Part shown: in pieces, positions 1 to 64,000 of the stretch
How positions within the stretch are numbered: position 1 is the first letter of the stretch
How the letters are laid out: every line of letters begins with the position of its first letter
From: Methanoculleus chikugoensis
Lineage (GTDB): Archaea > Halobacteriota > Methanomicrobia > Methanomicrobiales > Methanoculleaceae
Reading direction: 5' to 3'
Length of the DNA stretch: 64,000 nucleotides
Assembly (NCBI RefSeq): GCF_019669965.1
Contig: NZ_AP019781.1
Span: 1,054,001 to 1,118,000 of the forward strand
Translations under genes and position numbers: made by a program
The notes under the pieces: generated by a model
Seen by the model: only the letters and a program-made list of their open reading frames with translations
Told to the model about the DNA's origin: nothing
The model's database searches: none

Positions 1-84
1 AAACTCGCGCTCGACGGCAGAATAACCGGCTCGTGGATGGATCATGAGATAAGGTTTTTTAGACGCACTTCTCATCTATAGAGC

Positions 85-726
85 ATGACGGATGTGCTAC
101 TCCTAGCAGATCTGCACGGTAACTACGGAAAGCTTGACGCTTTTCTCAGCTACGACTACGATGCAGTCATCATTGCAGGCGATATCACCAATTTCGGTCC
201 ACTTGAGCCTGTAGATTCGGTACTCTCCAACTTTGAGGTGCCGTGTTTCGCAATCCCCGGCAACTGCGATCCCCGCGAGATCATCGATGTGCTCGAACGC
301 TCGGATGCGGTCTGCCTGCACAATTCGTGGATCGCACTCGGCAAGATCACGCTCGCGGGTCTTGGCGGTTCGAACAAGACCCCGTTCGACACGCCGTTCG
401 AGCTGACGGAGGAAGAGATCGACAAAGACCTCACCCGGATCACCAATCACATGGATAAAAACATCCACAACGTCCTGCTCTGTCACGCCCCGCCATACGA
501 GGCGCTGGACACCGTCGAGGATAACCACGTCGGCAGCCCGAGCATCCGCAAGCACCTGGCCCGGTTCGATCTGGTCTGCTGTGCTCACATTCACGAGGCA
601 CGGGGCGTCACCGAGGTCGACGGCGTCAAGGTCGTCAACCCCGGCCCCGCTTCAGAAGGCTACGGTGCTATCATCCGTTTCGGGAAGGAGCCCAAAGATA
701 TCCATATCGACCTTATTGCTGTTTAG
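85..726 (+). CDS. Calcineurin-like metallophosphoesterase, 213 aa
   Basis: Cytosolic metal-dependent phosphoesterase of the YfcE/MPP superfamily; the substrate cannot be read from sequence. The dimetal site is complete in order: DLH at residues 9-11, GD at 32-33, GNCD at 59-62, a histidine in CHAP at 134 and AHIH at 167-170. The length of about 210 residues is normal for the single-domain archaeal group. The ATG start is the first that covers the N-terminal beta strand carrying D9; no strong Shine-Dalgarno precedes it, so a short-leader transcript is possible. Its 3' end overlaps the 3' end of the convergent CYTH gene by 14 bases. Bases 1-84 upstream hold no identifiable gene, though the tail of a preceding gene cannot be excluded. 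Confidence 0.9.
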   Translation: MTDVLLLADLHGNYGKLDAFLSYDYDAVIIAGDITNFGPLEPVDSVLSNFEVPCFAIPGNCDPREIIDVLERSDAVCLHNSWIALGKITLAGLGGSNKTPFDTPFELTEEEIDKDLTRITNHMDKNIHNVLLCHAPPYEALDTVEDNHVGSPSIRKHLARFDLVCCAHIHEARGVTEVDGVKVVNPGPASEGYGAIIRFGKEPKDIHIDLIAV

Positions 727-1243
727 ATAACAGCATCTCCAGATACGAGGTGTAGATCGGTGGACCGCCTACACCCAATTCTTTTGCAATAGCCCCGATC
801 CGGTCGGCGGCATCCTCTTTGTTCTCGTCTGTCAGGATCTCGATCTCGGCGAACGTCCCGAGCCCCTCGATGTCGTCGAGCGTGACCGTCACGTCCCCCA
901 TCTCGTAGAACTCCCGCACCTTCAAGACCATGGCGGCCCGCCGGAACCCGAGACGCGAGAGGATCCCTTCAAGCGTCTCTCCGTCGGCTACCGCGAGGTT
1001 GAACTCCTCGCGGGCCTTTGCACTCCCGACCCGGATCTTCGGGCCTTTGTAGGTCACGGTGACCCCGGTATCGTCGTACCTGACCCGTAACGCCTCGTCG
1101 GTCTCCCCGAAATCGCGGTGAGGAGCGTTGTAGTAGACATCGCGTTCCTGCTGCCTTCTTCCCATCCGTACCCCCTTCCGGTCGAGCCCGGCCCTAACGC
1201 TCTCCAGGTCTTTGACCGCAAATTTTGCTTCCACTTCGAGCAT
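713..1243 (-). CDS. CYTH-domain protein (class IV adenylate cyclase / thiamine triphosphatase-like), 176 aa
   Basis: Triphosphate-tunnel enzyme of the CyaB/CYTH superfamily. The signature ExExK is at residues 3-7, followed by alternating basic and acidic strand residues (RVRYDD, TYKGPK, EFNL, LDDIEGLG and AEIE) that line the tunnel and bind triphosphate and metal. In archaea these proteins are usually annotated as class IV adenylate cyclase, but inorganic tripolyphosphatase activity is equally possible. I chose ATG at 1243 because the GTG six bases upstream lies inside the apparent ribosome-binding site (AGGGTGAGC), which spaces well to this ATG. The gene is convergent with the phosphoesterase and lies 44 bases downstream of the ATPase gene on the same strand, so the two may be cotranscribed. 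Confidence 0.85.
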   Translation of the reverse strand: MLEVEAKFAVKDLESVRAGLDRKGVRMGRRQQERDVYYNAPHRDFGETDEALRVRYDDTGVTVTYKGPKIRVGSAKAREEFNLAVADGETLEGILSRLGFRRAAMVLKVREFYEMGDVTVTLDDIEGLGTFAEIEILTDENKEDAADRIGAIAKELGVGGPPIYTSYLEMLLSKQQ

Positions 1244-1287
1244 GCTCACCCTGCGTCAGATCGTCTCTCGGGAACGACGATAAACCC

Positions 1288-2793
1288 TCACCGCCCGGCC
1301 GTGAGCGGGCCGGAGGCTCTCTGCCGGATAAGGTCTCTCTGCCGTTTTGCGGCGGCGAGGAGCGCATCGTCTTCGAGATGCTCCGCGGAGATGATCGCCC
1401 GCTCCGTGAGCAGCAGGGCGGTGTCGTGGTCATCGCGATGATGGAACCGGAGCCCGATCTCCAGGTTCAGGTCGGCGGCTTTCCCGTACTCGTGCGCGTC
1501 AAAGAGGTGACCGGCAAGCGAGAGGAGGACGTGCAGCCTGTCGGGGAGGCGATGTATGGAGCGCTCGAAGCAGTCTGCAGCGCGGGCGTTGAGCGCAACC
1601 GTCGTCTCTTCAGAGAGGCAGTGCCTGCAGTGCTCCTGCAGGAGGGGGTGCGCGAAGGCATACTCGCCGTCCGGGAGCCTGCGGAACATGCTGCTCTCCA
1701 GCAGCCGGTCGGTTGCCGGCGCCACGCCCGCCTCCTGGAGATCGAGCATGCAGGCCATGACCGGCACGGGGAACGGGGGGTTTAAGACGCAGAGGTTCTC
1801 CATCCATGCCTTCATGGGTTCGGGGAGCGCGGCGAAGACAAGCCCCGCCGGATCGTCTGCCCCGGCGATGACGTCCGCGACGTTCTCCCGGGACGGTGAG
1901 AGCCCCCGGTTGCGCAGGGCGTTGAAGCAGGCCATAAGGCCAAACGGGTCGCCTGCTCTCTCTTCGAGGAGGCCGGCGGCCGCATCGTCGATGGAGAAGT
2001 GAAACCGCCTCTCCCCGAGTTCCCGGATCTCGGGTCGCTGCATCCCGGTGAGTTGCACTTCGTGGATACCGAGCTCCCGGATCTCCTCCTGCATCGTCGC
2101 GTATCCGGAACCGGCGCCATCCTCCGTCCGGCAGGTGAAGGCGAGGAGGATGCCGGGCGGGAGGTCGCGCACGACATCCCGGAGGAGGCGCCGGTCGTGG
2201 CTCGAGGCGAGGTGGACGTCGTCGAGGAGAACCGCCGCAACGTGGCCCGTCATGCTCATCTGTCTCCCGAGTTCCTTGAGCAGTTCCTCGAAGGCCTGGT
2301 ATACACGGTCGTATCCGACCTCGGGTGTTCGGGCGAAGACGCCGACGATCTCCTCGCCGGCCTTCGGGAGCAGGCCGACCGGCTCCACCGGGGCGGCGTA
2401 TTTCTCGAAGACGTCGTCGGCATACCGGAGAGCCTCGCTCATGCTCTCGGCATCAAGGAGGCTCCCGAACCTTGCGGATGCCGAGGATCGCCTAAGATCG
2501 TTCAACAACTCCCGGAACGCAGCGAAGATCATCCCCGGGAGGTCGAAGACCTCTGCCCTGAGGACAGGGGACTGTCGCCCGCCGGGGCGTTCCTGCACCT
2601 CGTATGCGAGCCGGTTCAGGAGCGAACTCTTTCCGATGCCCGGTGGACCGGAGATCATCACCGTCTGCCCGTGCTCTCCTGCCCGCGAGAGGATGGCCGA
2701 GAGTTGCTCGAGTTCCTCCCGTCTGCCGCAGAACTCTTCCGGAGGCGAGGGGGCGTACGAGACTCCGCCGACCTGCTGCTGTATCTCGTCCAT
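1288..2793 (-). CDS. AAA/STAND-type ATPase with C-terminal helical region, about 501 aa
   Basis: P-loop NTPase with the architecture of archaeal ATPase_2 / AAA_16 proteins. Residues 22-27 carry the FCGRREEL box found before the ATPase core in this group; Walker A (GPPGIGKS) is at 49-56, and a Walker-B-like stretch (VLLDDVH) follows around residue 195. The last 130 residues are helix-rich and TPR-like, as in signalling STAND ATPases. No effector domain is recognisable, so the role is unknown; regulatory or stress-signalling functions are typical guesses for the class. I placed the start at the ATG at 2793, next to a GGCGGGATC leader; an in-frame ATG 14 codons upstream would also work. It is divergent from the FKBP gene. 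Confidence 0.75.
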   Translation of the reverse strand: MDEIQQQVGGVSYAPSPPEEFCGRREELEQLSAILSRAGEHGQTVMISGPPGIGKSSLLNRLAYEVQERPGGRQSPVLRAEVFDLPGMIFAAFRELLNDLRRSSASARFGSLLDAESMSEALRYADDVFEKYAAPVEPVGLLPKAGEEIVGVFARTPEVGYDRVYQAFEELLKELGRQMSMTGHVAAVLLDDVHLASSHDRRLLRDVVRDLPPGILLAFTCRTEDGAGSGYATMQEEIRELGIHEVQLTGMQRPEIRELGERRFHFSIDDAAAGLLEERAGDPFGLMACFNALRNRGLSPSRENVADVIAGADDPAGLVFAALPEPMKAWMENLCVLNPPFPVPVMACMLDLQEAGVAPATDRLLESSMFRRLPDGEYAFAHPLLQEHCRHCLSEETTVALNARAADCFERSIHRLPDRLHVLLSLAGHLFDAHEYGKAADLNLEIGLRFHHRDDHDTALLLTERAIISAEHLEDDALLAAAKRQRDLIRQRASGPLTAGR

Positions 2794-2816
2794 GATCCCG
2801 CCGGGTGTTCCGGTAG

Positions 2817-2829
2817 ACAGTATAAATAC
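2817..2829. promoter_or_regulatory. TATA-box region between the divergent ATPase and FKBP genes
   Basis: TATAAATA at about 2820-2827 sits in the 140-base gap between the divergently transcribed ATPase and FKBP genes. Read on the plus strand it would give an 80-base leader for the FKBP gene. Its complement is also TATA-like and lies about 27 bases upstream of the ATPase start, which would give a nearly leaderless transcript. The sequence does not decide which strand uses it. Confidence 0.5.
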
Positions 2830-2932
2830 CATTCCATCCAAATAAAATGGAACAACAAGACGCAGGCATGCGGCGGGCCGGTGCGGAAGGCGTACCGCGA
2901 CCGCAACGCATCCGCTATCCAAGGTGAATGGA

Positions 2933-3664
2933 ATGGCACTTCAGGAAGGAGATTTTATCAGGCTCAGGTACACCGGCCGCGTCGGTGAGAATATTTTCGA
3001 TACCACGGATGAGGAGAACGCAAAGGAAGAAGGGATCTACAACCCGCGGGCGGAGTACGGTCCTGTCACCGTCCGCCTGGGGAGCCACCACATCATCATC
3101 GGTCTTGAGGACGAGTTGGTCGGCAAAGAGGTCGGCGCCGAGGGCGAGGTCGACGTTCCGCCCGAGAAGGCGTTCGGGGCGCACGAGGATGAAGCCGTAA
3201 AGTCCGTCCCGGTCACGCAGTTCCGCGAGAAGCCCCAGAGGGGGATGCGGGTCGAGGTCGAAGGCCGCGAGGGCGTCGTCGTCGACGTCATCGGAAGGCG
3301 TGCGGTCGTCGACTTCAACCACCCGCTTGCCGGCAAGACCCTGAACTACTCCTACGCGATCCTCGAGAAGGTCGAGGAGCCGGTGGAGCAGATCAAGGGC
3401 CTCATCAAGCTCTTCTCGGGCAGAACCGACATCGGGATCACCATCGCCGACGGGACGGTCGAACTGGAACTCCCCCCCGCGATCACCTACGACCGCCGCT
3501 GGATGGTCTGGCGCGGTACCCTCGTTCGTGAGATCTTCGAGAACTACTCCGATATCAACGACGTCGTCATGAAGGAGACGATCTCCCGCCCGGAGAAGCC
3601 GGAGGCGGCGCCCGAGATCATCGAGACCGCCGAACCCGAAGAGACGAACGAGACTGAGGAGTAA
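2933..3664 (+). CDS. FKBP/SlyD-type peptidyl-prolyl cis-trans isomerase, 243 aa
   Basis: Long archaeal FKBP that catalyses proline isomerisation and acts as a folding chaperone in the cytosol. The FKBP core is interrupted after the flap strands by an insert-in-flap region (roughly residues 80-130), as in SlyD and the archaeal 26-kDa FKBPs. Typical elements are FIRLRYTGRV near the N terminus, the VPPEKAFG flap and the NHPLAGKTL strand. After the core a further domain of about 70 residues and an acidic tail rich in E, P and T (last 25 residues) are present, as in the long archaeal class. The ATG at 2933 is chosen because AGGTGA at 2922-2927 spaces correctly to it; the GTG at 2924 lies inside that ribosome-binding site. 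Confidence 0.9.
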   Translation: MALQEGDFIRLRYTGRVGENIFDTTDEENAKEEGIYNPRAEYGPVTVRLGSHHIIIGLEDELVGKEVGAEGEVDVPPEKAFGAHEDEAVKSVPVTQFREKPQRGMRVEVEGREGVVVDVIGRRAVVDFNHPLAGKTLNYSYAILEKVEEPVEQIKGLIKLFSGRTDIGITIADGTVELELPPAITYDRRWMVWRGTLVREIFENYSDINDVVMKETISRPEKPEAAPEIIETAEPEETNETEE

Positions 3665-3687
3665 TTCTCCTCTGCTCTTGTGATTTT

Positions 3688-3710
3688 GCTTTTTTGAAGA
3701 CTTTTTTTAC
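3688..3710 (+). terminator. T-rich terminator after the FKBP gene
   Basis: Two successive T runs (six and seven T) begin about 25 bases after the FKBP stop codon. Archaeal intrinsic termination uses such oligo-T tracts, with or without a hairpin. Confidence 0.55.
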
Positions 3711-3790
3711 GTTAGTGGATATCTTTGAGATGCTGTGGAGCGTGGGGTAGCCCTGGCTGGGCTTTTATGCTCCTGCTGTTGCGCATCCCC

Positions 3791-3985
3791 GGATACGGAT
3801 TTCCGGTGGATATCGCCACGCACTGCCCCCGCCCCTAAGGGGCGGGGGAGGAGGCCGAAGGCCGGGCGGGGTGGGGGCACAGGTATAGCCTTCTGGGGTA
3901 GAGACAGGGGAGGGGGGATGCTCCCCTCCCCCTCAGGGCGATATTCCCACGGTCCAGTTCATTGGATTTTTTCCCCGACCGTCTC
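3791..3985 (+). repeat. Dispersed intergenic repeat, family 1, copy A (about 195 bases)
   Basis: One of four copies in this window (others near 10062, 34848 and, inverted, 50200). The left end reads ACGGATTTCCGGTGGATATC and then GCCACGCACTGC. A perfect GC hairpin follows (CCCCCGCCCC, TAA, GGGGCGGGGG), then GAGGCCGAAGGCCGGG, GTAGAGACAGGGGAGGGG and the right end GGCGATATTCCCACGGTCCA. The two ends are imperfect inverted repeats (GTGG..ATCGCCA against GGCGAT..CCAC). This fills most of the 487-base gap between the FKBP and rqcH genes. The remaining bases 3986-4151 show no gene; they hold only the rqcH leader. Confidence 0.8.
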
Positions 3986-4151
3986 ATATCTAAGGGCAGG
4001 CTACCCCGGACTCCGAAGTATTGCCGCCTTCGGATCATCGAGCGCAATGACCCCGCTGTGCTGCCTCTCCTGGCCCCGCTCCCCCGCCCGATTCCCACCA
4101 GATCAAGAACCTGCGTCACTCGCCCGTACCCTTCTTTAGGTACCGGGCCGA

Positions 4152-6065
4152 ATGTATTCTGAATCAATGGCGACACTACAGGGAATGAGCGGGGTCGATC
4201 TTCGGGCGCTGGTAGCGGAGGCCGCCGATCGCCTCCCGCTCTGGGTCGGCAAGATCTACCAGTTCGACGCGAAGACCCTCGGCATCAGGCTGAACGGTGA
4301 AGACCGGGCGAAGTACTTTTTCCTCGTCGAGACGGGACGGCGCGCCCACTTTACCGCGGAGTTTCCTGTGCCTCCAAAGAACCCCCCGAGTTTTGCGATG
4401 CTGCTCCGGAAGCACCTCGAGGGCGGGAAGGTGCTCGGCATCCGGCAGCTCGGGCTCGAGCGCACGATAAGCCTCGATATCGGGAAGCGGGATACGACCT
4501 ACCACCTCATCTTCGAACTCTTCGACGAGGGGAACGCCGTCCTCTGCGATGAAGCGTATACGATAATCAAGCCCCTCTGGCACCACCGGTTCAAGACCCG
4601 GGAGGTGGTCCCGGGTGCGGTCTACGCCTTCGAGGGATCCGACTGCTTGTCTCTCTCGCCGGAGGCGTTCCGGACGATGCTTGCAGAGTCCGACCGCGAC
4701 ATCGTCCGGACGCTCGCCGTCGGGTGCATGCTCGGCGGCGCGTATGCCGAAGAGGTCTGCTGGATGGCGGGCGTCGAGAAGAGCGCCGCCGCCGCCGAAG
4801 TGGACGCGACGGCCGTCTGGGAAGCGTTCGAACGGCTGATGGCCGATGTCGGGGAACGCCGTGAGCCGGTGATAACGCCGTCCGGGTGCTGGCCGGTGGT
4901 GCTTGCCGGGGAAGAGGTTCGCGAGCGGTTTGCGACCTTCAGCGAGGCGCTGGATGCCTTCTACCCGAAGACGGCTGGCGAGAAGCAGGGAGCCGCGGCC
5001 GAGAAGCCCCGCCTCTCCCAGGCGGAGGTGATCCGGCGGCGGCAGGCTGAGGCGATCAAGGGCTTCGAGAAGAAGATCGAGCGCTATGGGCGGATCGTGG
5101 AAGTGATCTACGAGAACTACACGGCCGTTACCGGGATCATAGCGACGCTCGATGAGGCGAGCAAAAACCGGTCGTGGCAGGAGATCGAGCAGATCCTGAA
5201 AGCGAACGGCGATAACCCTGCGGTAAAGATGGTCAGGGGCGTCCATCCTGCCGATGCGGCGGTCGATCTCGACCTATCGGGAGAGCGGGTTAAGGTATAC
5301 GTCCACGAGACGATCGAGCAGAACCTCGGCCGCTACTACGACCAGATCAAGAAGTTCAAGAAGAAGAAGACGGGCGCGCTCGCGGCGATGGAGCGGACGG
5401 TTCCCGAGAAGCCCAGGGCGAAACGGAGCCTTGCTCTCCAGAAAAAGCGGTGGTATCACCGCTTCCGCTGGTTCACCACCAGCGACGGCGTCCTCGTCAT
5501 CGGCGGCCGGGATGCTTCCCAGAACGAGGAACTCGTCAAGAAATACATGGAAGGCGGGGACCTCTTCGTCCACGCCGACGTCCACGGCGGGAGCGTCGTC
5601 ATCGTGAAGGGCGCGACCGAGCACCTTGACGAGGCCGTGCGGTTCGCCGCCTCCTACTCCAACGCCTGGAAGGCCGGGCACTTCACGGCGGACGTCTACG
5701 CCGCCCAGCCTGACCAGGTGAGCAAGACGGCCGAGTCCGGCGAGTACGTGGCCCGGGGAGCCTTCATCGTCCGCGGCGAGCGGCAGTACTTCAGGAACGT
5801 GCCCCTGGGGATGGCGATCGGTCTTGCGACCGCTCCCGAGGTCGCCGTCATCGGCGGCCCGTCCGATGCCGTCACCGGGCGTACGAAAGTGTGGGTGGAA
5901 CTCCGGCCCGGGCAGTTCGAACCAAACGATACCGCGAGGAAGGTCGTCCGGGCACTCAGGGAGAAACTCTCGGAGGACGAGTGGAAAGGGCTCAAGAACG
6001 CCCTGAACACCGAAGCGGTCGCCGCATTCGTCCCGCCGGGAGGCTCGGATATCGTGGAACCATGA
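4152..6065 (+). CDS. rqcH: Ribosome quality control protein RqcH / NEMF homologue, 637 aa
   Basis: Archaeal member of the Rqc2/NEMF/RqcH family (often annotated as fibronectin-binding A domain protein). It binds the 50S subunit carrying stalled peptidyl-tRNA and, in bacteria, directs C-terminal alanine tailing. Domain order is NFACT-N with a fast-evolving insert (about 1-270), a HhH-like stretch, a long charged coiled coil (about 290-410) and the NFACT-R/DUF814 domain beginning near 435 (GGRDASQNE, LFVHADVHGGS), followed by a conserved C-terminal region. The length fits the archaeal family. ATG at 4152 is kept, but in-frame ATGs at 4167 and 4185 are alternatives; an AGG lies 11 bases upstream of 4152. 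The stop overlaps the pelA start as ATGA, implying translational coupling. Confidence 0.93.
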   Translation: MYSESMATLQGMSGVDLRALVAEAADRLPLWVGKIYQFDAKTLGIRLNGEDRAKYFFLVETGRRAHFTAEFPVPPKNPPSFAMLLRKHLEGGKVLGIRQLGLERTISLDIGKRDTTYHLIFELFDEGNAVLCDEAYTIIKPLWHHRFKTREVVPGAVYAFEGSDCLSLSPEAFRTMLAESDRDIVRTLAVGCMLGGAYAEEVCWMAGVEKSAAAAEVDATAVWEAFERLMADVGERREPVITPSGCWPVVLAGEEVRERFATFSEALDAFYPKTAGEKQGAAAEKPRLSQAEVIRRRQAEAIKGFEKKIERYGRIVEVIYENYTAVTGIIATLDEASKNRSWQEIEQILKANGDNPAVKMVRGVHPADAAVDLDLSGERVKVYVHETIEQNLGRYYDQIKKFKKKKTGALAAMERTVPEKPRAKRSLALQKKRWYHRFRWFTTSDGVLVIGGRDASQNEELVKKYMEGGDLFVHADVHGGSVVIVKGATEHLDEAVRFAASYSNAWKAGHFTADVYAAQPDQVSKTAESGEYVARGAFIVRGERQYFRNVPLGMAIGLATAPEVAVIGGPSDAVTGRTKVWVELRPGQFEPNDTARKVVRALREKLSEDEWKGLKNALNTEAVAAFVPPGGSDIVEP

Positions 6066-7087
6066 AGGCCGAAGTCCGGGAGATGAAGAAGCAGTTCGGC
6101 GAGATACGTCTCTTCCCGGAGACGCTCGACGACCTCTGGCACCTCTCCCACCTGGTCGGGCCGGGGGATCTCGTCTTTGCGACGACCTTCCGGAGCGTGG
6201 AGGCGGCGACCGACAAACTCCGGCCGGAGAAGGTCGAGAAGCGGCCGGTGCGGCTCGGGATCCGGGTCGAGAAGGTGGAGTTCCACCAGCACACGAACCG
6301 TCTCCGGATCGCCGGCGTCATCGAGAGCGGGGTGGACGTCTCCGCGCACCACACCCTGAACGTCGAGGCCGGGTTCGAGATCTCGGTCGTCAAACGCTGG
6401 CGTGCCGTCGACTGCGAGCGGATCCGGCGTGCCGTCGATGCCTCCGCATACGGCGTGGTTCACGTCGTGAGCGTCGAGGAAGGGGAGGCGCAGGTCTACC
6501 GCCTGCGCCAGTTCGGCCCGGAATGGGTGACGACCGTCACGGCCGGGAGCAGCAAGGGTGCCGAGACCGGCACCCGGTCGACGCTCTTCGAGAAGACGCT
6601 TGAGACGGTCGCCGCGGTCACCGGCCCTCTCGTCGTCGCGGGCCCGGGGTTCGTGAAGGACGAGTTCGCGGAGTACGTGAAGGCCCGCGCCCCCGACCTC
6701 GCCGGGCGGATGGTCGCCGTCGAGACCCGGCGCATCGGGCGGGGCGCCGTGCAGGAGGTCATCGGGCAGGGGATCCTTGACCGGCTGCTCGGCGACCTCC
6801 ACCTTGCACGGGAGGTCGCGCTGATGGACGAGGTCCTGCTCCGGATCGCGACCGAGGGCGCCGTCGCCTACGGTATCGACGAAGTCCGCAAAGCGGTTGT
6901 CTACGGTGCGGCGGAGACGGTGCTGGTCGCCGACACCCTGCTCCGCGACGATGAGGCTACGGGCGTCATCGAGCAGGCCGAGCGCGTCAACGCAACGGTC
7001 GTGGTGCTGAGCACCGAATTCGAGCCCGGGGAGCGCCTTGATGCCATCGGCGGTGCCGCGGCGATCCTGCGGTATAAGATCGAGTGA
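6062..7087 (+). CDS. pelA: mRNA surveillance / ribosome rescue factor Pelota, 341 aa
   Basis: Archaeal Pelota (Dom34), a paralogue of release factor aRF1. With aEF1A it enters the empty A site of stalled ribosomes, and ABCE1 then splits them. The N-terminal Sm-like domain (about 1-130; EETLDDLWHLSHL-like region and GDLVFATTFR), the central domain and the C-terminal eL30-like domain (from about 250, ending in ILRYKIE) are all present, as is the usual absence of the GGQ release motif. The length is normal. The start ATG overlaps the rqcH stop codon (ATGA), so upstream in-frame codons inside rqcH are not used. A hairpin array begins eight bases after the stop codon. Confidence 0.95.
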   Translation: MKAEVREMKKQFGEIRLFPETLDDLWHLSHLVGPGDLVFATTFRSVEAATDKLRPEKVEKRPVRLGIRVEKVEFHQHTNRLRIAGVIESGVDVSAHHTLNVEAGFEISVVKRWRAVDCERIRRAVDASAYGVVHVVSVEEGEAQVYRLRQFGPEWVTTVTAGSSKGAETGTRSTLFEKTLETVAAVTGPLVVAGPGFVKDEFAEYVKARAPDLAGRMVAVETRRIGRGAVQEVIGQGILDRLLGDLHLAREVALMDEVLLRIATEGAVAYGIDEVRKAVVYGAAETVLVADTLLRDDEATGVIEQAERVNATVVVLSTEFEPGERLDAIGGAAAILRYKIE

Positions 7088-7094
7088 GAGGCGG

Positions 7095-7339
7095 CGCACC
7101 TCGCACCTGATGGTGCTCGAACTCCTTGAAACCCTTTGGGTTTCTTAAACTCCGTTCCTACGAAACGTCGCACTTCGCACCTGACGGTGCTCATGCTCCT
7201 GCCATTCTGGCAGTCGCACTTCGCACCTCCGGTGCTCGAACTCCTTTCCCTTCGGGAAAGTCGCACTTCGCGGCTTCGCGTCCTTCGCACCTTGCGGGGC
7301 TCATGCTCCGGATGTCCCATCCGTCGCACTTCGCGTGAG
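7095..7339 (+). repeat. Hairpin array (repeat family 2), array 1
   Basis: A run of short inverted repeats with different arm sequences joined by constant linkers. Units in order include CACC/GGTG, GAAACCC/GGGTTTC, GTT/AAC, CACC/GGTG, TGCC/GGCA, CACC/GGTG, TTTCCC/GGGAAA and GGAT/ATCC. The linkers are GTCGCACTTCG and CTCgaaCTCC or CTCatgCTCC. The array ends in CTTCGCGTGAG at 7329-7339. No matching left terminal repeat is visible; the left edge abuts the pelA stop codon. With array 2 it fills most of the 727-base gap before the EMC6-like gene. The rest (7523-7814) contains no convincing gene except the leader of that gene. Confidence 0.8.
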
Positions 7340-7365
7340 ACTGTATAGCTATCTGCACCTGTTAA

Positions 7366-7522
7366 CTTACGCGAAGCCGCGAAGAGCGATGGGCGCAACG
7401 CCCGGAGTTTGAGCACCGCAGGTGCGAAGAACGCGAAGTTCGGTAGATGGGTATATGACTCCCCTGCGCACTCTTCGAGTGCTCAAACTCCATTTCTTCA
7501 AAACGTTGTTCTTCGTGTGAGA
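7366..7522 (+). repeat. Hairpin array (repeat family 2), array 2 with terminal inverted repeats
   Basis: Bounded by CTTACGCGAAG (7366-7376) and CTTCGTGTGAG (7512-7522), which are imperfect inverted repeats of each other. Internally it holds GCGAAGCCGCGAAG, a GGGCG..CGCCC hairpin, the linker GGAGTTTGAG, CACCGCAGGTGC and GCGAAGAACGCGAAG. It is mostly in the opposite orientation to array 1, so the two stand head to head with 26 bases between them. Confidence 0.75.
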
Positions 7523-7814
7523 TCGTGGCGCTATCTCTGTATCGTCGTCTCATGTGACGTGCGTCGGACTGGAGTTCGACGAACATCGCAAGTGTGATGC
7601 GGTCTTTTCCACGTCACTGCACCTCATTACTATCACCTGCCTGCCGGGACTGTCGCCCCTGGAGCAGGAGGTACCTATCATTTATAACCGGAGAACGCCC
7701 TATAATGTAGTAATTCCGTCAATCCCGGGAAGTGGCCAGAAGTCGGTTTGCTCCCGCCGGGCCGCCGCCCCGAAGGGACTTCCCTTTCAGGAATGGCGCA
7801 ACACTGGTGTCACG

Positions 7815-8177
7815 ATGAGTGAGAATGCGGTAGCAGCAGAGTCTGAAAAGACACGGCCACGGACACGTGCCGAGAAACGGGCTGAGCACAGAAATCGGAT
7901 AACACGGACGCTTGTAGCCTGCTTCATGGGCATCCTGGTCGGAGGACTCTCGTTCTACCTCTCCGGCACGCCCGACCCGGCGAGCGGCCTTCAGGAAAAC
8001 GCCATCATCGGCATCCTCCTTCTCATGGCGGGCGTCGTCTTCCAGAAACACATCTTCATGCTCATCCGGATCGACCACATGGCACTGACCGGAAAGGACT
8101 GGTTCTACCAGAGTTTCATGACGTTCGCGCTCTGGTTCATGACCTGGACGATCCTCCTGACTACCACCGTTCTGTGA
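7815..8177 (+). CDS. EMC6-like small integral membrane protein, 120 aa
   Basis: A charged, lysine- and arginine-rich N terminus (residues 1-30) is followed by three predicted membrane helices: about 31-50 (TLVACFMGILVGGLSFYL), 62-82 and 97-117. The spacing of the helices, with a basic/TGK loop before the last one, resembles the EMC6 subunit of the ER membrane protein insertion complex, and archaeal relatives are annotated that way. This is a fold-level resemblance rather than proof of insertase function. The ATG at 7815 is preferred because the frame upstream reads through non-conserved, repeat-adjacent DNA. Only six bases separate it from the ABCE1 gene, so the two are very probably cotranscribed. 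Confidence 0.7.
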   Translation: MSENAVAAESEKTRPRTRAEKRAEHRNRITRTLVACFMGILVGGLSFYLSGTPDPASGLQENAIIGILLLMAGVVFQKHIFMLIRIDHMALTGKDWFYQSFMTFALWFMTWTILLTTTVL

Positions 8178-8183
8178 TCACCC

Positions 8184-9953
8184 ATGCGTATTGCTATCGT
8201 ACACCGTGATCGGTGTCACCCCGTCAAGTGCGGCACCGAGTGCATCCTCTACTGCCCCCGTGTCCGAACCGGCGACGAAACCGTCGTCATCGGTGAAGAC
8301 CAGAAGGCCGTCATATCCGAAGAACTCTGTGTCGGGTGCGGTATCTGTGTCAAGAAGTGCCCCTTCCAGGCGCTCGACATCGTCAACCTCCCCGAACAGC
8401 TCGACCAGCCGACCCACCGCTACGGCCAGAACGGCTTCGTCCTCTACGGCCTCCCGATCCCCGTCGAGGGGAAGGTCACGGGCATCCTCGGCCCGAACGG
8501 TATCGGGAAGAGCACGTCGGTGAAGATCCTCTCGGGCACGCTCGTCCCGAACCTGGGAAGAACCGATGCCGGGATATCCTGGAAAGAGGTTCTCGACCTC
8601 TACCAGGGAACCGAGCTCTTCGACTACCTCCAGCTGCTCTCCCAGAAGAACGTGAAGGTCGCGGTAAAACCGCAGTATATCGACCAGATCCCGAAGGTTT
8701 TCTCCGGTTCGGTACACGACCTCCTCGCGACTACCGACGAGCGCGGCAAACTCGACTACTACATCGACCGGCTGACGCTTAAGGCGGTCATCGACCGGCC
8801 GATAACGACCCTCTCCGGCGGCGAACTCCAGCGGGTGGCGCTCGCCGCCTGCCTTGCGCGTGACGCCGACTTTTACTTCTTCGACGAGATCACGCCCTAT
8901 CTCGACGTCTACCAGCGGATGGCCGCCGCGAACCTGATCCGGGAACTCGCCCTGGAGCGGCCGGTCGTGATCGTCGAGCACGATCTTGCCATCCTTGACA
9001 TGCTTGCCGATACTGTGCATATCGCCTACGGAGAACCGGCGGTCTTCGGCGTCATCACCCACCCGAAGGGCGTCCGGGTAGGGATCAACCAGTACCTGGA
9101 GGGCTTCCTCCCGGAGGAGAACGTCAGGTTCAGGACGTATGCGGTGACGTTCGATACCCGGGCCCACGCTGCCGACTCGGACCGGGAGGTGCTGTTCGAG
9201 TTCCCGGCGATGACGAAAGCGTTCGAGCAGTTCTCGCTCACCGTCGACGGCGGGGAGATCCGGAGCGGCGAGGTTCTCGGTGTCCTCGGGGCGAACGGTA
9301 TCGGGAAGAGTACGTTCGCCCAGCTCCTCGCCGGGGTGCTCGAACCCGATACCGGGGCGATGGATACCCAGGTGCGGATCTCCTACAAGCCCCAGTACCT
9401 CAAAGGCGATACGGAGGCGACCGTCGAGGAGCTCCTCCGGCAGGCGACGACGAAGTTCGACACGTCATACTACCAGCACGAGATCCTGGAACCCCTCTCC
9501 CTTGCTCAGTTCCTCCAGGCGCCGGTGAATACCCTCTCCGGCGGCGAACTCCAGCGGGTGGCGATTGCGATCTGCCTCTCGCGCGACGCCGACCTCTACA
9601 TCCTGGACGAGCCGAGCGCCCACCTCGACGTGGAGCAGCGGGTGAAGATCTCGAGGATGATCAGGAAGCATGCCGAGGGGCGGGCCGCGAGCACGCTCGT
9701 GATCGACCACGACATCTACGTCATCGACATGATCAGCGACCGTATCCTGGTCTTCGAGGGCAAGCCGGGCATCAACGGCAAAGCCGCCGGGCCGTTCGAC
9801 ATGGCGCCGGGCATGAACCGGTTCCTCAAGGCGCTCGGGATCACCTTCCGGCGGGACAAGAGCGGGAGGCCGCGGATCAACAAGCCCGGCTCGTTCCTTG
9901 ACCGGGAGCAGATCGGCGCCGGGGAGTACTACTACACGGATATCTCGAAGTAA
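8184..9953 (+). CDS. Ribosome recycling ATPase ABCE1/RLI, 589 aa
   Basis: Soluble twin-ABC ATPase that splits ribosomes after termination or Pelota-mediated rescue and also acts in initiation. The N-terminal domain has the eight cysteines for two [4Fe-4S] clusters (C11, C16, C20, C24, C49, C52, C55, C59). ABC1 has Walker A GPNGIGKS (103-110) and signature LSGGELQ; ABC2 has GANGIGKS and a second LSGGELQ followed by the Walker B LYILDEPS. The hinge regions and the length of about 590 are standard. ATG at 8184 is required because the cluster-binding cysteines start at residue 11. It follows the EMC6-like gene by six bases and lies less than 1.2 kb downstream of pelA. Confidence 0.97.
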   Translation: MRIAIVHRDRCHPVKCGTECILYCPRVRTGDETVVIGEDQKAVISEELCVGCGICVKKCPFQALDIVNLPEQLDQPTHRYGQNGFVLYGLPIPVEGKVTGILGPNGIGKSTSVKILSGTLVPNLGRTDAGISWKEVLDLYQGTELFDYLQLLSQKNVKVAVKPQYIDQIPKVFSGSVHDLLATTDERGKLDYYIDRLTLKAVIDRPITTLSGGELQRVALAACLARDADFYFFDEITPYLDVYQRMAAANLIRELALERPVVIVEHDLAILDMLADTVHIAYGEPAVFGVITHPKGVRVGINQYLEGFLPEENVRFRTYAVTFDTRAHAADSDREVLFEFPAMTKAFEQFSLTVDGGEIRSGEVLGVLGANGIGKSTFAQLLAGVLEPDTGAMDTQVRISYKPQYLKGDTEATVEELLRQATTKFDTSYYQHEILEPLSLAQFLQAPVNTLSGGELQRVAIAICLSRDADLYILDEPSAHLDVEQRVKISRMIRKHAEGRAASTLVIDHDIYVIDMISDRILVFEGKPGINGKAAGPFDMAPGMNRFLKALGITFRRDKSGRPRINKPGSFLDREQIGAGEYYYTDISK

Positions 9954-10061
9954 TAGAGTGGGCAAGAAGATCACGCTCCTTTTCTGGTGGGCATACGATA
10001 GTAAGGTGAGTTGCCGGCATCCATACCGCTCGTGCCCTCACCTTGCGATAGTTGCAGATCC

Positions 10062-10318
10062 TCGGACACGGATTTCCAGTGGGTATCGCCATGGCGGAGG
10101 GGCTGACGGGGAGTGCGATGTTCCGCAGGAACGGAGCTCGAGCACCCGAAGGGTGCGGAGTGCGAGCGGAGCGAGCTTGAGCACCGATAGGTGCGAAGGG
10201 GGCGTGCCCCCTCCCCTGTCTCCAACTCGCACCTGACGGTGCTCGAACTCCTTTCCTTCGGACAGTCGTTCCCTCCGTGGCGATTCTCCCACGATCCAGT
10301 GTATCGAGTTTTCGCGCC
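10062..10318 (+). repeat. Dispersed intergenic repeat, family 1, copy B, containing hairpin-array modules
   Basis: The left end ACGGATTTCCAGTGGGTATC-GCCATG and right end GTGGCGATTCTCCCACGATC-CAGTG match the ends of copies A, C and D. In place of the usual GC-rich core there are family 2 modules: GTTCC/GGAAC, CACCC/GGGTG, CACC/GGTG and TTTCC/GGA with linkers such as GGAGCTCGAG. The element lies between the convergent ABCE1 and propeller genes. The flanks 9954-10061 and 10319-10500 hold no gene that I can support. Confidence 0.75.
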
Positions 10319-10500
10319 TCTAACGACCCATCAATCTCGTAAAAGGTGGGTGGATTGTGATTTCCCGACAACAGAGCCGTTTATACTCTTCTAGAATCAA
10401 TCCTAACTAACCTAAAGGCTGGCCCAAACACGCCTGCGCTCCTGCCATGGTATCAAGAAAGCCGGAGGCCCCTTCCCCGTTTCACACTCTCAAGCCCCGC

Positions 10501-11664
10501 TCACCCGGAGTTCACCGCGCCGAACAACCCCTCAAAGAAAGCCCACACCCCATCAAACAGTCCGGCAGCCTCTCCAGGCGTCGCCGCCGGTACCGGGGTC
10601 TGAGGCAGGGGCGTCTCGGTCACCACCGGCGTCGGCACCGGGACTGCGGAGAGATCGAGAGTGGCGTGGCCTGCCGTCGGCGGAATATAGCCCACGTTTC
10701 CGGGAACGACGAACCAGCACCGTCCGTAGGCGTCGACAAAGAGTTTCTTGACGGCGTTTGCGCGGATACCGTCTCCGGACGTGATATGCCGGACGACGCC
10801 CGACGAGTTCCACCTGTATATCCCGTTATCGGATGCGATGTAGAGCGTCCCGTCGGCCGTAGTTGCAACGTCGTTGATGACGACCGGGAACGCGCTCAGG
10901 TTCCCGGCGTTGAGGACCGGTGTAACCCCCGCATCGGGGGCGTAATGGAGAACCGTCGTGCGGTTGAAGAGGTACACCCCCCCGAACGGATCGACCCGCA
11001 CCCCGGAGACCCGGCGAAGCGTGTCGCTACCGTAGGTGACCTGCTCGAAGCGGGCGTCTCCCGTCCGATCCCTGAGCACCCGGATGCCGTCGCTCTCCGA
11101 CCCGATGACGAGTGCATCGCTCGCGGCATCGACCGCCATGCTCACGATCGTATAGCATCCCAGATTCTCCGGCCCGGCAGGCTTGTACCATGTCCACTCG
11201 CCATCCTGATAGCGGTGGAGGCCCGCCCGCCCGGTGGCTATCCACATCTCGTCCCCCCACCGTGCGATGCAGTTGACGTTGAGGTTCTTGAGGAGATCCA
11301 GGTCCTTGACGGCACGGTATCCGGTTCCGTCTCCGATCTGAAGCCCGTTCGGGTACCCGAGCCAGAGGCGCCCATCCGGGTCGAGCGCGACCGCGGTGAC
11401 CATGGTCTCGAGAGGCGCGAGCGACCCATAGGCCGTCTCACCGGGGTTCCTTGCGTTGACCGAATACCAGGTACCGTTCTCCGTGTACACGGAGATGCCG
11501 CCGTCGGTCGCAAAGATGACGTCCCCATACCGGCCGTTGATTGTGTCTTTTACCCCGGTGGACGCGATACCCGAATGATAATCGGGCACTTCGACGTACA
11601 GGGCTGATGCAAAAGGGGTGAAGAAGGATGCCGCGGCTAAAATGAGTATCAGAGCGCGATACAT
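10501..11664 (-). CDS. Secreted beta-propeller (two-component-regulator-propeller-like) protein, 387 aa
   Basis: An N-terminal signal peptide is clear (hydrophobic residues 3-21, cleavage near FASA-LYVEV). The mature protein consists of repeated blades of the ligand-sensor type, each with a core such as GRLWLGYPNGL, DEMWIATGRAGL, GGVYLFNR, GTLYIASDNGIY or GRCWFVV, as in Reg_prop sensor domains. After about residue 335 comes a P/T/V-rich linker and then a short amphipathic hydrophobic end (LFDGVWAFFEGLFGAV) that could associate with the membrane or cell envelope. No kinase or transmitter domain is present. Its start overlaps cheD by 16 bases, so it is the last gene of the chemotaxis operon. 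An extracytoplasmic sensory role is inferred from this position only. Confidence 0.8.
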   Translation of the reverse strand: MYRALILILAAASFFTPFASALYVEVPDYHSGIASTGVKDTINGRYGDVIFATDGGISVYTENGTWYSVNARNPGETAYGSLAPLETMVTAVALDPDGRLWLGYPNGLQIGDGTGYRAVKDLDLLKNLNVNCIARWGDEMWIATGRAGLHRYQDGEWTWYKPAGPENLGCYTIVSMAVDAASDALVIGSESDGIRVLRDRTGDARFEQVTYGSDTLRRVSGVRVDPFGGVYLFNRTTVLHYAPDAGVTPVLNAGNLSAFPVVINDVATTADGTLYIASDNGIYRWNSSGVVRHITSGDGIRANAVKKLFVDAYGRCWFVVPGNVGYIPPTAGHATLDLSAVPVPTPVVTETPLPQTPVPAATPGEAAGLFDGVWAFFEGLFGAVNSG

Positions 11665-12140
11665 GTTCCGTCCGCCCTCTTGATGATGAGGCGGCCCTTT
11701 CCTTCCGGCCAGTAATACACGGATCGCCCGACCTTGCCGCCGGTCTCCTCGTGCTCGATCCGGATGCCCTGCTCCTGGAGCCGTTCCTTCACTGCGGTAG
11801 CATTTCGCTCGCCGATATTCAGGGAATTGGCCGAGAACTCGAACATGCTTGCACCGCCGACCACGATTGCGGTGATCGAGGACTTTGTGCTCCCGGCTTT
11901 CCCCATCTCTTCAAGGAGAGCAGACATGGCAGTATCTGCGAACTTCCCGGGACGATCGGTATCTCCCCGGCTCTCGGGGAGCATGATATGGGCGAGCCCC
12001 GCAAGGGACCTCCGCTGGTCGTGCAGGATGAGCGCGATGCAGGAGCCGAGCCCAATCGTCCCCATCGGACACTTCCCGACCTGGAGCTCGCCCAGGCCCA
12101 GGATTATTGCCGTCTCCTCACCGAAAAAGTTGTTCTCCAT
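11649..12140 (-). CDS. cheD: Chemoreceptor glutamine deamidase CheD, 163 aa
   Basis: CheD deamidates glutamines in chemoreceptors and is regulated by CheC. The catalytic triad is visible with the same spacing as in the Thermotoga enzyme: T28 and C34 (GTIGLGSC) and H51 (LAHIMLP). The conserved GGASMF and NIGERN segments and the basic C terminus are present. It lies 17 bases downstream of cheC, its functional partner, and overlaps the propeller gene by 16 bases. The length is normal. The ATG at 12140 fits the family start. Confidence 0.95.
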   Translation of the reverse strand: MENNFFGEETAIILGLGELQVGKCPMGTIGLGSCIALILHDQRRSLAGLAHIMLPESRGDTDRPGKFADTAMSALLEEMGKAGSTKSSITAIVVGGASMFEFSANSLNIGERNATAVKERLQEQGIRIEHEETGGKVGRSVYYWPEGKGRLIIKRADGTCIAL

Positions 12141-12157
12141 GGTATCCCGGAGACTGG

Positions 12158-12772
12158 TTATGAGAGCGGTTCCATCATCCGTTCCAGCATGAGGAACAGC
12201 TGCTGCGTAAGTTCGGCGTTCGGAAGCATGTAGATGCTCCCGTAGACGGGCGGTGCCTCGCTCGTGAGCTCGGTGTTGAAGATCAGGACATCGTTCACGT
12301 CACCGGCAACCTGCGCGACGATGGATTCGAAGGCGGCATGCGCCATATCGATGGCCAACGCCGGGGGAGACGGCAGCATGACGATGCCCAGCAGTTCGGC
12401 CGTCGCATCGAGAAACGCCGATATCATGATGTTCCCGATCTCGATCGCAGCGCTCTGGTCCATCTCATTGATATCGCGATCGGCATCGGTGGTGCCGAGC
12501 ATCTGGTTGGTCAGCTGGATGACGGTCTCCCGGGGCATGCTGACGACGACGTATCCACCGTCTGCGACCTCCCCCTGAATCTGGAAGACGACCATGGCGG
12601 TTATCTCGTTGTTGATATAATTATGTAGATTGGCGATATCGATGGCCTGCACCTCCGGCACCGTCATCTCGATCGGGCTCATCAGCATCTGCGATAGCGA
12701 CGTTGCCGCGTGTGCGGCACCGATATTCCCAAACTCTGCCAGCGCGTCCTTCTGAAACGGATCCAGTTCCAT
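12158..12772 (-). CDS. cheC: CheY-P phosphatase CheC, 204 aa
   Basis: CheC hydrolyses CheY-P and forms a complex with CheD. Both phosphatase signature helices are present: the first around residue 14 (EFGNIGAAHA) and the second around residue 110 (EIGNIMISAF), each with the E-x2-N pattern. The 204-residue length matches CheC rather than shorter CheX. It follows cheA by 12 bases on the minus strand and precedes cheD, an order common in archaeal chemotaxis operons. Confidence 0.95.
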   Translation of the reverse strand: MELDPFQKDALAEFGNIGAAHAATSLSQMLMSPIEMTVPEVQAIDIANLHNYINNEITAMVVFQIQGEVADGGYVVVSMPRETVIQLTNQMLGTTDADRDINEMDQSAAIEIGNIMISAFLDATAELLGIVMLPSPPALAIDMAHAAFESIVAQVAGDVNDVLIFNTELTSEAPPVYGSIYMLPNAELTQQLFLMLERMMEPLS

Positions 12773-12784
12773 GAACTATCTCTC

Positions 12785-14749
12785 CTAAATCATTGTATTT
12801 ACATCGAGTACCGGCACGACATCCCCGTCTCCGGGGATGGTGATCCCGCTGATCCCGCGGCAGTTGCCTGCAATGCTGGAGAGCGGCTTCACCACCACCT
12901 CCTGCTGGCCGTCGACGGTGTCGACGACGATGCAGCATCTCCTGCCGTCGTTCTGCAGCACGACCAGCGTGTTGCTCTTCTCTGCCCGGCCGAACATATC
13001 CTCCAGGCGATGCATGGGAAGGGTCTGGTCCCGGAGCAGGATCGCCTCGGTGTTGCCGATCCGGTGAATCGCCTCCGGTCTCGTCTGCGCCACTTCGACG
13101 ACGTTGCTGATCGGGATGGCGCACCGCATCCCGTTGATGTGCACCATCATGACGTCGATGATGGCCATCGTCGGGGGGAGAACCAGCTCGAACTTCGTTC
13201 CCCTGCCGATCTCGGTCTCGACCTTGATCGTTCCTTTGAGCGATTCAATCGTCTTCTTGACCACATCGAGTCCGACGCCCCTGCCGCTGATGTCGGTGAT
13301 CGTCTCGGCCGTGCTGAACCCGGGCTCGAAGAGCAGGCCGACAAGTTCGTCTTTCGTTGCGTTCGCCGCCGCTTCGGGCGTCATGAGGCCTCTCTCGACC
13401 CCTTTCTTCCGGAGTTTCTCGTGATCGATGCCGGCACCGTCGTCCTCGATCTCGATGACAACATTGTCCTTGTCCCGCCGCGCCGACAGCCGCAGCAATC
13501 CTTTCGGGGATTTGCCGCTGGCTTTTCGGATCTCCGGCGTCTCGATGCCATGGTTCACGCCGTTCCTGATGAGGTGCAGGAGCGGGTCGGAGAGCCCGTC
13601 CATCATGCTCCGGTCGAGTTCGGTCTCGCCGCCCTCGATGGTGAACTCGACCTCTTTCCCATCGTAATTTGCAACGTCCCGCACGACGCGGGGAAGGCGG
13701 TTGAAGATACGTTCGAGCGGCATCATCCGGATCCCCATCATGAGGTTCTGAAGGTCGGAGACCGAACGGCCGACCATGGAGAGCGCCTCGTCGAACTCCT
13801 TGATGCCGTGCTTCTTCGCGATCTGCTCGAGCCGTCCGCGATTGATGACCAGATCCTCCACCAGGTTCATCATCCGGTCGAGCCGCTGGATGTCGACGCG
13901 GATGTTCTTGATCTCCCGGCTCTTCTCGGTCTTCGCCGGCCGCGGGGCCTGCGGTTCCGGAGTTGGTTCGGGCTTTTTGGTCTCCTCGCTTGCCGCCGGG
14001 GGGATCACGGGAGGAGCATCCAGCAGCGATTCCGGTGTGGAGAGGGCAAGAAGCGAGAGTTCCGTGCCGGAAGCGATCGTCCTGAGCGCATCTTCCCCCG
14101 CCTCGCTCTCGATAAGAATCTCGAACGATCCGTCGAACTTCCCGTCCTCGAGGAGTTCCCGTGCGGGGGTCGTCGAGTGAATCGTCCCGAGCTCTTCCAG
14201 GTTCTGCAGGAGCAGCATCGCCCGGACGTCTTTCATGGTGCTGGACGGGTCGATGGCAACCGTTAGTGTATACAGCGGGCGATCATCGGCGTCTTCTGCC
14301 GGTTCAGCCGGAACCCCGGCCGGGGGCGCCGCACCGGGAGATGGTTCCTGCTCTCCCCCCTCCTCTTCTTCGGCAAACGCCTGGAGTTCCAGAACCAGAC
14401 TTGCGGACTGTTCGTCGGACGGCGCTCCTCCTGCCTCGATAGCGTCCAGCATCCCCTCAATCGCGTCGGTGCAGGTGAGCAGAAGATCGGTGAGCGACAC
14501 GGTCACCTCGCGCCGGCCGCTACGGATGAGAGAGAATACGTCCTCCATCGAGTGGCAGAGATGCTCCATCGCATCAAAGCCCATCGATGCAGACATGCCC
14601 TTGAGTGTATGTGCGGACCGGAAGATCTCGTCGATGGCGGCCTGCTGGTCATCCCCGGTCTCGAGAGCAAGAAGATTGTTCACGATGTTCTCGTGGTTTT
14701 CTCGCGATTCCTCAACAAACAGCTTCCGATATCCCTCTTCATCAAACAT
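12785..14749 (-). CDS. cheA: Chemotaxis histidine kinase CheA, 654 aa
   Basis: Cytosolic kinase that autophosphorylates and passes phosphate to CheY and CheB. Domains in order: Hpt/P1 with the phosphorylated H47 in RSAHTLKGMSA (about 1-105); a P2-like CheY-binding region after an acidic, proline-rich linker (about 160-230); a second P-rich linker (about 240-270); the dimerisation helices (about 275-345); the HATPase domain with N box (LIRNGVNHGIE), G1 (EDDGAGID) and G2 (SGRGVGLDVV); and the C-terminal CheW-like domain. Its start overlaps the 3' end of cheB by eight bases. Confidence 0.97.
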   Translation of the reverse strand: MFDEEGYRKLFVEESRENHENIVNNLLALETGDDQQAAIDEIFRSAHTLKGMSASMGFDAMEHLCHSMEDVFSLIRSGRREVTVSLTDLLLTCTDAIEGMLDAIEAGGAPSDEQSASLVLELQAFAEEEEGGEQEPSPGAAPPAGVPAEPAEDADDRPLYTLTVAIDPSSTMKDVRAMLLLQNLEELGTIHSTTPARELLEDGKFDGSFEILIESEAGEDALRTIASGTELSLLALSTPESLLDAPPVIPPAASEETKKPEPTPEPQAPRPAKTEKSREIKNIRVDIQRLDRMMNLVEDLVINRGRLEQIAKKHGIKEFDEALSMVGRSVSDLQNLMMGIRMMPLERIFNRLPRVVRDVANYDGKEVEFTIEGGETELDRSMMDGLSDPLLHLIRNGVNHGIETPEIRKASGKSPKGLLRLSARRDKDNVVIEIEDDGAGIDHEKLRKKGVERGLMTPEAAANATKDELVGLLFEPGFSTAETITDISGRGVGLDVVKKTIESLKGTIKVETEIGRGTKFELVLPPTMAIIDVMMVHINGMRCAIPISNVVEVAQTRPEAIHRIGNTEAILLRDQTLPMHRLEDMFGRAEKSNTLVVLQNDGRRCCIVVDTVDGQQEVVVKPLSSIAGNCRGISGITIPGDGDVVPVLDVNTMI

Positions 14750-15776
14750 GATTCACCTCGAGTTGTTTGACTGCTCTCGTGATCTCGCGCGCGAGACCCT
14801 TGAGCGGGACTACCTTATCGACACAGTTCCTGGAGAGGGCGGAGCGCGCCATCCCGTATACGAGGCAGTCCTCTTCGGCGCATACCATCGTCCTGCCGCC
14901 TGCAGTCTTCACCGCGAACATTCCCTCGCCGCCGTCGTTCCCCATCCCCGAGAGGAGCACGGAGACGGTGCGTGGGCCGAATACGTGTGCTGCAGAGGCA
15001 AAGGTCTTGTCGACGGCAGGCCGGACCGCGTGCAGGCGGGGAGCGGTCGAGTGGATGATCCGCCCGTAGTTTTTTCCTTTGCCCGCTGCGACTCCCGAGA
15101 CGATGGTGTGGAACCCTGCCTTTGCGATCAGGATAGTTCCGGTCTGCAGGCTGTCTCCGTTCTCGGTCTCTTTCACGGGGAGAGCAGAGACCCTGTTCAG
15201 GCGCTCGGCGAGCGATGCGGTGAACCCCTCGGGCATGTGCTGGGTGACGACGACCGCGGCAGGCAGGTCCGGCGGAAGCGCGGAGAGGAGTGTGTCGAGC
15301 ATCGGGGGACCCCCGGCAGAAGAGCCTATCAAAACGACTGCATCCGCCTCATTCCGGCTGATTACAGCAGGTTTTACGATCGTCGGGAGCGCGACAAGGT
15401 TTCTGATCTTCTGGATGAGTTCGCTCTCGATGCCCCTGACGTTCGGAACATCCCTCGGTTTGAGCATGAAATCGTCCGCTCCGAGCCGCAACGCCTGGTG
15501 GGTCATATCGGCCTGGCGGGACGTCAGGGTGCTCAGAACGATCACTTTCGGTTTCGCGGGAACCCCGGAAAGCGCCTCAAGTGTCTCAAGGCCGTTCATC
15601 CGGGGCATCTCGATGTCGAGCGTGACGACGTCGGGTTTCAGACTGGATATCTTTTCGAGGGCATCGATGCCGTTGACCGCCGTTCCGACCACTTCGATAT
15701 CAGGGGCGCCTTTGAGCAGATCCCGGAGTATCGTGCGGATGAAGAGCGAGTCGTCGACGATCAGAACCCGTATCAT
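14742..15776 (-). CDS. cheB: Chemoreceptor methylesterase CheB, 344 aa
   Basis: Response-regulator-controlled methylesterase/deamidase. The receiver domain (1-120) has D9, D10 and the phosphoacceptor D54 (VTLDIEMP). The C-terminal catalytic domain shows the triad segments: Ser in IGSSAGGP, His in TQHMPEGF and Asp in GMGNDGGEG. The linker of about 35 residues is usual. It sits between cheY (two bases upstream) and cheA. No methyltransferase CheR gene occurs in this window to balance it. Confidence 0.97.
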   Translation of the reverse strand: MIRVLIVDDSLFIRTILRDLLKGAPDIEVVGTAVNGIDALEKISSLKPDVVTLDIEMPRMNGLETLEALSGVPAKPKVIVLSTLTSRQADMTHQALRLGADDFMLKPRDVPNVRGIESELIQKIRNLVALPTIVKPAVISRNEADAVVLIGSSAGGPPMLDTLLSALPPDLPAAVVVTQHMPEGFTASLAERLNRVSALPVKETENGDSLQTGTILIAKAGFHTIVSGVAAGKGKNYGRIIHSTAPRLHAVRPAVDKTFASAAHVFGPRTVSVLLSGMGNDGGEGMFAVKTAGGRTMVCAEEDCLVYGMARSALSRNCVDKVVPLKGLAREITRAVKQLEVNHV

Positions 15777-15778
15777 GG

Positions 15779-16141
15779 TTACGCACTGAGGACGTTCTTA
15801 ACTTCTTCGAGGACTTTCGGAGCCTGGAACGGTTTGACGATGTAGCCTCTCGCACCGCTCTTGACGGCGAGTTTGACCATCTGCTCCTGGCCGACCGCCG
15901 TGCACATGATGACTTTTGCTGCCGGGTCGGCTGCTTTGATGGCCTTGAGCGCCTCGATTCCGTTCATCTTCGGCATGACCACGTCCATCGTGACGAGGTC
16001 CGGCTTGAGTTCCTGATACCTGGCGAGGGCCTCCGCCCCGTCCGCTGCCTCACCGACGATGTCGTGCCCGCCGGAGAAGAGGATGTTCTTCAGCAGCGTT
16101 CTCATGAACATTGTGTCATCGACGATTAAGATTCTCCCCAT
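15779..16141 (-). CDS. cheY: Chemotaxis response regulator CheY, 120 aa
   Basis: Single receiver domain. The acidic pair is at D8/D9 (LIVDDT), the phosphoacceptor is D53 (TMDVVMP), and the conserved threonine and the lysine in IVKPFQ follow. In archaea CheY-P reaches the archaellum motor through CheF and ArlCDE, both encoded next door. It is the first gene of the cheYBACD run and has its own TATA-containing AT-rich leader. Confidence 0.97.
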   Translation of the reverse strand: MGRILIVDDTMFMRTLLKNILFSGGHDIVGEAADGAEALARYQELKPDLVTMDVVMPKMNGIEALKAIKAADPAAKVIMCTAVGQEQMVKLAVKSGARGYIVKPFQAPKVLEEVKNVLSA

Positions 16142-16171
16142 CGAACACCACTCATTGAATATTTGATAAAA

Positions 16172-16188
16172 AAGTTATATATATCTTC
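16172..16188 (-). promoter_or_regulatory. TATA promoter of the cheY-cheB-cheA-cheC-cheD operon
   Basis: In the AT-rich 69-base gap between cheF and cheY, the minus strand reads GATATATATAAC (about 16174-16185), a strong archaeal TATA box. Initiation about 26 bases downstream would fall near 16155 and leave a leader of about 14 bases before the cheY ATG. This suggests the chemotaxis genes can be transcribed separately from the archaellum genes upstream. Confidence 0.65.
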
Positions 16189-16210
16189 GTATTTTGAAGA
16201 AATAAGGTTT

Positions 16211-17017
16211 TTAATCCATTGGAGATTTTACAGACTCTGAGATGTATCTTACGCCTTTCGGGGTAAGTTGTACCTCCTTCCTGACGTAGAGCACTTCAGC
16301 GAGGCCCGAGCCGAGAAGTTTCTCGTAGACGGCTTCGAGTTCTTTGTGCGAGAGTTTCAGCATGTTCTCGATGGCGCTCGAGTCCATCCCGCTGTAGACC
16401 AGCATGGCCACCTGCCCGGTCAGGGGATCGATCTCCTCGCGGATCTCGGTGTCGTGTGTCGCCTCTTTGAGGAAGTTGTAGAGAACCTGGAGTGTCGTCA
16501 GCGGGCAGAGAACGAAACTCGTCACGAGCTCGTTCTCGATGAGGTGGTCGATCTTCACGACGTCGAGATTCTTCTCCTGGATCTCCCGGGACGTCAGTTC
16601 GATGCCGGTCACCTCGTCGAGGGGGATGCAGACCTGCTTCTCCTGGCTGACGAACCAGATGCCGGTCTTCATGACGGCGATCGCGCCCTTCTCCCACTGG
16701 GCGTTCTGGACGAGTACCCCCCCGCGGATTGCGGGCGACATGAAGAATGCGTTCAGCCGGTAGGCGCTGGCCTGGGTGATGATGAACTTCTTTAAGACCG
16801 CGAGAACCTTCTCGACCGAGGCGATGCGGTAGACCGCCTCTCCGTCCGCCCCGGCGGTGATGATAATCTGGTTCTTCTTCTCCTCGAGGTCGACCACGGA
16901 TTTGTAGGGGATCTCCTGCTTAAGAGGAAGATCGATGCGGAAACGGTCCTCGGCGATACCCATCGTCGTCGGAACCCACCTGCCTTCGTGCTCGACCTTT
17001 ACCGGAACCGATTTCAT
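16211..17017 (-). CDS. cheF: Archaeal taxis adaptor CheF, 268 aa
   Basis: CheF-arch family (DUF439) protein that links CheY-P to the archaellum switch through ArlCDE; characterised members are haloarchaeal. The sequence shows the family's N-terminal beta-rich half (WVPTTMGIAEDRFRI.., VVDLEEKKNQIII) and a C-terminal winged-helix-like region (KLSHKELEAVYEKLLGSGLAEVLY). The ATG at 17017 has a very good ribosome-binding site (GGGGAGGAAGAG). The gene sits exactly between the archaellum block and cheY, as expected for the adaptor between the two systems. Confidence 0.88.
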   Translation of the reverse strand: MKSVPVKVEHEGRWVPTTMGIAEDRFRIDLPLKQEIPYKSVVDLEEKKNQIIITAGADGEAVYRIASVEKVLAVLKKFIITQASAYRLNAFFMSPAIRGGVLVQNAQWEKGAIAVMKTGIWFVSQEKQVCIPLDEVTGIELTSREIQEKNLDVVKIDHLIENELVTSFVLCPLTTLQVLYNFLKEATHDTEIREEIDPLTGQVAMLVYSGMDSSAIENMLKLSHKELEAVYEKLLGSGLAEVLYVRKEVQLTPKGVRYISESVKSPMD

Positions 17018-17065
17018 CTCTTCCTCCCCTGCCTCCCCTGTATTATATCCTGCGCGATACTATCA

Positions 17066-18211
17066 TCATTGTGATCTCATTGCCGTGAGGATATCCTCGA
17101 GTTCCGCCGCAAGATCTTTCGCAGGGAACTTCTCCCCTTTCAATTCGCGGACCAGGCTGATATCCTCCACATACTCTTTCTTCTTGGCGTCGGCTTTGAG
17201 TGCGGTGATCAGGTCATCCTCGACCGCGCCGCCGGACGCAAAGGAAACCATGTCGAAGTCTTCTTTCGGCTCCTCCGCTATCTCTTCGATGATCTCTTCT
17301 TCCGGGATAGGTTCTTCGGCGTCGATCCCCTCGTCTTCTTCCTCGCCCTCGATCTCGCCAAGATCCAGCTCGTCGAGATCCAGCGCGTCGAGCGCGGAGA
17401 GTTCTTCGCTCAGTGCGCTCATGTCCGGCATACCGTCGTCTCCGGGCAGTTCCGGGACGTCCATTGCTACCGGCGGGAGGGCGCCGTCGGGTTCGCCGGC
17501 ACCCCCGGCAAGATCGATGCCGGTCGGGAGGTCGAACTCATCGAGTTCGTCCTGGTGCGACTTGAGGATATCCGATATGGCTTCCGCATCCTCCGCCGAG
17601 AGGAGAGAGATCTGGTCGGCGTCAAAGACTGTTCCCGCGGACGCTTCATCGTCGAGATCGAGCCCCTCCAGCGAGTCGATGTCGAGATCTGCAAGCGAAG
17701 CAAGTGGATCGGCAGAATTCCCGCCGGCCTTCGGGGGTGCCGGGGTTATGGATTGATCGGGGACCGCACCCTCGACCGCCTGGTCGAGCATGGCGTCGAT
17801 CTTCTGGATGTTGCTCTTCTTCTCATCCTCAGGTGCGCGGGCATGCGCGATCGCTTCCATGATCGATGCCTTGAAGGTCCCGAACATACCCCGGATGCTG
17901 GAAAGATCGATCCCGGAGAACGGGCGGTTCGAGGTGGAGGATGGGCTTTCTGCCGGTGCACCCGGTTTTACCGTCTCCGGGGCGTCGGGTTGCTCCTTCT
18001 TCTTTCCACGCTCCCGGAGCGCGGTGCGCAACCTCGACGGCTTCAGTTCGGCAAGGTCGAGCGCCCCGGTGACGACGAGCGCGAGAAACCCTGCGAGCAC
18101 GGTGCCTGCGATGATGATCTCGGTAGCGGCGTCGAAGACGATGATCACGGAGCCTGTACCAACGGTGATCAGGAACAGAAGCGGACGACGCAGGCTCTCT
18201 CTCACTTTCAC
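17066..18211 (-). CDS. Acidic membrane-anchored protein of the archaellum operon, 381 aa, function unknown
   Basis: Not recognised as a named family. Two closely spaced hydrophobic helices lie near the N terminus (about 9-27 and 30-50), followed by a short basic stretch (RTALRERGKKK) that should face the cytosol. The remainder of about 300 residues is very acidic and low in complexity, with motifs such as LDALDLDELDLGEIEG and runs of E around residues 305-330. It ends in a predicted amphipathic, more basic helix region (VEDISLVRELKGEKF and onward). The start overlaps the arlJ stop by four bases, so it belongs to the archaellum transcript. It might be a scaffold or an adaptor between motor and taxis proteins; that is inference from position only. 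Confidence 0.75.
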   Translation of the reverse strand: MKVRESLRRPLLFLITVGTGSVIIVFDAATEIIIAGTVLAGFLALVVTGALDLAELKPSRLRTALRERGKKKEQPDAPETVKPGAPAESPSSTSNRPFSGIDLSSIRGMFGTFKASIMEAIAHARAPEDEKKSNIQKIDAMLDQAVEGAVPDQSITPAPPKAGGNSADPLASLADLDIDSLEGLDLDDEASAGTVFDADQISLLSAEDAEAISDILKSHQDELDEFDLPTGIDLAGGAGEPDGALPPVAMDVPELPGDDGMPDMSALSEELSALDALDLDELDLGEIEGEEEDEGIDAEEPIPEEEIIEEIAEEPKEDFDMVSFASGGAVEDDLITALKADAKKKEYVEDISLVRELKGEKFPAKDLAAELEDILTAMRSQ

Positions 18212-19806
18212 ACCCCCGTGAATGTCGGAATGACAAAGAGTGCGCCCACGACGATCGGTGCAATGATATAGACGACACCGGTTACCACACAGAGCAGGCT
18301 TGTGAAGAAGTAGTACAGGTATCGGTCGCCGCCCATGACAATCTTTCCTGCCAGTACATTTGCAACGGTCAGCATTAAGAGGATCGTTACCACGTAGGCT
18401 CGCATCGTGTCTTCGGGAAAGTTAGCGAAGATGTTTAGCGATGCTCCCATGCTGCTGCCGATAGAGGCCGACCCTCCCGAGAGCGCGGCAGAGGTCTCTG
18501 TGAAGCGGGTCATCACCTCCGTCACGGCGCGGGACATCGTGAGGAGGATCTCGAAGAGGAAGACGAAGATGCTGATCATCGCTCCGTGCATCGGCACGAG
18601 GAGGACGACGAACCCTTTCACCATCATGTCGCGCTTTCTCCGGAGCAGCACCTGTTCGAGCATCGACGAACTGACGATCTTTCCGATCGCGTCGGGCGAC
18701 CCGCCGAGAGCCACCGCGTCGCGAAAGATGTTCATGTACTTGTAGATCAGGTAACTGCCGGTCTCCCCGATGAACTTCTTCCAGCTCCCGGCTTCGTCGA
18801 GCCCGAGGTTCAGCTTCGACGAGACCGAGTTGATGAACGGTTCCAGGTGGAAGAGCGACTTCCGGTCGACCTCCTGGAGCGCGTCGCCGGTGGTGATGCC
18901 TTTGCCGCCCATGATCGACCCGAGGCCCCGGATGAACGTGGCGAAATCGTTGTCCCGGTTGACGACGTTCGTATCGTCGATGTAGCCGATGACCCCGAGC
19001 GGCATCAGGAGCAGGCCGACGAGCAGGAAGATGATGCCCGCGTTGGCGCCGACGAGGATGAGCATCAGCCCGATTGCGGCGGTTATCGGCAGGATAAGGC
19101 GTTCCAGCCGCCGGATGAGGGACTGCTCTCGTGAGCAGATCTCGGAAAGACCGTGCGTGCGGGGGTCGTCGGGGACGGCCCGGTACATGATCGTGAGGCC
19201 GAAGATCGATATTGCGAGGATGATGAGATAGGATGTGTTCAGCGTCGCTTCAATCCCGTCGGGTGCGTAGATGGCGACCGAGATCATCATGATGATCGCG
19301 ACGAGCGCTCCGGAGAGGAGCATCGCGATGTAGGCGTCGCCCCATTTCTTCAGGAGTTCGATCCCCTGCTCGAACGAGTTCCGGTAGATGCTCCGGATGC
19401 TCGAGAGTTCCGTGGTGATGAAGTCGTCATCCGGAACACCGGAGTCGATGGAGTTGGCGTAGCGGTTGAGCATGCTCTGGAGGGTTGCGTTCCGGCAACG
19501 CTCGGCGATCGCCCGGAGGGCGCTGGAGTAATTCTGGCCCCACTTGGCGACCAGGCGCTGCACCTTTGCTATGTAGCGCGACGGGATGTACTCGAACCGC
19601 TCAGCGGTGTACTGGAAGATCTCGGGCCTGGTCACGGTCGATGTGGTGATCGCGGCCATGTAGGTGTACATGAGGAGCAGGTCCTGCTCCATCTTCTTGT
19701 TCTCGAGGATGGTGGAGCGGAGATCGCCGAGAGCTGCAGCCTGCTCCTCGAACGGGATCTTTCCCTGGTTTGCCGCCCGCAGCCGTTCGGTCACATCCTC
19801 AAACAA
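18208..19806 (-). CDS. arlJ: Archaellum membrane platform protein ArlJ (FlaJ), 532 aa
   Basis: Polytopic T2SF-type platform protein on which ArlI acts during archaellum assembly and rotation. It has the usual layout: a cytosolic N-terminal helical domain (about 1-165), a membrane helix group (about 168-285), a large cytosolic domain containing the conserved charged segments (GLDEAGSWKKFIGETG) and a C-terminal membrane group (about 395-530). The length is normal for ArlJ. It follows arlI by three bases and overlaps the next, uncharacterised gene by four. Confidence 0.95.
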   Translation of the reverse strand: MFEDVTERLRAANQGKIPFEEQAAALGDLRSTILENKKMEQDLLLMYTYMAAITTSTVTRPEIFQYTAERFEYIPSRYIAKVQRLVAKWGQNYSSALRAIAERCRNATLQSMLNRYANSIDSGVPDDDFITTELSSIRSIYRNSFEQGIELLKKWGDAYIAMLLSGALVAIIMMISVAIYAPDGIEATLNTSYLIILAISIFGLTIMYRAVPDDPRTHGLSEICSREQSLIRRLERLILPITAAIGLMLILVGANAGIIFLLVGLLLMPLGVIGYIDDTNVVNRDNDFATFIRGLGSIMGGKGITTGDALQEVDRKSLFHLEPFINSVSSKLNLGLDEAGSWKKFIGETGSYLIYKYMNIFRDAVALGGSPDAIGKIVSSSMLEQVLLRRKRDMMVKGFVVLLVPMHGAMISIFVFLFEILLTMSRAVTEVMTRFTETSAALSGGSASIGSSMGASLNIFANFPEDTMRAYVVTILLMLTVANVLAGKIVMGGDRYLYYFFTSLLCVVTGVVYIIAPIVVGALFVIPTFTGV

Positions 19807-19809
19807 CGC

Positions 19810-21663
19810 CTACACCTCGATGTTGAGCAGCCCCTGTTTCTTGATCTTCGTGGTCATGTGGAAGAGGTCCCAGAACTGGGTGTACCCGGCCTTGTGAAGC
19901 CGCTCAAGAATTTTGGCGCGTTTATCGACCTCATCGTAGATCTCGGCCCGCCGGTTCTCGGGGATGCCGAGCATCGTTGCGATCTTATTCTCAAGCAGGT
20001 AGCTGCTTCCTTTCCCGGTGAAGGTGAAGGTGTCGGTGGCGGGATCCCAGACGAACGCCGCCATGAAGGAGAACCCCTGCGTCTCGGGGTCGTAGCCCAC
20101 GAGTTCGTTGACGCTGAGCATCCGGCGCACGGTTCCGCCCTGCGGGAGTTTCACCGCGCTCTGGATGATGACCAGGTTGAGGTTGTCGACGTAGGTCTTC
20201 GGGATGTTGATCGGGTCGCCGCAGAGACGCTGGATCAGTTTTTCGACCGACGCTGCGTGGAAGGTGCTCATCACGGGGTGGCCGGTCTGCATTGCGGAGA
20301 ATGCGACGGACCCCTCCACACCACGGATCTCACCGACCAGGATCTGGTTCGGACGCTGACGCAGTGCAGCTTTGAGGAGATCGAACATCGTGACCTCCGA
20401 ACCTTCTCCTTCGCCTTTTCCTTTGGCCTTCGCGACCTCACGTGTCCAGTTCCTGTGGGGGACGGTCAGTTCGGGGGTATCCTCGATGGTGACGATCTTG
20501 TTCTCGGGCGGGAGGAAGGTCGTGAGGGCGTTCAGGGTGGTCGTCTTGCCGCTTGCGGTCTCGCCGGAGACGAACATCGACATCCCGTACTCGAGGCAGA
20601 TCCAGAGGTAGGCGGCCATCATGTAGTTGCACGCCCCGCTCTCGATCACCTGCAGGATGCTCAGGGGCACCTCGTTCACCTTACGGATGGTGAAGTTGCT
20701 TCCGTGCTTGCTGATCTCGGTTCCGTAGACGATGTTGATACGCGAGCCGTCGGGGAGGGTCGAATCCACGATAGGGTTCCGGTAGGTCAACGGCTGTTTG
20801 ATCCGCTCGGCGAGTTTGATGACGAAGGCATCGAGTTCCTGCGAGTCCCGGAACCCGATGACCGACTTTAGGCCTTTGAAGATCTTGTGCTCGATGAAGA
20901 TCGGCCCGACGCCGTCACAGGTGATATCCTCGATGTACTTGTCGGAGAGAAACGGCTTGAGTGTCCCCATCTCGATCTTGTCGCGGACGATCATGTACTC
21001 GAGCGCCCTGTACTCCTGTTGCGTGAGGATGATCCGCCCGTCGGCAAGTTCCTGATGTCCCGCCGTCCGGGATTGCTTCGGCGCCCCGATCTCCGAGGTG
21101 AGGAAGGTTTTTATCCGGGTCGTGAGATCCTTTGCCGTCCCGCCGGCAAGCAGCGACTCGTCGATCTCCTCGCCCGGCCGCTTGATGTAGACGAGTTGCT
21201 GGATGAAGCCCTTCAGCACCCCGATCCGTGCCTGCTCGGTCACCGGTTCTTCGTCGAGGGCGTCGATCATATCGATCAGTCTCTCTTCGATCACCGGGAG
21301 GATCTCTTTGACGGAGTGGAGAAACGAAGGTTCGATCGGGATGTACCAGTTCCGGACGTCGTTTGGGTCGGGGAAGATATGGATGAACGTCGTCTCGTTC
21401 ACCGGGTAGATGATGTTCGGGTTCTCCATCGATTTCAGATCCTTCTTCAACTCCGAGAGGAAGAGCGGGATGCCGACGGTGTTGACCGGCAGGATGTGGA
21501 GGTACTCGAGGAGGTGAGGGCTTGCCTTGACGTAATCGCGTGCATTTGCCGGGAGCATCCTGTAGAGCGCGCAGGACTCCACGTTGTTGTAGCAGTCGTT
21601 TCCCTCGTCGATGAACTCCGGCTCGAAGGGGAGGGTGACCGTTGCTTCCAGCGCCGACGCCAT
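19810..21663 (-). CDS. arlI: Archaellum motor ATPase ArlI (FlaI), 617 aa
   Basis: Type II/IV secretion ATPase that powers both assembly and rotation of the archaellum. The C-terminal half has Walker A GETASGKTT, the Asp box with EDTPEL, Walker B (ILVGEIRG) and the His-box region (MQTGHPVMSTFHA). The N-terminal domain of about 230 residues is present in full. The stop is three bases upstream of arlJ and the start is three bases downstream of the arlH stop, which is the canonical H-I-J order. Confidence 0.97.
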   Translation of the reverse strand: MASALEATVTLPFEPEFIDEGNDCYNNVESCALYRMLPANARDYVKASPHLLEYLHILPVNTVGIPLFLSELKKDLKSMENPNIIYPVNETTFIHIFPDPNDVRNWYIPIEPSFLHSVKEILPVIEERLIDMIDALDEEPVTEQARIGVLKGFIQQLVYIKRPGEEIDESLLAGGTAKDLTTRIKTFLTSEIGAPKQSRTAGHQELADGRIILTQQEYRALEYMIVRDKIEMGTLKPFLSDKYIEDITCDGVGPIFIEHKIFKGLKSVIGFRDSQELDAFVIKLAERIKQPLTYRNPIVDSTLPDGSRINIVYGTEISKHGSNFTIRKVNEVPLSILQVIESGACNYMMAAYLWICLEYGMSMFVSGETASGKTTTLNALTTFLPPENKIVTIEDTPELTVPHRNWTREVAKAKGKGEGEGSEVTMFDLLKAALRQRPNQILVGEIRGVEGSVAFSAMQTGHPVMSTFHAASVEKLIQRLCGDPINIPKTYVDNLNLVIIQSAVKLPQGGTVRRMLSVNELVGYDPETQGFSFMAAFVWDPATDTFTFTGKGSSYLLENKIATMLGIPENRRAEIYDEVDKRAKILERLHKAGYTQFWDLFHMTTKIKKQGLLNIEV

Positions 21664-21666
21664 TCT

Positions 21667-22416
21667 CTACACCTTCGCGACGGAGACAGGGATGATCTTG
21701 ATGCCGTACCCGGGGTGAACCTCGAAACTGATGATGTTGCCCGTGGTCTTTCGTGCGCCGCGGACCTTGACGACCTCGAGCATCATGACGTATTTGCCCC
21801 CGACGAGCGCCTTCTTCATGAAGAGGTGAGCGTCGCAGATCGAGCGGATCCGGACGAGCGAGTCCTCCACGAAGGCGTAGGTGTGGAGGGTTACGAGGAT
21901 GGTCTTGCCGTGGTCGACGAGGTTCTTGCAGTTCGTGAAGAACGTAAGAACTGTGTCCTGCTTGGCGTACTCGGTGAAGAGGGTGAGCGAGTCGATGACG
22001 ATCACCTGCGCCTTGCTCTGCTCCATGTAGGCGATCATCCGCTCGAGCGTCCCCTGCATCTTCTCCTTCGTCCACTCGAACCCGACGACGTGCATGGGGA
22101 AGACCCGGAGGTAGCCCCAGGCGAAGTAGTTGGAGATATCAAGGCTCATCGACTCCATCTGGGTGATGAAACTCTTGCTCGTGTTCTCGGTCGAGAAGAG
22201 GTCGACGTTGAACCCCTGTTTCAGGGCTCCCCAGACGATCTGCTGGGTGAGCACGCTCTTTCCGGTGTCGTTCTCTCCCTCGATGAGGGTGAGGGATTGG
22301 AGCGGGAGACCATCGGCGATCTTCTTGTCGAGTTCGGTGTTTCCGGTCGAGAGGATCGTCTTGTCGGGTGTGTCGAGGATACTGCTGTTTGCGTCGCTCA
22401 GTGCCATGTTATTCAC
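21667..22416 (-). CDS. arlH: Archaellum regulatory ATPase-fold protein ArlH (FlaH), 249 aa
   Basis: KaiC/RecA-like protein that binds ATP and forms a ring under ArlI. Walker A is GENDTGKS near residue 45 and Walker B is VIVIDSLTLF near 140, as in characterised ArlH, which binds but does not detectably hydrolyse ATP. The length is typical. It abuts arlF on one side and arlI on the other. Confidence 0.95.
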   Translation of the reverse strand: MNNMALSDANSSILDTPDKTILSTGNTELDKKIADGLPLQSLTLIEGENDTGKSVLTQQIVWGALKQGFNVDLFSTENTSKSFITQMESMSLDISNYFAWGYLRVFPMHVVGFEWTKEKMQGTLERMIAYMEQSKAQVIVIDSLTLFTEYAKQDTVLTFFTNCKNLVDHGKTILVTLHTYAFVEDSLVRIRSICDAHLFMKKALVGGKYVMMLEVVKVRGARKTTGNIISFEVHPGYGIKIIPVSVAKV

Positions 22417-22896
22417 CTATGGTTGGGTTGGTATGTACGCTGAACTGGAGACTCCGTTCGGGGTGACGACCTGAACCCAGGTTGGGGTGGCGTTCTCCGT
22501 GCAGGTGACGGAGAGGATGAGGGTCTCGCCGGGATCGAGCTCTTCCGGGTGTATCCCGTCGGGAGTTATGTTCACCTTGTTCCAGTGGTAGGTGTCGGTG
22601 CCGTGGGGGATGTAGATCGGTTCGCCCTCGATCTGGAGGTAGACGTCGATGGACGCGATCTCAATGACAGGTTCGCTCCCGGTGTTCTTCACCTCGACGT
22701 CGAGGGTCGTGCCGTCGAGGGTCGTGTTCTGGATCGCGATCGCCGTCCGCATCCGGACCTCCTGGTGAGCGGCGAGGTTGCTCTGCGCTTCGACCATCAC
22801 TTCGGTGGTGGTGAGGGTGCCGCCGATCAGGACGTAGGCGGTGACGACCAGGAGGAGGATGCCGACTCCGGATGCGACGAGAGGTCCCGCACTCAT
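22417..22896 (-). CDS. arlF: Archaellum stator component ArlF (FlaF), 159 aa
   Basis: Monotopic membrane protein with an N-terminal helix (residues about 5-27) and a secreted beta-sandwich domain. In Sulfolobus ArlF binds the S-layer and anchors the motor. The extracytoplasmic part shows the family pattern of a strand pair around TTLDVEVKNTGSEPV. ATG at 22896 is chosen over a TTG two codons upstream; it starts two bases after the arlG stop codon. Assignment as F rather than G rests on the heptad-like region before the beta domain (VMVEAQSNLAAHQEVR) and on the order G-F-H-I-J, so swapping the names is possible but unlikely. Confidence 0.85.
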   Translation of the reverse strand: MSAGPLVASGVGILLLVVTAYVLIGGTLTTTEVMVEAQSNLAAHQEVRMRTAIAIQNTTLDGTTLDVEVKNTGSEPVIEIASIDVYLQIEGEPIYIPHGTDTYHWNKVNITPDGIHPEELDPGETLILSVTCTENATPTWVQVVTPNGVSSSAYIPTQP

Positions 22897-22898
22897 GG

Positions 22899-23393
22899 TC
22901 AATCACTCGCGGTGAAGGTGGTCGACCGGGTGAGCCCCGAGGGGAGGACGAACTGGAAGTAGACTATCTCCCCCTTACCGGGAATCTTTGTGGTCATCGC
23001 CTCGATGTAGAGGGTCTCGCCGGGGTCCCAGTAGTTGTTGGCGTCTTCGAGGATCTCGTACTTCCAGGTCCCTTCGGCAAGTGTCGCCGCTCGCGTTAAC
23101 CGGATGAAGTCTCCTTTGCCGCCGAGGAAGACGTCGGCTCTCTGTATGTCGTTATCGGCGACTCTCCCGACACCGATGTTCTTCAGCCAGATCCTGGCCG
23201 TGTGGCCGGTGCTGCTGGCGTAGGTCGTGACGATCTTCACGTCCGTACTCAGTCGTTCGTCCACGTTGTGGGAGGACGACGAGATCGAGCTTGATAGGGT
23301 GTAGATTACTGGAAATACTGCGTTAATGAGGACGCCGGCCGATATGATGGCGGCGATAAGGAACATCGCTGTGGTGAAGGTTTCGCTCGACAT
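22899..23393 (-). CDS. arlG: Archaellum stator component ArlG (FlaG), 164 aa
   Basis: The N-terminal pilin-like helix (FTTAMFLIAAIISAGVLINA) is followed by a periplasm-facing beta domain. Characterised ArlG forms filaments capped by ArlF. The segment ERLSTDVKIVTTYAS then ARIWLKNIG matches the family pattern of a TDV strand and a KN-G turn. The ATG at 23393 is preceded by GGATATGATGA. It begins four bases from the arlCE stop codon. Confidence 0.87.
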   Translation of the reverse strand: MSSETFTTAMFLIAAIISAGVLINAVFPVIYTLSSSISSSSHNVDERLSTDVKIVTTYASSTGHTARIWLKNIGVGRVADNDIQRADVFLGGKGDFIRLTRAATLAEGTWKYEILEDANNYWDPGETLYIEAMTTKIPGKGEIVYFQFVLPSGLTRSTTFTASD

Positions 23394-23396
23394 TCA

Positions 23397-24191
23397 TCAT
23401 ATCCTATCCAGCAACTCGATCCAGGTATCGCCGGCGTTCCGTTCCTTTGAGGGCGTTTTTCCGCCGTCGGGTTCTTCCGCATCGCGCCGGGAGAGCATCA
23501 GCACCTCGATCATATCCCGGTCGAGCGTCGCGTCGTCGGGGTCGAGGATGCGGTTTAAGATGTAGAGTTCCGAGACGAACTCGTTCGGGCCGATCTCCTG
23601 CACGTCTCTGCGGGTTTCGGGGGCCATCCGCATGATCTCTCCGATCTGGTCGGAGACCTCTTCGGTGATGTAACCCATCGACCGGTAGGCGTCGATCATG
23701 ATTGCCATGTGCTCGTGCCCGTACCGGGAGCATCCCCGGTGAACCCACTCGAAGAGCCGGTGAACCTTCTGGAGTTTGAGTTTTCCCGTGGGTTTCGCCT
23801 GCGGGAAAGCCGCAGTGCGGGCTTCCGGGAAGCCGGCCGCCCCGAGATCGGTCGGGAAGAGTTCGCCGCCGCCAAGCCCCTCTATTGCGGTGGTCGCCGG
23901 ATCGCCGAGACTGGCGGGCATCGCGTCCAGTTCGGGCATCTCGTCGTCCGGCTGCTCATCGTCCCCGGCGTCATAGGATTGCGCGAGCCGGTTCCCTGTG
24001 TAGGATGCGGCGGCACTGGTGAACGGGTTGTCCAGTTCGTTCATCCGCTCCCGGAGGTCGATGAGCAGCCGCTTGATCGACGTCTTGACGAAGTCCAGCT
24101 CCTTCTCGAGGGTGTCGAGACGGGCCTCCGGGTCCTCCGAGGACGCACCGGAGAGTATTTTATCGATTTGAGCCTGGTCTACCCCCACCAT
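23397..24191 (-). CDS. Archaellum cytosolic ring protein ArlCE (FlaC/FlaE-type fusion), 264 aa
   Basis: Euryarchaeal switch-complex protein linking the motor to CheF and CheY. The N-terminal part is a coiled coil of the FlaC type (ARLDTLEKELDFVKTSIKRLL, about 22-55), then a low-complexity acidic and Ala/Gly linker (65-130). The C-terminal domain of FlaD/E type begins around 137 (LQKVHRLFEWVHRG) and continues through the EEVSDQIGEIM helix. Only one such gene is present, so C, D and E functions appear merged. The start has no strong ribosome-binding site; a TATA-like ATAAAAG about 30 bases upstream (24221-24227) is compatible with a leaderless transcript. Confidence 0.85.
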   Translation of the reverse strand: MVGVDQAQIDKILSGASSEDPEARLDTLEKELDFVKTSIKRLLIDLRERMNELDNPFTSAAASYTGNRLAQSYDAGDDEQPDDEMPELDAMPASLGDPATTAIEGLGGGELFPTDLGAAGFPEARTAAFPQAKPTGKLKLQKVHRLFEWVHRGCSRYGHEHMAIMIDAYRSMGYITEEVSDQIGEIMRMAPETRRDVQEIGPNEFVSELYILNRILDPDDATLDRDMIEVLMLSRRDAEEPDGGKTPSKERNAGDTWIELLDRI

Positions 24192-25049
24192 AATATTGAA
24201 TTATATTTGTGTCATAGTTAATAAAAGTTGCTCATGTTGATATCCGATTTTCGGTCGCCTTAACGTCTTCTGGACGTTGTCAAGGGTCTGTTCGGGGTAT
24301 ATCCCTTCGGTATTGCCGGCGGCTGCCGAACGGTATGGTTCCCTGAGGGGTGGGGTGAGGCGAGGTACGGGATCTGGATGGTGCAATCGGGCGTTTGCCG
24401 GCGATGTTGGCGATTCTCCTGGAAATGTTATGCTCGACACTCCGGTTTCCCCGCGGTGATGCCGGAACCGCGCAGATGGGATGGCCGGCCTGCTGGGGTT
24501 GAAGAATCTCTTTGCATTTTCCCCTGCGAATCGACGGTGTCGGACCCGAGCACATACTCTACCCGATGGAGTCCGCGCTCGTACAGGCGAGGAAGGTCTT
24601 TGCGGGTTTGATGATGGCCCTTCTCGACGCCCGCCTGCCCACACCCGAATTTCGCGTGAAGCAAGGGTGCGTAAATGCTAACATGGTCGCTCACGTTGTT
24701 GCGGAAGGCATGGTATGAGATTCATAAGTTTAGATGACGGCGAGCTCTAGCCGTGTGCCAGTTGCTGGCGGGGCACCCGTTCAGCCGTATCCGGTGACCC
24801 TGTTCTCCGGCAGAACTTTGGTGGGGCATGTCGACCGGTCGATACAGACACAGTTTGGCTGCAAGTTGCCTTTGTATTGTTCAGGTTTTCAGGATCCAGT
24901 TCGATAAGTTCCGACTGACGGGGATGCGATTGTTGGATGCCCCGGTGTCTGAATCCCATCAACTTACAGGGCATTACGGGGAGTGGGCTACCTGTCTCCG
25001 AAGTGCAACGGTAATCCCGGCCGGTTGAATGGGTTGTGAACTGCTCTAC
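24192..25049. other. About 860 bases with no supportable gene between arlCE and the archaellins
   Basis: Both strands were read. All open frames here are short, overlap one another, lack recognisable domains and have no ribosome-binding sites worth citing. The base composition is less GC-rich than the flanking genes. The right side holds the archaellin terminator and the left side the probable promoter of the arlCE operon. A small RNA or decayed gene cannot be excluded. Confidence 0.5.
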
Positions 25050-25061
25050 GCTAAAAAAGGG
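25050..25061 (-). terminator. Terminator of the archaellin operon
   Basis: On the minus strand the archaellin stop codon TAA is followed almost at once by CCCTTTTTTAG, a run of six T. Termination here would separate the highly expressed filament genes from the accessory operon. Confidence 0.6.
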
Positions 25062-25640
25062 TTAGGGGAGTAAGTTGTACGGCTCGACGGCAGGTGGGAC
25101 CGTCTTGTGGATCGGGAAGACGGCACCGGCGGCCGGCTGCAGGTTCACCGAAAATGCCTTGTTTACTCCAGGGTTCGGGACGGCCACCTGGAGTTCGAAC
25201 TGCTCGCCCGGCTCGAGGAGCATGTCGGCTGCACTGTCGTCGGAGTTGTACCGCGCCGTGACTGTCCAGTTGCCAGTACCTAAAGTTGAAGTCGCATTAC
25301 TCTGGTACTGCAGCACATCGTGGTGATCCTCATCCACATATGTGATAACCATCTGCTTGATGTCGATGGCCGTTCCACCGGCAGTGTTCGCAACGGCAAA
25401 CTTGATGGATGTCAACTGCTGATTAGTTTTGTCTCCAATTCCGTAGACGTAGCCGACGATCTCCATGCTGGAGCTTGCCTGGCTTACGCCGGTGTGGACG
25501 ACTTCCTGGCTCTTCTGGGTCGTGAAGAAGCCGGCGCCGAGCACCACGTACGAGAAGACTGCGGCCACGACGATGAAGGCGATCAACACGATCGCCGCCT
25601 CAAGGCCGGTGAATGCATTATCGTTGAATTGTCTCTTCAT
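25062..25640 (-). CDS. Archaellin (FlaB-type filament subunit) 2, 192 aa
   Basis: Major filament protein. The prepilin-like signal ends in NDNA, with the mature N terminus expected at FTGLEAAIVLIAF, the conserved helix that packs in the archaellum core (continuing VVLGAGFFTTQKSQEV). The C-terminal two thirds form the variable outer beta domain with N-x-S/T sequons (for example NATS, NWTV), possible glycosylation sites. The ribosome-binding site GAGGAGGGTGATG is strong. It lies 14 bases downstream of the first archaellin and is nearly identical to it over about the first 55 codons, but quite different beyond. Confidence 0.95.
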   Translation of the reverse strand: MKRQFNDNAFTGLEAAIVLIAFIVVAAVFSYVVLGAGFFTTQKSQEVVHTGVSQASSSMEIVGYVYGIGDKTNQQLTSIKFAVANTAGGTAIDIKQMVITYVDEDHHDVLQYQSNATSTLGTGNWTVTARYNSDDSAADMLLEPGEQFELQVAVPNPGVNKAFSVNLQPAAGAVFPIHKTVPPAVEPYNLLP

Positions 25641-25654
25641 TTACATCACCCTCC

Positions 25655-26233
25655 TCAGTAGACCTCGTAGTAATGACCATCCTCAAGGCTCGGCGGGGCG
25701 TTCCGCTCAAGCGGGTATGCCGCACCCTGGTCGGGCCGGATCTCGACGATGAACTTGTCGTTCACGCCAATTGCTGGTAGGGGCTTCTGAGTGGTACCAT
25801 TAATGGTCACCTTCACGAACTCGAACTTCTCGAGGAGGTTATTCGCGCCCTCTGTAGCATTTACGCCGTCAATATACCATTCTGTGGTGACATTGCTGCT
25901 CGTGTAGGTCTGCTGGTTCGTCTTAGTCGAGACGACGTAGGTCGTTTTGTTCATGTCGATCGGTGACCCGCCGGCCGCCAGCTGAAGATAGAAGGTAATA
26001 TTCGCTACCTTGTTGGTGTCATTTCCCGCTATGACGACGGGCCCCGACACTTCCATGTTCGAGCTCGCCTGAGCCACACCGGTGTGGACGACCTCCTGGC
26101 TCTTCTGTGTCGTGAAGAAACCGGCGCCGAGCACCACGTACGAGAAGACTGCGGCCACGACGATGAAGGCGATCAGGACGATCGCGGCCTCAAGGCCGGT
26201 GAATGCGTCTTCGTTTCTCATCAATTTGCTCAT
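25655..26233 (-). CDS. Archaellin (FlaB-type filament subunit) 1, 192 aa
   Basis: First gene of the archaellin pair. The signal peptide MSKLMRNEDA is followed by the mature core helix FTGLEAAIVLIAFIVVAAVF, identical to that of archaellin 2 and closely similar to Methanospirillum archaellin. The outer domain has several sequons (NTT, NVT, NAT, NGT). AGGAGG at about 26242-26248 gives a strong ribosome-binding site eight bases from the ATG at 26233. Both archaellins have exactly 192 residues but their outer domains have diverged, which suggests distinct positions or surfaces in a two-component filament. Confidence 0.95.
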   Translation of the reverse strand: MSKLMRNEDAFTGLEAAIVLIAFIVVAAVFSYVVLGAGFFTTQKSQEVVHTGVAQASSNMEVSGPVVIAGNDTNKVANITFYLQLAAGGSPIDMNKTTYVVSTKTNQQTYTSSNVTTEWYIDGVNATEGANNLLEKFEFVKVTINGTTQKPLPAIGVNDKFIVEIRPDQGAAYPLERNAPPSLEDGHYYEVY

Positions 26234-26312
26234 GTATCGTTTCCTCCTGTTACCGGAGTCCGAATGAGCGCCTCATCCGGATCAATGCGGTTCTTTTGAG
26301 TATATGCGCAAA

Positions 26313-26328
26313 CCTGTATAAAAAGTTA
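26313..26328 (-). promoter_or_regulatory. TATA promoter of the archaellin genes
   Basis: The minus strand reads AACTTTTTATACAGG (about 26313-26327). A start about 25 bases downstream, near 26292, would leave a leader of about 60 bases carrying the AGGAGG ribosome-binding site. The rest of the 359-base gap (to 26592) holds only the leader of the divergent gene and nothing else I recognise. Confidence 0.6.
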
Positions 26329-26592
26329 TTCAAAATGCCGGGGATTTGAAAATAGCCGGTTTTGATAACGAATACGGATAAAATCCCTTTTATCGCCCAG
26401 CGCCGGCCTCAGGCAAGTATTTGTAGCAGGCGGTACAACGATACCTGTACTGAAAAACCTCGTGATTGGCCGACCCATTCAGGAAACAACGTTTCATTAC
26501 GGGAAATAATCAGCATCTTTCCCGGTGCCGGGGACGGATGGGGGTTCGGCCGCACAGGTTCGTCTCAACCGAAGGGGAGGAATGAACGGGAT

Positions 26593-27264
26593 ATGACGAA
26601 GAAACAGGATTTCATCTACGTCGTTCTGGGAATCGCGGTCGTCCTCGTGATTGCCCTGGTCGTCAAGCCGGCGGCGACCGGCGAGCTGCCGGGATTATGG
26701 GGGGCCGGGGAGCCGGAGCCGACGATAACCCCGGCATGGACGCCCGCGATACCCCCTCAAACTGCGGCGCCGACCCCCACCCCGGTCCCTACCTGGGACG
26801 GGAAGCCGCGACCGATTGGGTTCGTCGACCCGACAACCTACCAGATCCCGGCCGGGGAGAGCCGCCTGAACATGACCTCCCTGCCGGCCGTGGCCGGGCC
26901 CGGCATCACCCGCTGGGTGACCTACGCGACGATCGACGGCCAGTGGTCGGGGACGACCGGGATCGTCCGGGTCCCGTTCCCGATGTGGCGGCTCGACTAC
27001 TCGGATATCACGACCTCAAACGACGAGATCCCGTTCTTCAACTGCCAGGTCATGGATGCCCGGGACCCGAATCGGTTCGTCCGGGTCTTCACCTTCAACT
27101 TCGCCGACTTCCTGGCGGTGAAGGATAAGCCCGATCTCAAGAAGCAACAGTGGGTGAGCATCTTCTACGAGGGTTACCATGACTACTACTTCGTCATCAA
27201 CACCCGGTGCATCGACTCCTACCACTTGAAGATCCAGGTGCCGGAGGAGTATGTGGATACATAA
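26593..27264 (+). CDS. Membrane-anchored extracytoplasmic protein with P/T-rich linker, 223 aa
   Basis: Not recognised as a named family. An N-terminal membrane helix (about 8-25) is preceded by MTKKQ. A Pro/Thr-rich flexible linker follows (about 37-68, with TPAWTP, TPTPVP), then a folded domain of about 150 residues rich in aromatic residues (WVTYATIDGQWSG, FPMWRLDY, VFTFNFADF, GYHDYYFVINT). Such methanogen proteins are usually cell-surface lipoprotein-like or signal-anchor proteins. The ATG at 26593 is chosen because the helix follows directly; the frame upstream is not protein-like. It diverges from the archaellin operon, but any link to it is speculative. Confidence 0.7.
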   Translation: MTKKQDFIYVVLGIAVVLVIALVVKPAATGELPGLWGAGEPEPTITPAWTPAIPPQTAAPTPTPVPTWDGKPRPIGFVDPTTYQIPAGESRLNMTSLPAVAGPGITRWVTYATIDGQWSGTTGIVRVPFPMWRLDYSDITTSNDEIPFFNCQVMDARDPNRFVRVFTFNFADFLAVKDKPDLKKQQWVSIFYEGYHDYYFVINTRCIDSYHLKIQVPEEYVDT

Positions 27265-27363
27265 GACTGGTGCGGTGACAGCCCTTCGCCGGTGCCGGGG
27301 TGGGGCGACCGACGGTGAGGATTGAGATGGACTCCGAAGATCCGGGCTTTGTTGAAGTCTTCC

Positions 27364-27385
27364 CCGGAGGATGAACCTCCTCCGG
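27364..27385. terminator. Inverted repeat downstream of the membrane-anchored protein gene
   Basis: CCGGAGGA, six-base loop, TCCTCCGG: a perfect 8-bp stem about 100 bases after the stop codon. It has no T run, so it may be an RNA stabiliser or binding site rather than a terminator. Confidence 0.35.
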
Positions 27386-27525
27386 ATTACCCATCCCTGG
27401 CCTCCATCGGCAAACCGGGTATTGCCCAGCAGTTGTGGAGAGTATTTCAACCGGTTTGTCCATTCAGAAAGGGAAGTTTACACTGTTAGATGATCGGGCA
27501 TACGAGAGGAATTGAAAAGGAGAGA

Positions 27526-27768
27526 TTACCTTATTGCTTCGATCAACTCATTCCGGGGAATCTCAGTTGCTTTTGAAACTTCGTCGAGTATTGAATAGAA
27601 TGTTCCAACTTTTAGCTCGTTGTGCAGAGGTACGACAACATAAAACGTGTTATCGCCTTTCTGGATAACCATCCGGACATGACTTCCTGTTTGCCGGAGG
27701 TATGTGTAGCCGAGAGATTCGAGGAATTTAATAACTTCAAATCCACTAACAACTGGTCGCCTTGGCAT
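27526..27768 (-). CDS. HicA-type mRNA interferase toxin, 80 aa
   Basis: Small double-stranded-RNA-binding-fold toxin of the HicA/YcfA family. The family hallmarks are present: VIKFLESLGYTYLRQTGSH, with the catalytic histidine in GSHVRM, then VVVPLHNELKVGTFYSIL. The ATG at 27768 gives the normal length of about 80 residues (MPRRPVVSG); longer upstream frames run into the antitoxin gene. It overlaps the 3' end of hicB by 23 bases. Gene order is antitoxin first, the reverse of the best-known hicAB loci. The DNA is visibly richer in A and T than its surroundings, suggesting acquisition. Confidence 0.88.
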   Translation of the reverse strand: MPRRPVVSGFEVIKFLESLGYTYLRQTGSHVRMVIQKGDNTFYVVVPLHNELKVGTFYSILDEVSKATEIPRNELIEAIR

Positions 27769-28042
27769 TGCGATCGACTGTGAATTGGCATTCAAACTGT
27801 TGTGTAAGTGGTTCGGCGTCGGCCTGGTCGAGTTCAAGGATGAAGTCGGGCACAGGTTCGGTCGTAACGGTGATTGTGATCTGTTCTCCCTGTCCGATCT
27901 CGCCTTCGAAATAGAGTTCTGTTGCCTCTATGATATTATCGATAAGTTCGCCAAGAGTTTCTCCCTGGGTGATGATACCGTGATCTGTAGCACGAGCAGT
28001 CCAGCCTCCATCGTAATAGAATATCTTGAATTTGACGAACAT
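27746..28042 (-). CDS. HicB-type antitoxin, 98 aa
   Basis: Partial RNase-H-fold antitoxin. The N terminus (FKIFYYDGGWTARATDHGIITQGETLGELIDNI, read in parts) is the HicB pattern of a beta hairpin, a G-x-x-T-x-G-x-T turn and a helix. No ribbon-helix-helix or HTH DNA-binding domain follows, so autoregulation may be weak or act through the complex. ATG at 28042 is used because GAGGTGA lies five bases upstream; the GTG at 28051 is within that site. The 23-base overlap with hicA implies coupled translation. Confidence 0.85.
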   Translation of the reverse strand: MFVKFKIFYYDGGWTARATDHGIITQGETLGELIDNIIEATELYFEGEIGQGEQITITVTTEPVPDFILELDQADAEPLTQQFECQFTVDRNAKATSC

Positions 28043-28276
28043 GACATTCACCTCGAATCAACTGGATGTATGCGGTTTGGTTTGATAAGCATAGTGCCGA
28101 TACCGGGTCCGGCGCATCGAGGGCGGCTATCACGGTTAGCCGATTTAACACTCTCCATGGGCTTTAACCAGGAGTATTTTCGCATTCCTTGAACCTCGGT
28201 GCTGTAGCGCACCCGCAGGCCTTCGGCAAGGTGATGGTGGCGATGGCGAGGCGGATCGCCGGGAGGAGAACCTGGA

Positions 28277-29128
28277 TTACCGCCCGGCAACCCAGTGCCG
28301 CGCGATGAACTCCCGCACCATCTGCGCCGCCACCGCCGCCGTCTGCCCGGAATCGTTCGGAGCGACCTCCACGTAATCGAACCCCGCGGCGTGCGGCGCG
28401 AGGGCACGCACGACCTCCCGGATCTCGAGCGGCGTCATCCCGAACGGCTCGGGTGTCCCGAGGCCCGGGGTGAGGCAGCAGTCGATCGCGTCGGCGTCTA
28501 TCGAGAGGTAGATCCTCCTCTCCGCGACGTGCTCCCGGACCTCCCGGAGGACGGCGCCGATGCCCCGCTCGCGCACCATATCGGCGGTATAGAGCTGCGT
28601 TCTCTCCGCAGCAATCTCGTACTGCTCGCGATCGCCGCTCCGGGCGCCGATGATGACGACGTCCTCGACCGTTTCAAGGACGCGCCGGGTGACGCACCCG
28701 TGGCTGTAGGGCGTCCCGTCCAGTTCGTCCCGGAGATCCAGGTGCGCGTCGCAGACGACATAGACATCCGGCCGGACGGCCCTGACCGCGCCGACCGTCG
28801 CGGTGTGCTCGCCGCCGAGCATCACCGGCACCTTGCCGTCCCGGACGATATCGGCCGTGACGTCGGCCACCTCTCCGGCGACCTCCTCCGGCAGCCGGGA
28901 GACCGCAAGGTCGCCGAGGTCCGTCACCGGCACCTCGAAGAAGTCTATCCCGGTCGCGGGGTCGTAGGACTCGAAGTTGAACGAGACCTCCCGGATTGCC
29001 CGGGGCCCAAACCGCGTCCCCGGTCGAAACGACGTCGTACCGTCGTAGGGGACGCCGAAGATGGCGTAGCGGGCATCCTCATACGATGCATCTGCATCCG
29101 CAAAATGGAGATGGGCGAGCTCGTGCAT
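28277..29128 (-). CDS. speB: Agmatinase / ureohydrolase family enzyme, 283 aa
   Basis: Manganese ureohydrolase converting agmatine to putrescine and urea, or acting in archaeal hypusine formation. Metal-ligand segments are present in order: GGEHTATVGA, VVCDAHLDLRDELDG and SIDADAIDCC followed by TPGLGTPEP. The ATG at 29128 gives the family length and lies 25 bases after the aIF5A stop codon; upstream starts would overlap aIF5A. In Haloferax an agmatinase-like enzyme is required for aIF5A modification, and the pairing here points to the same link. Bases 28043-28276 between this gene and hicB contain nothing identifiable. Confidence 0.93.
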   Translation of the reverse strand: MHELAHLHFADADASYEDARYAIFGVPYDGTTSFRPGTRFGPRAIREVSFNFESYDPATGIDFFEVPVTDLGDLAVSRLPEEVAGEVADVTADIVRDGKVPVMLGGEHTATVGAVRAVRPDVYVVCDAHLDLRDELDGTPYSHGCVTRRVLETVEDVVIIGARSGDREQYEIAAERTQLYTADMVRERGIGAVLREVREHVAERRIYLSIDADAIDCCLTPGLGTPEPFGMTPLEIREVVRALAPHAAGFDYVEVAPNDSGQTAAVAAQMVREFIARHWVAGR

Positions 29129-29153
29129 GCCCGTTTTCGTAAGCCAGAAAAGG

Positions 29154-29531
29154 TCACTCAAGTTTCTTCTTGCCCAGGGATGAGATATACGGGATCTCCT
29201 TACCCGGCTCAAGGCCGGCGACCTGCTCCTCGGTCAGATTGAGCTCGAACATCTCGAAGTCCTTGACGTCCATGAGTTGGACGGTCGTGCCGGCGATCGA
29301 GATGACCTGCGCCATCTTCCGCTCCACTACGGGCACGTAGGTCTTTGCCGAGACCGGCTGGACGATCGAGCGCTTGACGCCGTCGAAGATGCCGATACAG
29401 TCGATTCGAGACTTCGCCGCTCCGTGCTTTCCCGGCTTGGAGATGGCGATGGCGACAATCCTGCAAGGCTCATCATCTACAACGACGTAGCGTCCCTCTT
29501 TCAGTTTCCCAACTTCTGTCTGTTCCTTCAT
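29154..29531 (-). CDS. Translation initiation/elongation factor aIF5A, 125 aa
   Basis: Promotes peptide-bond formation at difficult sequences such as polyproline. The hypusination loop SKPGKHGAAK is at residues 31-40, with K35 as the modified lysine. An N-terminal SH3-like domain and a C-terminal OB domain (KMAQVISIAGTTVQLMD) make the standard 125-130 residues. It is the first gene of the aIF5A-agmatinase pair and is divergent from the phosphatase/NAD kinase pair, with an 89-base shared upstream region containing TATA-like AT-rich sequence (around 29575-29590). Confidence 0.97.
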   Translation of the reverse strand: MKEQTEVGKLKEGRYVVVDDEPCRIVAIAISKPGKHGAAKSRIDCIGIFDGVKRSIVQPVSAKTYVPVVERKMAQVISIAGTTVQLMDVKDFEMFELNLTEEQVAGLEPGKEIPYISSLGKKKLE

Positions 29532-29620
29532 ATTGTCTCACTCAACAAACGCGTGATTAATGTATCTGGATTGCAGTACATAAATACACCGTAGAATTGG
29601 GGACGGGACGAGGAGATTTG

Positions 29621-30397
29621 ATGGAGTTTATCCGGGCATGTGATGACGTGGCGGGGGCTGTCCGTGATGCCGTGGCCGGCATGGCCGGAACGCCTGAGGC
29701 AGGGGCGTACGTCAGGATGGGCGCGGACGGCACGCCCACCAAGAAGATCGACCAGGTCGCAGAGGATCTCATCGTGGACTACTTCACGTGCCACCCCTTC
29801 TGCCGGCGCCTGATCAGCGAAGAACTCGGGTGCGCCGAGATGGACGGGGAGAGCGGCACCATCTTCCTCGACCCGGTTGACGGCACCTACAACGCCGTGG
29901 TCGGGATCCCGTTCTACGCCCTCTCCATCGCGTATGCAAAGGATGGGGTCGTGCAGGCGGGCTATGTCCAGAACCTCGCCACCGGCGAGACGTTCTGCGC
30001 CGTCCGGGGACGGGGCGCCTGTCTCGACGGGCGGCCTATCCGCGTCTCGGAGGTATCGCTCCTCGAAGAGAGCGCCATGAGCGTCTACGGCCGGAAGTTC
30101 GACCCGACGCGTGTCCAGATGATCGGCCGGAAGATCCGGCGGTGGCGCCTCCTCGGTGCATCGGCGCTCGAGCTCTGCTACGTCGGGTGCGGCCGTATCG
30201 ACGGCTTCATCGACGTGCGGGGGACGCTCCGGGTCACCGATGCGGCGGCGGGGATGCTGATCTGCGAGGAGGCCGGGGGGACGGTCTCCGATCTCGAAGG
30301 GAATGCCCTTGTCTTCCCTGAAGAGGTCTCCGTCGGGCGCAGTCTCGTCGCCACGAACAGCACCCTGCACAACAAAGTTATTGAGTACCTGAGGTGA
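29621..30397 (+). CDS. Inositol-monophosphatase-family phosphatase (FBPase IV / NADP phosphatase-like), 258 aa
   Basis: Lithium-sensitive phosphatase superfamily member. Metal site: E67-E68 and D84-P-V-D87-G-T89 (DPVDGTYN), with a later aspartate in RVTDAAAG. Archaeal members act on fructose-1,6-bisphosphate and inositol-1-phosphate, and the domain fused to NAD kinase in Methanocaldococcus dephosphorylates NADP. Its neighbour seven bases downstream is NAD kinase, which favours a role in NADP balance here. Start ATG 29621 is supported by GAGGAG five bases upstream; an upstream TTG would add eight residues without that support. Confidence 0.88.
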   Translation: MEFIRACDDVAGAVRDAVAGMAGTPEAGAYVRMGADGTPTKKIDQVAEDLIVDYFTCHPFCRRLISEELGCAEMDGESGTIFLDPVDGTYNAVVGIPFYALSIAYAKDGVVQAGYVQNLATGETFCAVRGRGACLDGRPIRVSEVSLLEESAMSVYGRKFDPTRVQMIGRKIRRWRLLGASALELCYVGCGRIDGFIDVRGTLRVTDAAAGMLICEEAGGTVSDLEGNALVFPEEVSVGRSLVATNSTLHNKVIEYLR

Positions 30398-30404
30398 ACC
30401 GCGC

Positions 30405-31217
30405 ATGAAGATTGTCCTTGTATCGCGTATCGATGAGGCGGATGCGCTCTGCTACACCGCGTCGCTCGCCCGGGAACTCGAAGACCTGGGGCACGACGTT
30501 ACGTTCGAGAAAGGCACGGCGGAACACCTCGGAGAAGAGGGCGTTCCGTTCGAGGAGATCGGCGGCGACCTGGTCGTGGTCGTCGGCGGTGACGGATCGG
30601 TTCTCCTCACCGTCCACCAGATGAAGAAGCAGGTTCCGGTTCTCGGGATCAACTGGGGCGAGGTAGGATTCCTCGCGGACCTGGAACCCGACGAAGCAGG
30701 AGCGTTCTTCGCCACCCACACGGATGGGTTCCGTGTCGAGAGCCGGATGCGGGTCAGCCTCTCCGTCAACGGGCAACTGCTCGGCGACGCCCTCAACGAG
30801 GGGCTCGTCGTCACCGACCGTCCGGCGAAGATGCTCAGGTTCGGCGTCTACGCCGACGGAACGCCCGCGGAGCGGTTCCGGGCCGACGGTCTGCTCGTAT
30901 CGACCCCGACCGGTTCGACCGCCTACGCCATGAGCGCGGGAGGGCCGATCGTCGACCCGCAGATAGAGGGGTTCCTCCTCGTGCCGCTCGCGCCGTATAT
31001 GCTCTCGTCCCGCCCCCATCTCATCAGCACCCAGAGGACGCTTGAGATAACCCTCGAGACCGAGAAACCGGCGCATCTTGTCATCGACGGGCAGAGCACG
31101 TTCGAGCTCGCAAAAGAGTCAACGCTCACGGTCAAAAAGTCGGATCAGCCTGCGCTCTTCGTCCATACGGGCAAGCCCTTCTTCGAGAAGGTGAACCATA
31201 AATTGCGCAATCTCTGA
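30405..31217 (+). CDS. nadK: NAD kinase, 270 aa
   Basis: ATP-dependent phosphorylation of NAD to NADP. The GGDGS motif is at residues 61-65, the NE-type segment LNEGLVVTDRP follows near 125, and the TPTGSTAYAMSAGGPIV signature is complete. The length is usual for archaeal NadK. It begins seven bases after the phosphatase gene, and the two are clearly one operon. Expected to be cytosolic and oligomeric. Confidence 0.95.
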   Translation: MKIVLVSRIDEADALCYTASLARELEDLGHDVTFEKGTAEHLGEEGVPFEEIGGDLVVVVGGDGSVLLTVHQMKKQVPVLGINWGEVGFLADLEPDEAGAFFATHTDGFRVESRMRVSLSVNGQLLGDALNEGLVVTDRPAKMLRFGVYADGTPAERFRADGLLVSTPTGSTAYAMSAGGPIVDPQIEGFLLVPLAPYMLSSRPHLISTQRTLEITLETEKPAHLVIDGQSTFELAKESTLTVKKSDQPALFVHTGKPFFEKVNHKLRNL

Positions 31218-31290
31218 CCCTGCCGATACCTCGAACAGAGATTTTATGAGTGACCGCGGGGACTATCTCCACAGAGGAGTGAGCACGATT

Positions 31291-32007
31291 ATGGAAGACC
31301 AGATGCGCATGGAGATCCCCTACGCGGAGATCGCAGAGACGCTCAAGACTGCCCTCAACCTTCGGGGCTCACCGGTCGCGGTGAAACTCGCAAAGAATCC
31401 CGACGGCATCCCCGAAGGGGTCGGGCCGATCGAGGAGACGGTTCGTCATTGCCAGATGATCAGCAGGGCGCGGTTGGGCGGCGAGATCTTCTACGCGACC
31501 GCCGACAAACACGTCTGCATGGGGGGCGCCTGGGCGCTCGGGCTGAAGGAACTCACGCCGAGCCTTCGCACGGGAGAGTTCTACTATAAACTCGGCAAGT
31601 TCGAGAGCTGGGCCGCCTGCATGCGGACGATCCAGCAGGTGCCGCACGTCCCGGAACTCGAGACCTACGCGACCGTCTACGCGCCGCTTGAGAAGACGCC
31701 GTTCGACCCGCATGTCGTCGTCGTCGTCGCCGAGCCCCGGGGGATGCTGAAACTCGCGCAGACGACGCTCTATCTGCTTGGAGGGCGGATCGGGTCCACG
31801 ATGTCGGGGATCCAGTCGGTCTGTGCGGATGCGACCGCGCTGCCCTATCTCTCCGGTAAGATCAACTACTCGCTCGGGTGCGACGGTTCGCGCCGGTTCT
31901 CGGGGATCGAGGACAACGAACTCGTCATGGGCATTCCTGCCGAGTTCCTTCCCGAGTTTGCCCGGGCGCTTCCGGTCGTCACCGCCGCACCCGGGTCGGT
32001 GAAGTAA
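31291..32007 (+). CDS. DUF169 family protein, 238 aa
   Basis: Conserved protein family common in methanogens; function not established. Family features seen are the SPVAVKLAKNPDGIP region, conserved cysteines and histidines around HCQMISRARLGG and HVCMGGAWALG, and the ..GMLKLAQTTLYL segment. The conserved Cys residues suggest metal or cluster binding, but that is unproven. The ATG at 31291 gives the normal length; an upstream ATG at 31246 would add 15 poorly conserved residues. It lies 73 bases after NAD kinase, so it may or may not share that transcript. Confidence 0.8.
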   Translation: MEDQMRMEIPYAEIAETLKTALNLRGSPVAVKLAKNPDGIPEGVGPIEETVRHCQMISRARLGGEIFYATADKHVCMGGAWALGLKELTPSLRTGEFYYKLGKFESWAACMRTIQQVPHVPELETYATVYAPLEKTPFDPHVVVVVAEPRGMLKLAQTTLYLLGGRIGSTMSGIQSVCADATALPYLSGKINYSLGCDGSRRFSGIEDNELVMGIPAEFLPEFARALPVVTAAPGSVK

Positions 32008-32123
32008 TAGAGCATCCCGCACCAATTTTTCCGGCACACTCCCCATCGAGGGGCTGTTCCGGGGTACAAGGCTTATCTCTCCGGCAGGTCAACTATTCAG
32101 CAGGTGGTTTTTTGCAGGTATCT

Positions 32124-32612
32124 ATGAAGCTCGAGATGAGGGACCGACCCGGACAACTGGTTGCAGCCCTCCAGCCGATCTCGGCCGTCGGGGGAAATAT
32201 CATCGCGGTTATCCACCAGAGGGAGGCCCCGGCGGCTACGGAGGCGCTGGACGTCCAGATCGTGCTGGAACTCCCCGAGGGGCGTCTTTCGAGGCTCCTT
32301 GAACTGCTCCGCGAGCAGGGCGTCAACGTCGTGCGTATCGACGAGGAACGGCTCCTCTATGAATGCACGCTGATCATGATCGGGCACCTGATGCACACGG
32401 ATCTCTCCGACACGGTCGGCCGGATCGACACGACCGGCTCGGCCGAGGTGACGGAGCTCTCTCTCGTCATGCCGGCGATCAGTTCCCCGTCTTCGGCCCG
32501 CATCACCATCCGTTCGACCACCCGGACGGAGATGAAGAAAGCGATCCGGATCCTGCGCAGCGTTGCGGAGCAGAAGAACCTCCTCATCATCGAGCCCCTG
32601 GAGGATGCATGA
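32124..32612 (+). CDS. ACT-domain regulatory protein, 162 aa
   Basis: Two tandem ACT-like units are visible: one at the N terminus (KLEMRDRPGQLVAALQPIS, then GGNIIAVIHQRE) and a second half beginning around residue 80 (CTLIMIGHLMHTDLSDTVGRI). ACT domains bind amino acids allosterically. The stop codon overlaps the start of homoserine dehydrogenase (ATGA), so it is very likely a stand-alone allosteric subunit or regulator of that enzyme, sensing threonine, methionine or a similar product. ATG at 32124 follows CAGGTA; a TTG at 32112 with CAGGTGG upstream is a credible alternative start. Confidence 0.85.
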   Translation: MKLEMRDRPGQLVAALQPISAVGGNIIAVIHQREAPAATEALDVQIVLELPEGRLSRLLELLREQGVNVVRIDEERLLYECTLIMIGHLMHTDLSDTVGRIDTTGSAEVTELSLVMPAISSPSSARITIRSTTRTEMKKAIRILRSVAEQKNLLIIEPLEDA

Positions 32613-33598
32613 TGCGGATCGCCATCCTCGGGTTCGGCTCCGTCGGCCGGGGCATCGCCCGGGCAATCCTTGCAAAAAACCTTGATATCACCGTCACCGG
32701 CCTTGCCGATTCAAGGAGCGGGATCATCGATCCGGCCGGGATCGACCTTGCGGCGGCGCTTGCCCGGAAGGAGAACGGCGGCCCCTGCGGCGGTCCGGAC
32801 GTCAGTCCCGGCGACGTGGTGGCGAAGGCGGATTACGACGTCCTCGTCGAGGTGACCCCGACGAACGTGGACGACGGCGAGCCGGCGCTGGGCCACATCC
32901 GGGGAGCCCTCCGGCGGCAAAAACACGTCGTCACCTCGAACAAAGGCCCGATTGCCCTTGCCTACCCGGAACTCCGGGCGCTTGCAGAGACGAACGGCGT
33001 CTTCCTGAAGTACGAAGCGACGGTCTGCGGAGCGATCCCGCTCATCCACGCGATGCAGGAGGGGCTTGCGGGCAACACCATCTCCCGGCTCTACGGGGTC
33101 TTCAACGGCACCTGCAACTACATTCTGACCCGCATGGCCGAGGACAGCCTCACCTACGAGCAGGCCCTTGCCGAGGCCCGGGAGCTCGGGTATGCCGAAG
33201 CCGATCCCACCTACGACGTCGAGGGGATCGACGCAGGCATCAAACTGGTCATCCTCGCAAACACTATCCTCGATATGCAGACCACGCTCGACGACGTGGA
33301 GAGGACGGGGATCACCCTCCTGACACCCGAGGCCCTGCGGCTTGCGGAAGACCAGGACTGCACCATCCGGCTCATCGGCGAGATCGTCCCGGAGGCCGGG
33401 GTGCTCCGCGTCTCGCCGCGGATCGTTGCAAAAGCGCACCCTCTCGTCGTCGAAGGGACGCTCAACGCGGTCACCGTGGAGACGGACCTCGCCGGGGACC
33501 TGACGTTCATCGGGAAGGGCGCGGGCTCCACCGAGACCGCCAGCGCGGTGATCGGCGACCTCCTCTACATCCGGGAGCGGCATGTCCAGGGTTCTTGA
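32609..33598 (+). CDS. hom: Homoserine dehydrogenase, 329 aa
   Basis: NAD(P)H-dependent reduction of aspartate semialdehyde to homoserine, for threonine, methionine and isoleucine synthesis. The N-terminal Rossmann motif (GFGSVGRG), the catalytic-region segments HVVTSNKGPIAL and GVFNGTCNYILTRM, and the substrate-domain helix EADPTYDVEGIDAGIKLVIL are complete. There is no C-terminal ACT domain, consistent with the separate ACT protein upstream. Two adjacent ATG codons (32609 and 32612) follow GGAGG; either could be used. Confidence 0.95.
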   Translation: MMRIAILGFGSVGRGIARAILAKNLDITVTGLADSRSGIIDPAGIDLAAALARKENGGPCGGPDVSPGDVVAKADYDVLVEVTPTNVDDGEPALGHIRGALRRQKHVVTSNKGPIALAYPELRALAETNGVFLKYEATVCGAIPLIHAMQEGLAGNTISRLYGVFNGTCNYILTRMAEDSLTYEQALAEARELGYAEADPTYDVEGIDAGIKLVILANTILDMQTTLDDVERTGITLLTPEALRLAEDQDCTIRLIGEIVPEAGVLRVSPRIVAKAHPLVVEGTLNAVTVETDLAGDLTFIGKGAGSTETASAVIGDLLYIRERHVQGS

Positions 33599-34709
33599 AC
33601 GGAGAAAACTGTACCTGCGGCTGATGCGTCAGGCGACGCTTGAGAGTGGCTACTTTACGGTGGCCGATATCGCTGAGGCGACCGAGACCCCCCGGAGCAC
33701 CGTCCAGGACTGGGTGAACCGCCTCATCGAGGAGGGGTGCGTCCTCGTCACGGAGGAGCAGCGGGGGCGGCACGCGGCGCGGTATGCGGCGAGCAGCGTG
33801 ATGCCGGAGAGCGCCTGCCGCCGGATATTCACCACGGTCGACGGCGGCGAGGTCGAGATCTACCACGAGTGCATGAGCGGGGGATGCGCAGCCTTCTGCG
33901 AGTTCCATCATGCCCGTGCCGGCGGCGCCCTGCAGTCCGTCCGCCGGGACGGGACGCTGCTCCGCGAGCGGGCAAGCCTCGGGCGGCGGGAGGTGGCCGT
34001 CGGGCTCGACCCCGCGCCGGCGGTCGGGATCGTCGGCGTCTTCCACGAGGACGGCTACATCCGCCAGCAGATCCGGTGCATCGGCGGCCCGGCCTACTCG
34101 CTCACCGATATGATGTCCCTCGCCGAAGGTGTCTGCGGCGTCACCGTCCGCCGCGAAGGGCCGGTAGTCGAGGGGGAGGTGGTCACCCGGGCGCTCGCCT
34201 ACGTCGCCGTCGGGATCGACGACACCGATACCGGGACCGAGGGTGCGACGTTCGCCCTTGCCCTCGCCCTCCTCCAGCACCTTGCGAAACTCGACGGCGT
34301 CATGCCGATCGGTCACCGCGTGGCGATGCTCAACCCCCGGCTCGAGGCCCGGACGGCCGGGAACTCGTGCAGTTGCATCGAGCTCGCGGTGGAGCCCGAT
34401 CTCGTGCCGCGGATCGAGGAGGCCGCCGTGCGGTTCGTTGCCGGGGAGGCGGCGTCCCCGGAGTGGGGCATCGCCGTCCGGCAGGGGTTCCGGGTGCCCG
34501 GCGCACTCCGGGCCTACGGCAGGAGCGCGAGGGAGGCGGTGATCGGCCGGGAAGATGCCGAAGAAGCCGCCGAGCGGTTCGGGGCGCACCTCCACGGCGG
34601 GCGGGGCGTCATCGGGGCGCTCGCGGCCGTCGCGCTCATCGGGCTCCCCCACGACGTGCTCCTCGATCCCGGACGGGACGTCTGCACCGGGTGGGAGCCG
34701 GTGGGGTGA
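33582..34709 (+). CDS. Winged-helix protein fused to a GIDDTD (TiaS/methanogenesis-marker-11-like) domain, 375 aa
   Basis: Residues 1-60 form a winged helix-turn-helix (SGYFTVADIAEATETPRSTVQDWVN region, read in parts), normally a DNA-binding module. Residues 95-110 hold a Cys/His group (HECMSGGCAAFCEFHH) that could bind metal. The C-terminal half starts with GIDDTD at 211-216 and continues GATFALALALL, MLNPRLEARTAGN and RGVIGALAAVALIGLP; this pattern is shared with the tRNA-Ile agmatinylcytidine synthetase TiaS and with methanogenesis marker protein 11. The exact family is unsettled to me, and no function should be assumed. Its start overlaps the end of hom by 17 bases. Confidence 0.75.
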   Translation: MSRVLERRKLYLRLMRQATLESGYFTVADIAEATETPRSTVQDWVNRLIEEGCVLVTEEQRGRHAARYAASSVMPESACRRIFTTVDGGEVEIYHECMSGGCAAFCEFHHARAGGALQSVRRDGTLLRERASLGRREVAVGLDPAPAVGIVGVFHEDGYIRQQIRCIGGPAYSLTDMMSLAEGVCGVTVRREGPVVEGEVVTRALAYVAVGIDDTDTGTEGATFALALALLQHLAKLDGVMPIGHRVAMLNPRLEARTAGNSCSCIELAVEPDLVPRIEEAAVRFVAGEAASPEWGIAVRQGFRVPGALRAYGRSAREAVIGREDAEEAAERFGAHLHGGRGVIGALAAVALIGLPHDVLLDPGRDVCTGWEPVG

Positions 34710-34847
34710 GCGGGGGGTCTGGGTGAGTTTTTCGCTCGCAGTGGTCGTCGTTGGGCTCTGGTTAGAGTGGCGCTCCTTTTTTGAAGTTTTGTCGCTTCTA
34801 GATATTCCCGCCATACAGTCTGTCACGCACCAAGACGTCACAAAACC

Positions 34848-35402
34848 GTGCACGGATTTCCACTGGCTATGCATCTGGCGGGGCTTATGCTCCCAGACGT
34901 TCTATCCATTGCAAGTCCAAGACCTTCGGTCTTCTCCTGCTCCTGCCCCGCACCTCCGGTTCACGGAACTCCGTTCCCATGGAACGTCGTTCCTACCGGT
35001 GCTCCAGTTCCGTTCCTCGCACCTAACGGTGCTTACGTTCGCTATCGTTTACGCCTCGAAGACCTCCGGTCTTCTCAAACTCCTGTCCGAAACCCTTTGG
35101 GTTTCTCAAGCTCCGGCCCAGCGGGCCATCGCATTCTACGGACAGTCGTTCTCCGGAACGTCGCACCTTCGGCCAGTCGCCTATCGCCACGCACTGCCCG
35201 CCCCTCAGGGGGGCGGAACGACGTTCCATCAGGAGCGGAGTTTGAGCACCGTCAGGTGCGAATGAGGAGCGCGAAGCGCGGGTGGTGGGGGTTACAGAGA
35301 TCCATTATAACGTGGAGACAGGGGAGGGGGCGCAGCCCCCTCCCCGTCAGCCCCACCCCCAATGGCGATTCTCCCACGGTCCACTGCATCGGGCTTTTCC
35401 TC
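34848..35402 (+). repeat. Dispersed intergenic repeat, family 1, copy C, expanded by a hairpin array
   Basis: The left end CACGGATTTCCACTGGCTAT and the right end ATGGCGATTCTCCCACGGTC-CACTGCATCGGG match the family. Between them the element is 555 bases because a family 2 array occupies its left part, with arms AGACC/GGTCT, GTTCC/GGAAC, CACC/GGTG, GAAGACC/GGTCTTC, GAAACCC/GGGTTTC and GGCC/GGCC. The conserved core then resumes at about 35181 (CGCCACGCACTGCCCGCCCC) and the GACAGGGGAGGGGGCGC block follows at 35318. It fills most of the 864-base gap; 34710-34847 and 35403-35573 hold no gene I can support. Confidence 0.78.
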
Positions 35403-35573
35403 GCACTTCCCTGTTTCACTAATCGTGTTAAGCATGCTCGTGTGCCCCGTGAGTTCTATCGCCTGCAATAGTCTCTTTCGATCCTCACTCATCACCCCGG
35501 CAGATCCCCCTCTCCCCCGCGCTACCCATAAATACCCGGAGCCGGCAGATACCCCTCATCGAGGTGAAGCGCG

Positions 35574-36221
35574 GTGAGACGCGAACTTGAAGAGGAGATC
35601 GAGAAGCTCTCCTCCCTTGCACGGGAGCGGGGCGCGGAAGCGCGGCGGATAGCGGCGCATGACGTCGTCGTCGCGGAGTGGGTGCGGTTCAAGTGCCGGT
35701 TCGGGTGCAAGGGCTATGGAAAACACATGTCCTGCCCGCCGTATGCCCCCACCCCCGCCGAGACCGGGCGGCTGCTCGGCGAGTACGGCACCGCCCTCCT
35801 TCTCCGGTTCGAGGGCATCCCCGGGCATCCCGACCTCAAACCCGACGAGATACCGCTCGACTTCCACCCGTTCTTCCGCGACCTCATCCTCTGGGTGAAC
35901 TCGACGGTGCACCTCCTCGAGAAGACGGCGTTCTACGACGATTTCCCGAAGGCCTTCGGGTTCGGCGGATATCCCTGCATCTACTGCGAGCACCTGCACT
36001 GCGTCGCCGAGGAGCACGAAGGGGTCGTCGACGAGAGCATCCGGAGGCTCTGCCGGCATATGGATCTCGTCCGCCCGACGATGGAGGGGGCCGGGATCGA
36101 CGTCTTCTCCACCGCCCGGAAAGTCGGGTGGAACCTGCACGTCGTCCCCTGCCGCGACCTCGAGTACGGGAAGATCGAGCACGGCAACATCACCTCGGTA
36201 GGGCTCGTCCTCATCGAGTGA
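35574..36221 (+). CDS. DUF2284 metal-binding protein, 215 aa
   Basis: Small cysteine-rich protein of a family widespread in anaerobes; the function is unknown. Cysteines occur in FKCRFGCKGYGKHMSCPPY (about 38-56) and in GYPCIYCEHLHC (about 133-144), the spacing expected for metal or Fe-S binding. A GTG start at 35574 is supported by GAGGTG seven bases upstream, and a TATA-like CATAAATAC about 45 bases upstream (35527-35535) gives a short leader. It stands alone between repeat copy C and the convergent inositol-phosphate synthase gene. Confidence 0.85.
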   Translation: MRRELEEEIEKLSSLARERGAEARRIAAHDVVVAEWVRFKCRFGCKGYGKHMSCPPYAPTPAETGRLLGEYGTALLLRFEGIPGHPDLKPDEIPLDFHPFFRDLILWVNSTVHLLEKTAFYDDFPKAFGFGGYPCIYCEHLHCVAEEHEGVVDESIRRLCRHMDLVRPTMEGAGIDVFSTARKVGWNLHVVPCRDLEYGKIEHGNITSVGLVLIE

Positions 36222-36232
36222 CGCGCCGGCCT

Positions 36233-37336
36233 TCAGTCGTCCCGGGCGCCCCGGATGAACTCCTCGGTCATGTGCCAGGCGTCGTCGTCCCGGAACTGCA
36301 CCGGGGGGTGCTTCATGAAGTAGGCGGACGGTGATATGAGCGCACCGCCGACGCCCCTATCAAGGGCGAGCCTGCAACACCGGATGGCGTCGATGACGAT
36401 CCCTGCGGAGTTGGGCGAGTCCTCGACGGAGAGGCGGAGGTCGAGGTGCATGGGGACGTCCCCGAAGAGCCGCCCTTCCATTCTGAGAAAGCAGACCTTG
36501 TTGTCCTTCTGCCAGCAGACGTAGTCGCTCGGGCCGATGTGGATGTCGTCGTCGTCGAGCGGCACTTCGAGAACCGACTGCACCGCTTCGGTCTTCGACC
36601 TTCTCTTCGAGGCGAGGCGGTCGCGGTTGAGCATGTTGAGAAAGTCCGTGTTGCCGCCGGTGTTCAGCTGGTACGTCCGGTCGAGTCGCACTCCCCGCTG
36701 CCGGAAGAGGTTCGCGAGAACGCGGTGGGTGATCGTCGCACCGAGCTGGGCCTTGACGTCGTCGCCGATGATCGGAAGGCCGTGTTCACGAAATCTCGCT
36801 GCCCAGGCCGGATCGCTCGCGATGAAGACCGGCATGTTGTTGACGAGGCCGACGCCCGCCTCCAGCGCACAATCGGCATAGAACCGCGCGGCCTCCTCGG
36901 AGCCCACGGGAAGGTAGTTGAGCAGTATCTCGGCGCCCGACTCCTCGAGCACCCGGACGACGTCCTCGCGCGACGCCTCCTCCTCGGCGGCGAGCACGAA
37001 CCTGCACTCCTCCCGATAATCCTGCATGTGTCCGGGAAAACCGTCCAGCACCCGCCCCATCCGGACGGCGACACCGGTTCTCGGCATCTTTGGGCAGAAC
37101 GCCGTGGTGCAGTTCGGGGGGGAGAAGATAGCTTCCGAGATATCTTTACCGACCTTCCTCGCATCGATGTCGAACGCCGCAGCGACCTCGATCTCGGACG
37201 GCCGGTATCCGCCGAGATCCCAGTGCATCAGCCCGATTGCGTCCTTCTCGCTCTTCCCCCGGTAATATTCGATCCCCTGTAACAGCGAACTGGCACAGTT
37301 CCCGACGCCCACGATTGCAATCCTGATCGAGTCCAC
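36233..37336 (-). CDS. myo-Inositol-1-phosphate synthase, 367 aa
   Basis: NAD-dependent isomerisation of glucose-6-phosphate to inositol-1-phosphate, needed for archaeal inositol phospholipids and some compatible solutes. The N-terminal Rossmann motif is GVGNCASSLLQG. The diagnostic segment IGDDVKAQLGAT, TYQLNTGGNTDFLNM, RLASKRRSKTEAV and the later LEVPLDDDDIHIGPSDY are intact. The GTG at 37336 is chosen as start because it directly precedes DSIRIAIVG and is preceded by a GGGGGG-containing leader; the open frame upstream of it is not protein-like. Its upstream region faces the Fae-like gene divergently. Confidence 0.92.
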   Translation of the reverse strand: MDSIRIAIVGVGNCASSLLQGIEYYRGKSEKDAIGLMHWDLGGYRPSEIEVAAAFDIDARKVGKDISEAIFSPPNCTTAFCPKMPRTGVAVRMGRVLDGFPGHMQDYREECRFVLAAEEEASREDVVRVLEESGAEILLNYLPVGSEEAARFYADCALEAGVGLVNNMPVFIASDPAWAARFREHGLPIIGDDVKAQLGATITHRVLANLFRQRGVRLDRTYQLNTGGNTDFLNMLNRDRLASKRRSKTEAVQSVLEVPLDDDDIHIGPSDYVCWQKDNKVCFLRMEGRLFGDVPMHLDLRLSVEDSPNSAGIVIDAIRCCRLALDRGVGGALISPSAYFMKHPPVQFRDDDAWHMTEEFIRGARDD

Positions 37337-37457
37337 GACAGCCCCCCGATAGATCCGGTGCGCGCCCAAAACACCCCTCTTTTGGCGGGTGCGCCGGACG
37401 CAGGTTGAGATGGTGCAACCCTCTCCAGGTTGCGTTTTTGGGTATACTACGGAGCGG

Positions 37458-37469
37458 AAAATATAAGGG
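37458..37469 (+). promoter_or_regulatory. TATA box of the short Fae-like gene
   Basis: GAAAATATAAGG at about 37457-37468. The expected start site about 25 bases downstream coincides with the ATG at 37490, suggesting a leaderless mRNA. This supports the idea that the short reading frame is a real gene rather than a random remnant. Confidence 0.55.
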
Positions 37470-37489
37470 TATGGTTCGGGAAGCACCGG

Positions 37490-37771
37490 ATGACCATGGA
37501 TGATCTCTGCAGGCCCGACGGCGTTCCGTGCGGCCCGGCCGCCGTCGCGAAGGCGGTGGTTGACAGCGTCGCTGAGTCATCCCGGAGGCTGAGGCCGAAC
37601 CTGCTGATTATAGCATCGGTCTTCATCGAGTGGGATGCGGCGGACAAAAAGAAGATCTATGACTGGAATTACGAGGCGACGAAGACCGCTATCCGCCGGA
37701 CGGTGGCGGGTGAGCCGGGGATGAGCGAGGTGCTCGCCCGGAAAGACACGGCCAAACATCCCTTCGCATGA
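37490..37771 (+). CDS. Short formaldehyde-activating-enzyme (Fae)-like protein, C-terminal half only, 93 aa
   Basis: Matches the second half of Fae: GPAAVAKAVVDSVAE, LLIIASVFIEWDAADKKKIYDWNYEATKTAI (read in parts) and ARKDTAKHPF correspond to the C-terminal helices and strands of the enzyme of about 165 residues that condenses formaldehyde with tetrahydromethanopterin or tetrahydromethanopterin-like carriers. The N-terminal half, which carries the catalytic histidine of Fae, is absent, and no second piece is visible upstream because that DNA is the inositol-phosphate synthase gene on the other strand. The frame is intact and has its own TATA box. It could be a functional short paralogue or a truncated gene that is still open. 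Confidence 0.75.
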   Translation: MTMDDLCRPDGVPCGPAAVAKAVVDSVAESSRRLRPNLLIIASVFIEWDAADKKKIYDWNYEATKTAIRRTVAGEPGMSEVLARKDTAKHPFA

Positions 37772-37790
37772 TACGGTGGCGATCTTCCTT

Positions 37791-38540
37791 TTATGCCAGC
37801 AGCAGGATCGCAGCATACCCGAATGCGCCGAGAACAAAGGGGGCGATCCGGCTCTGGCGGTCTTCGGGGAGTTCTTCCTTGAGCACGTTGAGGATCACGC
37901 CGCCGGCGAGGAGTGCGGTGAGGACGGCGATCCAGACCTCCGGGAGGCTCGTGAGGTAGCCTGCCGCGAGGCCGCCAGCGAGTGCTGCGGTGAGCGCCCA
38001 ACGCCCGATCCTGTCGTAGTCCCGGCGGTGGTCCTTGCGCAGCCCGTAATCGGTGACCAGAAAATGAAGGGCCATCGCGGCGGTGTAGAAGGCGAGGCTG
38101 ACGGGACCGGGCCGGATGCGGTGGAGCAGGAGGTAGCCAATCAGGCCGTTGTAAGCGCCGAAGGATGCGATGTGCAGCACAAAGACGCCCGGCCCGGTCG
38201 TCGTGCGCCCCGACTCCCGGGCCTGCGGCTGGTATACCTGCGATCTCCTGACGACACGTTCAAGTCCGTAGAAGGCGACGAGGCCGGCGAGGGCAACAAG
38301 GTAGATGTGGTTCTCGATACTTGCAAGCACCCCGCCGACGATGGATGCCCGGATAACCTCCTGACCGGCACCCAGTTCGGGGAGCAGACGGACGAAGACG
38401 TAAGCCACGGAGACCCCGCCGGCTATCGAGAGCCAGCGGCTCCGCGGTATGACGTCGAGGAACCGCAGCCTGCCTGCGGCCAGGTGGACGGCTATCATGA
38501 CGGCGGCGGCAAGGAGCGGGAGGACGGGGATGGAGATCAT
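37791..38540 (-). CDS. Integral membrane protein, ZIP-transporter-like layout, 249 aa
   Basis: About seven to eight hydrophobic helices, beginning MISIPVLPLLAAAVMIAVH. Charged and histidine-containing turns (SIENHIYLVAL, FLVTDYGLRKDHRRDYDRIG) and the C-terminal GGVILNVLKEELPEDRQ resemble annotated ZIP-like proteins, where the last helix pair carries an E-rich loop. The classical metal-site HNxxDG motif is not visible, so transport of a divalent metal is only a suggestion. It lies between the convergent Fae-like gene and the divergent kup gene. Confidence 0.65.
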   Translation of the reverse strand: MISIPVLPLLAAAVMIAVHLAAGRLRFLDVIPRSRWLSIAGGVSVAYVFVRLLPELGAGQEVIRASIVGGVLASIENHIYLVALAGLVAFYGLERVVRRSQVYQPQARESGRTTTGPGVFVLHIASFGAYNGLIGYLLLHRIRPGPVSLAFYTAAMALHFLVTDYGLRKDHRRDYDRIGRWALTAALAGGLAAGYLTSLPEVWIAVLTALLAGGVILNVLKEELPEDRQSRIAPFVLGAFGYAAILLLA

Positions 38541-38617
38541 GGCCTCCTCGTCATCGTGAGGAGGAGAATAAATGTATCCTCAGACACAAAATCCGCTCCA
38601 TACCACCGAGGTGAGGT

Positions 38618-40435
38618 GTGACCGGTCACGACAGTCATCCCTGGCATGGTGTCCTGAAATCCATGGGCCTCGTCTTCGGGGATATCGGGACAAGCCCTAT
38701 CTACACGCTTACGGTGATCTTTCTCCTGGTGGAGCCCACGGCCTCAAACGTGATGGGCATCCTCTCCCTGCTCATCTGGACGCTGATCATCCTCATCACG
38801 GTCGAGTACGCGTGGCTTGCGATGAGCCTAGGCAGAAAGGGTGAAGGGGGCACCATCGTCCTTCGGGAACTCCTCACACCCTACATCAGATCCAAAACAG
38901 GGTTAACGATCGTTTCCGCGATGACCGTCATTGGCGTCGCGCTCCTCATCGGCGACGGGGTCATTACCCCGGCGATCAGTATCCTCTCCGCCGTGGAGGG
39001 CCTCGTCCTGATCCCGGGGTTTGGGGCGGCTACGGAAGGCATGCTCATCCTGATCGCCGCGGCCATCGCCATCGGGCTCTTTGCAGTCCAGCAGCGCGGG
39101 ACCGAGCGGGTGGCCTGGTCGTTTGGACCACTGGCGGGAACCTGGTTTCTGGCGCTTGCCGTCTCCGGCATCATAGGGATCCTGTGGGCTCCGGCAGTGC
39201 TCCTTGCGGTAAATCCTTATTATGCCATCCAGTTTCTCCTGGACGGGGGATGGCCTGCGTTCTTCCTCCTCTCATCGGTCATCCTGGTGGCTACAGGAGG
39301 CGAGGCTCTGTATGCGGATATGGGCCACCTGGGGAGAACTCCTATCGTCCGCGCCTGGTATCTCGTCTTCGTCGCCCTGGTGCTCAACTATCTTGGTCAG
39401 GGAGCCTTCCTTCTCACCCACCCCGACGTACACTTCGTCCTCTTCGAGATGGTCAGGAGCATCTCACCCCTGATCTATGTCCCGTTCCTCCTTCTCTCCA
39501 TCCTGGCCACCATCATCGCCTCCCAGGCGATGATCAGCGGACTCTTCTCGATCGTTTACCAGGGGATCACTACCCGTATGCTCCCGATGCTGAAGATCGA
39601 CTATACGTCCGCGGAACTCCGATCTCAGATCTATATCGGCTCAGTGAACTGGTTCCTTCTCTTTGCCGTACTGGCGGTGATGTTTCTGTTCCAATCCTCC
39701 GCCCGCCTGGCCGCCGCCTATGGTTTTGCTGTTACGGGAACCATGACCATTACGGGCATCATGATCACCTCCATCCTCTTTCGCAGAAGGCTGGTTCTCC
39801 CCGGGCTTATCGGCATCGGGGTAACTCTGGTGGACATAGCATTCTTCATAGCCGCCACCTCAAAGATTCCGGCAGGAGCCTACGTTGCACTCATCATAGC
39901 TTCGATACCGCTTGCGGTCATTCTCATCTACCGCGCCGGTCAGAACCGGATGGCCTGTAGGTTCCGCCCGATGGAACTCCCCGTGTTTCTCGCCACCTAC
40001 CGGGACCTCACTCAAGAGGTCTCTAAGATCTGCGGCACAGCGCTCTTCTTTGCACGGGACGTCCGGATGATTCCTCCCTACATCGCGCTGACGATGTTCA
40101 CGAACAACATCGTCTACGAGGACAACATCATCATCTCCATCATCATCCAGGACAACCCCTTCGGGGTGAAGAGCGGGTTTGAGGATGATCTGGCGCCGGG
40201 ACTCCGGAGGTTCAAGATCGAGATCGGCTACATGGAGGTTGCGGACATCAAAAAGATCCTGCAGGATGCCGGCATCCGGGAGAAGGCTATCTTTTACGGC
40301 CTTGAGGACATCGTTACGGACAACATCGTCTGGAAGGTCTACTCTGCCATAAAGCGCCTTAGCCCGTCGTTCGTCCAGTTCTACAAGTTGCCCACGGATA
40401 AGATTCACGGCGTTCTCACCCGGGTGGAGATGTAG
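38618..40435 (+). CDS. kup: KUP-family potassium transporter, 605 aa
   Basis: Proton-coupled low-affinity K+ uptake protein. The hallmark GDIGTSPIYT is at about 21-30, and 12 hydrophobic helices follow up to about residue 440 (including LLIGDGVITPAISILSAVEG and GGEALYADMGHLG, both read as family segments). A cytosolic C-terminal domain of about 160 residues ends the protein. The GTG start at 38618 follows GAGGTGAG. In hydrogenotrophic methanogens potassium is a main osmolyte; the glycine-betaine-type transporter at 60 kb serves the same need, though far away. Confidence 0.93.
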   Translation: MTGHDSHPWHGVLKSMGLVFGDIGTSPIYTLTVIFLLVEPTASNVMGILSLLIWTLIILITVEYAWLAMSLGRKGEGGTIVLRELLTPYIRSKTGLTIVSAMTVIGVALLIGDGVITPAISILSAVEGLVLIPGFGAATEGMLILIAAAIAIGLFAVQQRGTERVAWSFGPLAGTWFLALAVSGIIGILWAPAVLLAVNPYYAIQFLLDGGWPAFFLLSSVILVATGGEALYADMGHLGRTPIVRAWYLVFVALVLNYLGQGAFLLTHPDVHFVLFEMVRSISPLIYVPFLLLSILATIIASQAMISGLFSIVYQGITTRMLPMLKIDYTSAELRSQIYIGSVNWFLLFAVLAVMFLFQSSARLAAAYGFAVTGTMTITGIMITSILFRRRLVLPGLIGIGVTLVDIAFFIAATSKIPAGAYVALIIASIPLAVILIYRAGQNRMACRFRPMELPVFLATYRDLTQEVSKICGTALFFARDVRMIPPYIALTMFTNNIVYEDNIIISIIIQDNPFGVKSGFEDDLAPGLRRFKIEIGYMEVADIKKILQDAGIREKAIFYGLEDIVTDNIVWKVYSAIKRLSPSFVQFYKLPTDKIHGVLTRVEM

Positions 40436-40639
40436 TTGCGCTGGAGAGAACCTGCTGCAACAATCCCGTTGCCGGAGAGATCTGTGGGTACCCTGTCCCG
40501 ACGACTCACATGGTGGAGATGGCTAATCATCCGGACAAAGGAGATGGACACCCTGAGGGTTATCGTAGGATTCCCGTATCTAACGAAACGGGATGATGCA
40601 GGGGTCATCGGTCGCTCCCCGACAAGAGAAGAATGACTG

Positions 40640-42064
40640 TTACCGTCCTCCTGGTTCGCGACTGCCCGGCCGCCGGATCCTCCTGAGGGCCGTGTGGATG
40701 AGATCCAAGAGGTTTGCAAGGTACGTCTCCTTTGCTTCGAGCCGCCGCAGGAACACGGCTTCTTCGGAGAGGAAGAGGGTTTTTAGGTGGTGTACTTCTT
40801 CTTTCGGGGAATAGAAGAGGTAGACTGGGATGCCTGCTAGGATGACCAGGACTCCTGCGACCTTATCAAAGGTTGTGGTGGAGAAGAGAAGGAAAAGGCA
40901 GATGGCGATGCCTACAAGGGGGAGGAGGTGCTGCCCGCGGAGGTTTGCGCCGTCGTCTCCCCGGAGGACGATGAGGGCAAAGCAGGTGAGCAGAAACGAA
41001 AATGCGAGGTTGAGAACGGCGAAGGATATCAGCCCGGAGAGGTTCCCGACGTTGGAGAGAATGAACGCGATAGCGCCCTGGGCGATAAGGATCACGTAGG
41101 GCGTGCCGTAGCGCGGGTGGATCTTTGCAAATGCACGGGGAAAGAGGCCGTCTATCGCCATAGCATATGCAAGCCGGGCGCTGCCGAGCATCCCCGATTC
41201 GTCCGACCCGGAGACCGAGAAGAGGGCGCCGACCGTCATGATGAGCGCGCCTGCCGACCCGAAGAGGATGGTGCCGGCGGCGACGAGCGGGACGGTGCTT
41301 TGGTCGAGTTCTGTCCAGTTGATGAGCCCATAAAGCACAAAGTTTGTCAGGAGGTAGAAGAGGGTGACGATCAGCATCCCGCTGACGATTGCACGGGGAA
41401 TGGTCTTTTGTGGCTCCTGCACTTCGCCGGCCGGGAGCGTCCCGATCTCGAACCCGGCGTAGGCCCAGAAGATCAGGACCAGCGCATGGGAGGCGTTATC
41501 GAGCCCGAGGGGGAGCAGCGGAGTGTAGTTCGCGATGACTGTCTCCGGCCGGACGAGGAAGAAACCGAGCCCCGCCACGATGAGGAGGAGCAGGGGGGAG
41601 AGTTTGACGATCGTCAGAGCATCGTTCAGCCTCCCCGCGGCCCTGACGCCGACGATGTTGACGAATGTCAACGATCCGATGAAGAGTGCCTTGACGGCGA
41701 CCTCTGCGGCCGGGGTGAGAGGGACGAGTGCCTGAAGGTAATTCACAAACGCGATCGCAAAGACCGGAAGGGCGAGGAGTTCCGCGATCCACATGCTCCA
41801 GCCGGTGAGGAACCCGTAAAATTCGTCGAACGCCTCCGAGACGTAGGCGAACGGTCCGCCGACACGGGGGACGTAGTAACTGCAGTAGGCGAAGACTATC
41901 GCGATCGTTGCGGCGAAGAGCCCGGCCACCGCCCAGAGGACGATCGAGAACGGGCCGACCAGACCTGCAGTGAGCGCGGACGCGATGTAGATGTCGGCGC
42001 CGACGATCGCCCCGACGATGATGTTCGTCAGGTCGAACTGCGAGAGTTCCCTCTTTACTTCCAT
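40640..42064 (-). CDS. APC-superfamily amino acid permease, 474 aa
   Basis: Polytopic transporter with about 12 helices. The N terminus (FDLTNIIVGAIVGADIYIAS) shows the G-x-G-x-I-like unwound helix 1 of the LeuT-fold APC family, and helix 6 (FWAYAGFEIGTLPAGEV) has the expected glycine/charged break. The last 60 residues after residue 415 are cytosolic and charged, ending in RRIRRPGSREPGG. The substrate cannot be told from sequence. A TATA-like ACATTTATC lies about 35 bases upstream on the minus strand. The 204-base gap between the kup and permease 3' ends (40436-40639) shows nothing. Confidence 0.88.
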   Translation of the reverse strand: MEVKRELSQFDLTNIIVGAIVGADIYIASALTAGLVGPFSIVLWAVAGLFAATIAIVFAYCSYYVPRVGGPFAYVSEAFDEFYGFLTGWSMWIAELLALPVFAIAFVNYLQALVPLTPAAEVAVKALFIGSLTFVNIVGVRAAGRLNDALTIVKLSPLLLLIVAGLGFFLVRPETVIANYTPLLPLGLDNASHALVLIFWAYAGFEIGTLPAGEVQEPQKTIPRAIVSGMLIVTLFYLLTNFVLYGLINWTELDQSTVPLVAAGTILFGSAGALIMTVGALFSVSGSDESGMLGSARLAYAMAIDGLFPRAFAKIHPRYGTPYVILIAQGAIAFILSNVGNLSGLISFAVLNLAFSFLLTCFALIVLRGDDGANLRGQHLLPLVGIAICLFLLFSTTTFDKVAGVLVILAGIPVYLFYSPKEEVHHLKTLFLSEEAVFLRRLEAKETYLANLLDLIHTALRRIRRPGSREPGGR

Positions 42065-42195
42065 TACAGCGCGATGAGGGGGCGGTAGCGGCGATAAATG
42101 TTCCGCGCTTATCTTTAGGGGGTCAGTATGTCGGATATTCGGGGAGGATCTCCTGCACTTCAGTCCCCCCGGGGAGGAGGGGTGCTGTGGCTCTT

Positions 42196-42208
42196 CTGAA
42201 AAAAGGTT
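42196..42208 (-). terminator. T-run terminator after tRNA-Gly
   Basis: On the minus strand GCAACCTTTTTTCAG lies about 55 bases past the tRNA 3' end; a run of six T is sufficient for archaeal termination. Confidence 0.5.
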
Positions 42209-42262
42209 GCAAAACTCGTGCAGGTATGCCGGATGAAAAACCTGAAGAGGAAAGTATCTCAG

Positions 42263-42334
42263 TGCGCCGACCGGGACTCGAACCCGGGTTTAGGCGTTGG
42301 CAACGCCTAGTGATAACCACTACACTATCGGCGC
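42263..42334 (-). tRNA. tRNA-Gly (GCC)
   Basis: The minus strand folds as a tRNA: acceptor GCGCCGA pairs with TCGGCGC, D arm GTGT..TCAC with GG in the loop, anticodon stem AGGCG/CGCCT with loop TTGCCAA (anticodon GCC), a four-base variable loop AAAC, and T arm CCGGG-TTCGAGT-CCCGG. The discriminator is A and CCA is not encoded. There is no intron. Confidence 0.96.
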
Positions 42335-42506
42335 ACGCCTGTGCTTTCGCACTGTGTGCCTTACAACATGGGATTTTCAGGCTAATAAGGCTATCGAAGC
42401 GCGGCCCGGATCGAGCGGTGTCGTCCCTGCATGTTCGCATGGACGGGCGGTGTTTCCGGGCCCATGGTCGGCCTTGCGGGAGGCCGATCACGCCGCTCTC
42501 GCGCAC

Positions 42507-43196
42507 TTATCGGTGCCCGTGGTCGAGCGCCCGCCTGATGTTTCGGTTTGCAAGGATCCAGAGCCCCGGTGTCAGGACCAGAATGAAGACGGCCATGGCG
42601 TAGGCGACGATCTCGGCGGAGAAGAGCAGGAAGTTGAAGATACCGTGCAGCACCATCCCGAGTATAAGCCCCTGAAGAATGATCGCCGGTCGCCGTTCGG
42701 CGGCCGTGAACTTGGCCCTGCCGAGGGCGTAACCCCATACGCTGGCAAAGAGTGCGTGCCCCGGAACCGAGAAGATCGCGCGGATGGCGATCGTGCCGAG
42801 GGCGAGCGCCGGCGATGTCAGGTATGCCGTAAAGACGTAGAGGACGTTCTCGAGCGATGCGAGCCCGAGAGCGGCGACTGCGGCGTAGACGATGCCGTCC
42901 ATCGGTTCGTCGAACTCGGGGTTATGGTAGGCGAATCGGCGCACGACCGCAAACTTGCCGTACTCCTCGACGATGGGCGCGACAACGGCGCCCATGATCA
43001 GCGGGGATGCGATGAAGAGGCCGAAGAACCCCTCGACGAAGGCGACGGGAAACGTGACGAGGACGCCGAGGAGGAAGATCTTCACGATCAGGGCCGCCGG
43101 TTCGGGCTCGAATTTATCCCTGTGGTAGAAGTACCACGCCCAGAACACCCCCGGCGCCAGCGCCAGGGCAAGGATCAGCAGCGGTTCGACGATCAT
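42507..43196 (-). CDS. PrsW-family intramembrane metalloprotease, 229 aa
   Basis: Membrane CPBP/PrsW-type protease with about seven helices. Family motifs are present in order: VVAPIVEEYGKF (EE-x2-K), ALGLASLENVLYV (E), RAIFSVPGHALFASVWGYALG (H) and LHGIFNF (H). Such proteases cleave anti-sigma factors in Bacillus, but archaeal targets are unknown. Its gene lies between tRNA-Gly and another membrane protein gene on the same strand; the 3' flank to the tRNA (42335-42506) shows nothing beyond tRNA upstream sequence. Confidence 0.9.
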   Translation of the reverse strand: MIVEPLLILALALAPGVFWAWYFYHRDKFEPEPAALIVKIFLLGVLVTFPVAFVEGFFGLFIASPLIMGAVVAPIVEEYGKFAVVRRFAYHNPEFDEPMDGIVYAAVAALGLASLENVLYVFTAYLTSPALALGTIAIRAIFSVPGHALFASVWGYALGRAKFTAAERRPAIILQGLILGMVLHGIFNFLLFSAEIVAYAMAVFILVLTPGLWILANRNIRRALDHGHR

Positions 43197-43316
43197 GCTG
43201 ATCGGGGTTCATGGTTTCAAAGTGGAAGAGTCTTTCTCTTCAACGGGCTGCCCTGCGAGACGATCAATGAGACGGACGAAAATGCCGTTGCCTTCGTTCC
43301 CGGTCTAAAAAAGAGG

Positions 43317-44255
43317 TTATTCGGGGAGGAGGCGGCACCCCGGGGCGAGCCCCTCGAGCACCAGCAGTCCGTAATACCGGAAGAACGTGACGAACGGCAC
43401 CGCGATCAGGAGCGCGACCGGGATGGCGATGACGAGGTAGGGGATGAGGAGGGTGAGGAGCAGCACGTAGTTTCCAGCCTGGAGTGCGGCGAGGAGCACG
43501 ATCCCGATGAGCACGAACGGTATCGCGATGATCAGCAGCGCAAGGATGACCAGAACCGCCTGCACGATCGCGGCGATGAGGCCGAGCACGAGCCTGGTGA
43601 CGACGTAGACGACGGTCTGCCAGACGTTGGCCGATATCATCCCGAAAAGCCGCCGCCAACCCTCGATGATCCCGCAGTCCTCGTGGATCATGATCGGGAC
43701 GACAAAGTCGTTGGTCAGGAGGAAGATAATGCCGAAGAGGAGGGCTGCAACCAGGATGAACGGAATGAACACCAGGATGAATGCAGCACCACCGACACCC
43801 GACCCCCCGATCCCGACGAGCATGAGGATGAGCGCCATCATGGCGAGGATCAGGATCAGCGTGAGGCCGACCTGGAAGAGGAAGAGCCGGACCCCTTTTC
43901 CGAGCCGTTCTCCAAAGAAGGGCCTGATATGGATATCATCCGTCCGGAGCATGTCGACGAAGACGAACTGCATCACCGTTCCGATGATCCACCAGATGAG
44001 AGCGATCACAAGCACGATGAGGATAAACGCCACGATAAGCGGCGCGATATCGGGAAGGGACTCCACGACGCCCGGGGGGAGGTCGCCTTCTTCGAAGGTA
44101 TATCCGGAGGTGTTCGGGAGACTGACGCCCCCTCCCACGAAGAGCGCAATCAGGGCCAGGCGGAGCCAGACACCCCACCTGATCGGCCAGAGCAGGCTTT
44201 TGGTGCGCTGAAAAGCACCGTCCAGTCTGCTGAATGCATACATATCTTCAGCCAT
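43317..44255 (-). CDS. Integral membrane protein (DUF7544-like), 312 aa
   Basis: Six or more long hydrophobic segments alternate with short charged loops. Family-like features are an N-terminal ..AFSRLDGAFQRTKSLLWP.. amphipathic start and a central NDFVVPIMIHEDCGIIEGWRRL loop (read in parts), shared with a methanogen and haloarchaeal family of unknown function. ATG at 44255 is preferred over a GTG three codons upstream, which lies in the GTGAGTGAT leader. It is 120 bases upstream of the PrsW gene and may be cotranscribed with it. Confidence 0.75.
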   Translation of the reverse strand: MAEDMYAFSRLDGAFQRTKSLLWPIRWGVWLRLALIALFVGGGVSLPNTSGYTFEEGDLPPGVVESLPDIAPLIVAFILIVLVIALIWWIIGTVMQFVFVDMLRTDDIHIRPFFGERLGKGVRLFLFQVGLTLILILAMMALILMLVGIGGSGVGGAAFILVFIPFILVAALLFGIIFLLTNDFVVPIMIHEDCGIIEGWRRLFGMISANVWQTVVYVVTRLVLGLIAAIVQAVLVILALLIIAIPFVLIGIVLLAALQAGNYVLLLTLLIPYLVIAIPVALLIAVPFVTFFRYYGLLVLEGLAPGCRLLPE

Positions 44256-44408
44256 ATCACTCACGTAGAAGATGATCTCCGTCTCATTAATACCTTGTTT
44301 TGGTAAACGGATCCCGGTGATCCGACCGCGCGTCGCACGCTCACGGGTTTTTGAGGGAACCTGTTTTTCAACACCTTAATGTAGTCCGTTCACCACACTA
44401 TAGAACGA

Positions 44409-45035
44409 ATGATCCCTCTCATGCTTGACCTGACGGCCAGGAGGGTGCTCATATTCGGCGGAGGCGACGTCGGTGCCCGAAAGGCTGCGTTCTTTGAGCA
44501 TGAGGCGGAGGTGACGGTGATCAGCCGTTCTTTCTCGCCGGACCTCGACGGTCTCGCGATCCGGCGGCAGGAGACCGATCTCTCGGCTCTCCCGGACGAG
44601 GCGCTCCGGGGCTTTCTTTCGGGTGCGTTCCTCGCAGTAGCCGCGACGCCGGATTCGGGCCTCAACGACCGTATCGGAAGACTGTGCGCTGAGGCCGGTG
44701 TTCTCTTCAACAACGCCGCAGGCGAGCCCGGCGACGTCACCATCCCTTCGGTCGTCCGGGGCAGCCGCTTCCTCGTCGCGATCAGCACCCGCGGAAAGAG
44801 TCCCGCCGTTTCGCGGTACCTCCGCATGAGACTTGAAGCGGATTACGCAGACCTCGATATGATGATCGAGCTGCAGGAGGAGATCCGTCCGATGCTCCGG
44901 GAGACCGAACCGGTGCAGGCAGAGCGGGCCCGCATCCTCTGGGAGATCCTCTTGGACGACGAGATCCGGGCAGCGCTCGCCACCGACTACGGCCGGGCGC
45001 GCGCACTGGCTATCGAGAGGTACCTGCATGCCTGA
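44409..45035 (+). CDS. Precorrin-2 dehydrogenase / sirohydrochlorin ferrochelatase-type protein, 208 aa
   Basis: NAD-dependent oxidation of precorrin-2 to sirohydrochlorin (Met8/CysG N-terminal type), the branch toward siroheme, F430 and corrinoids. The Rossmann motif is IFGGGDVGARKA near residue 15, followed by NNAAGEPGDVTIPS and the STRGKSPAVSRYLR segment that contains the family's catalytic surroundings. The C-terminal helical domain is present. It is the first gene of the tetrapyrrole operon and overlaps hemA by eight bases. Start ATG 44409 is close to a TATA-like sequence and probably has a short leader. Confidence 0.93.
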   Translation: MIPLMLDLTARRVLIFGGGDVGARKAAFFEHEAEVTVISRSFSPDLDGLAIRRQETDLSALPDEALRGFLSGAFLAVAATPDSGLNDRIGRLCAEAGVLFNNAAGEPGDVTIPSVVRGSRFLVAISTRGKSPAVSRYLRMRLEADYADLDMMIELQEEIRPMLRETEPVQAERARILWEILLDDEIRAALATDYGRARALAIERYLHA

Positions 45036-46299
45036 ACCGCTCGCCATCCCCCTCGCGCTCGCGGGCGTCAGCCACCACACCGCGGACATCGCCACGCTTG
45101 AGGCGTTCCGGTTCCCCGATGAGGCGGCGTTCCTCCGCGAGGCACAGGAGCGGTTCCGGGGTGCGCTCCTGCTCCAGACATGCAACCGCGTCGAAGTGCT
45201 GGTGCAGGGGGACGCACGGAGCCTTGAAGGATTCCTGCAGGAGAAGGGCAGGCATGGGTTTACGGTCATCGAGGGCGAGGCCGTGCCTCGCCACCTCCTG
45301 GAACTGGCCGCAGGGATCGACTCGCTGATCGTCGGCGAGGACCAGATCCTCGGGCAGCTCAAGCAGGCGCTCGCGATCGCAGAAGAAGCGGGGGCCGCGA
45401 ACAGTGTCATCTCCCTCTGCGTCAACAAGGCGGTGCACGTGGGGGTCAGGGTCCGGCGCCAGACGCAGATCAACCGGGGTGCGGTCTCCGTCGGCTCCGC
45501 GGCCGTGACGCTCGCGGAGAACCTCCTCGGCACCCTCAGCGACCGGCACATCCTGGTCGTCGGGAGCGGAGAGATGGGTGTTCTGGTGGCGCAGGCGCTC
45601 GCCGCGAAAGGCCTTACGGCCATCTACGTCGCCAACAGAACCTATGAGCGGGCGGTGATGCTTGCGGATAAGATCGGGGGGCGCGCGGTCAACTTCAAGG
45701 ACCTCTACCGCTACATCGCGCTCTCCGATGTCGTCATCTCCTGCACCGCCGCACCGCATCCGGTCATCCGGGAGGAGGATATCCGGACGGTGATGGAGGA
45801 GCGGCTCTGGCCGCTCGATCCACACCCCCGCCACCTGATCCTCATCGACATCGCCCAGCCCCGCGACGTCGAGGAGGGGGTGCGGTCGATCGAAGGCGTG
45901 CACCTCTTCACCATCGACGACCTCAGGAACGTCAACGACGCTGCCATGGACTCCCGGAGGAGCGAGGCGGACCGCGCACGGGGGATCATCGACGAGGAGA
46001 CCGATCACTTCATCCGGCTCCTCCGCCGGACGGCGGCCGACGAGACGCTCGCCCTCCTCTACACCTGGGCGGAGTCGATCCGGGCGCGTGAACGCGACCG
46101 GGCGCTCGCGCGCCTGGGGGAGACGGACGACCGCACAGGGGAGGTCGTCGACGACCTGACACGTGTGCTCACGAAGAAACTCCTCTCGGATGTGACGACG
46201 GCCATCCGCGCGAGTGCTGAGCGCGGGGATATCATGACAGCAGAGGCCCTGATAAGGGCGATTACCCGGGGAAAACCATGTATCCAGAACGAAGAATGA
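45028..46299 (+). CDS. hemA: Glutamyl-tRNA reductase, 423 aa
   Basis: First committed step of C5-pathway tetrapyrrole synthesis. The N-terminal catalytic domain has GVSHHTADI and the nucleophilic cysteine in LLQTCNRVEVL. The NADPH domain has VGSGEMGVLVAQAL, and the C-terminal helical dimerisation domain completes the normal length. It overlaps its upstream neighbour by eight bases and hemB by 22. Confidence 0.97.
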   Translation: MPEPLAIPLALAGVSHHTADIATLEAFRFPDEAAFLREAQERFRGALLLQTCNRVEVLVQGDARSLEGFLQEKGRHGFTVIEGEAVPRHLLELAAGIDSLIVGEDQILGQLKQALAIAEEAGAANSVISLCVNKAVHVGVRVRRQTQINRGAVSVGSAAVTLAENLLGTLSDRHILVVGSGEMGVLVAQALAAKGLTAIYVANRTYERAVMLADKIGGRAVNFKDLYRYIALSDVVISCTAAPHPVIREEDIRTVMEERLWPLDPHPRHLILIDIAQPRDVEEGVRSIEGVHLFTIDDLRNVNDAAMDSRRSEADRARGIIDEETDHFIRLLRRTAADETLALLYTWAESIRARERDRALARLGETDDRTGEVVDDLTRVLTKKLLSDVTTAIRASAERGDIMTAEALIRAITRGKPCIQNEE

Positions 46300-47261
46300 G
46301 ACGGATGCGGCGGCGGATCGTCCAGCCGCTCCTCCGCGAAACCGAACTTCGAAAGACCGATCTCATTGCGCCGGTCTTCGTGGATGAATCGATCAGCGCA
46401 CCGCTTCCGATCGCCTCGATGCCGGGGCAGTTCCGCCACCCGGTGGACGGCGTCGCCGGCTACTGCGAGCGCCTCCGGGATGCCGGCATCCGGGCGGTGC
46501 TCCTCTTCGGGGTTCCGGCCGCAAAAGACGGTAAGGCGACCGGCGCATACGCGGCGGACGGCGTCGTCCAGCGTGCCGTCCAAAAAGTCAAGGAGCATCT
46601 TCCGGAGATGGTGGTCGTGACCGACGTCTGCGCCTGCGAGTACACCGATCACGGCCACTGCGGTTTTGTCGGCGAGACCGTCGACGGCCCCGACCTCTTA
46701 AACGACCCCTCGCTTGAACTGATGGCGCAGATCGCCGTCTCCCACGCAGAGAGCGGCGCCGATATCGTCGCGCCGTCGTGCATGCTCGACGGGATGGTCC
46801 GGGCGATCCGGCAGGCTCTCGATGCCGCCGGATTCCAGGACGTCCTGATCATGTCCTACTCCTCGAAGTTCGCGAGCGCCCTCTACGGGCCGTTCCGCGA
46901 CGCGGCAGACTCGGGGTTCTCGTTTGGGGACCGGACGACCTACCAGATCAACCCGGGCAACGCCCGGGAGGCGCTGATGGAGTCGGAGCTCGACGCGGCC
47001 GAAGGGGCGGATATCCTGATGGTCAAGCCGGCCGGCGCCTATCTCGACATCCTCGCGGCCGTCGCGAACCTCGGCCTGCCGGTCGCGGCCTACCAGGTCA
47101 GCGGGGAGTACGCGATGATCAAGGCCGCCGCCGAGCGCGGGTGGCTGGACGAGCGCGCCGTCGCCATCGAGACCCTCACCGCCATCAGGCGGGCCGGGGC
47201 CGACCTGATCATCACCTACTTTGCAGAAGACGCGGCGAGGTGGCTCGATGAAGAGCAGTGA
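46278..47261 (+). CDS. hemB: Porphobilinogen synthase, 327 aa
   Basis: Condenses two 5-aminolevulinates. The active-site metal segment [15 protein letters not shown] carries the cysteines of a zinc-type enzyme, and both Schiff-base lysines are visible ([15 protein letters not shown] and [13 protein letters not shown]). The length is normal. The start codon lies within the last codons of hemA, and its end overlaps hemL by 14 bases. Confidence 0.97.
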
Positions 47262-48495
47262 CCTTTTCGCACGCGCAAAGACCCTGATGCCGGGCGGCGT
47301 CAGCAGCCCCGTGCGGGCGATCAAACCCTACCCGTTCTACGTGGAGCGCGCCGCAGGTTCGCATCTTGCGACCGTCGACGGCGCGGATCTCATCGACTGC
47401 TGTCTCGGCTACGGCCCCCTCATCCTCGGCCACGCGCACCCGAAGGTTCGTGAGGCGATCGAGCGCCAGCTCGAGAAGGGGTGGCTCTACGGCACGCCGA
47501 CGCCGCTCGAACTCGACCTCGCGGGAGTCATCACCGGCGACCATCCCGCGGTCGATATGGTGCGGTTCGTCTCGTCGGGCTCCGAAGCGACGATGGCCGC
47601 GATCCGGCTCGCCCGCGGCTACACCGGGAAACAGGACATCATCAAGATCGAGGGGGGGTTCCACGGCGCCCACGACGCGGTCCTCGTCAAGGCCGGGTCG
47701 GGAGCGACCACGCTCGGGGTGCCCGACTCCGCGGGCGTCCTTGCGGATCTGGTGGCGCACACCCGGCAGGTCCCCTACAACGACCCCGAGGCGCTGGAAA
47801 CGCTGCTCGCCGGAAACGACGACGTCGCCGTGTTCATCCTCGAACCGATCATGGGCAACATCGGCCCGGTCCTCCCCGATGACGGCTATCTCGCCGACGT
47901 CCGGGAGATCACCGCCGCCCACGACGTCCTCCTCATCCTCGACGAGGTGATCACCGGCTACCGGGTTGGGATCGGCGGCGCGGAGGTGCTCTACGGGGTA
48001 AAGCCGGACCTCGCCACGTTCGGCAAGATCATCGGCGGCGGCCTCCCCATCGGGGCGTTCGGGGGACGGCGCGAGATCATGGAACTGGTCGCTCCCGCAG
48101 GACCGGTCTACCAGGCCGGAACCTTCAGCGGCAACCCGGCAAGCCTCGCGGCGGGGTACGCGGCGCTTCGCTACCTGCACGAGCACCCGGAGGTCTACCG
48201 GCGGCTCGACGAAGCCACGCGGGTGATCGGAGAGGTCGCTGCGGATGCGGGCAGAGGAACATTCGTCAGGGTGGGCTCGCTCTTCAAGCACTTCTTCCGG
48301 AGCGAGCCGCCGCGGAACTACCGCGAGGTCAAGGAGTGCGACACGGAGGCGTTCTCGCGGTTCTGGAAAGCGATGCTCGAGGCGGGGGTCTTCCTCCCGC
48401 CGTCGCAGTTCGAGACGAACTTCCTCTCGGCGGCGCACACGAAAGCGGATATCGAACAGATAGCGGAAGCATACGGATCATGTCTCTTCGCATAG
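47248..48495 (+). CDS. hemL: Glutamate-1-semialdehyde 2,1-aminomutase, 415 aa
   Basis: PLP enzyme converting glutamate-1-semialdehyde to 5-aminolevulinate. The N terminus [17 protein letters not shown] is the family start, and the catalytic lysine is in [17 protein letters not shown]. The ATG at 47248 is used because it begins the conserved [15 protein letters not shown]; it lies within the last codons of hemB. The stop overlaps the hemC start by 16 bases. Confidence 0.97.
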
Positions 48496-49364
48496 GCACA
48501 CGGGGAAGCGCTCTCGCGCTTGCACAGACGAACAGGGTGGTCGGCATGCTCGCTGATCGGGGGATCGAGGCGGAACTCGTCACGATCGCGACCGAGGGCG
48601 ACACCGCGACCGGAGTCCCGCTCCATGCCATCGGGGGACAGGGGGTCTTCGTGCGGGCGCTCGACGACGCCATCCTCCGCGGCGAGATCGACGCCGCGGT
48701 GCACAGCATGAAGGATATCCCCGCAGCCCGCCCGGCGGGGCTCACCTGCTGTGCGGTGCTCGAGCGGGACTCGCCGGCGGACTTCCTCGCGCACGAGTGC
48801 CCCCTCGATGCGGTCTCTGTCATCGGGTCGTCGAGCACCCGGCGCCGCGCCCAGCTCCTCCGCGACGCCCCGGCGCTTGAGGTGAAGCAACTGCGCGGGA
48901 ACGTCGATACCAGGATACGGAAACTCCGTGAGGGGCAGTACGACGCCATCGTGCTCGCGGAGGCGGGCCTCGAACGCCTCGGGCTCACGCTCCCGGGAGA
49001 AGCCCTCCCCACCGACCGGTTCGTCCCATCCCCAAACCAGGGGACCATCGCGGTCGTCTGCCGGGACGACCCGGCCGTCGCCGGCGCCTTCGCAGCGTTC
49101 GACCACGCGCCGACCCGCCTTGACGTCGAGATCGAGCGTGCCGTCATGGAGGAGGTCGGCGGCGGGTGCTTCACCCCGCAGGGGATCTACTGCCGGGACG
49201 GGAACCTGATCGCCGAGGTGCTCGCGCTCGACGGCTCCCGATGGGAGCGGATCGAGCGGCGCGTTGCGACCGTCGGCGAAGCCCGGGAGTGGGGGCGGGC
49301 GCTGCGTGTGCAGGCGGCCGGACTGATCCGGGAGGCTTACGCGGCACTGGGGATAAAACCATGA
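48480..49364 (+). CDS. hemC: Hydroxymethylbilane synthase (porphobilinogen deaminase), 294 aa
   Basis: Polymerises four porphobilinogens. The N terminus [16 protein letters not shown], the RRRAQLLRD and [11 protein letters not shown] segments and the cofactor cysteine ([11 protein letters not shown]) are intact. ATG at 48480 is inside hemL. It ends as ATGA with the SUMT gene. Its product is made into uroporphyrinogen III by HemD, which is not encoded in this operon. Confidence 0.97.
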
Positions 49365-50110
49365 CAGGAAAAGCGTATCTTGTGGGGTCCGGCCCCGGCG
49401 GGCTCGACCTCCTGACGATGAAGGCCCGCGAGGTGATCGACAGAGCGGACGTGGTCCTCTACGACCAGCTCCCGGGCGAGGAGATCCTCGCGACGCTCCC
49501 GCGGGACGCCGAGCTCGTCGACTGCGGGAAGTACGGCGGGAACCACACCATGGAGCAGGACGAGATCGAGGCGCTGATGGTCGAGCGGGTGAAGGCGGGC
49601 AAAACGGTCGTGCGCCTGAAAGGCGGCGACCCCTTCCTCTTCGGCCGCGGCGGGGAGGAGGTCGAGACGCTCCGGGAGCACGGCATCAGGGTCGAGGTGG
49701 TGCCGGGGGTGACGAGCGCCATCGCCGTCCCGGAGATGGTCGGCATCCCGGTCACCCACCGGCGGTATGCGTCGCAGGTGACCTTCATCACCGGCCACGA
49801 GGACCCCACGAAACCCGAGTCCGCCCTCGACTGGGAGGTTCTCGCGCGGCTGAAAGGGACGCTAGTCGTCCTGATGGGCGTAAAGAACCTCCCGGCCATC
49901 GCGGCGGCGCTCACCGCGAACGGCAAGGACCCCGCGACCCCGGTCGCGATCATCGAGCGGGGGATGCGTCCCGACCAGCGCGTGACGGTCGGGACGCTCG
50001 CCGATATCGCCCAAAAAGCCCGCGCCGCAGGCGTCCGGCCCCCGGCGGTGATCGTGATAGGGGGGGTTGTGGAACTGTATGATGGGGGCGAGGAGCAGGC
50101 AGCCCCCTGA
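49361..50110 (+). CDS. cobA: Uroporphyrinogen-III C-methyltransferase (SUMT), 249 aa
   Basis: SAM-dependent double methylation of uroporphyrinogen III to precorrin-2. Motifs: VGSGPGGLDLLTMKA (GPGxxxLLT), VVLYDQL, the RLKGGDPFLFGRGGEE core and GVTSAIAVPEM. ATG overlaps the hemC stop (ATGA). The product returns to the enzyme encoded by the first gene of the same operon, so operon order spans the whole pathway except uroporphyrinogen-III synthase. Confidence 0.97.
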   Translation: MTGKAYLVGSGPGGLDLLTMKAREVIDRADVVLYDQLPGEEILATLPRDAELVDCGKYGGNHTMEQDEIEALMVERVKAGKTVVRLKGGDPFLFGRGGEEVETLREHGIRVEVVPGVTSAIAVPEMVGIPVTHRRYASQVTFITGHEDPTKPESALDWEVLARLKGTLVVLMGVKNLPAIAAALTANGKDPATPVAIIERGMRPDQRVTVGTLADIAQKARAAGVRPPAVIVIGGVVELYDGGEEQAAP

Positions 50111-50199
50111 TATAGCCTCTCTCAGGTAGAGTCCCGTACCGGAAGGGGACGGTGCCCGGGCGTTGCCGATGGGAGACCGTGCCCCGGCCACATATCATT

Positions 50200-50405
50200 T
50201 TTTCCGCGCCTCCCCATGCAGTGGACCGTGGGAGTATCGCCATGGGGGAGGCGGCTCGCGGGGAGGGGGTTCCCCCTCCCCTGTCTCTACCTCATAAAAG
50301 GATATCTGTAACCCCCACCCCACCCGGCCTTCGGCCTCCTCCCCCGCCCCCTTAGGGGGCGGGGGCAGTGCGTGGCGATACCCACTGGGAATCCGTGTAT
50401 GGGTA
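50200..50405 (-). repeat. Dispersed intergenic repeat, family 1, copy D (inverted)
   Basis: Inverted copy of the element at 3791. Read on the minus strand: ACACGGATTCCCAGTGGGTA then TCGCCACGCACTGC, the hairpin CCCCCGCCCCC, TAA, GGGGGCGGGGG, the GAGGCCGAAGGCCGGG block, GGGGGTTACAGATATCC, GAGACAGGGGAGGGGG and TGGCGATACTCCCACGGTCC-ACTGCATGGGG. With copy A it is the cleanest, uninterrupted form. It lies in the 466-base gap between SUMT and ilvD; the remainder (50111-50199, 50406-50576) holds only the SUMT 3' region and the ilvD leader. Confidence 0.82.
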
Positions 50406-50576
50406 TGTTTGGCCGAATGGGCCGTGATAACTCAAAGGGTGTGCGTTGTAAGCATTCTCAAACATGAGATATCACTCGCCCGCCATCATGCGCGAACATC
50501 TCCCCCCTGCACCACCTCCCCGCCCAACCGGAATCCTCTTCTCCCCCTGCGCGTGTACTCTCCTACGAGGATTACC

Positions 50577-52220
50577 ATGCGGAGTGAGAAGGTAAAGACT
50601 GGCTACCAGCGTGCTCCGAACCGGGCGCTGCTCAGGTCGCTCGGCGTCACCGACCGTGAGATGGACCAGCCCTTCATCGGGATAGCAAACGCGTATAACA
50701 CGATCGTCCCCGGGCACATCCACCTCCGGTCCCTCTCGCAGAAGGTGCAGGAGGGTGTCGCGGCCGCGGGCGGCGTGGCGTTCGAGTTCGGGACCATCGG
50801 CATCTGCGACGGGATCGCGATGGGCCACGAGGGGATGCGCTACTCGCTCCCGTCACGGGAGAACATCGCCGACGCCGTTGAACTGATGGCCGAGGCGCAC
50901 CGGTTCGACGGCCTGGTCTGCATCGGAACCTGCGACAAGATCGTCCCCGGCATGCTGATGGCGGCGGTGCGGTGCAACGTCCCGACGATCGTCGTCACCG
51001 GCGGCCCGATGCTCCCCGGCTACGCGGCGGGCCGCGAACTCTCCCTCATCGACGTCTTCGAGGGCGTGGGCCGCGTCGCGGCCGGGACGATGAGCGAGGA
51101 GGAACTCGGGGAGCTCGAGTGCGCGGCGATGCCCGGGTGCGGCAGCTGCCAGGGGCTCTATACCGCAAACACCATGGCGTGCGTGACCGAGGCGCTCGGC
51201 CTCTCCCTCCCGGGAACCGCTGCCATCCCCGCAGTCGACGCCGCAAAACTCCGCATAGCCCGTGAGAGCGGGGAGCGGGCGGTCGGCATCGTCCGGGAGG
51301 GTATCCGCCCGCGGGATATCGTCACCCCGACAAGTCTCAAGAACGCCATCCGGGTGGACATGGCGCTCGGGGGATCGTCGAACACGGTGCTCCACCTGAT
51401 GGCCGTCGCCCGGGAGGCGGGTGTTCCCCTCGATCTTGAGACCTTCAACAGCCTCGGTGAAGAGACCCCGCACATCTGCCACATGCAGCCCGGCGGACCG
51501 CACTCGATGCTCGCCCTCTACCGGGCCGGAGGGATCCCTGCGGTCCTGAAGATGCTCGAGCGTTACCTCGACGACGCACCGACGGTATCGGGCCGGTCGA
51601 TCCTTGAGATCGCGGGAGACGCGCGGGTCGCCGACCCGGAGGTGATCCGGACGGCCGACGCCCCCGTCAGCCCCGCTGGCGGCCTCAAGATCGTGCGAGG
51701 AACGCTCGCCCCCGACGGCGCCGTCGTCAAGTGCGCCGCCGTCCCGGAGGCGATGTGGCGGCACCGGGGGCCGGCACGGGTCTACGACGGTGAAGAGGCA
51801 GCGATGGAGGCGATCCTCCATCGCGAGATTGCGGAGGGCGACGTCATCGTGATCCGGTACGAGGGGCCGCGGGGAGGGCCCGGAATGCCCGAGATGCTCT
51901 CGCCGACATCCGCACTGATGGGCCTCGGCTACGCCCGGGTCGCCCTGGTGACGGACGGCCGCTTCTCGGGCGGCACCCGGGGGCCGTGCATCGGGCACAT
52001 TGCTCCCGAGGCCGCGGTCGGCGGGCCGATCGCCCTCGTCGAGGACGGCGACGAGATCGCGATCGATCTCTACGAAAAGAGCCTCGACCTCGCTGTAGAG
52101 AGAGCGACCCTCGAAGAGCGGCGGAAGGCCTGGAAGCCGCCGCAAAAACGGCTTACCGGCGTGCTCGCCCGCTACGCGCAGACCGTGGAGCAGGCGAACC
52201 TCGGCGCCGTCCAGAGGTGA
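50577..52220 (+). CDS. ilvD: Dihydroxy-acid dehydratase, 547 aa
   Basis: Fe-S dehydratase of branched-chain amino acid synthesis. Cluster cysteines are in [10 protein letters not shown] and [16 protein letters not shown], and further family segments are [12 protein letters not shown] and [15 protein letters not shown] near the C terminus. The length is slightly shorter than bacterial forms and usual for archaea. ATG at 50577 follows GAGG by six bases; the open frame upstream of it runs through repeat-derived DNA and is not used. Confidence 0.96.
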
Positions 52221-52463
52221 CCTCGTCTCCGGGAGGGGGAGCGCATACTCTCCGCCGGGCGCCGCGATCCCGGCGGAGAGCACCTTTTTAACAAACCGGT
52301 TCGGTTAAACGGATTTACCCGGACATGATGGCGCACTCGCTGCTCCGCGCCTCGCTCCTTGCACCGGTGCCCGGGGCTGCTCTGGTTCCCCTGCCCCCAT
52401 CCAGGGGCTGGATGGCCGTTTTTCTCCCGCTTTGCTGCTGCAATTTTTCCAGAGATTCCAAAG

Positions 52464-52478
52464 AACTATATTTTTTAA
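52464..52478 (+). promoter_or_regulatory. TATA box upstream of the carbonic anhydrase gene
   Basis: AACTATATTTTTTAAA at about 52465-52480 is the strongest TATA-like sequence in the 334-base gap between ilvD and the carbonic anhydrase gene and would give a leader of about 60 bases. Elsewhere in the gap, AAACCGGTTCGGTTAAAC (52294-52311) has short internal inverted repeats; nothing else is identifiable. Confidence 0.55.
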
Positions 52479-52554
52479 ACCCCTGGACATAACTCTCCTT
52501 TCGGGCGTACCCATCCGGGCGCCCATATCATTACATTATTCACGGAGCACACGA

Positions 52555-53136
52555 ATGATTGACAGATTTATTGAGGGTAACAAAAACTTCCTGGAAGATG
52601 ATTTTAAAAAGAATCCCGATCATTACGGCCCGCTTGCCTCAGATCAACACCCGGTGGTCCTCTGGATCGGGTGCTCAGACTCGCGAGTAGACCCTGAACG
52701 CATCACGGGTTCCAGGGCCGGCGAGATCTTCGTCCAGCGCAACATCGGCAACATTGTCCCGGTTCACGACTGGAACTTCGCGACCGTGCTCGAGTACGCG
52801 GTCAACCACCTCAGAGTCGGGGATATCGTCATCTGCGGGCACTCGGACTGCGGCGCCATAAAGGGGCTCGACCAGGAGAGTGACGATGCGTACATCCCGC
52901 TCTGGCTCAACAACGCAAAAGAGGCGAAGCGCCGCGTTGAGTGCCGGATGCAGGTGCCGCAAACCCCTGAAGAAGAGAAGATCTGGCAGAGGCTCGTCGA
53001 GATCGAGAACGTCGGCCTGCAACTCGAGCACCTCCGCACCTACCCGCCGGTCATGGCCGCAGAAAAAGAGGGACGGGTCCGGCTTCATGGCCTTTACTTC
53101 GACCTTGCGACCGGCGAACTGAAGAAGATATTTTAA
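52555..53136 (+). CDS. Beta-class carbonic anhydrase, 193 aa
   Basis: Zinc enzyme for CO2/bicarbonate exchange in the cytosol, useful to a CO2-reducing methanogen. Zinc ligands: C40 in GCSDSRV with the D42-R44 dyad, then the histidine and cysteine in CGHSDCGA. The length fits the compact archaeal and plant-like beta class. The ATG at 52555 is eight bases after CGGAG. The 3' end overlaps that of the convergent thioredoxin-fold gene by four bases. Confidence 0.95.
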   Translation: MIDRFIEGNKNFLEDDFKKNPDHYGPLASDQHPVVLWIGCSDSRVDPERITGSRAGEIFVQRNIGNIVPVHDWNFATVLEYAVNHLRVGDIVICGHSDCGAIKGLDQESDDAYIPLWLNNAKEAKRRVECRMQVPQTPEEEKIWQRLVEIENVGLQLEHLRTYPPVMAAEKEGRVRLHGLYFDLATGELKKIF

Positions 53137-53477
53137 GACTCTTCCAGTGCATAATCAATCTCTTCTTTTATCAGGTCGAGCGAGACCCTCCCGATCGACG
53201 TGAGCCTGCCGTTGACCAGGATGATCGGGATGGGCGGGTGGCGCTCCTCGATGATCTCTCTCACGTAGTCGGGCATCTCCTCGTCGATCAATGTCATCCG
53301 CACCTCGACTGTATCGCCGTAGAGGTCGAGGAGCTCGTCGCGCAGCGCGCTGATGGCGTTTATCAGGTTGTTCGAGGGATAACAGGTCTCGAGTCCGCAG
53401 GATCTCGTCTCGTCGCAGGGAAACGGACCGCACTCGGACTCTTCGAGCCCGACAATCTCAACTGTCACTTCAGCCAT
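53133..53477 (-). CDS. Small cysteine-rich thioredoxin-fold-like protein, 114 aa
   Basis: The N terminus has a cysteine cluster (C17, C21, C27, C32 in ECGPFPCDETRSC and LETC), unlike a simple CxxC redox pair. The remainder (VEVRMTLIDEEMPDYVREII, IPIILVNGRLTSIGRV) follows the strand-helix-strand plan of YuzD-like thioredoxin folds. The cysteines could bind an Fe-S cluster or other metal. No specific function can be assigned. It lies 28 bases downstream of the iron-sulfur flavoprotein gene on the same strand, so a shared redox role is plausible. Confidence 0.7.
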   Translation of the reverse strand: MAEVTVEIVGLEESECGPFPCDETRSCGLETCYPSNNLINAISALRDELLDLYGDTVEVRMTLIDEEMPDYVREIIEERHPPIPIILVNGRLTSIGRVSLDLIKEEIDYALEES

Positions 53478-53505
53478 GCATCATCGGTGGGGAACGGATG
53501 CTATA

Positions 53506-54390
53506 TTATCTTTCGTTTCGGGGCGCGAGGAGCGCGGAGAGCGCCGCCCGGACGCCGTCTTCAGCCCCGCCGATCGTTTCCACGTCTCTCGCCCGATCGA
53601 GATCGCCGATCAGCACCGGGTCGGCGGGACGGATGCCCAGGTTCTCCATGAACATCCCCACCACCCTCGTTACGCAGACAAAGGGTTCGCTCCCCCGCCG
53701 TCCCGCGACGGCGACGAGCAGGCCCCGGGCGCGCACTTCCTTCCCCAGGATCTTCTCCCGGGCATGAAGCCACTGGCAGCGATCCATCGCCGCCTTGAGA
53801 GCCGCCGGGACGGTGCCGGTGTAGACGGGGGTGCATACGACGATCACGGAAGCGGCCTCAAGCGCCCGGATGATCGGGGGCATATCGTCCTCGACCGGGC
53901 AGTAGCCCTGGTCGTAGCAGACGTAGCAGCCGATGCACGGGCGGATATCCATCTCCTGCAGGTAGAAGACCCGGGACGTGAGGCCTGATTGTGCGGCCTC
54001 GTCGTCGCACCACGACGCAATCTTTGCGGAGTTCCCGAACCGGCGCGGGCTCCCCTGCAGGATGACGACGTCGGCCGTGCCGGTGCCCGGGAGCGGGCGG
54101 GTGAAGACCCGTGATCGGGTATAGAGATGAGGGCGGGACGTCACGTCGTGCGCGAGCCGGGCGAAGACGATCTCCGCCGCCTTCCTGGTATCGAAGAGGG
54201 TTCCTAGGCGTCCACTCTCGTAGGTGTTGATAGCGTAGGTGTAGACCGTCTCGGTGCCGCGAAGGACCTCGACGGTATACCGTATCATGCCCGGGTAGAT
54301 CTCCCCCAGGTCGTCGCGGACAAGCCTGAGCGTGAACGTCCCTTCAGATGTCTCGATGTCCTGGATCTTCTCCGCCGCGCTCTCGCTCAT
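53506..54390 (-). CDS. Iron-sulfur flavoprotein with an extra N-terminal domain, 294 aa
   Basis: The C-terminal 185 residues are an FMN-binding flavodoxin-fold domain of the iron-sulfur flavoprotein family: phosphate loop GSPRRFGNS (113-121) and a compact cluster motif C152-x2-C155-x2-C158-x5-C164 in CIGCYVCYDQGYC, followed by TPVYTGTVPA. Methanogen ISFs take part in oxygen and peroxide defence. Residues 1-105 form an additional alpha/beta domain (DDLGEIYPGMIRYTVEVLRG..) that usual ISFs of about 190 residues lack; I do not recognise it. Confidence 0.85.
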   Translation of the reverse strand: MSESAAEKIQDIETSEGTFTLRLVRDDLGEIYPGMIRYTVEVLRGTETVYTYAINTYESGRLGTLFDTRKAAEIVFARLAHDVTSRPHLYTRSRVFTRPLPGTGTADVVILQGSPRRFGNSAKIASWCDDEAAQSGLTSRVFYLQEMDIRPCIGCYVCYDQGYCPVEDDMPPIIRALEAASVIVVCTPVYTGTVPAALKAAMDRCQWLHAREKILGKEVRARGLLVAVAGRRGSEPFVCVTRVVGMFMENLGIRPADPVLIGDLDRARDVETIGGAEDGVRAALSALLAPRNER

Positions 54391-54497
54391 TGTGTGTCAT
54401 CTCACGCCCGGCCGCCTTCAACATTTCGGGGCGATGAAGCCCCGCCGTTTCGGGTTTCCTGCAGGGGTGCGGGGGCGGGCGCTCGATCCGTCATTAC

Positions 54498-54508
54498 CGT
54501 TAATAAGG
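54498..54508 (+). promoter_or_regulatory. TATA-like promoter of carAB
   Basis: CCGTTAATAAGG at about 54497-54508, 30 bases before the carA ATG, compatible with a very short leader or leaderless transcript. Confidence 0.45.
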
Positions 54509-54535
54509 AATCTGATCCACATGGTATGGTAATTC

Positions 54536-55591
54536 ATGAAGGCGGTTCTGGGTCTTGAAGACGGAACATCTGTTGTGGGAGATGGTTTTGGCGTTGAGGG
54601 GACATGTTCCGGCGAACTCGTCTTCACAACGCAGATGACCGGTTACATGGAGGCATTGACCGACCCCAGTTATGCCGGGCAGGTTTTAATGTTTACGTAT
54701 CCCCTCATCGGGAATTATGGTGTAGACCGGCAGAATTTTGAGAGTTCGAAGGTTCACCCGCAGGGCTGCGTCGCGCGCGAGATCGCACGCGTTCCCGCGG
54801 CACGACCCTCGGTTGCAGAATATTTTGAAGAGAACGGCCTTCTCGGGATATCGGGCGTCGATACCCGCAGCCTGACGATAAAGACCCGGACGGTCGGCAC
54901 GCTCAAGGCGTCGCTCATCGTCGGGAGCGACGATGGGGACGAGGCGGTCAGGCGCGCCCGGGCAGCACCCCCGATCGGTGACGTCGACCTCATCGGGAGC
55001 GTCTCCTGCCCCGAGCCTTACCGGATCGCCGGTTCCGGAAAGCGGATCGCCGTCATCGATCTCGGGGTGAAGCGGCACATTCTTGAGAGCCTCGGCCGCC
55101 GGGGCGCCGATATTCACGTCTTCCCGCACACCGCAGCACCGGACGAGGTGATGGCGGCAAAACCCGACGCACTCTTCGTCGGCAACGGCCCCGGCGACCC
55201 GAGGAGGGCGACGCACGCCATCCGGTGCGTCCGCGACCTCGCCGGCGAGGTGCCGATCATCGGCATCTGCATGGGCATCCAGGTGACCGCTCTTGCGCTC
55301 GGCGCCGAGACCTACAAGATGAAGTTCGGACACCGGGGGGCGAACCAGCCGGTCCGCTACAGGGACGGGAGCATCTCCATCACCACGCAGAACCACGGGT
55401 TCGCGGTGGACGAAGAGACCCTGCCCGAGGGCTGCACGGTCTCGTACCGGAACGTGAACGACGGCACTATCGAGGGGTTCGAGAACAGTGACCTCAATAT
55501 CACCTGCGTCCAGTTCCACCCGGAGGCGCACGGCGGCCCCCGGGACACTGAGATGCGCTTCTTTGACCGCATATACAGGGAGATTCCGTAA
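54536..55591 (+). CDS. carA: Carbamoyl-phosphate synthase small subunit, 351 aa
   Basis: Glutaminase subunit that passes ammonia to CarB. The N-terminal domain begins KAVLGLEDGTSVVGDGFG. The class I amidotransferase domain has the nucleophile in IGICMGIQ, KFGHRGANQPV and the catalytic histidine in FHPEAHGGPRDT. The length is slightly shorter than bacterial CarA. The stop overlaps the carB start by one base (TAATG). Confidence 0.97.
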   Translation: MKAVLGLEDGTSVVGDGFGVEGTCSGELVFTTQMTGYMEALTDPSYAGQVLMFTYPLIGNYGVDRQNFESSKVHPQGCVAREIARVPAARPSVAEYFEENGLLGISGVDTRSLTIKTRTVGTLKASLIVGSDDGDEAVRRARAAPPIGDVDLIGSVSCPEPYRIAGSGKRIAVIDLGVKRHILESLGRRGADIHVFPHTAAPDEVMAAKPDALFVGNGPGDPRRATHAIRCVRDLAGEVPIIGICMGIQVTALALGAETYKMKFGHRGANQPVRYRDGSISITTQNHGFAVDEETLPEGCTVSYRNVNDGTIEGFENSDLNITCVQFHPEAHGGPRDTEMRFFDRIYREIP

Positions 55592-58500
55592 TGCCGAAGA
55601 AATCTCATATCAAGAAAGTTCTTATCATCGGCTCCGGCCCCATCCAGATCGGGCAGGCGGCCGAGTTTGACTTCTCGGGGTCGCAGGCCTGCCGCGCGCT
55701 CCGGGAGGAGGGGGTCGAGGTCGTCCTCGTGAACTCGAACCCCGCGACGATCCAGACCGACCCCGATACGGCGGACGTCATCTACATCGAGCCTCTGAAG
55801 GCCGAACTCGTCGCGAAGATCATCGCAAAAGAGAAGCCTGACGGGATCCTGAGCGGGATGGGCGGCCAGACCGGCCTCAACATGACCGCGGAACTCGCGG
55901 AGATGGGTGCGCTCGAGGGTGTCGAGATCCTGGGCACACCGCTCGAGGCGATCTACCGGGGCGAAGACCGCGAACAGTTCCGCGACCTGATGAACGCCAT
56001 CGGCGAACCCGTCCCCCGGAGCATGATTCTCGAGCACATGAACCAGATCGACGAGGCGATCCGCGAGGTCGGTCTCCCGGCGATCATCCGGCCGGCATAC
56101 ACCCTGGGCGGCTCCGGCGGCGGCGTGGCGCACACGCCCGAGGAGATGCGGCGGATATGCGAGCTCGGGCTCGCCCGCTCCCGGATTCACCAGGTGCTCG
56201 TGGAAGAGAGCGTCGCCGGGTGGAAGGAGATCGAGTTCGAGGTGATGCGGGACGCGGCCGACACCTGCATCATCGTCTGCGGTATGGAGAACGTCGACCC
56301 GATGGGCGTCCACACCGGCGAGAGCGTCGTCGTTGCGCCCATCCTCACCCTGCGGGACGACGAGTTCCAGACGCTCCGGACCGCCGCGATAAAGATCATC
56401 CGGGCGCTCGACGTCCAGGGCGGGTGCAACATCCAGTTCGCCTACCGTGACGGCGATTACCGGATCATCGAGGTGAACCCCCGGGTCTCGCGGTCGTCCG
56501 CGCTCGCCTCCAAGGCGACCGGCTACCCGATCGCCCGGGTCGCGGCAAAGATCGCGATCGGGCTTCGGCTCGACGAGATCATGAACCCCGTGACCGGCGT
56601 CACCCCGGCATCCTTCGAGCCCGCCATCGACTACGTAGTGGTGAAGGTGCCCCGGTGGCCGTTCGATAAGTTCAAGTCGGCGGACCGGACGCTCACGACG
56701 GCGATGAAGAGCACCGGCGAGGTGATGGCGATCGGGCGGACGGTCGAGGAGGCGTTCAAGAAGGCGCTCCGGTCGCTCGACAACGACATGCAGCGGCACA
56801 CGAACCCGAGCGAAATCCGGATGATCCTGACGTCCCCGACGGACGAGCGGTTCGGGTGCCTCTTCGATGCCTTCCGCGTGGGGTTCACGGTCGAGGAGGT
56901 TGCCGGCCTCACGGCGATCGCGCCGTTCTTCCTTGAAAAGGTCAAGAACATCGTCGACCTCGAGCGGAAGCTCGAGACCGATTTCGAACCGGAGGACGTC
57001 AGAGTCGCCCGGCGCCACGGTTTCTCGGACGAAGATCTCCTGGCGCTGACGAAGAAGACCGCCGCCGAGATCGAGGCTCTCTCCGGAACGCCGACCTACA
57101 AGATGGTGGACACCTGCGCCGCCGAGTTCCCGGCGACGACGCCCTACTTCTACTCCACCTGGGAGGAGGAGTGCGAGATCGCCCGGAACGGTGCGAAGAA
57201 GGTGCTGATCCTCGGTTCCGGGCCGATCCGGATCGGCCAGGGGATCGAGTTCGACTACTGCACCGTCCACGCGGTGATGGCGTTGCGCGAGGAAGAGGGG
57301 ATCGAGGTCCATATCGTCAACAACAACCCCGAGACGGTCTCGACCGACGCCGACACCTCCGATCGACTCTTCTTTGAGCCGATGCAGCTTGAGGACGTCA
57401 TGAACATCCTCAAGAAGGACGATTACTACGGCGTTATGGTCCAGTTCGGCGGCCAGAACTCGGTGAACCTGGCCGTGCCGCTGGAGGCGGAGATCAAGCG
57501 TCTCGGTCTGCCGACGAAGATCCTCGGCACGTCGCCCGACGCCATGGACGCGGCGGAAGACCGCGACCGGTTCAGCCGGCTCCTTGCCCGGCTCGAGATC
57601 CCGAGCCCGGCGAACAGTTCCGCCTACTCGGAGGAGGAGGCGCGGAGGATGGCCGGGGAGATCGGCTACCCGGTGCTGGTCAGGCCGTCCTACGTCCTCG
57701 GCGGGCGGGCGATGGAACTCGTCCACGACGAGACCGAACTCGAGAGTTACATCAAGGAGGCCGTCCGGGTGAGCCGGAAGCACCCGGTGCTGATCGACTC
57801 CTTCCTCCAGAGTGCCGTCGAGATCGACGTCGATGCAGTCTGTGACGGGACGGATGTCCTGATCGGCGGCATCATGGAACACATCGAGTGGGCCGGCGTC
57901 CATTCCGGCGACTCGGCCTGCGTCATACCGTCGCAGTCCCTCTCCCCTTCGGTGATCGCGCGGGTGCGGGACTACACGAAGAAGATCGCTCTCGGCCTCG
58001 GGGTCGTCGGGCTGATCAACATCCAGTATGCCGTCAGGAACGACGTGGTCTACGTGCTCGAGGCGAACCCGCGTGCGAGCCGGACGGTGCCGTTCGTCGC
58101 GAAGGCGACGGGCATCGCGCTCGCGAAGATCGCGGCGAAGGTGATGGTGGGGCACAAGCTCGCCGATATGGGTGTCGCCGCGCCCGAGATCGAGCATGTT
58201 GCGGTCAAAGAGGTGCTCCTGCCCTTCAACAAACTCCCCGGCGTCGACACCGTGCTCGGGCCGGAGATGAAGAGCACCGGCGAGGTGATGGGGATCGATT
58301 ACGACTTCGGCCGCGCCTACTACAAGGCGTGCACCGCCGCGGACAATACCCTGCCGACGACGGGAAATATCTTCATCTCGGTGACGGACGAACAGAAGGA
58401 GGAACTCCTGCCGGTTGCCCGGAAACTCCGAGAACTCGGCCTCTCGCTCTACGGCACGAGCGGGACGGTCGACTTCCTCACCCAGAACGGCGTCGAGGCG

Positions 58501-58761
58501 AACCTGGTGCGGAAGGTCCAGGAAGGATCCCCGAACGTCATCGATGCGATGCGTTCCGGCAACATCCGGCTGATCATCAACACCCCGGCGGACAAGGCGT
58601 CCCGGCAGGATCACATCCAGATCATGCGCGCCGCCGTCGATTACGGCATCCCCTACATCACCACGCTCCAGGCGGCGCGGGCGGCGGCGATGGCGATCGA
58701 CGCCATCAAGCGCGAGGAGATCACCCTCGAACCGCTCGGGCACTATCACGGGCTGGCGTAA
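55591..58761 (+). CDS. carB: Carbamoyl-phosphate synthase large subunit, 1056 aa
   Basis: Makes carbamoyl phosphate from bicarbonate, ammonia and two ATP for arginine and pyrimidine synthesis. It has the usual duplicated ATP-grasp halves: the first begins with IIGSGPIQIGQAAEFDFSG, the second near residue 535 with LILGSGPIRIGQGIEFDYC. Each has its own glycine-rich loop (TLGGSGGGVA and VLGGRAMELV regions). The C-terminal MGS-like allosteric domain ends the protein. Undivided CarB is present here, unlike some methanogens in which the subunit is split in two genes. Confidence 0.98.
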   Translation: MPKKSHIKKVLIIGSGPIQIGQAAEFDFSGSQACRALREEGVEVVLVNSNPATIQTDPDTADVIYIEPLKAELVAKIIAKEKPDGILSGMGGQTGLNMTAELAEMGALEGVEILGTPLEAIYRGEDREQFRDLMNAIGEPVPRSMILEHMNQIDEAIREVGLPAIIRPAYTLGGSGGGVAHTPEEMRRICELGLARSRIHQVLVEESVAGWKEIEFEVMRDAADTCIIVCGMENVDPMGVHTGESVVVAPILTLRDDEFQTLRTAAIKIIRALDVQGGCNIQFAYRDGDYRIIEVNPRVSRSSALASKATGYPIARVAAKIAIGLRLDEIMNPVTGVTPASFEPAIDYVVVKVPRWPFDKFKSADRTLTTAMKSTGEVMAIGRTVEEAFKKALRSLDNDMQRHTNPSEIRMILTSPTDERFGCLFDAFRVGFTVEEVAGLTAIAPFFLEKVKNIVDLERKLETDFEPEDVRVARRHGFSDEDLLALTKKTAAEIEALSGTPTYKMVDTCAAEFPATTPYFYSTWEEECEIARNGAKKVLILGSGPIRIGQGIEFDYCTVHAVMALREEEGIEVHIVNNNPETVSTDADTSDRLFFEPMQLEDVMNILKKDDYYGVMVQFGGQNSVNLAVPLEAEIKRLGLPTKILGTSPDAMDAAEDRDRFSRLLARLEIPSPANSSAYSEEEARRMAGEIGYPVLVRPSYVLGGRAMELVHDETELESYIKEAVRVSRKHPVLIDSFLQSAVEIDVDAVCDGTDVLIGGIMEHIEWAGVHSGDSACVIPSQSLSPSVIARVRDYTKKIALGLGVVGLINIQYAVRNDVVYVLEANPRASRTVPFVAKATGIALAKIAAKVMVGHKLADMGVAAPEIEHVAVKEVLLPFNKLPGVDTVLGPEMKSTGEVMGIDYDFGRAYYKACTAADNTLPTTGNIFISVTDEQKEELLPVARKLRELGLSLYGTSGTVDFLTQNGVEANLVRKVQEGSPNVIDAMRSGNIRLIINTPADKASRQDHIQIMRAAVDYGIPYITTLQAARAAAMAIDAIKREEITLEPLGHYHGLA

Positions 58762-58774
58762 TCCAGGATCTTAC

Positions 58775-58793
58775 CGCCCTTTCTTTTTCTTCC
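58775..58793 (+). terminator. Pyrimidine-rich terminator after carB
   Basis: CCCTTTCTTTTTCTTCC begins about 17 bases after the carB stop codon and just before the repeat arrays. Confidence 0.45.
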
Positions 58794-58813
58794 GGTGTTC
58801 TCATCTAGTTCGG

Positions 58814-59084
58814 CTCACGCGAAGTGCGACGTTCCGCAAGGAACGGAGCATGAGCACCGCAAGGTGCGAAGTGCGATGGTTCGTAAGAACCGGAGTTCGA
58901 GCCTCGAAGGCGCGAAGGACGACGGGCCGAAAGGCCGGAGTTTGAGCCCCGAAGGTGCGAAGTGCGACGGGCCGAAAGGCCGGAGTTTGAGCCCCGAAGG
59001 TGCGAAGGACGACGGTTTGTAAAACTGGAGTGCGAGTTGGGCTACTATCCACTAATCTTCGCGTTTTTCGCGGCTTCGCGTGAG
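58814..59084 (+). repeat. Hairpin array (repeat family 2), array 3 with terminal inverted repeats
   Basis: Bounded by perfect 11-base inverted repeats CTCACGCGAAG (58814-58824) and CTTCGCGTGAG (59074-59084). Between them paired arms alternate with constant linkers: CGTTCC/GGAACG, CACC/GGTG, GGTTC/GAACC, CC/GG, GGGCC/GGCC(twice), GCCCC/GGTGC (one mismatch, twice) and GGTTT/AAACT. Linkers are CGAAGTGCGA or CGAAGGACGA and GGAG(c/t)(a/t)TGAG-like sequences. The unit pair repeats with a period of 42-46 bases. Confidence 0.85.
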
Positions 59085-59109
59085 CTGGTTGTAGGCAGAA
59101 TGATGCAAT

Positions 59110-59347
59110 CTCACGCGAAGAACGCGAAGCCGCGAAGTGCGACGTTCCGTAGGAACGGAACTTGAGAAACCCGAAGGGTTTCGAAGTGCGACCTCCCCTG
59201 TGGGGAGGGAGCATGAGCACCGTAAGGTGCGAAGTGCGACGTTCCATAGGAACGGAGCTTGAGCACCGTAAGGTGCGAAGTGTGACATTCCACAGAGACG
59301 TCGTTCTGAATGGTGCTCAAGCTCGCTACGCTCGCTCTTCGCGTGAG
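59110..59347 (+). repeat. Hairpin array (repeat family 2), array 4 with terminal inverted repeats
   Basis: Bounded by CTCACGCGAAG (59110-59120) and CTTCGCGTGAG (59337-59347). Arms in order: CGTTCC/GGAACG, AAACCC/GGGTTT, CCTCCCC/GGGGAGG, CACC/GGTG, CGTTCC/GGAACG and CACC/GGTG. The end is more degenerate (GCTCAAGCTCGCTACGCTCG). Together with array 3 it occupies nearly all the 697-base gap between the convergent carB and betaine-transporter genes; 59348-59458 shows nothing more. Confidence 0.85.
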
Positions 59348-59458
59348 ACTGCATCGGTTCCCGGCGCTGAAAACACCTCTGTCAGAGGTCACACTGCCTG
59401 CGGTTAGCAACGCAGCATCAGGCGGTTGCGTGGGAACCTTCTGCAAAAAAAGAGGGGT

Positions 59459-60331
59459 TTATGCGTTCCCGAGCCAGGCATCGACCCTGTCGCGGTTGGC
59501 GTCGATCCACTTCTTCGCGGCCTCCTCTTCGGGCATGCCACCCTCGATATCGGTCATGACCGACGCGATATCCTCGGCGGTCCACTCGAACCGGGTCAGG
59601 ATGCCGTGGGCCGCTGGGTCGTCGGTCGCGAGGTCCTGCCGTGCGAGGGTCACGATATCCTCGGCCCCGCCGTAGACGCCCTTCGGGTCGTCGAGGAACT
59701 TGAGGTCGTAGCGGCCGAACTTCCAGTGCGGCGACCACCCGGTCACGGCAACCCACTCCTCATCACTGATGGAGGAGCCGAGTTCAGCGGCCATGCCGGC
59801 GCTGCTGCTGGCAACAAGGTTGTAGTTGAGGCCGTATTCATCGATGGCCTGCTCGGTCCTGGCCACGACGCCTGCACCGGGCTCGATACCGACGATCCTG
59901 CCGCCGAACCGGTCAGTGACACCGTTCATCTCCTCGATCGAGTCGATGGTCACGTAGGTGGGGACGACGAGTCCGATGCGTGCCGCTCCGGGAATGTTCG
60001 GCTTGACATAATCGATCCGGTCGCCATACTGATCCCAGTAACTCTCATGCGTGTGCGGGAGCCATCCGGTCGTTGTGAAGTCGACGTCACCGCGGGCAAG
60101 CGCCTGGAAGAGCGGACCTGCGTCAACGGCGATCATGTCGACGTCGTATCCTGCTTCTTCAAAGACCAGTTTCATGACGTTGCTGCTCGCGATAGCACAG
60201 TCCCAGGTAACGTAGCCGATACAGACCTCCTTCTTGGCCTCGGTTGCTTCCGTGCCGGTGCAGCCGGCGGAGATGAGGCAGAGAACCAGGATACCTGCCA
60301 GTACGAGTGTGCTTCTCATTTTATGAACCAT
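59459..60331 (-). CDS. Glycine-betaine-type ABC transporter substrate-binding lipoprotein, 290 aa
   Basis: Extracytoplasmic OpuAC/ProX-type binding protein. The lipobox LISAGC with C24 marks a lipid-anchored protein after a typical signal peptide. The mature part starts with IGYVTWDCAIASSNVMKLV and includes DVDFTTTGWLPHTHESYW, the region whose aromatic residues form the quaternary-ammonium cage in this family. The ATG at 60331 has GGTGA four bases upstream. It is the third gene of the transporter but separated from the permease gene by 399 bases. Confidence 0.92.
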   Translation of the reverse strand: MVHKMRSTLVLAGILVLCLISAGCTGTEATEAKKEVCIGYVTWDCAIASSNVMKLVFEEAGYDVDMIAVDAGPLFQALARGDVDFTTTGWLPHTHESYWDQYGDRIDYVKPNIPGAARIGLVVPTYVTIDSIEEMNGVTDRFGGRIVGIEPGAGVVARTEQAIDEYGLNYNLVASSSAGMAAELGSSISDEEWVAVTGWSPHWKFGRYDLKFLDDPKGVYGGAEDIVTLARQDLATDDPAAHGILTRFEWTAEDIASVMTDIEGGMPEEEAAKKWIDANRDRVDAWLGNA

Positions 60332-60730
60332 ATAATCACCTTATCGAATTTTCGCCGCTTTTTGGCGACTAAATGATGTTCAGAGCCCGGCTGTGTGGGG
60401 TTCCGGGTTCTCACGGATGATCCGGACGACGTATGCGCCGATAAGCCGGAGATTGAGCAGAGGCGGCGGTATGTGCCGCTCCTGGCGTGTTTGCACCCCA
60501 GGGCAAAAAGGCCGGATATTGACCACTTCAACATATAGGCCTAACCTTATTTAGGTTTTTCGTGCCCTGATCGGCAAACTGAGCCCTTTTGAAACTCCGA
60601 TTAAACGGACGTATGGCGATAAAGCTCTCTTTACTCTACTGTCTGTCCGGTCTCTCTTCGGTCAATACGACCGTGGATGCCGGAGGATGAGCCGGCCACT
60701 CGTTCCCCTCAAAAATAGTATTGAGACGGG
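60332..60730. other. 399-base leader between permease and binding-protein genes
   Basis: No gene is visible. On the minus strand, TATA-like sequences occur near 60529-60538 (CTATATGTTG), with CCTAACCTTATTTAGG (60540-60555), a short imperfect palindrome, next to it. A separate promoter for the binding protein and a leader of up to 170 bases are therefore likely. Confidence 0.45.
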
Positions 60731-61573
60731 TCACCGGGTCTCACGCTGCGGCACAAGGTTCTGGGTGATCCGGTCGAGGATGATCGCGATGATCACGATG
60801 GCAAGCCCCGCCTCGAAACCCATGCCGATATCCACCCGCTGGATGCCCACGAGCACCTGGTACCCAAGCCCCCCTGCTCCGATCATCGATGCGATGACGG
60901 TCATCGAGAGGGCGAGCATGATACACTGGTTCACCCCCGCCATGATGGTGGGGAGCGCGACCGGGAGCTGCACCTTGAAGAGTTTCTGCCGGGGCGTTGA
61001 GCCGAAAGCGTCCGCGACCTCGACGAGCTCGGTCGGCACCTGCCGGATCCCGAGGTTCGTGAGGCGGAGCGCCGGCGGCATTGCAAAGACGACCGTCGCG
61101 ATGATGCCCGGCACGTTCCCGAGGCCGAAGAAGATCACGGCGGGGATGAGATAGACGAACGAGGGCATCGTCTGCATGAAGTCGAGGAACGGCCGGAGCG
61201 CGGCGTTGAGTGCATCGCTTCCTGCGGCCGCGATACCGAGCGGGATCGATATCGCGAGCGCGACTACCGTCGAGGCGAGGACGAGCGCCAGGGTGAGCAT
61301 CGCGAGGTTCCAGAGCTGGAGGTTCCAGATCAGCAACAGGCCGAGCACGGTGAGTGCCGCCAGTTTGATGTCGCGCCGGGTGACAAACCAGACCAGGACA
61401 GTCGCGAGGAGGATCAGGACCGATACCGGTATGGCGAGCAGGAGGTCCTGAAGCCCGCCGATGAGGAACCCGAGCCCTCCGCTGATACCGTCGAGCAGCC
61501 AGCCGAAGTAGTCGTCGATCCACTCGACGAGCACCTCGACAGCCTCTCCAACGGGGAGTTTAGGCAGATCCAT
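60731..61573 (-). CDS. Glycine-betaine-type ABC transporter permease, 280 aa
   Basis: ProW/OpuAB-type membrane subunit with six to seven helices. The N-terminal segment DDYFGWLLDGISGGLGFLIGG precedes the core, and the EAA-type cytosolic loop that contacts the ATPase is visible (ELVEVADAFGSTPRQKLFKVQLP, read in parts). The ATG at 61573 is chosen because GGGAGGGG lies six bases upstream; another ATG at 61579 touches that site. The start overlaps the ATPase gene by 14 bases. Confidence 0.92.
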   Translation of the reverse strand: MDLPKLPVGEAVEVLVEWIDDYFGWLLDGISGGLGFLIGGLQDLLLAIPVSVLILLATVLVWFVTRRDIKLAALTVLGLLLIWNLQLWNLAMLTLALVLASTVVALAISIPLGIAAAGSDALNAALRPFLDFMQTMPSFVYLIPAVIFFGLGNVPGIIATVVFAMPPALRLTNLGIRQVPTELVEVADAFGSTPRQKLFKVQLPVALPTIMAGVNQCIMLALSMTVIASMIGAGGLGYQVLVGIQRVDIGMGFEAGLAIVIIAIILDRITQNLVPQRETR

Positions 61574-62819
61574 CAACATCCCCTCCCTTTCGTGCCAGTG
61601 CACCCAGGATGGCGCCCCGGAACACCAGTCCCCGAAGCCTGCTCTCGTCGTCAACCACCGCCACAGGATAGGGACTCCCGGCGATCAGCGATATGATATC
61701 GGTGAGCGGTGTGTCGAGTGCCACGGTCGGGACCTCGGTGGTGACGATCTCCCCAAGTCCCCTGCCCGCTCGTACAGCCTTAAGGGTATCCTCGAGCGTA
61801 ACGAGGCCCTTGAGGCGGCGCTCGCGGTCGACCACAAATACGCTCCCGATATCGTGCTCCTCCATGAGGTGCAGGGCAACCCTTGGGCCTGCGGTGCACC
61901 GGGCGACCGGTTCGGGGCGGCGCATCACGTCGCTTGCCGAGTACACCCTTGTCAGGTCGACGTCGGCGACGAACTTCTCGACGTAGGCGTTCTCCGGATT
62001 GGTCAGGATCTCCTCCGGCGTGCCGACCTGCACGATCGCGCCGTCCTTCATCAGGGCGATCCGATCCCCGAGTTTCAGGGCCTCATCGAGGTCGTGGGTG
62101 ACGAAGATGATCGTCTTTTCCAGCCGCTGCTGGAGATCCAGCAGTTCATCCTGCATATCCCTCCTGATGAGGGGGTCAAGAGCGCTGAACGCTTCGTCCA
62201 TCAGGAGAATATCCGGATCGCTCGTGAGCGCCCGGGCAAGCCCGACGCGTTGTTTCATGCCGCCGGAGAGGTCGCCGGGCATGCTCGCCCCGTAGCCGCC
62301 GAGCCCCACCATCTGGAGCACCTCTTCGGCTTTTTTGTGTCGTTCTTCCACCGGGACACCCTGGATCTCGAGCCCAAAGGCAACGTTGTCGAGAACCGTT
62401 CGGTGGGGAAGAAGAGCGAAACTCTGGAAGATCATCCCGAGTTTGCGCCGCCGGATCATCCGGAGTTCTTCCTGGCCCATGCCGACGATCTCCTCGCCGT
62501 CGATCCGTATCTCGCCCTCGGTCGGTTTGATGAGCCGGTTGATGCAACGTAACAGCGTCGATTTCCCGCTCCCGGACAGCCCCATCAGCACGAACGTCTC
62601 GCCCGGCATGACATCGAACGAGACGCTGGTGAGGGCCAGCGTCGAGCCGGTCTCCTCAAGGATCTCCTGTTTCGAACGGCCTCTCCTGTGGAGTTCCAGT
62701 GCCTTCTCCGGGTTCTGCCCGAATACCTTGGTCAGGTTCCTGACCCTGATTATTGGTTGTAGCGGTGTTGTATCCTCTATGGGTCTCTTCTCAAAAATGA
62801 CGGAACCCTCCAGCTTCAC
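61560..62819 (-). CDS. Glycine-betaine-type ABC transporter ATP-binding protein with CBS domains, 419 aa
   Basis: ProV/OpuAA-type ATPase. Walker A GLSGSGKST is at 80-88, the signature LSGGMKQRV and Walker B ILLMDEAFSALD follow, and the N-terminal extension (about 20-60) is the ProV kind. A tandem CBS pair (about 285-400; DIGSVFVVDRERRLKGLVTLED and later SPYPVAVVDDESRLRGLVF) serves as ionic-strength sensor in characterised OpuA. The GTG at 62819 is the apparent start, close to a TATA box, so the transcript may be leaderless. Confidence 0.93.
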   Translation of the reverse strand: MKLEGSVIFEKRPIEDTTPLQPIIRVRNLTKVFGQNPEKALELHRRGRSKQEILEETGSTLALTSVSFDVMPGETFVLMGLSGSGKSTLLRCINRLIKPTEGEIRIDGEEIVGMGQEELRMIRRRKLGMIFQSFALLPHRTVLDNVAFGLEIQGVPVEERHKKAEEVLQMVGLGGYGASMPGDLSGGMKQRVGLARALTSDPDILLMDEAFSALDPLIRRDMQDELLDLQQRLEKTIIFVTHDLDEALKLGDRIALMKDGAIVQVGTPEEILTNPENAYVEKFVADVDLTRVYSASDVMRRPEPVARCTAGPRVALHLMEEHDIGSVFVVDRERRLKGLVTLEDTLKAVRAGRGLGEIVTTEVPTVALDTPLTDIISLIAGSPYPVAVVDDESRLRGLVFRGAILGALARKGGDVDGSA

Positions 62820-62837
62820 GTTTTCTCGGTCATCAGC

Positions 62838-62861
62838 CTTATAATTTCGTTTTTCACGAAA
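62838..62861 (-). promoter_or_regulatory. Promoter with overlapping palindrome upstream of the betaine transporter
   Basis: The TATA-like CTTATAATT (62838-62846) overlaps a palindrome TTTCG-N7-CGAAA (62845-62861). A repressor bound to the palindrome would block TBP, a common archaeal arrangement. Initiation would fall at or near the GTG start. Beyond it, 62862-63253 contains a T-rich segment and the argG leader but no gene I can support. Confidence 0.5.
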
Positions 62862-63253
62862 TGGGCAAAAATCCGTTCGATTTTTGTTTTTACGTCACTC
62901 TGCAGCGTTTTCTGTAGTACCCCTCAGTCGAGACGCTAATCTCGGATTTTATCCGCATTTTTCTGCTGATTCCTTTAATTACGTTCGCTCTTCCGGGATC
63001 CCAATATCCCGTTCTCCGGCCCCCGGGTGACCCGGTCGCGCAGATGGGTCCTGGGGTTGCCGGCTCGCCCTGATAGCGTCCCCAAAACCTCTGCGGCCAA
63101 TCCTCATGCACCCGGAAAAAAAGAGTGAATGGATGGGATTCCTGCCGGTGCGCCCGTCCATACCACTTCTTTTATTGGGTCAAAGGTCATAATAATGTAG
63201 ATTACTCCAGTCTGCCGTCAGACAAGGAACCAGGAACGCGGAGATCAATTACC

Positions 63254-64000
63254 ATGGAAAAGGGAAAAGTCGTCCTAGCATTTTCGGGAGGTCTCGACAC
63301 CTCCATCTGTATCCCCCTCCTGCGGGAACACTACGGGTTCGACGAGATCGTCACCGTTGCCGTCGACGTGGGCCAGCCCGAAGCAGATATCGCCCGGGCA
63401 ACCGAGAAGGGCCAGAAGCTTGCGGACAAACACTACACCATCGACGCCAGGGAGAAGTTCGTAACGGACTGCATCTTCCCCTCGATCAAGGCGAACGGGT
63501 CCTACGAGGGTTACCCGATGGGCACGGCGCTTGCTCGCCCACTGATCGCCGAAGAGATCGTGAAGGTCGCAAAGAAGGAAGGCGCCTCAAAGATCGCACA
63601 CGGGTGCACCGGCAGAGGAAACGACCAGCTCCGGTTCGACTTCATCTTCAGGTCTGCCGGGTACGATATCGTTGCGCCGATGCGGGAGATGAACCTGACC
63701 CGCGAGTGGGAGATCTGCTACGCGCAGGAGCACAACGTCCCGGTGACCGTGGCAAAGGACAAGCCCTACAGCATCGACGAGAACTTCTGGAGCCGGAGCA
63801 TCGAGGGCGGCAACCTCGAAGACCCGGCTTTCCACCCGCCGGAGGAGATCTACGCCTGGACGGTATCGCCGAAGGACGCCCCCGACGTCATGGAGAAGGT
63901 CCGGATTGAGTTCGAGCAGGGTGTCCCGGTCGCTCTCAACGGGAAGAGACTCCCCGGCATCGCCCTGATCCAGGAACTGAACCAGATCGCGGGAAGGAAC
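63254..64000 (+). CDS. argG: Argininosuccinate synthase, first 249 codons (runs off the window)
   Basis: Ligates citrulline and aspartate with ATP. The PP-loop FSGGLDTSI is at 10-18, followed by [29 protein letters not shown] and [13 protein letters not shown], all diagnostic. No stop codon occurs up to base 64000; the full enzyme is about 395 residues. GCGGAGAT upstream and a TTTTATTGG TATA-like element near 63168-63178 fit a leader of about 55 bases. Carbamoyl-phosphate synthase for the same pathway lies 5 kb away. Confidence 0.97.

Follow-up and report, generated by a model that had tools for sequence, protein, structure and literature searches.

The hairpin arrays found at positions 58813-59355 of the window (the whole stretch of 64,000 nucleotides that was analysed, corresponding to positions 1054001-1118000 of the 2.62-Mb single-contig genome) are probably a pile-up of copies of a mobile, non-autonomous two-hairpin DNA module of ~42-45 nt, which inserts into its own copies; a probability of about 0.7 is assigned to this interpretation. 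At the level of sequence, it is supported by the definition of the unit, its pairing, the insertion/absence polymorphism, the flanking duplications and the nesting on the same strand. If this is true, the two-hairpin unit would rank among the smallest mobile elements known.

Organization of the arrays

The arrays are flanked by genes whose translations indicate carB and a convergently transcribed ABC-transporter substrate-binding protein; an interpretation as coding repeats was discarded, since the arrays sit between the 3' ends of these two genes and outside both. They consist of two elements (58813-59085 and 59102-59355), together containing about eight repeats of ~46 nt and both closed by the inverted ends CTCACGCGAAG and CTTCGCGTGAG; all the features described here are on the forward strand. 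The first element is delimited by the inverted repeat I8, at 58813-58824 (GCTCACGCGAAG) and 59074-59085 (CTTCGCGTGAGC). Unit 1 (58825-58867) carries the arms CGTTCC/GGAACG and CACC/GGTG and is recognized by the covariance model with 53.4 bits (E 3e-12; DNA fold z -4.6); it is separated from unit 2 by a GAAG (58868-58871) that, from its sequence and the duplication statistics, is read as a duplicated target site. Unit 2 (58872-58913; covariance model match at 58872-58911, 29 bits) has the arms TGGTTC/GAACCG and a decayed second hairpin, unit 3 (58918-58958; 45.3 bits) has a linker starting with GAC, and unit 4 (58963-59003; 45.0 bits) folds poorly with DNA parameters. The match for the decayed unit 5 (59008-59045; 15.8 bits, E 0.017) is marginal; its arms, GGTTT/AAACT, include one G.T pair.

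The second element is delimited by the inverted repeat I1 (59102-59124 and 59333-59355; 23 nt, 91% complementary) and contains three units identified by the covariance model. Unit 6 (59138-59182; CGTTCC/GGAACG and AAACCC/GGGTTT) and unit 8 (59235-59276; 59.4 bits; CGTTCC/GGAACG and CACC/GGTG) are absent from the related species G003, G010 and G031, as seen in alignments of the orthologues; unit 7 (59187-59230; CCTCCCC/GGGGAGG and CACC/GGTG; DNA fold z -5.0) has a counterpart in G003 and G031 and is missing in G010. The variable complementary arms previously noticed from the sequence are located as claimed, and none of the arm pairs listed there for this locus is missing; CCTC/GGCG and CCCC/GGTG are imperfect arm pairs that were not in that list. 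The covariance model also revealed a further array of the family at 7103-7510, mostly on the minus strand, and units on both strands at 10114-10270 and 34950-35259.

Structure and folding of the unit

The unit, ~42-45 nt long, has the arrangement NNC-GA-armA-loop-armA'-GA-GNN-nGAG-armB-loop-armB'-C and the consensus TGCGA..GAGCnTGAGCACC..GGTGC, with two hairpins that are unlike in sequence and role. The sequence-only reading had described them as joined by constant linkers, a description that has to be corrected, because, across a tandem GA/GA mismatch, bases of the two linkers pair with each other and co-vary. The three bases preceding GA in linker 1 (TGC, AAC, GAC, CGC) pair with the three following GA in linker 2 (GCA, GTT, GTT, GCG); the inner pair is Watson-Crick in 94/122 distinct cases (shuffles 66 +- 4, maximum 81) and the outer one in 68/122 (shuffles 45 +- 4, maximum 58). 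Given this pairing, the unit is made of two adjacent hairpins, the second one having a G-C closing pair with GA on either side. Furthermore, CGAAGTGCGA reads as C, the end of a unit, followed by GAAG, a target copy, and by TGCGA, the start of a unit; linker 1 is in part a target duplication, and the linkers are not passive spacers. This offers a simple origin for hairpin arrays whose linkers look constant, the linker being largely duplicated target.

Taken singly, the units give clean DNA folds, with z values of about -4 to -5, the exceptions being two degenerate units in the window. The three-base loops are GNA in 91/145 cases and the four-base loops GNNA in 46/90, mostly with a C-G closing pair; the third base of the GNNA loops is usually a pyrimidine, and only 10/46 are GNRA. 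In DNA, d(cGNAg) and d(cGNNAg) form loops of unusual stability; in RNA, GNRA is the preferred type.

Covariation of the arms

The covariation inside one genome proposed by the sequence-only reading was confirmed, being far above shuffled and slid controls and reaching into the presumed linkers. The covariation score of 30 selected units is 0.443; shuffles gave 0.173 +- 0.016, and slid structures did not exceed 0.108. In the same units, 89.3% of the cells are paired and 68 are changed on both sides, versus 25.9 in shuffles. Among distinct hairpin-A arm pairs, same-pair changes account for 54 of the 113 two-step neighbours, about 1 in 11 being expected. The pattern does not arise by chance either: CGAAGNNCGA-N10..22-GGAGNNTGAG has 43 matches in the genome, and the reversed control pattern 0.

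As to the causes that had been offered, namely selection on folded RNA or DNA, or rewriting of one arm from the other, the covariation itself stands and neither cause is demonstrated. Units come in whole, hence the arms within an array vary together trivially; moreover, the gain and loss of whole units drives array turnover, so that arm rewriting is not required. The family-wide pairing, being kept over many different sequences, does require that either selection or repair acts at the source. This would be most simply explained if onward copying were restricted to units that still fold, the resident copies then decaying. Few vertically inherited orthologous units qualified for a compensation test: in this very small sample four are identical and two or three are changed.

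Nesting, target duplications and presence/absence polymorphism

Nineteen unit contexts interrupt the hairpin of another unit, and the inserted unit is on the same strand as its host in 19 of them and on the opposite strand in 0; the selected loci, together with copies lying within larger repeats, are partly non-independent. At the best nested sites, excision of the unit with one target copy restores a perfect host hairpin, and the short duplications (GAAG, GGG, GGA, GAG) are exact; these sites include CACCGAAG-unit-GAAGGTG at four loci (L124, L137, L145 and L161), CTGTCCGTAGGA-unit-GGACAG (L110), CTTTCCCGCAGGG-unit-GGGAAAG (L286 and L326, the latter in this genome) and CTTCCCCGGAGGG-unit-GGGGAAG (L057). 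Because each host is itself a complete family hairpin, it must be older than its guest, and the nested events are therefore polarised as insertions. In the shifted-position control of the excision scan, positive shifts were clean (0-1 hits), and negative shifts of 5-15 nt gave up to 25 hits, where neighbouring tandem hairpins restore a hairpin. Some nested duplications are imperfect (TAGG/GAGG, AGGA/GAGA, TAGG/GACT), and L081 has none.

Flanking duplications of at least 3 nt were found in 21/62 distinct units without GAAG on the left flank (shuffled mean 9.2, maximum 17 in 2000 shuffles), and duplications of 4 nt in 82/184 units (mean 53.7, maximum 66). The unit borders are constant across different targets and coincide with the ends of both pairing helices. 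In 66/67 cases the terminal C of the unit is followed by G; this leaves an uncertainty of one base at the 3' border (C or CG), and the duplications measure accordingly 2-3 or 3-4 nt.

In 30 orthologous carB loci, the intergenic region can be as short as 45 nt or exceed 1 kb, and the arrays differ even among close relatives. One-unit insertions and deletions were scored by global pairwise alignment of four orthologous loci, an earlier BLAST-based search having given one event. Clean one-unit insertions of 42-51 nt are present in one species and absent in the other, some of them outside any array; orthologous pairs with and without the unit are L160/L165, L161/L173, L168/L164, L222/L223, L205/L199, L259/L251 and L260/L263, among which L161/L173 is a nested site with an empty orthologue. 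For example, G007 has GGCGAT-TGCGATGG...GGTGC-GATACC where G016 has CATGGCGATACG, and G032 has a one-unit insertion in GGGAGTG-CACCC...TTTTC-GAGTGACG; the hairpin interrupted in G003, CCGGCCGAAGGG-TGCGATG...GGTGCG-GGGCGG, is uninterrupted in G031. Between this genome (G000) and G010, whole units have been gained or lost in register.

Proposed mechanism and alternative explanations

In the proposed mechanism, an enzyme supplied in trans would move the module, with the folded single strand as its substrate, and the arms would co-vary through the copying of modules that fold. Modules would insert singly and in a fixed orientation, on the 3' side of a short run of purines (GAAG, GGG, GAG, GGA); the site would frequently lie immediately 3' of a hairpin loop in another module, and 2-4 target bases would be copied in the process. 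As GAAG flanks most modules and each insertion would recreate it, both arrays and nests would grow; recombination between near-identical units would then add or remove further copies. Most in-array events are equally explicable by recombination between CGAAG repeats, which counts against mobility.

No mobilising gene was identified in the genome searches, which returned neither Y1 (REP-type) transposase nor reverse transcriptase families. Y1_Tnp (PF01797) has 0 matches in G000, G003, G005, G012, G015, G019, G026 and G030 and a marginal one, below the cut-off, in G031, clear matches being found mainly in array-poor genomes; the reverse transcriptase (RVT_1) has 0 matches in G000 and is present in 3/35 genomes of the genus. 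On these grounds, interpretations as RAYT/REPIN elements and as retroposed elements were both rejected. It is tempting, but still speculative, to see in the two-hairpin unit a new class of mobile DNA, in which enzymes of a family so far unconnected with mobility would copy a module of ~42 nt into purine runs, on one strand and preferably in the loops of other such modules, folding of the single-stranded DNA being the sole selected property and the sequence drifting by compensatory change. Should two hairpins totalling 42 nt prove able to move and self-nest with neither inverted ends nor the help of a Y1 transposase or a reverse transcriptase, the lower size limit and the chemistry of mobile DNA would need revision. 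The high copy number, genus-wide presence and interspecies polymorphism should make the mobiliser findable, either by comparative genomics or through new insertions in a culturable methanogen.

An enzyme-free spread is rather unlikely, but it deserves serious consideration: stalled replication would switch template through purine microhomologies, copy one unit and return, and the apparent duplications would be the microhomologies themselves. The prevalence of GAAG on the unit flanks (on both sides in 73/184), its position as the commonest nested target and the lack of matches to the two enzyme families in this genome all agree with such a process; however, at GGG, GGA, GAT and GAG targets the unit borders are unchanged and carry no remnants of the donor GAAG, so that the duplicated bases match the target rather than the donor. 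Unequal recombination alone, as in an ordinary minisatellite or mosaic palindromic repeat where the shuffling of whole units makes the arms co-vary, is quite improbable as the sole process. It would account for the run of 13 near-identical 46-nt units in G019 and for the in-register differences between G000 and G010, but it leaves unexplained the solitary units in unrelated intergenic DNA, those lying within the hairpins of other units and the flanking duplications, and the orthologue-supported insertions at non-array sites speak against it.

Rewriting of the arms by intrastrand template switching (quasipalindrome correction), with no selection on folding, is improbable as an explanation of the covariation, though it could act alongside mobility. 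Many hairpins are perfect and same-pair changes are far above chance, as it would predict; however, one mismatch is left uncorrected in 71/130 distinct, well-formed hairpin-A sequences, three copies of the mismatched hybrid CGTTCC..GGACCG persist within a single array of G019, and the linker-linker pairing across hairpin A finds no explanation. A structured RNA encoded by the host, such as a terminator, a stabiliser or a small RNA whose transcript folding is selected, is very improbable, despite the strong covariation and the 20/39 loci lying between convergent genes, where terminators are expected. Interior arm mismatches are G.T in 22 cases and A.C in 17, with no G-U excess, and this near equality does not favour an RNA tolerating G-U; a T.G excess is confined to the outermost pair of hairpin A, beside the GA tandem (17 vs 3). 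Moreover, just few of the GNNA loops are of the GNRA type, no Rfam family was matched (at gathering scores the window gave only a tRNA), and orthologous intergenic regions, some of them 45-180 nt long, freely drop or swap arrays. Thus, the balance leans weakly towards folded DNA rather than RNA.

Comparison with known repeats

The mobile two-hairpin module resembles the REP, BIME and REPIN sequences, which are short, palindromic, extragenic, present in high copy number and in mosaic clusters, and presumably move in the form of a folded single strand, the REPIN also having two hairpins per mobile unit. Differently from REPIN, the two hairpins of this unit differ from each other and do not form an inverted pair, the arms vary freely and flanking target duplications are present; the unit consensus has neither the conserved 5' tetranucleotide of REPs (GTAG/CGTC) nor the inverted REP pair, and the Y1 transposase of the REPIN/RAYT system was not found in this genome or in nearly all its array-rich relatives. 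With MITEs, which depend on DDE transposases, the unit shares the non-autonomous nature, the nested and clustered insertions and the short target duplications (in excess over shuffles and exact at several nested sites); however, it is far shorter, nests in a strand-specific manner and has no terminal inverted repeats, as it starts with NNCGA and ends with armB'-C. The inverted ends CTCACGCGAAG..CTTCGCGTGAG belong to the larger element, a layer separate from the unit.

The small dispersed repeats of cyanobacteria, reportedly described by Elhai and colleagues in 2008, are about 21-27 nt long and mobile with no known transposase; the unit is similarly tens of nucleotides long, dispersed, polymorphic in presence and non-coding, a likeness in these general traits. 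The two-hairpin grammar, the covariation and the purine-run target are not known for those repeats. The M1 and M2 repeats of Pithovirus are also palindromic, with putative target duplications, alternating clusters and an autonomous transposon that was not found; conversely, they are about 140 nt long, have terminal inverted repeats and occur in giant viruses (PMC10664404). Among openly licensed papers, no description of the two-hairpin repeat was found in the literature on Methanoculleus repeats: it is not mentioned in the M. marisnigri genome paper (PMC3035220), and the genus is not named in the RepRanger survey of REPs (PMC12306157).

Distribution and associated repeats

The covariance model gave at least 159 matches in the 2.62-Mb genome at E<=0.01. 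The family is almost confined to Methanoculleus, being found in nearly all the sampled members of the genus and in one sister genus, with no more than stray matches in other families of the order. A pattern scan of 84,980 species genomes returned 62 loci, of which the six bacterial ones (L062, L069, L070, L076, L098 and L105) have no hairpins and were dismissed as chance matches. A metagenome-assembled genome from another family of the order carries a real two-hairpin unit beside a shortened second one (G129:C2:2589-2630, L293), which could be due to transfer or mis-binning. Two IMG/VR scans for viral carriers found no contig bearing the unit. According to a heuristic gene finder, 39 units lie between convergent (20), co-directional (13) or divergent (6) genes; this bias away from divergent genes is as expected for DNA tolerated off promoters and is like that of other extragenic palindromic repeats. 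In the UBA206 assembly, the ends of many contigs (L080, L090, L094, L095, L099, L102 and L111) lie no more than about 100 nt from a unit; the units therefore probably break short-read assemblies of the genus.

A second repeat layer coincides with the two elements at 58813-59085 and 59102-59355 and occurs at 25 sites genome-wide; its inverted ends, CTCACGCGAAG...CTTCGCGTGAG, are composed of CGCGAAG heptads and separated by a conserved spacer of ~26 nt, with a consensus like GTGAG-RCYGTATYRTTATCTGCACCTGTTA-CTCAC. The GAAG sites of this layer seem to have been invaded by the two-hairpin units. Another associated sequence is a G-rich palindromic intergenic repeat (ATCGCCATTGGGGGTGGGGCTGACGGGGAG...), a frequent landing place that also carries some units to new sites (L145, L147, L155, L259, L124 and L143; in G000 at 44887, 731239, 1650927 and 1948467). 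One of these loci, L147 (G019:C1:1429852-1430440), holds the 13 tandem units, with a 46-47-nt period; its three copies of the hybrid CGTTCC..GGACCG are evidence for recombination inside hairpins.
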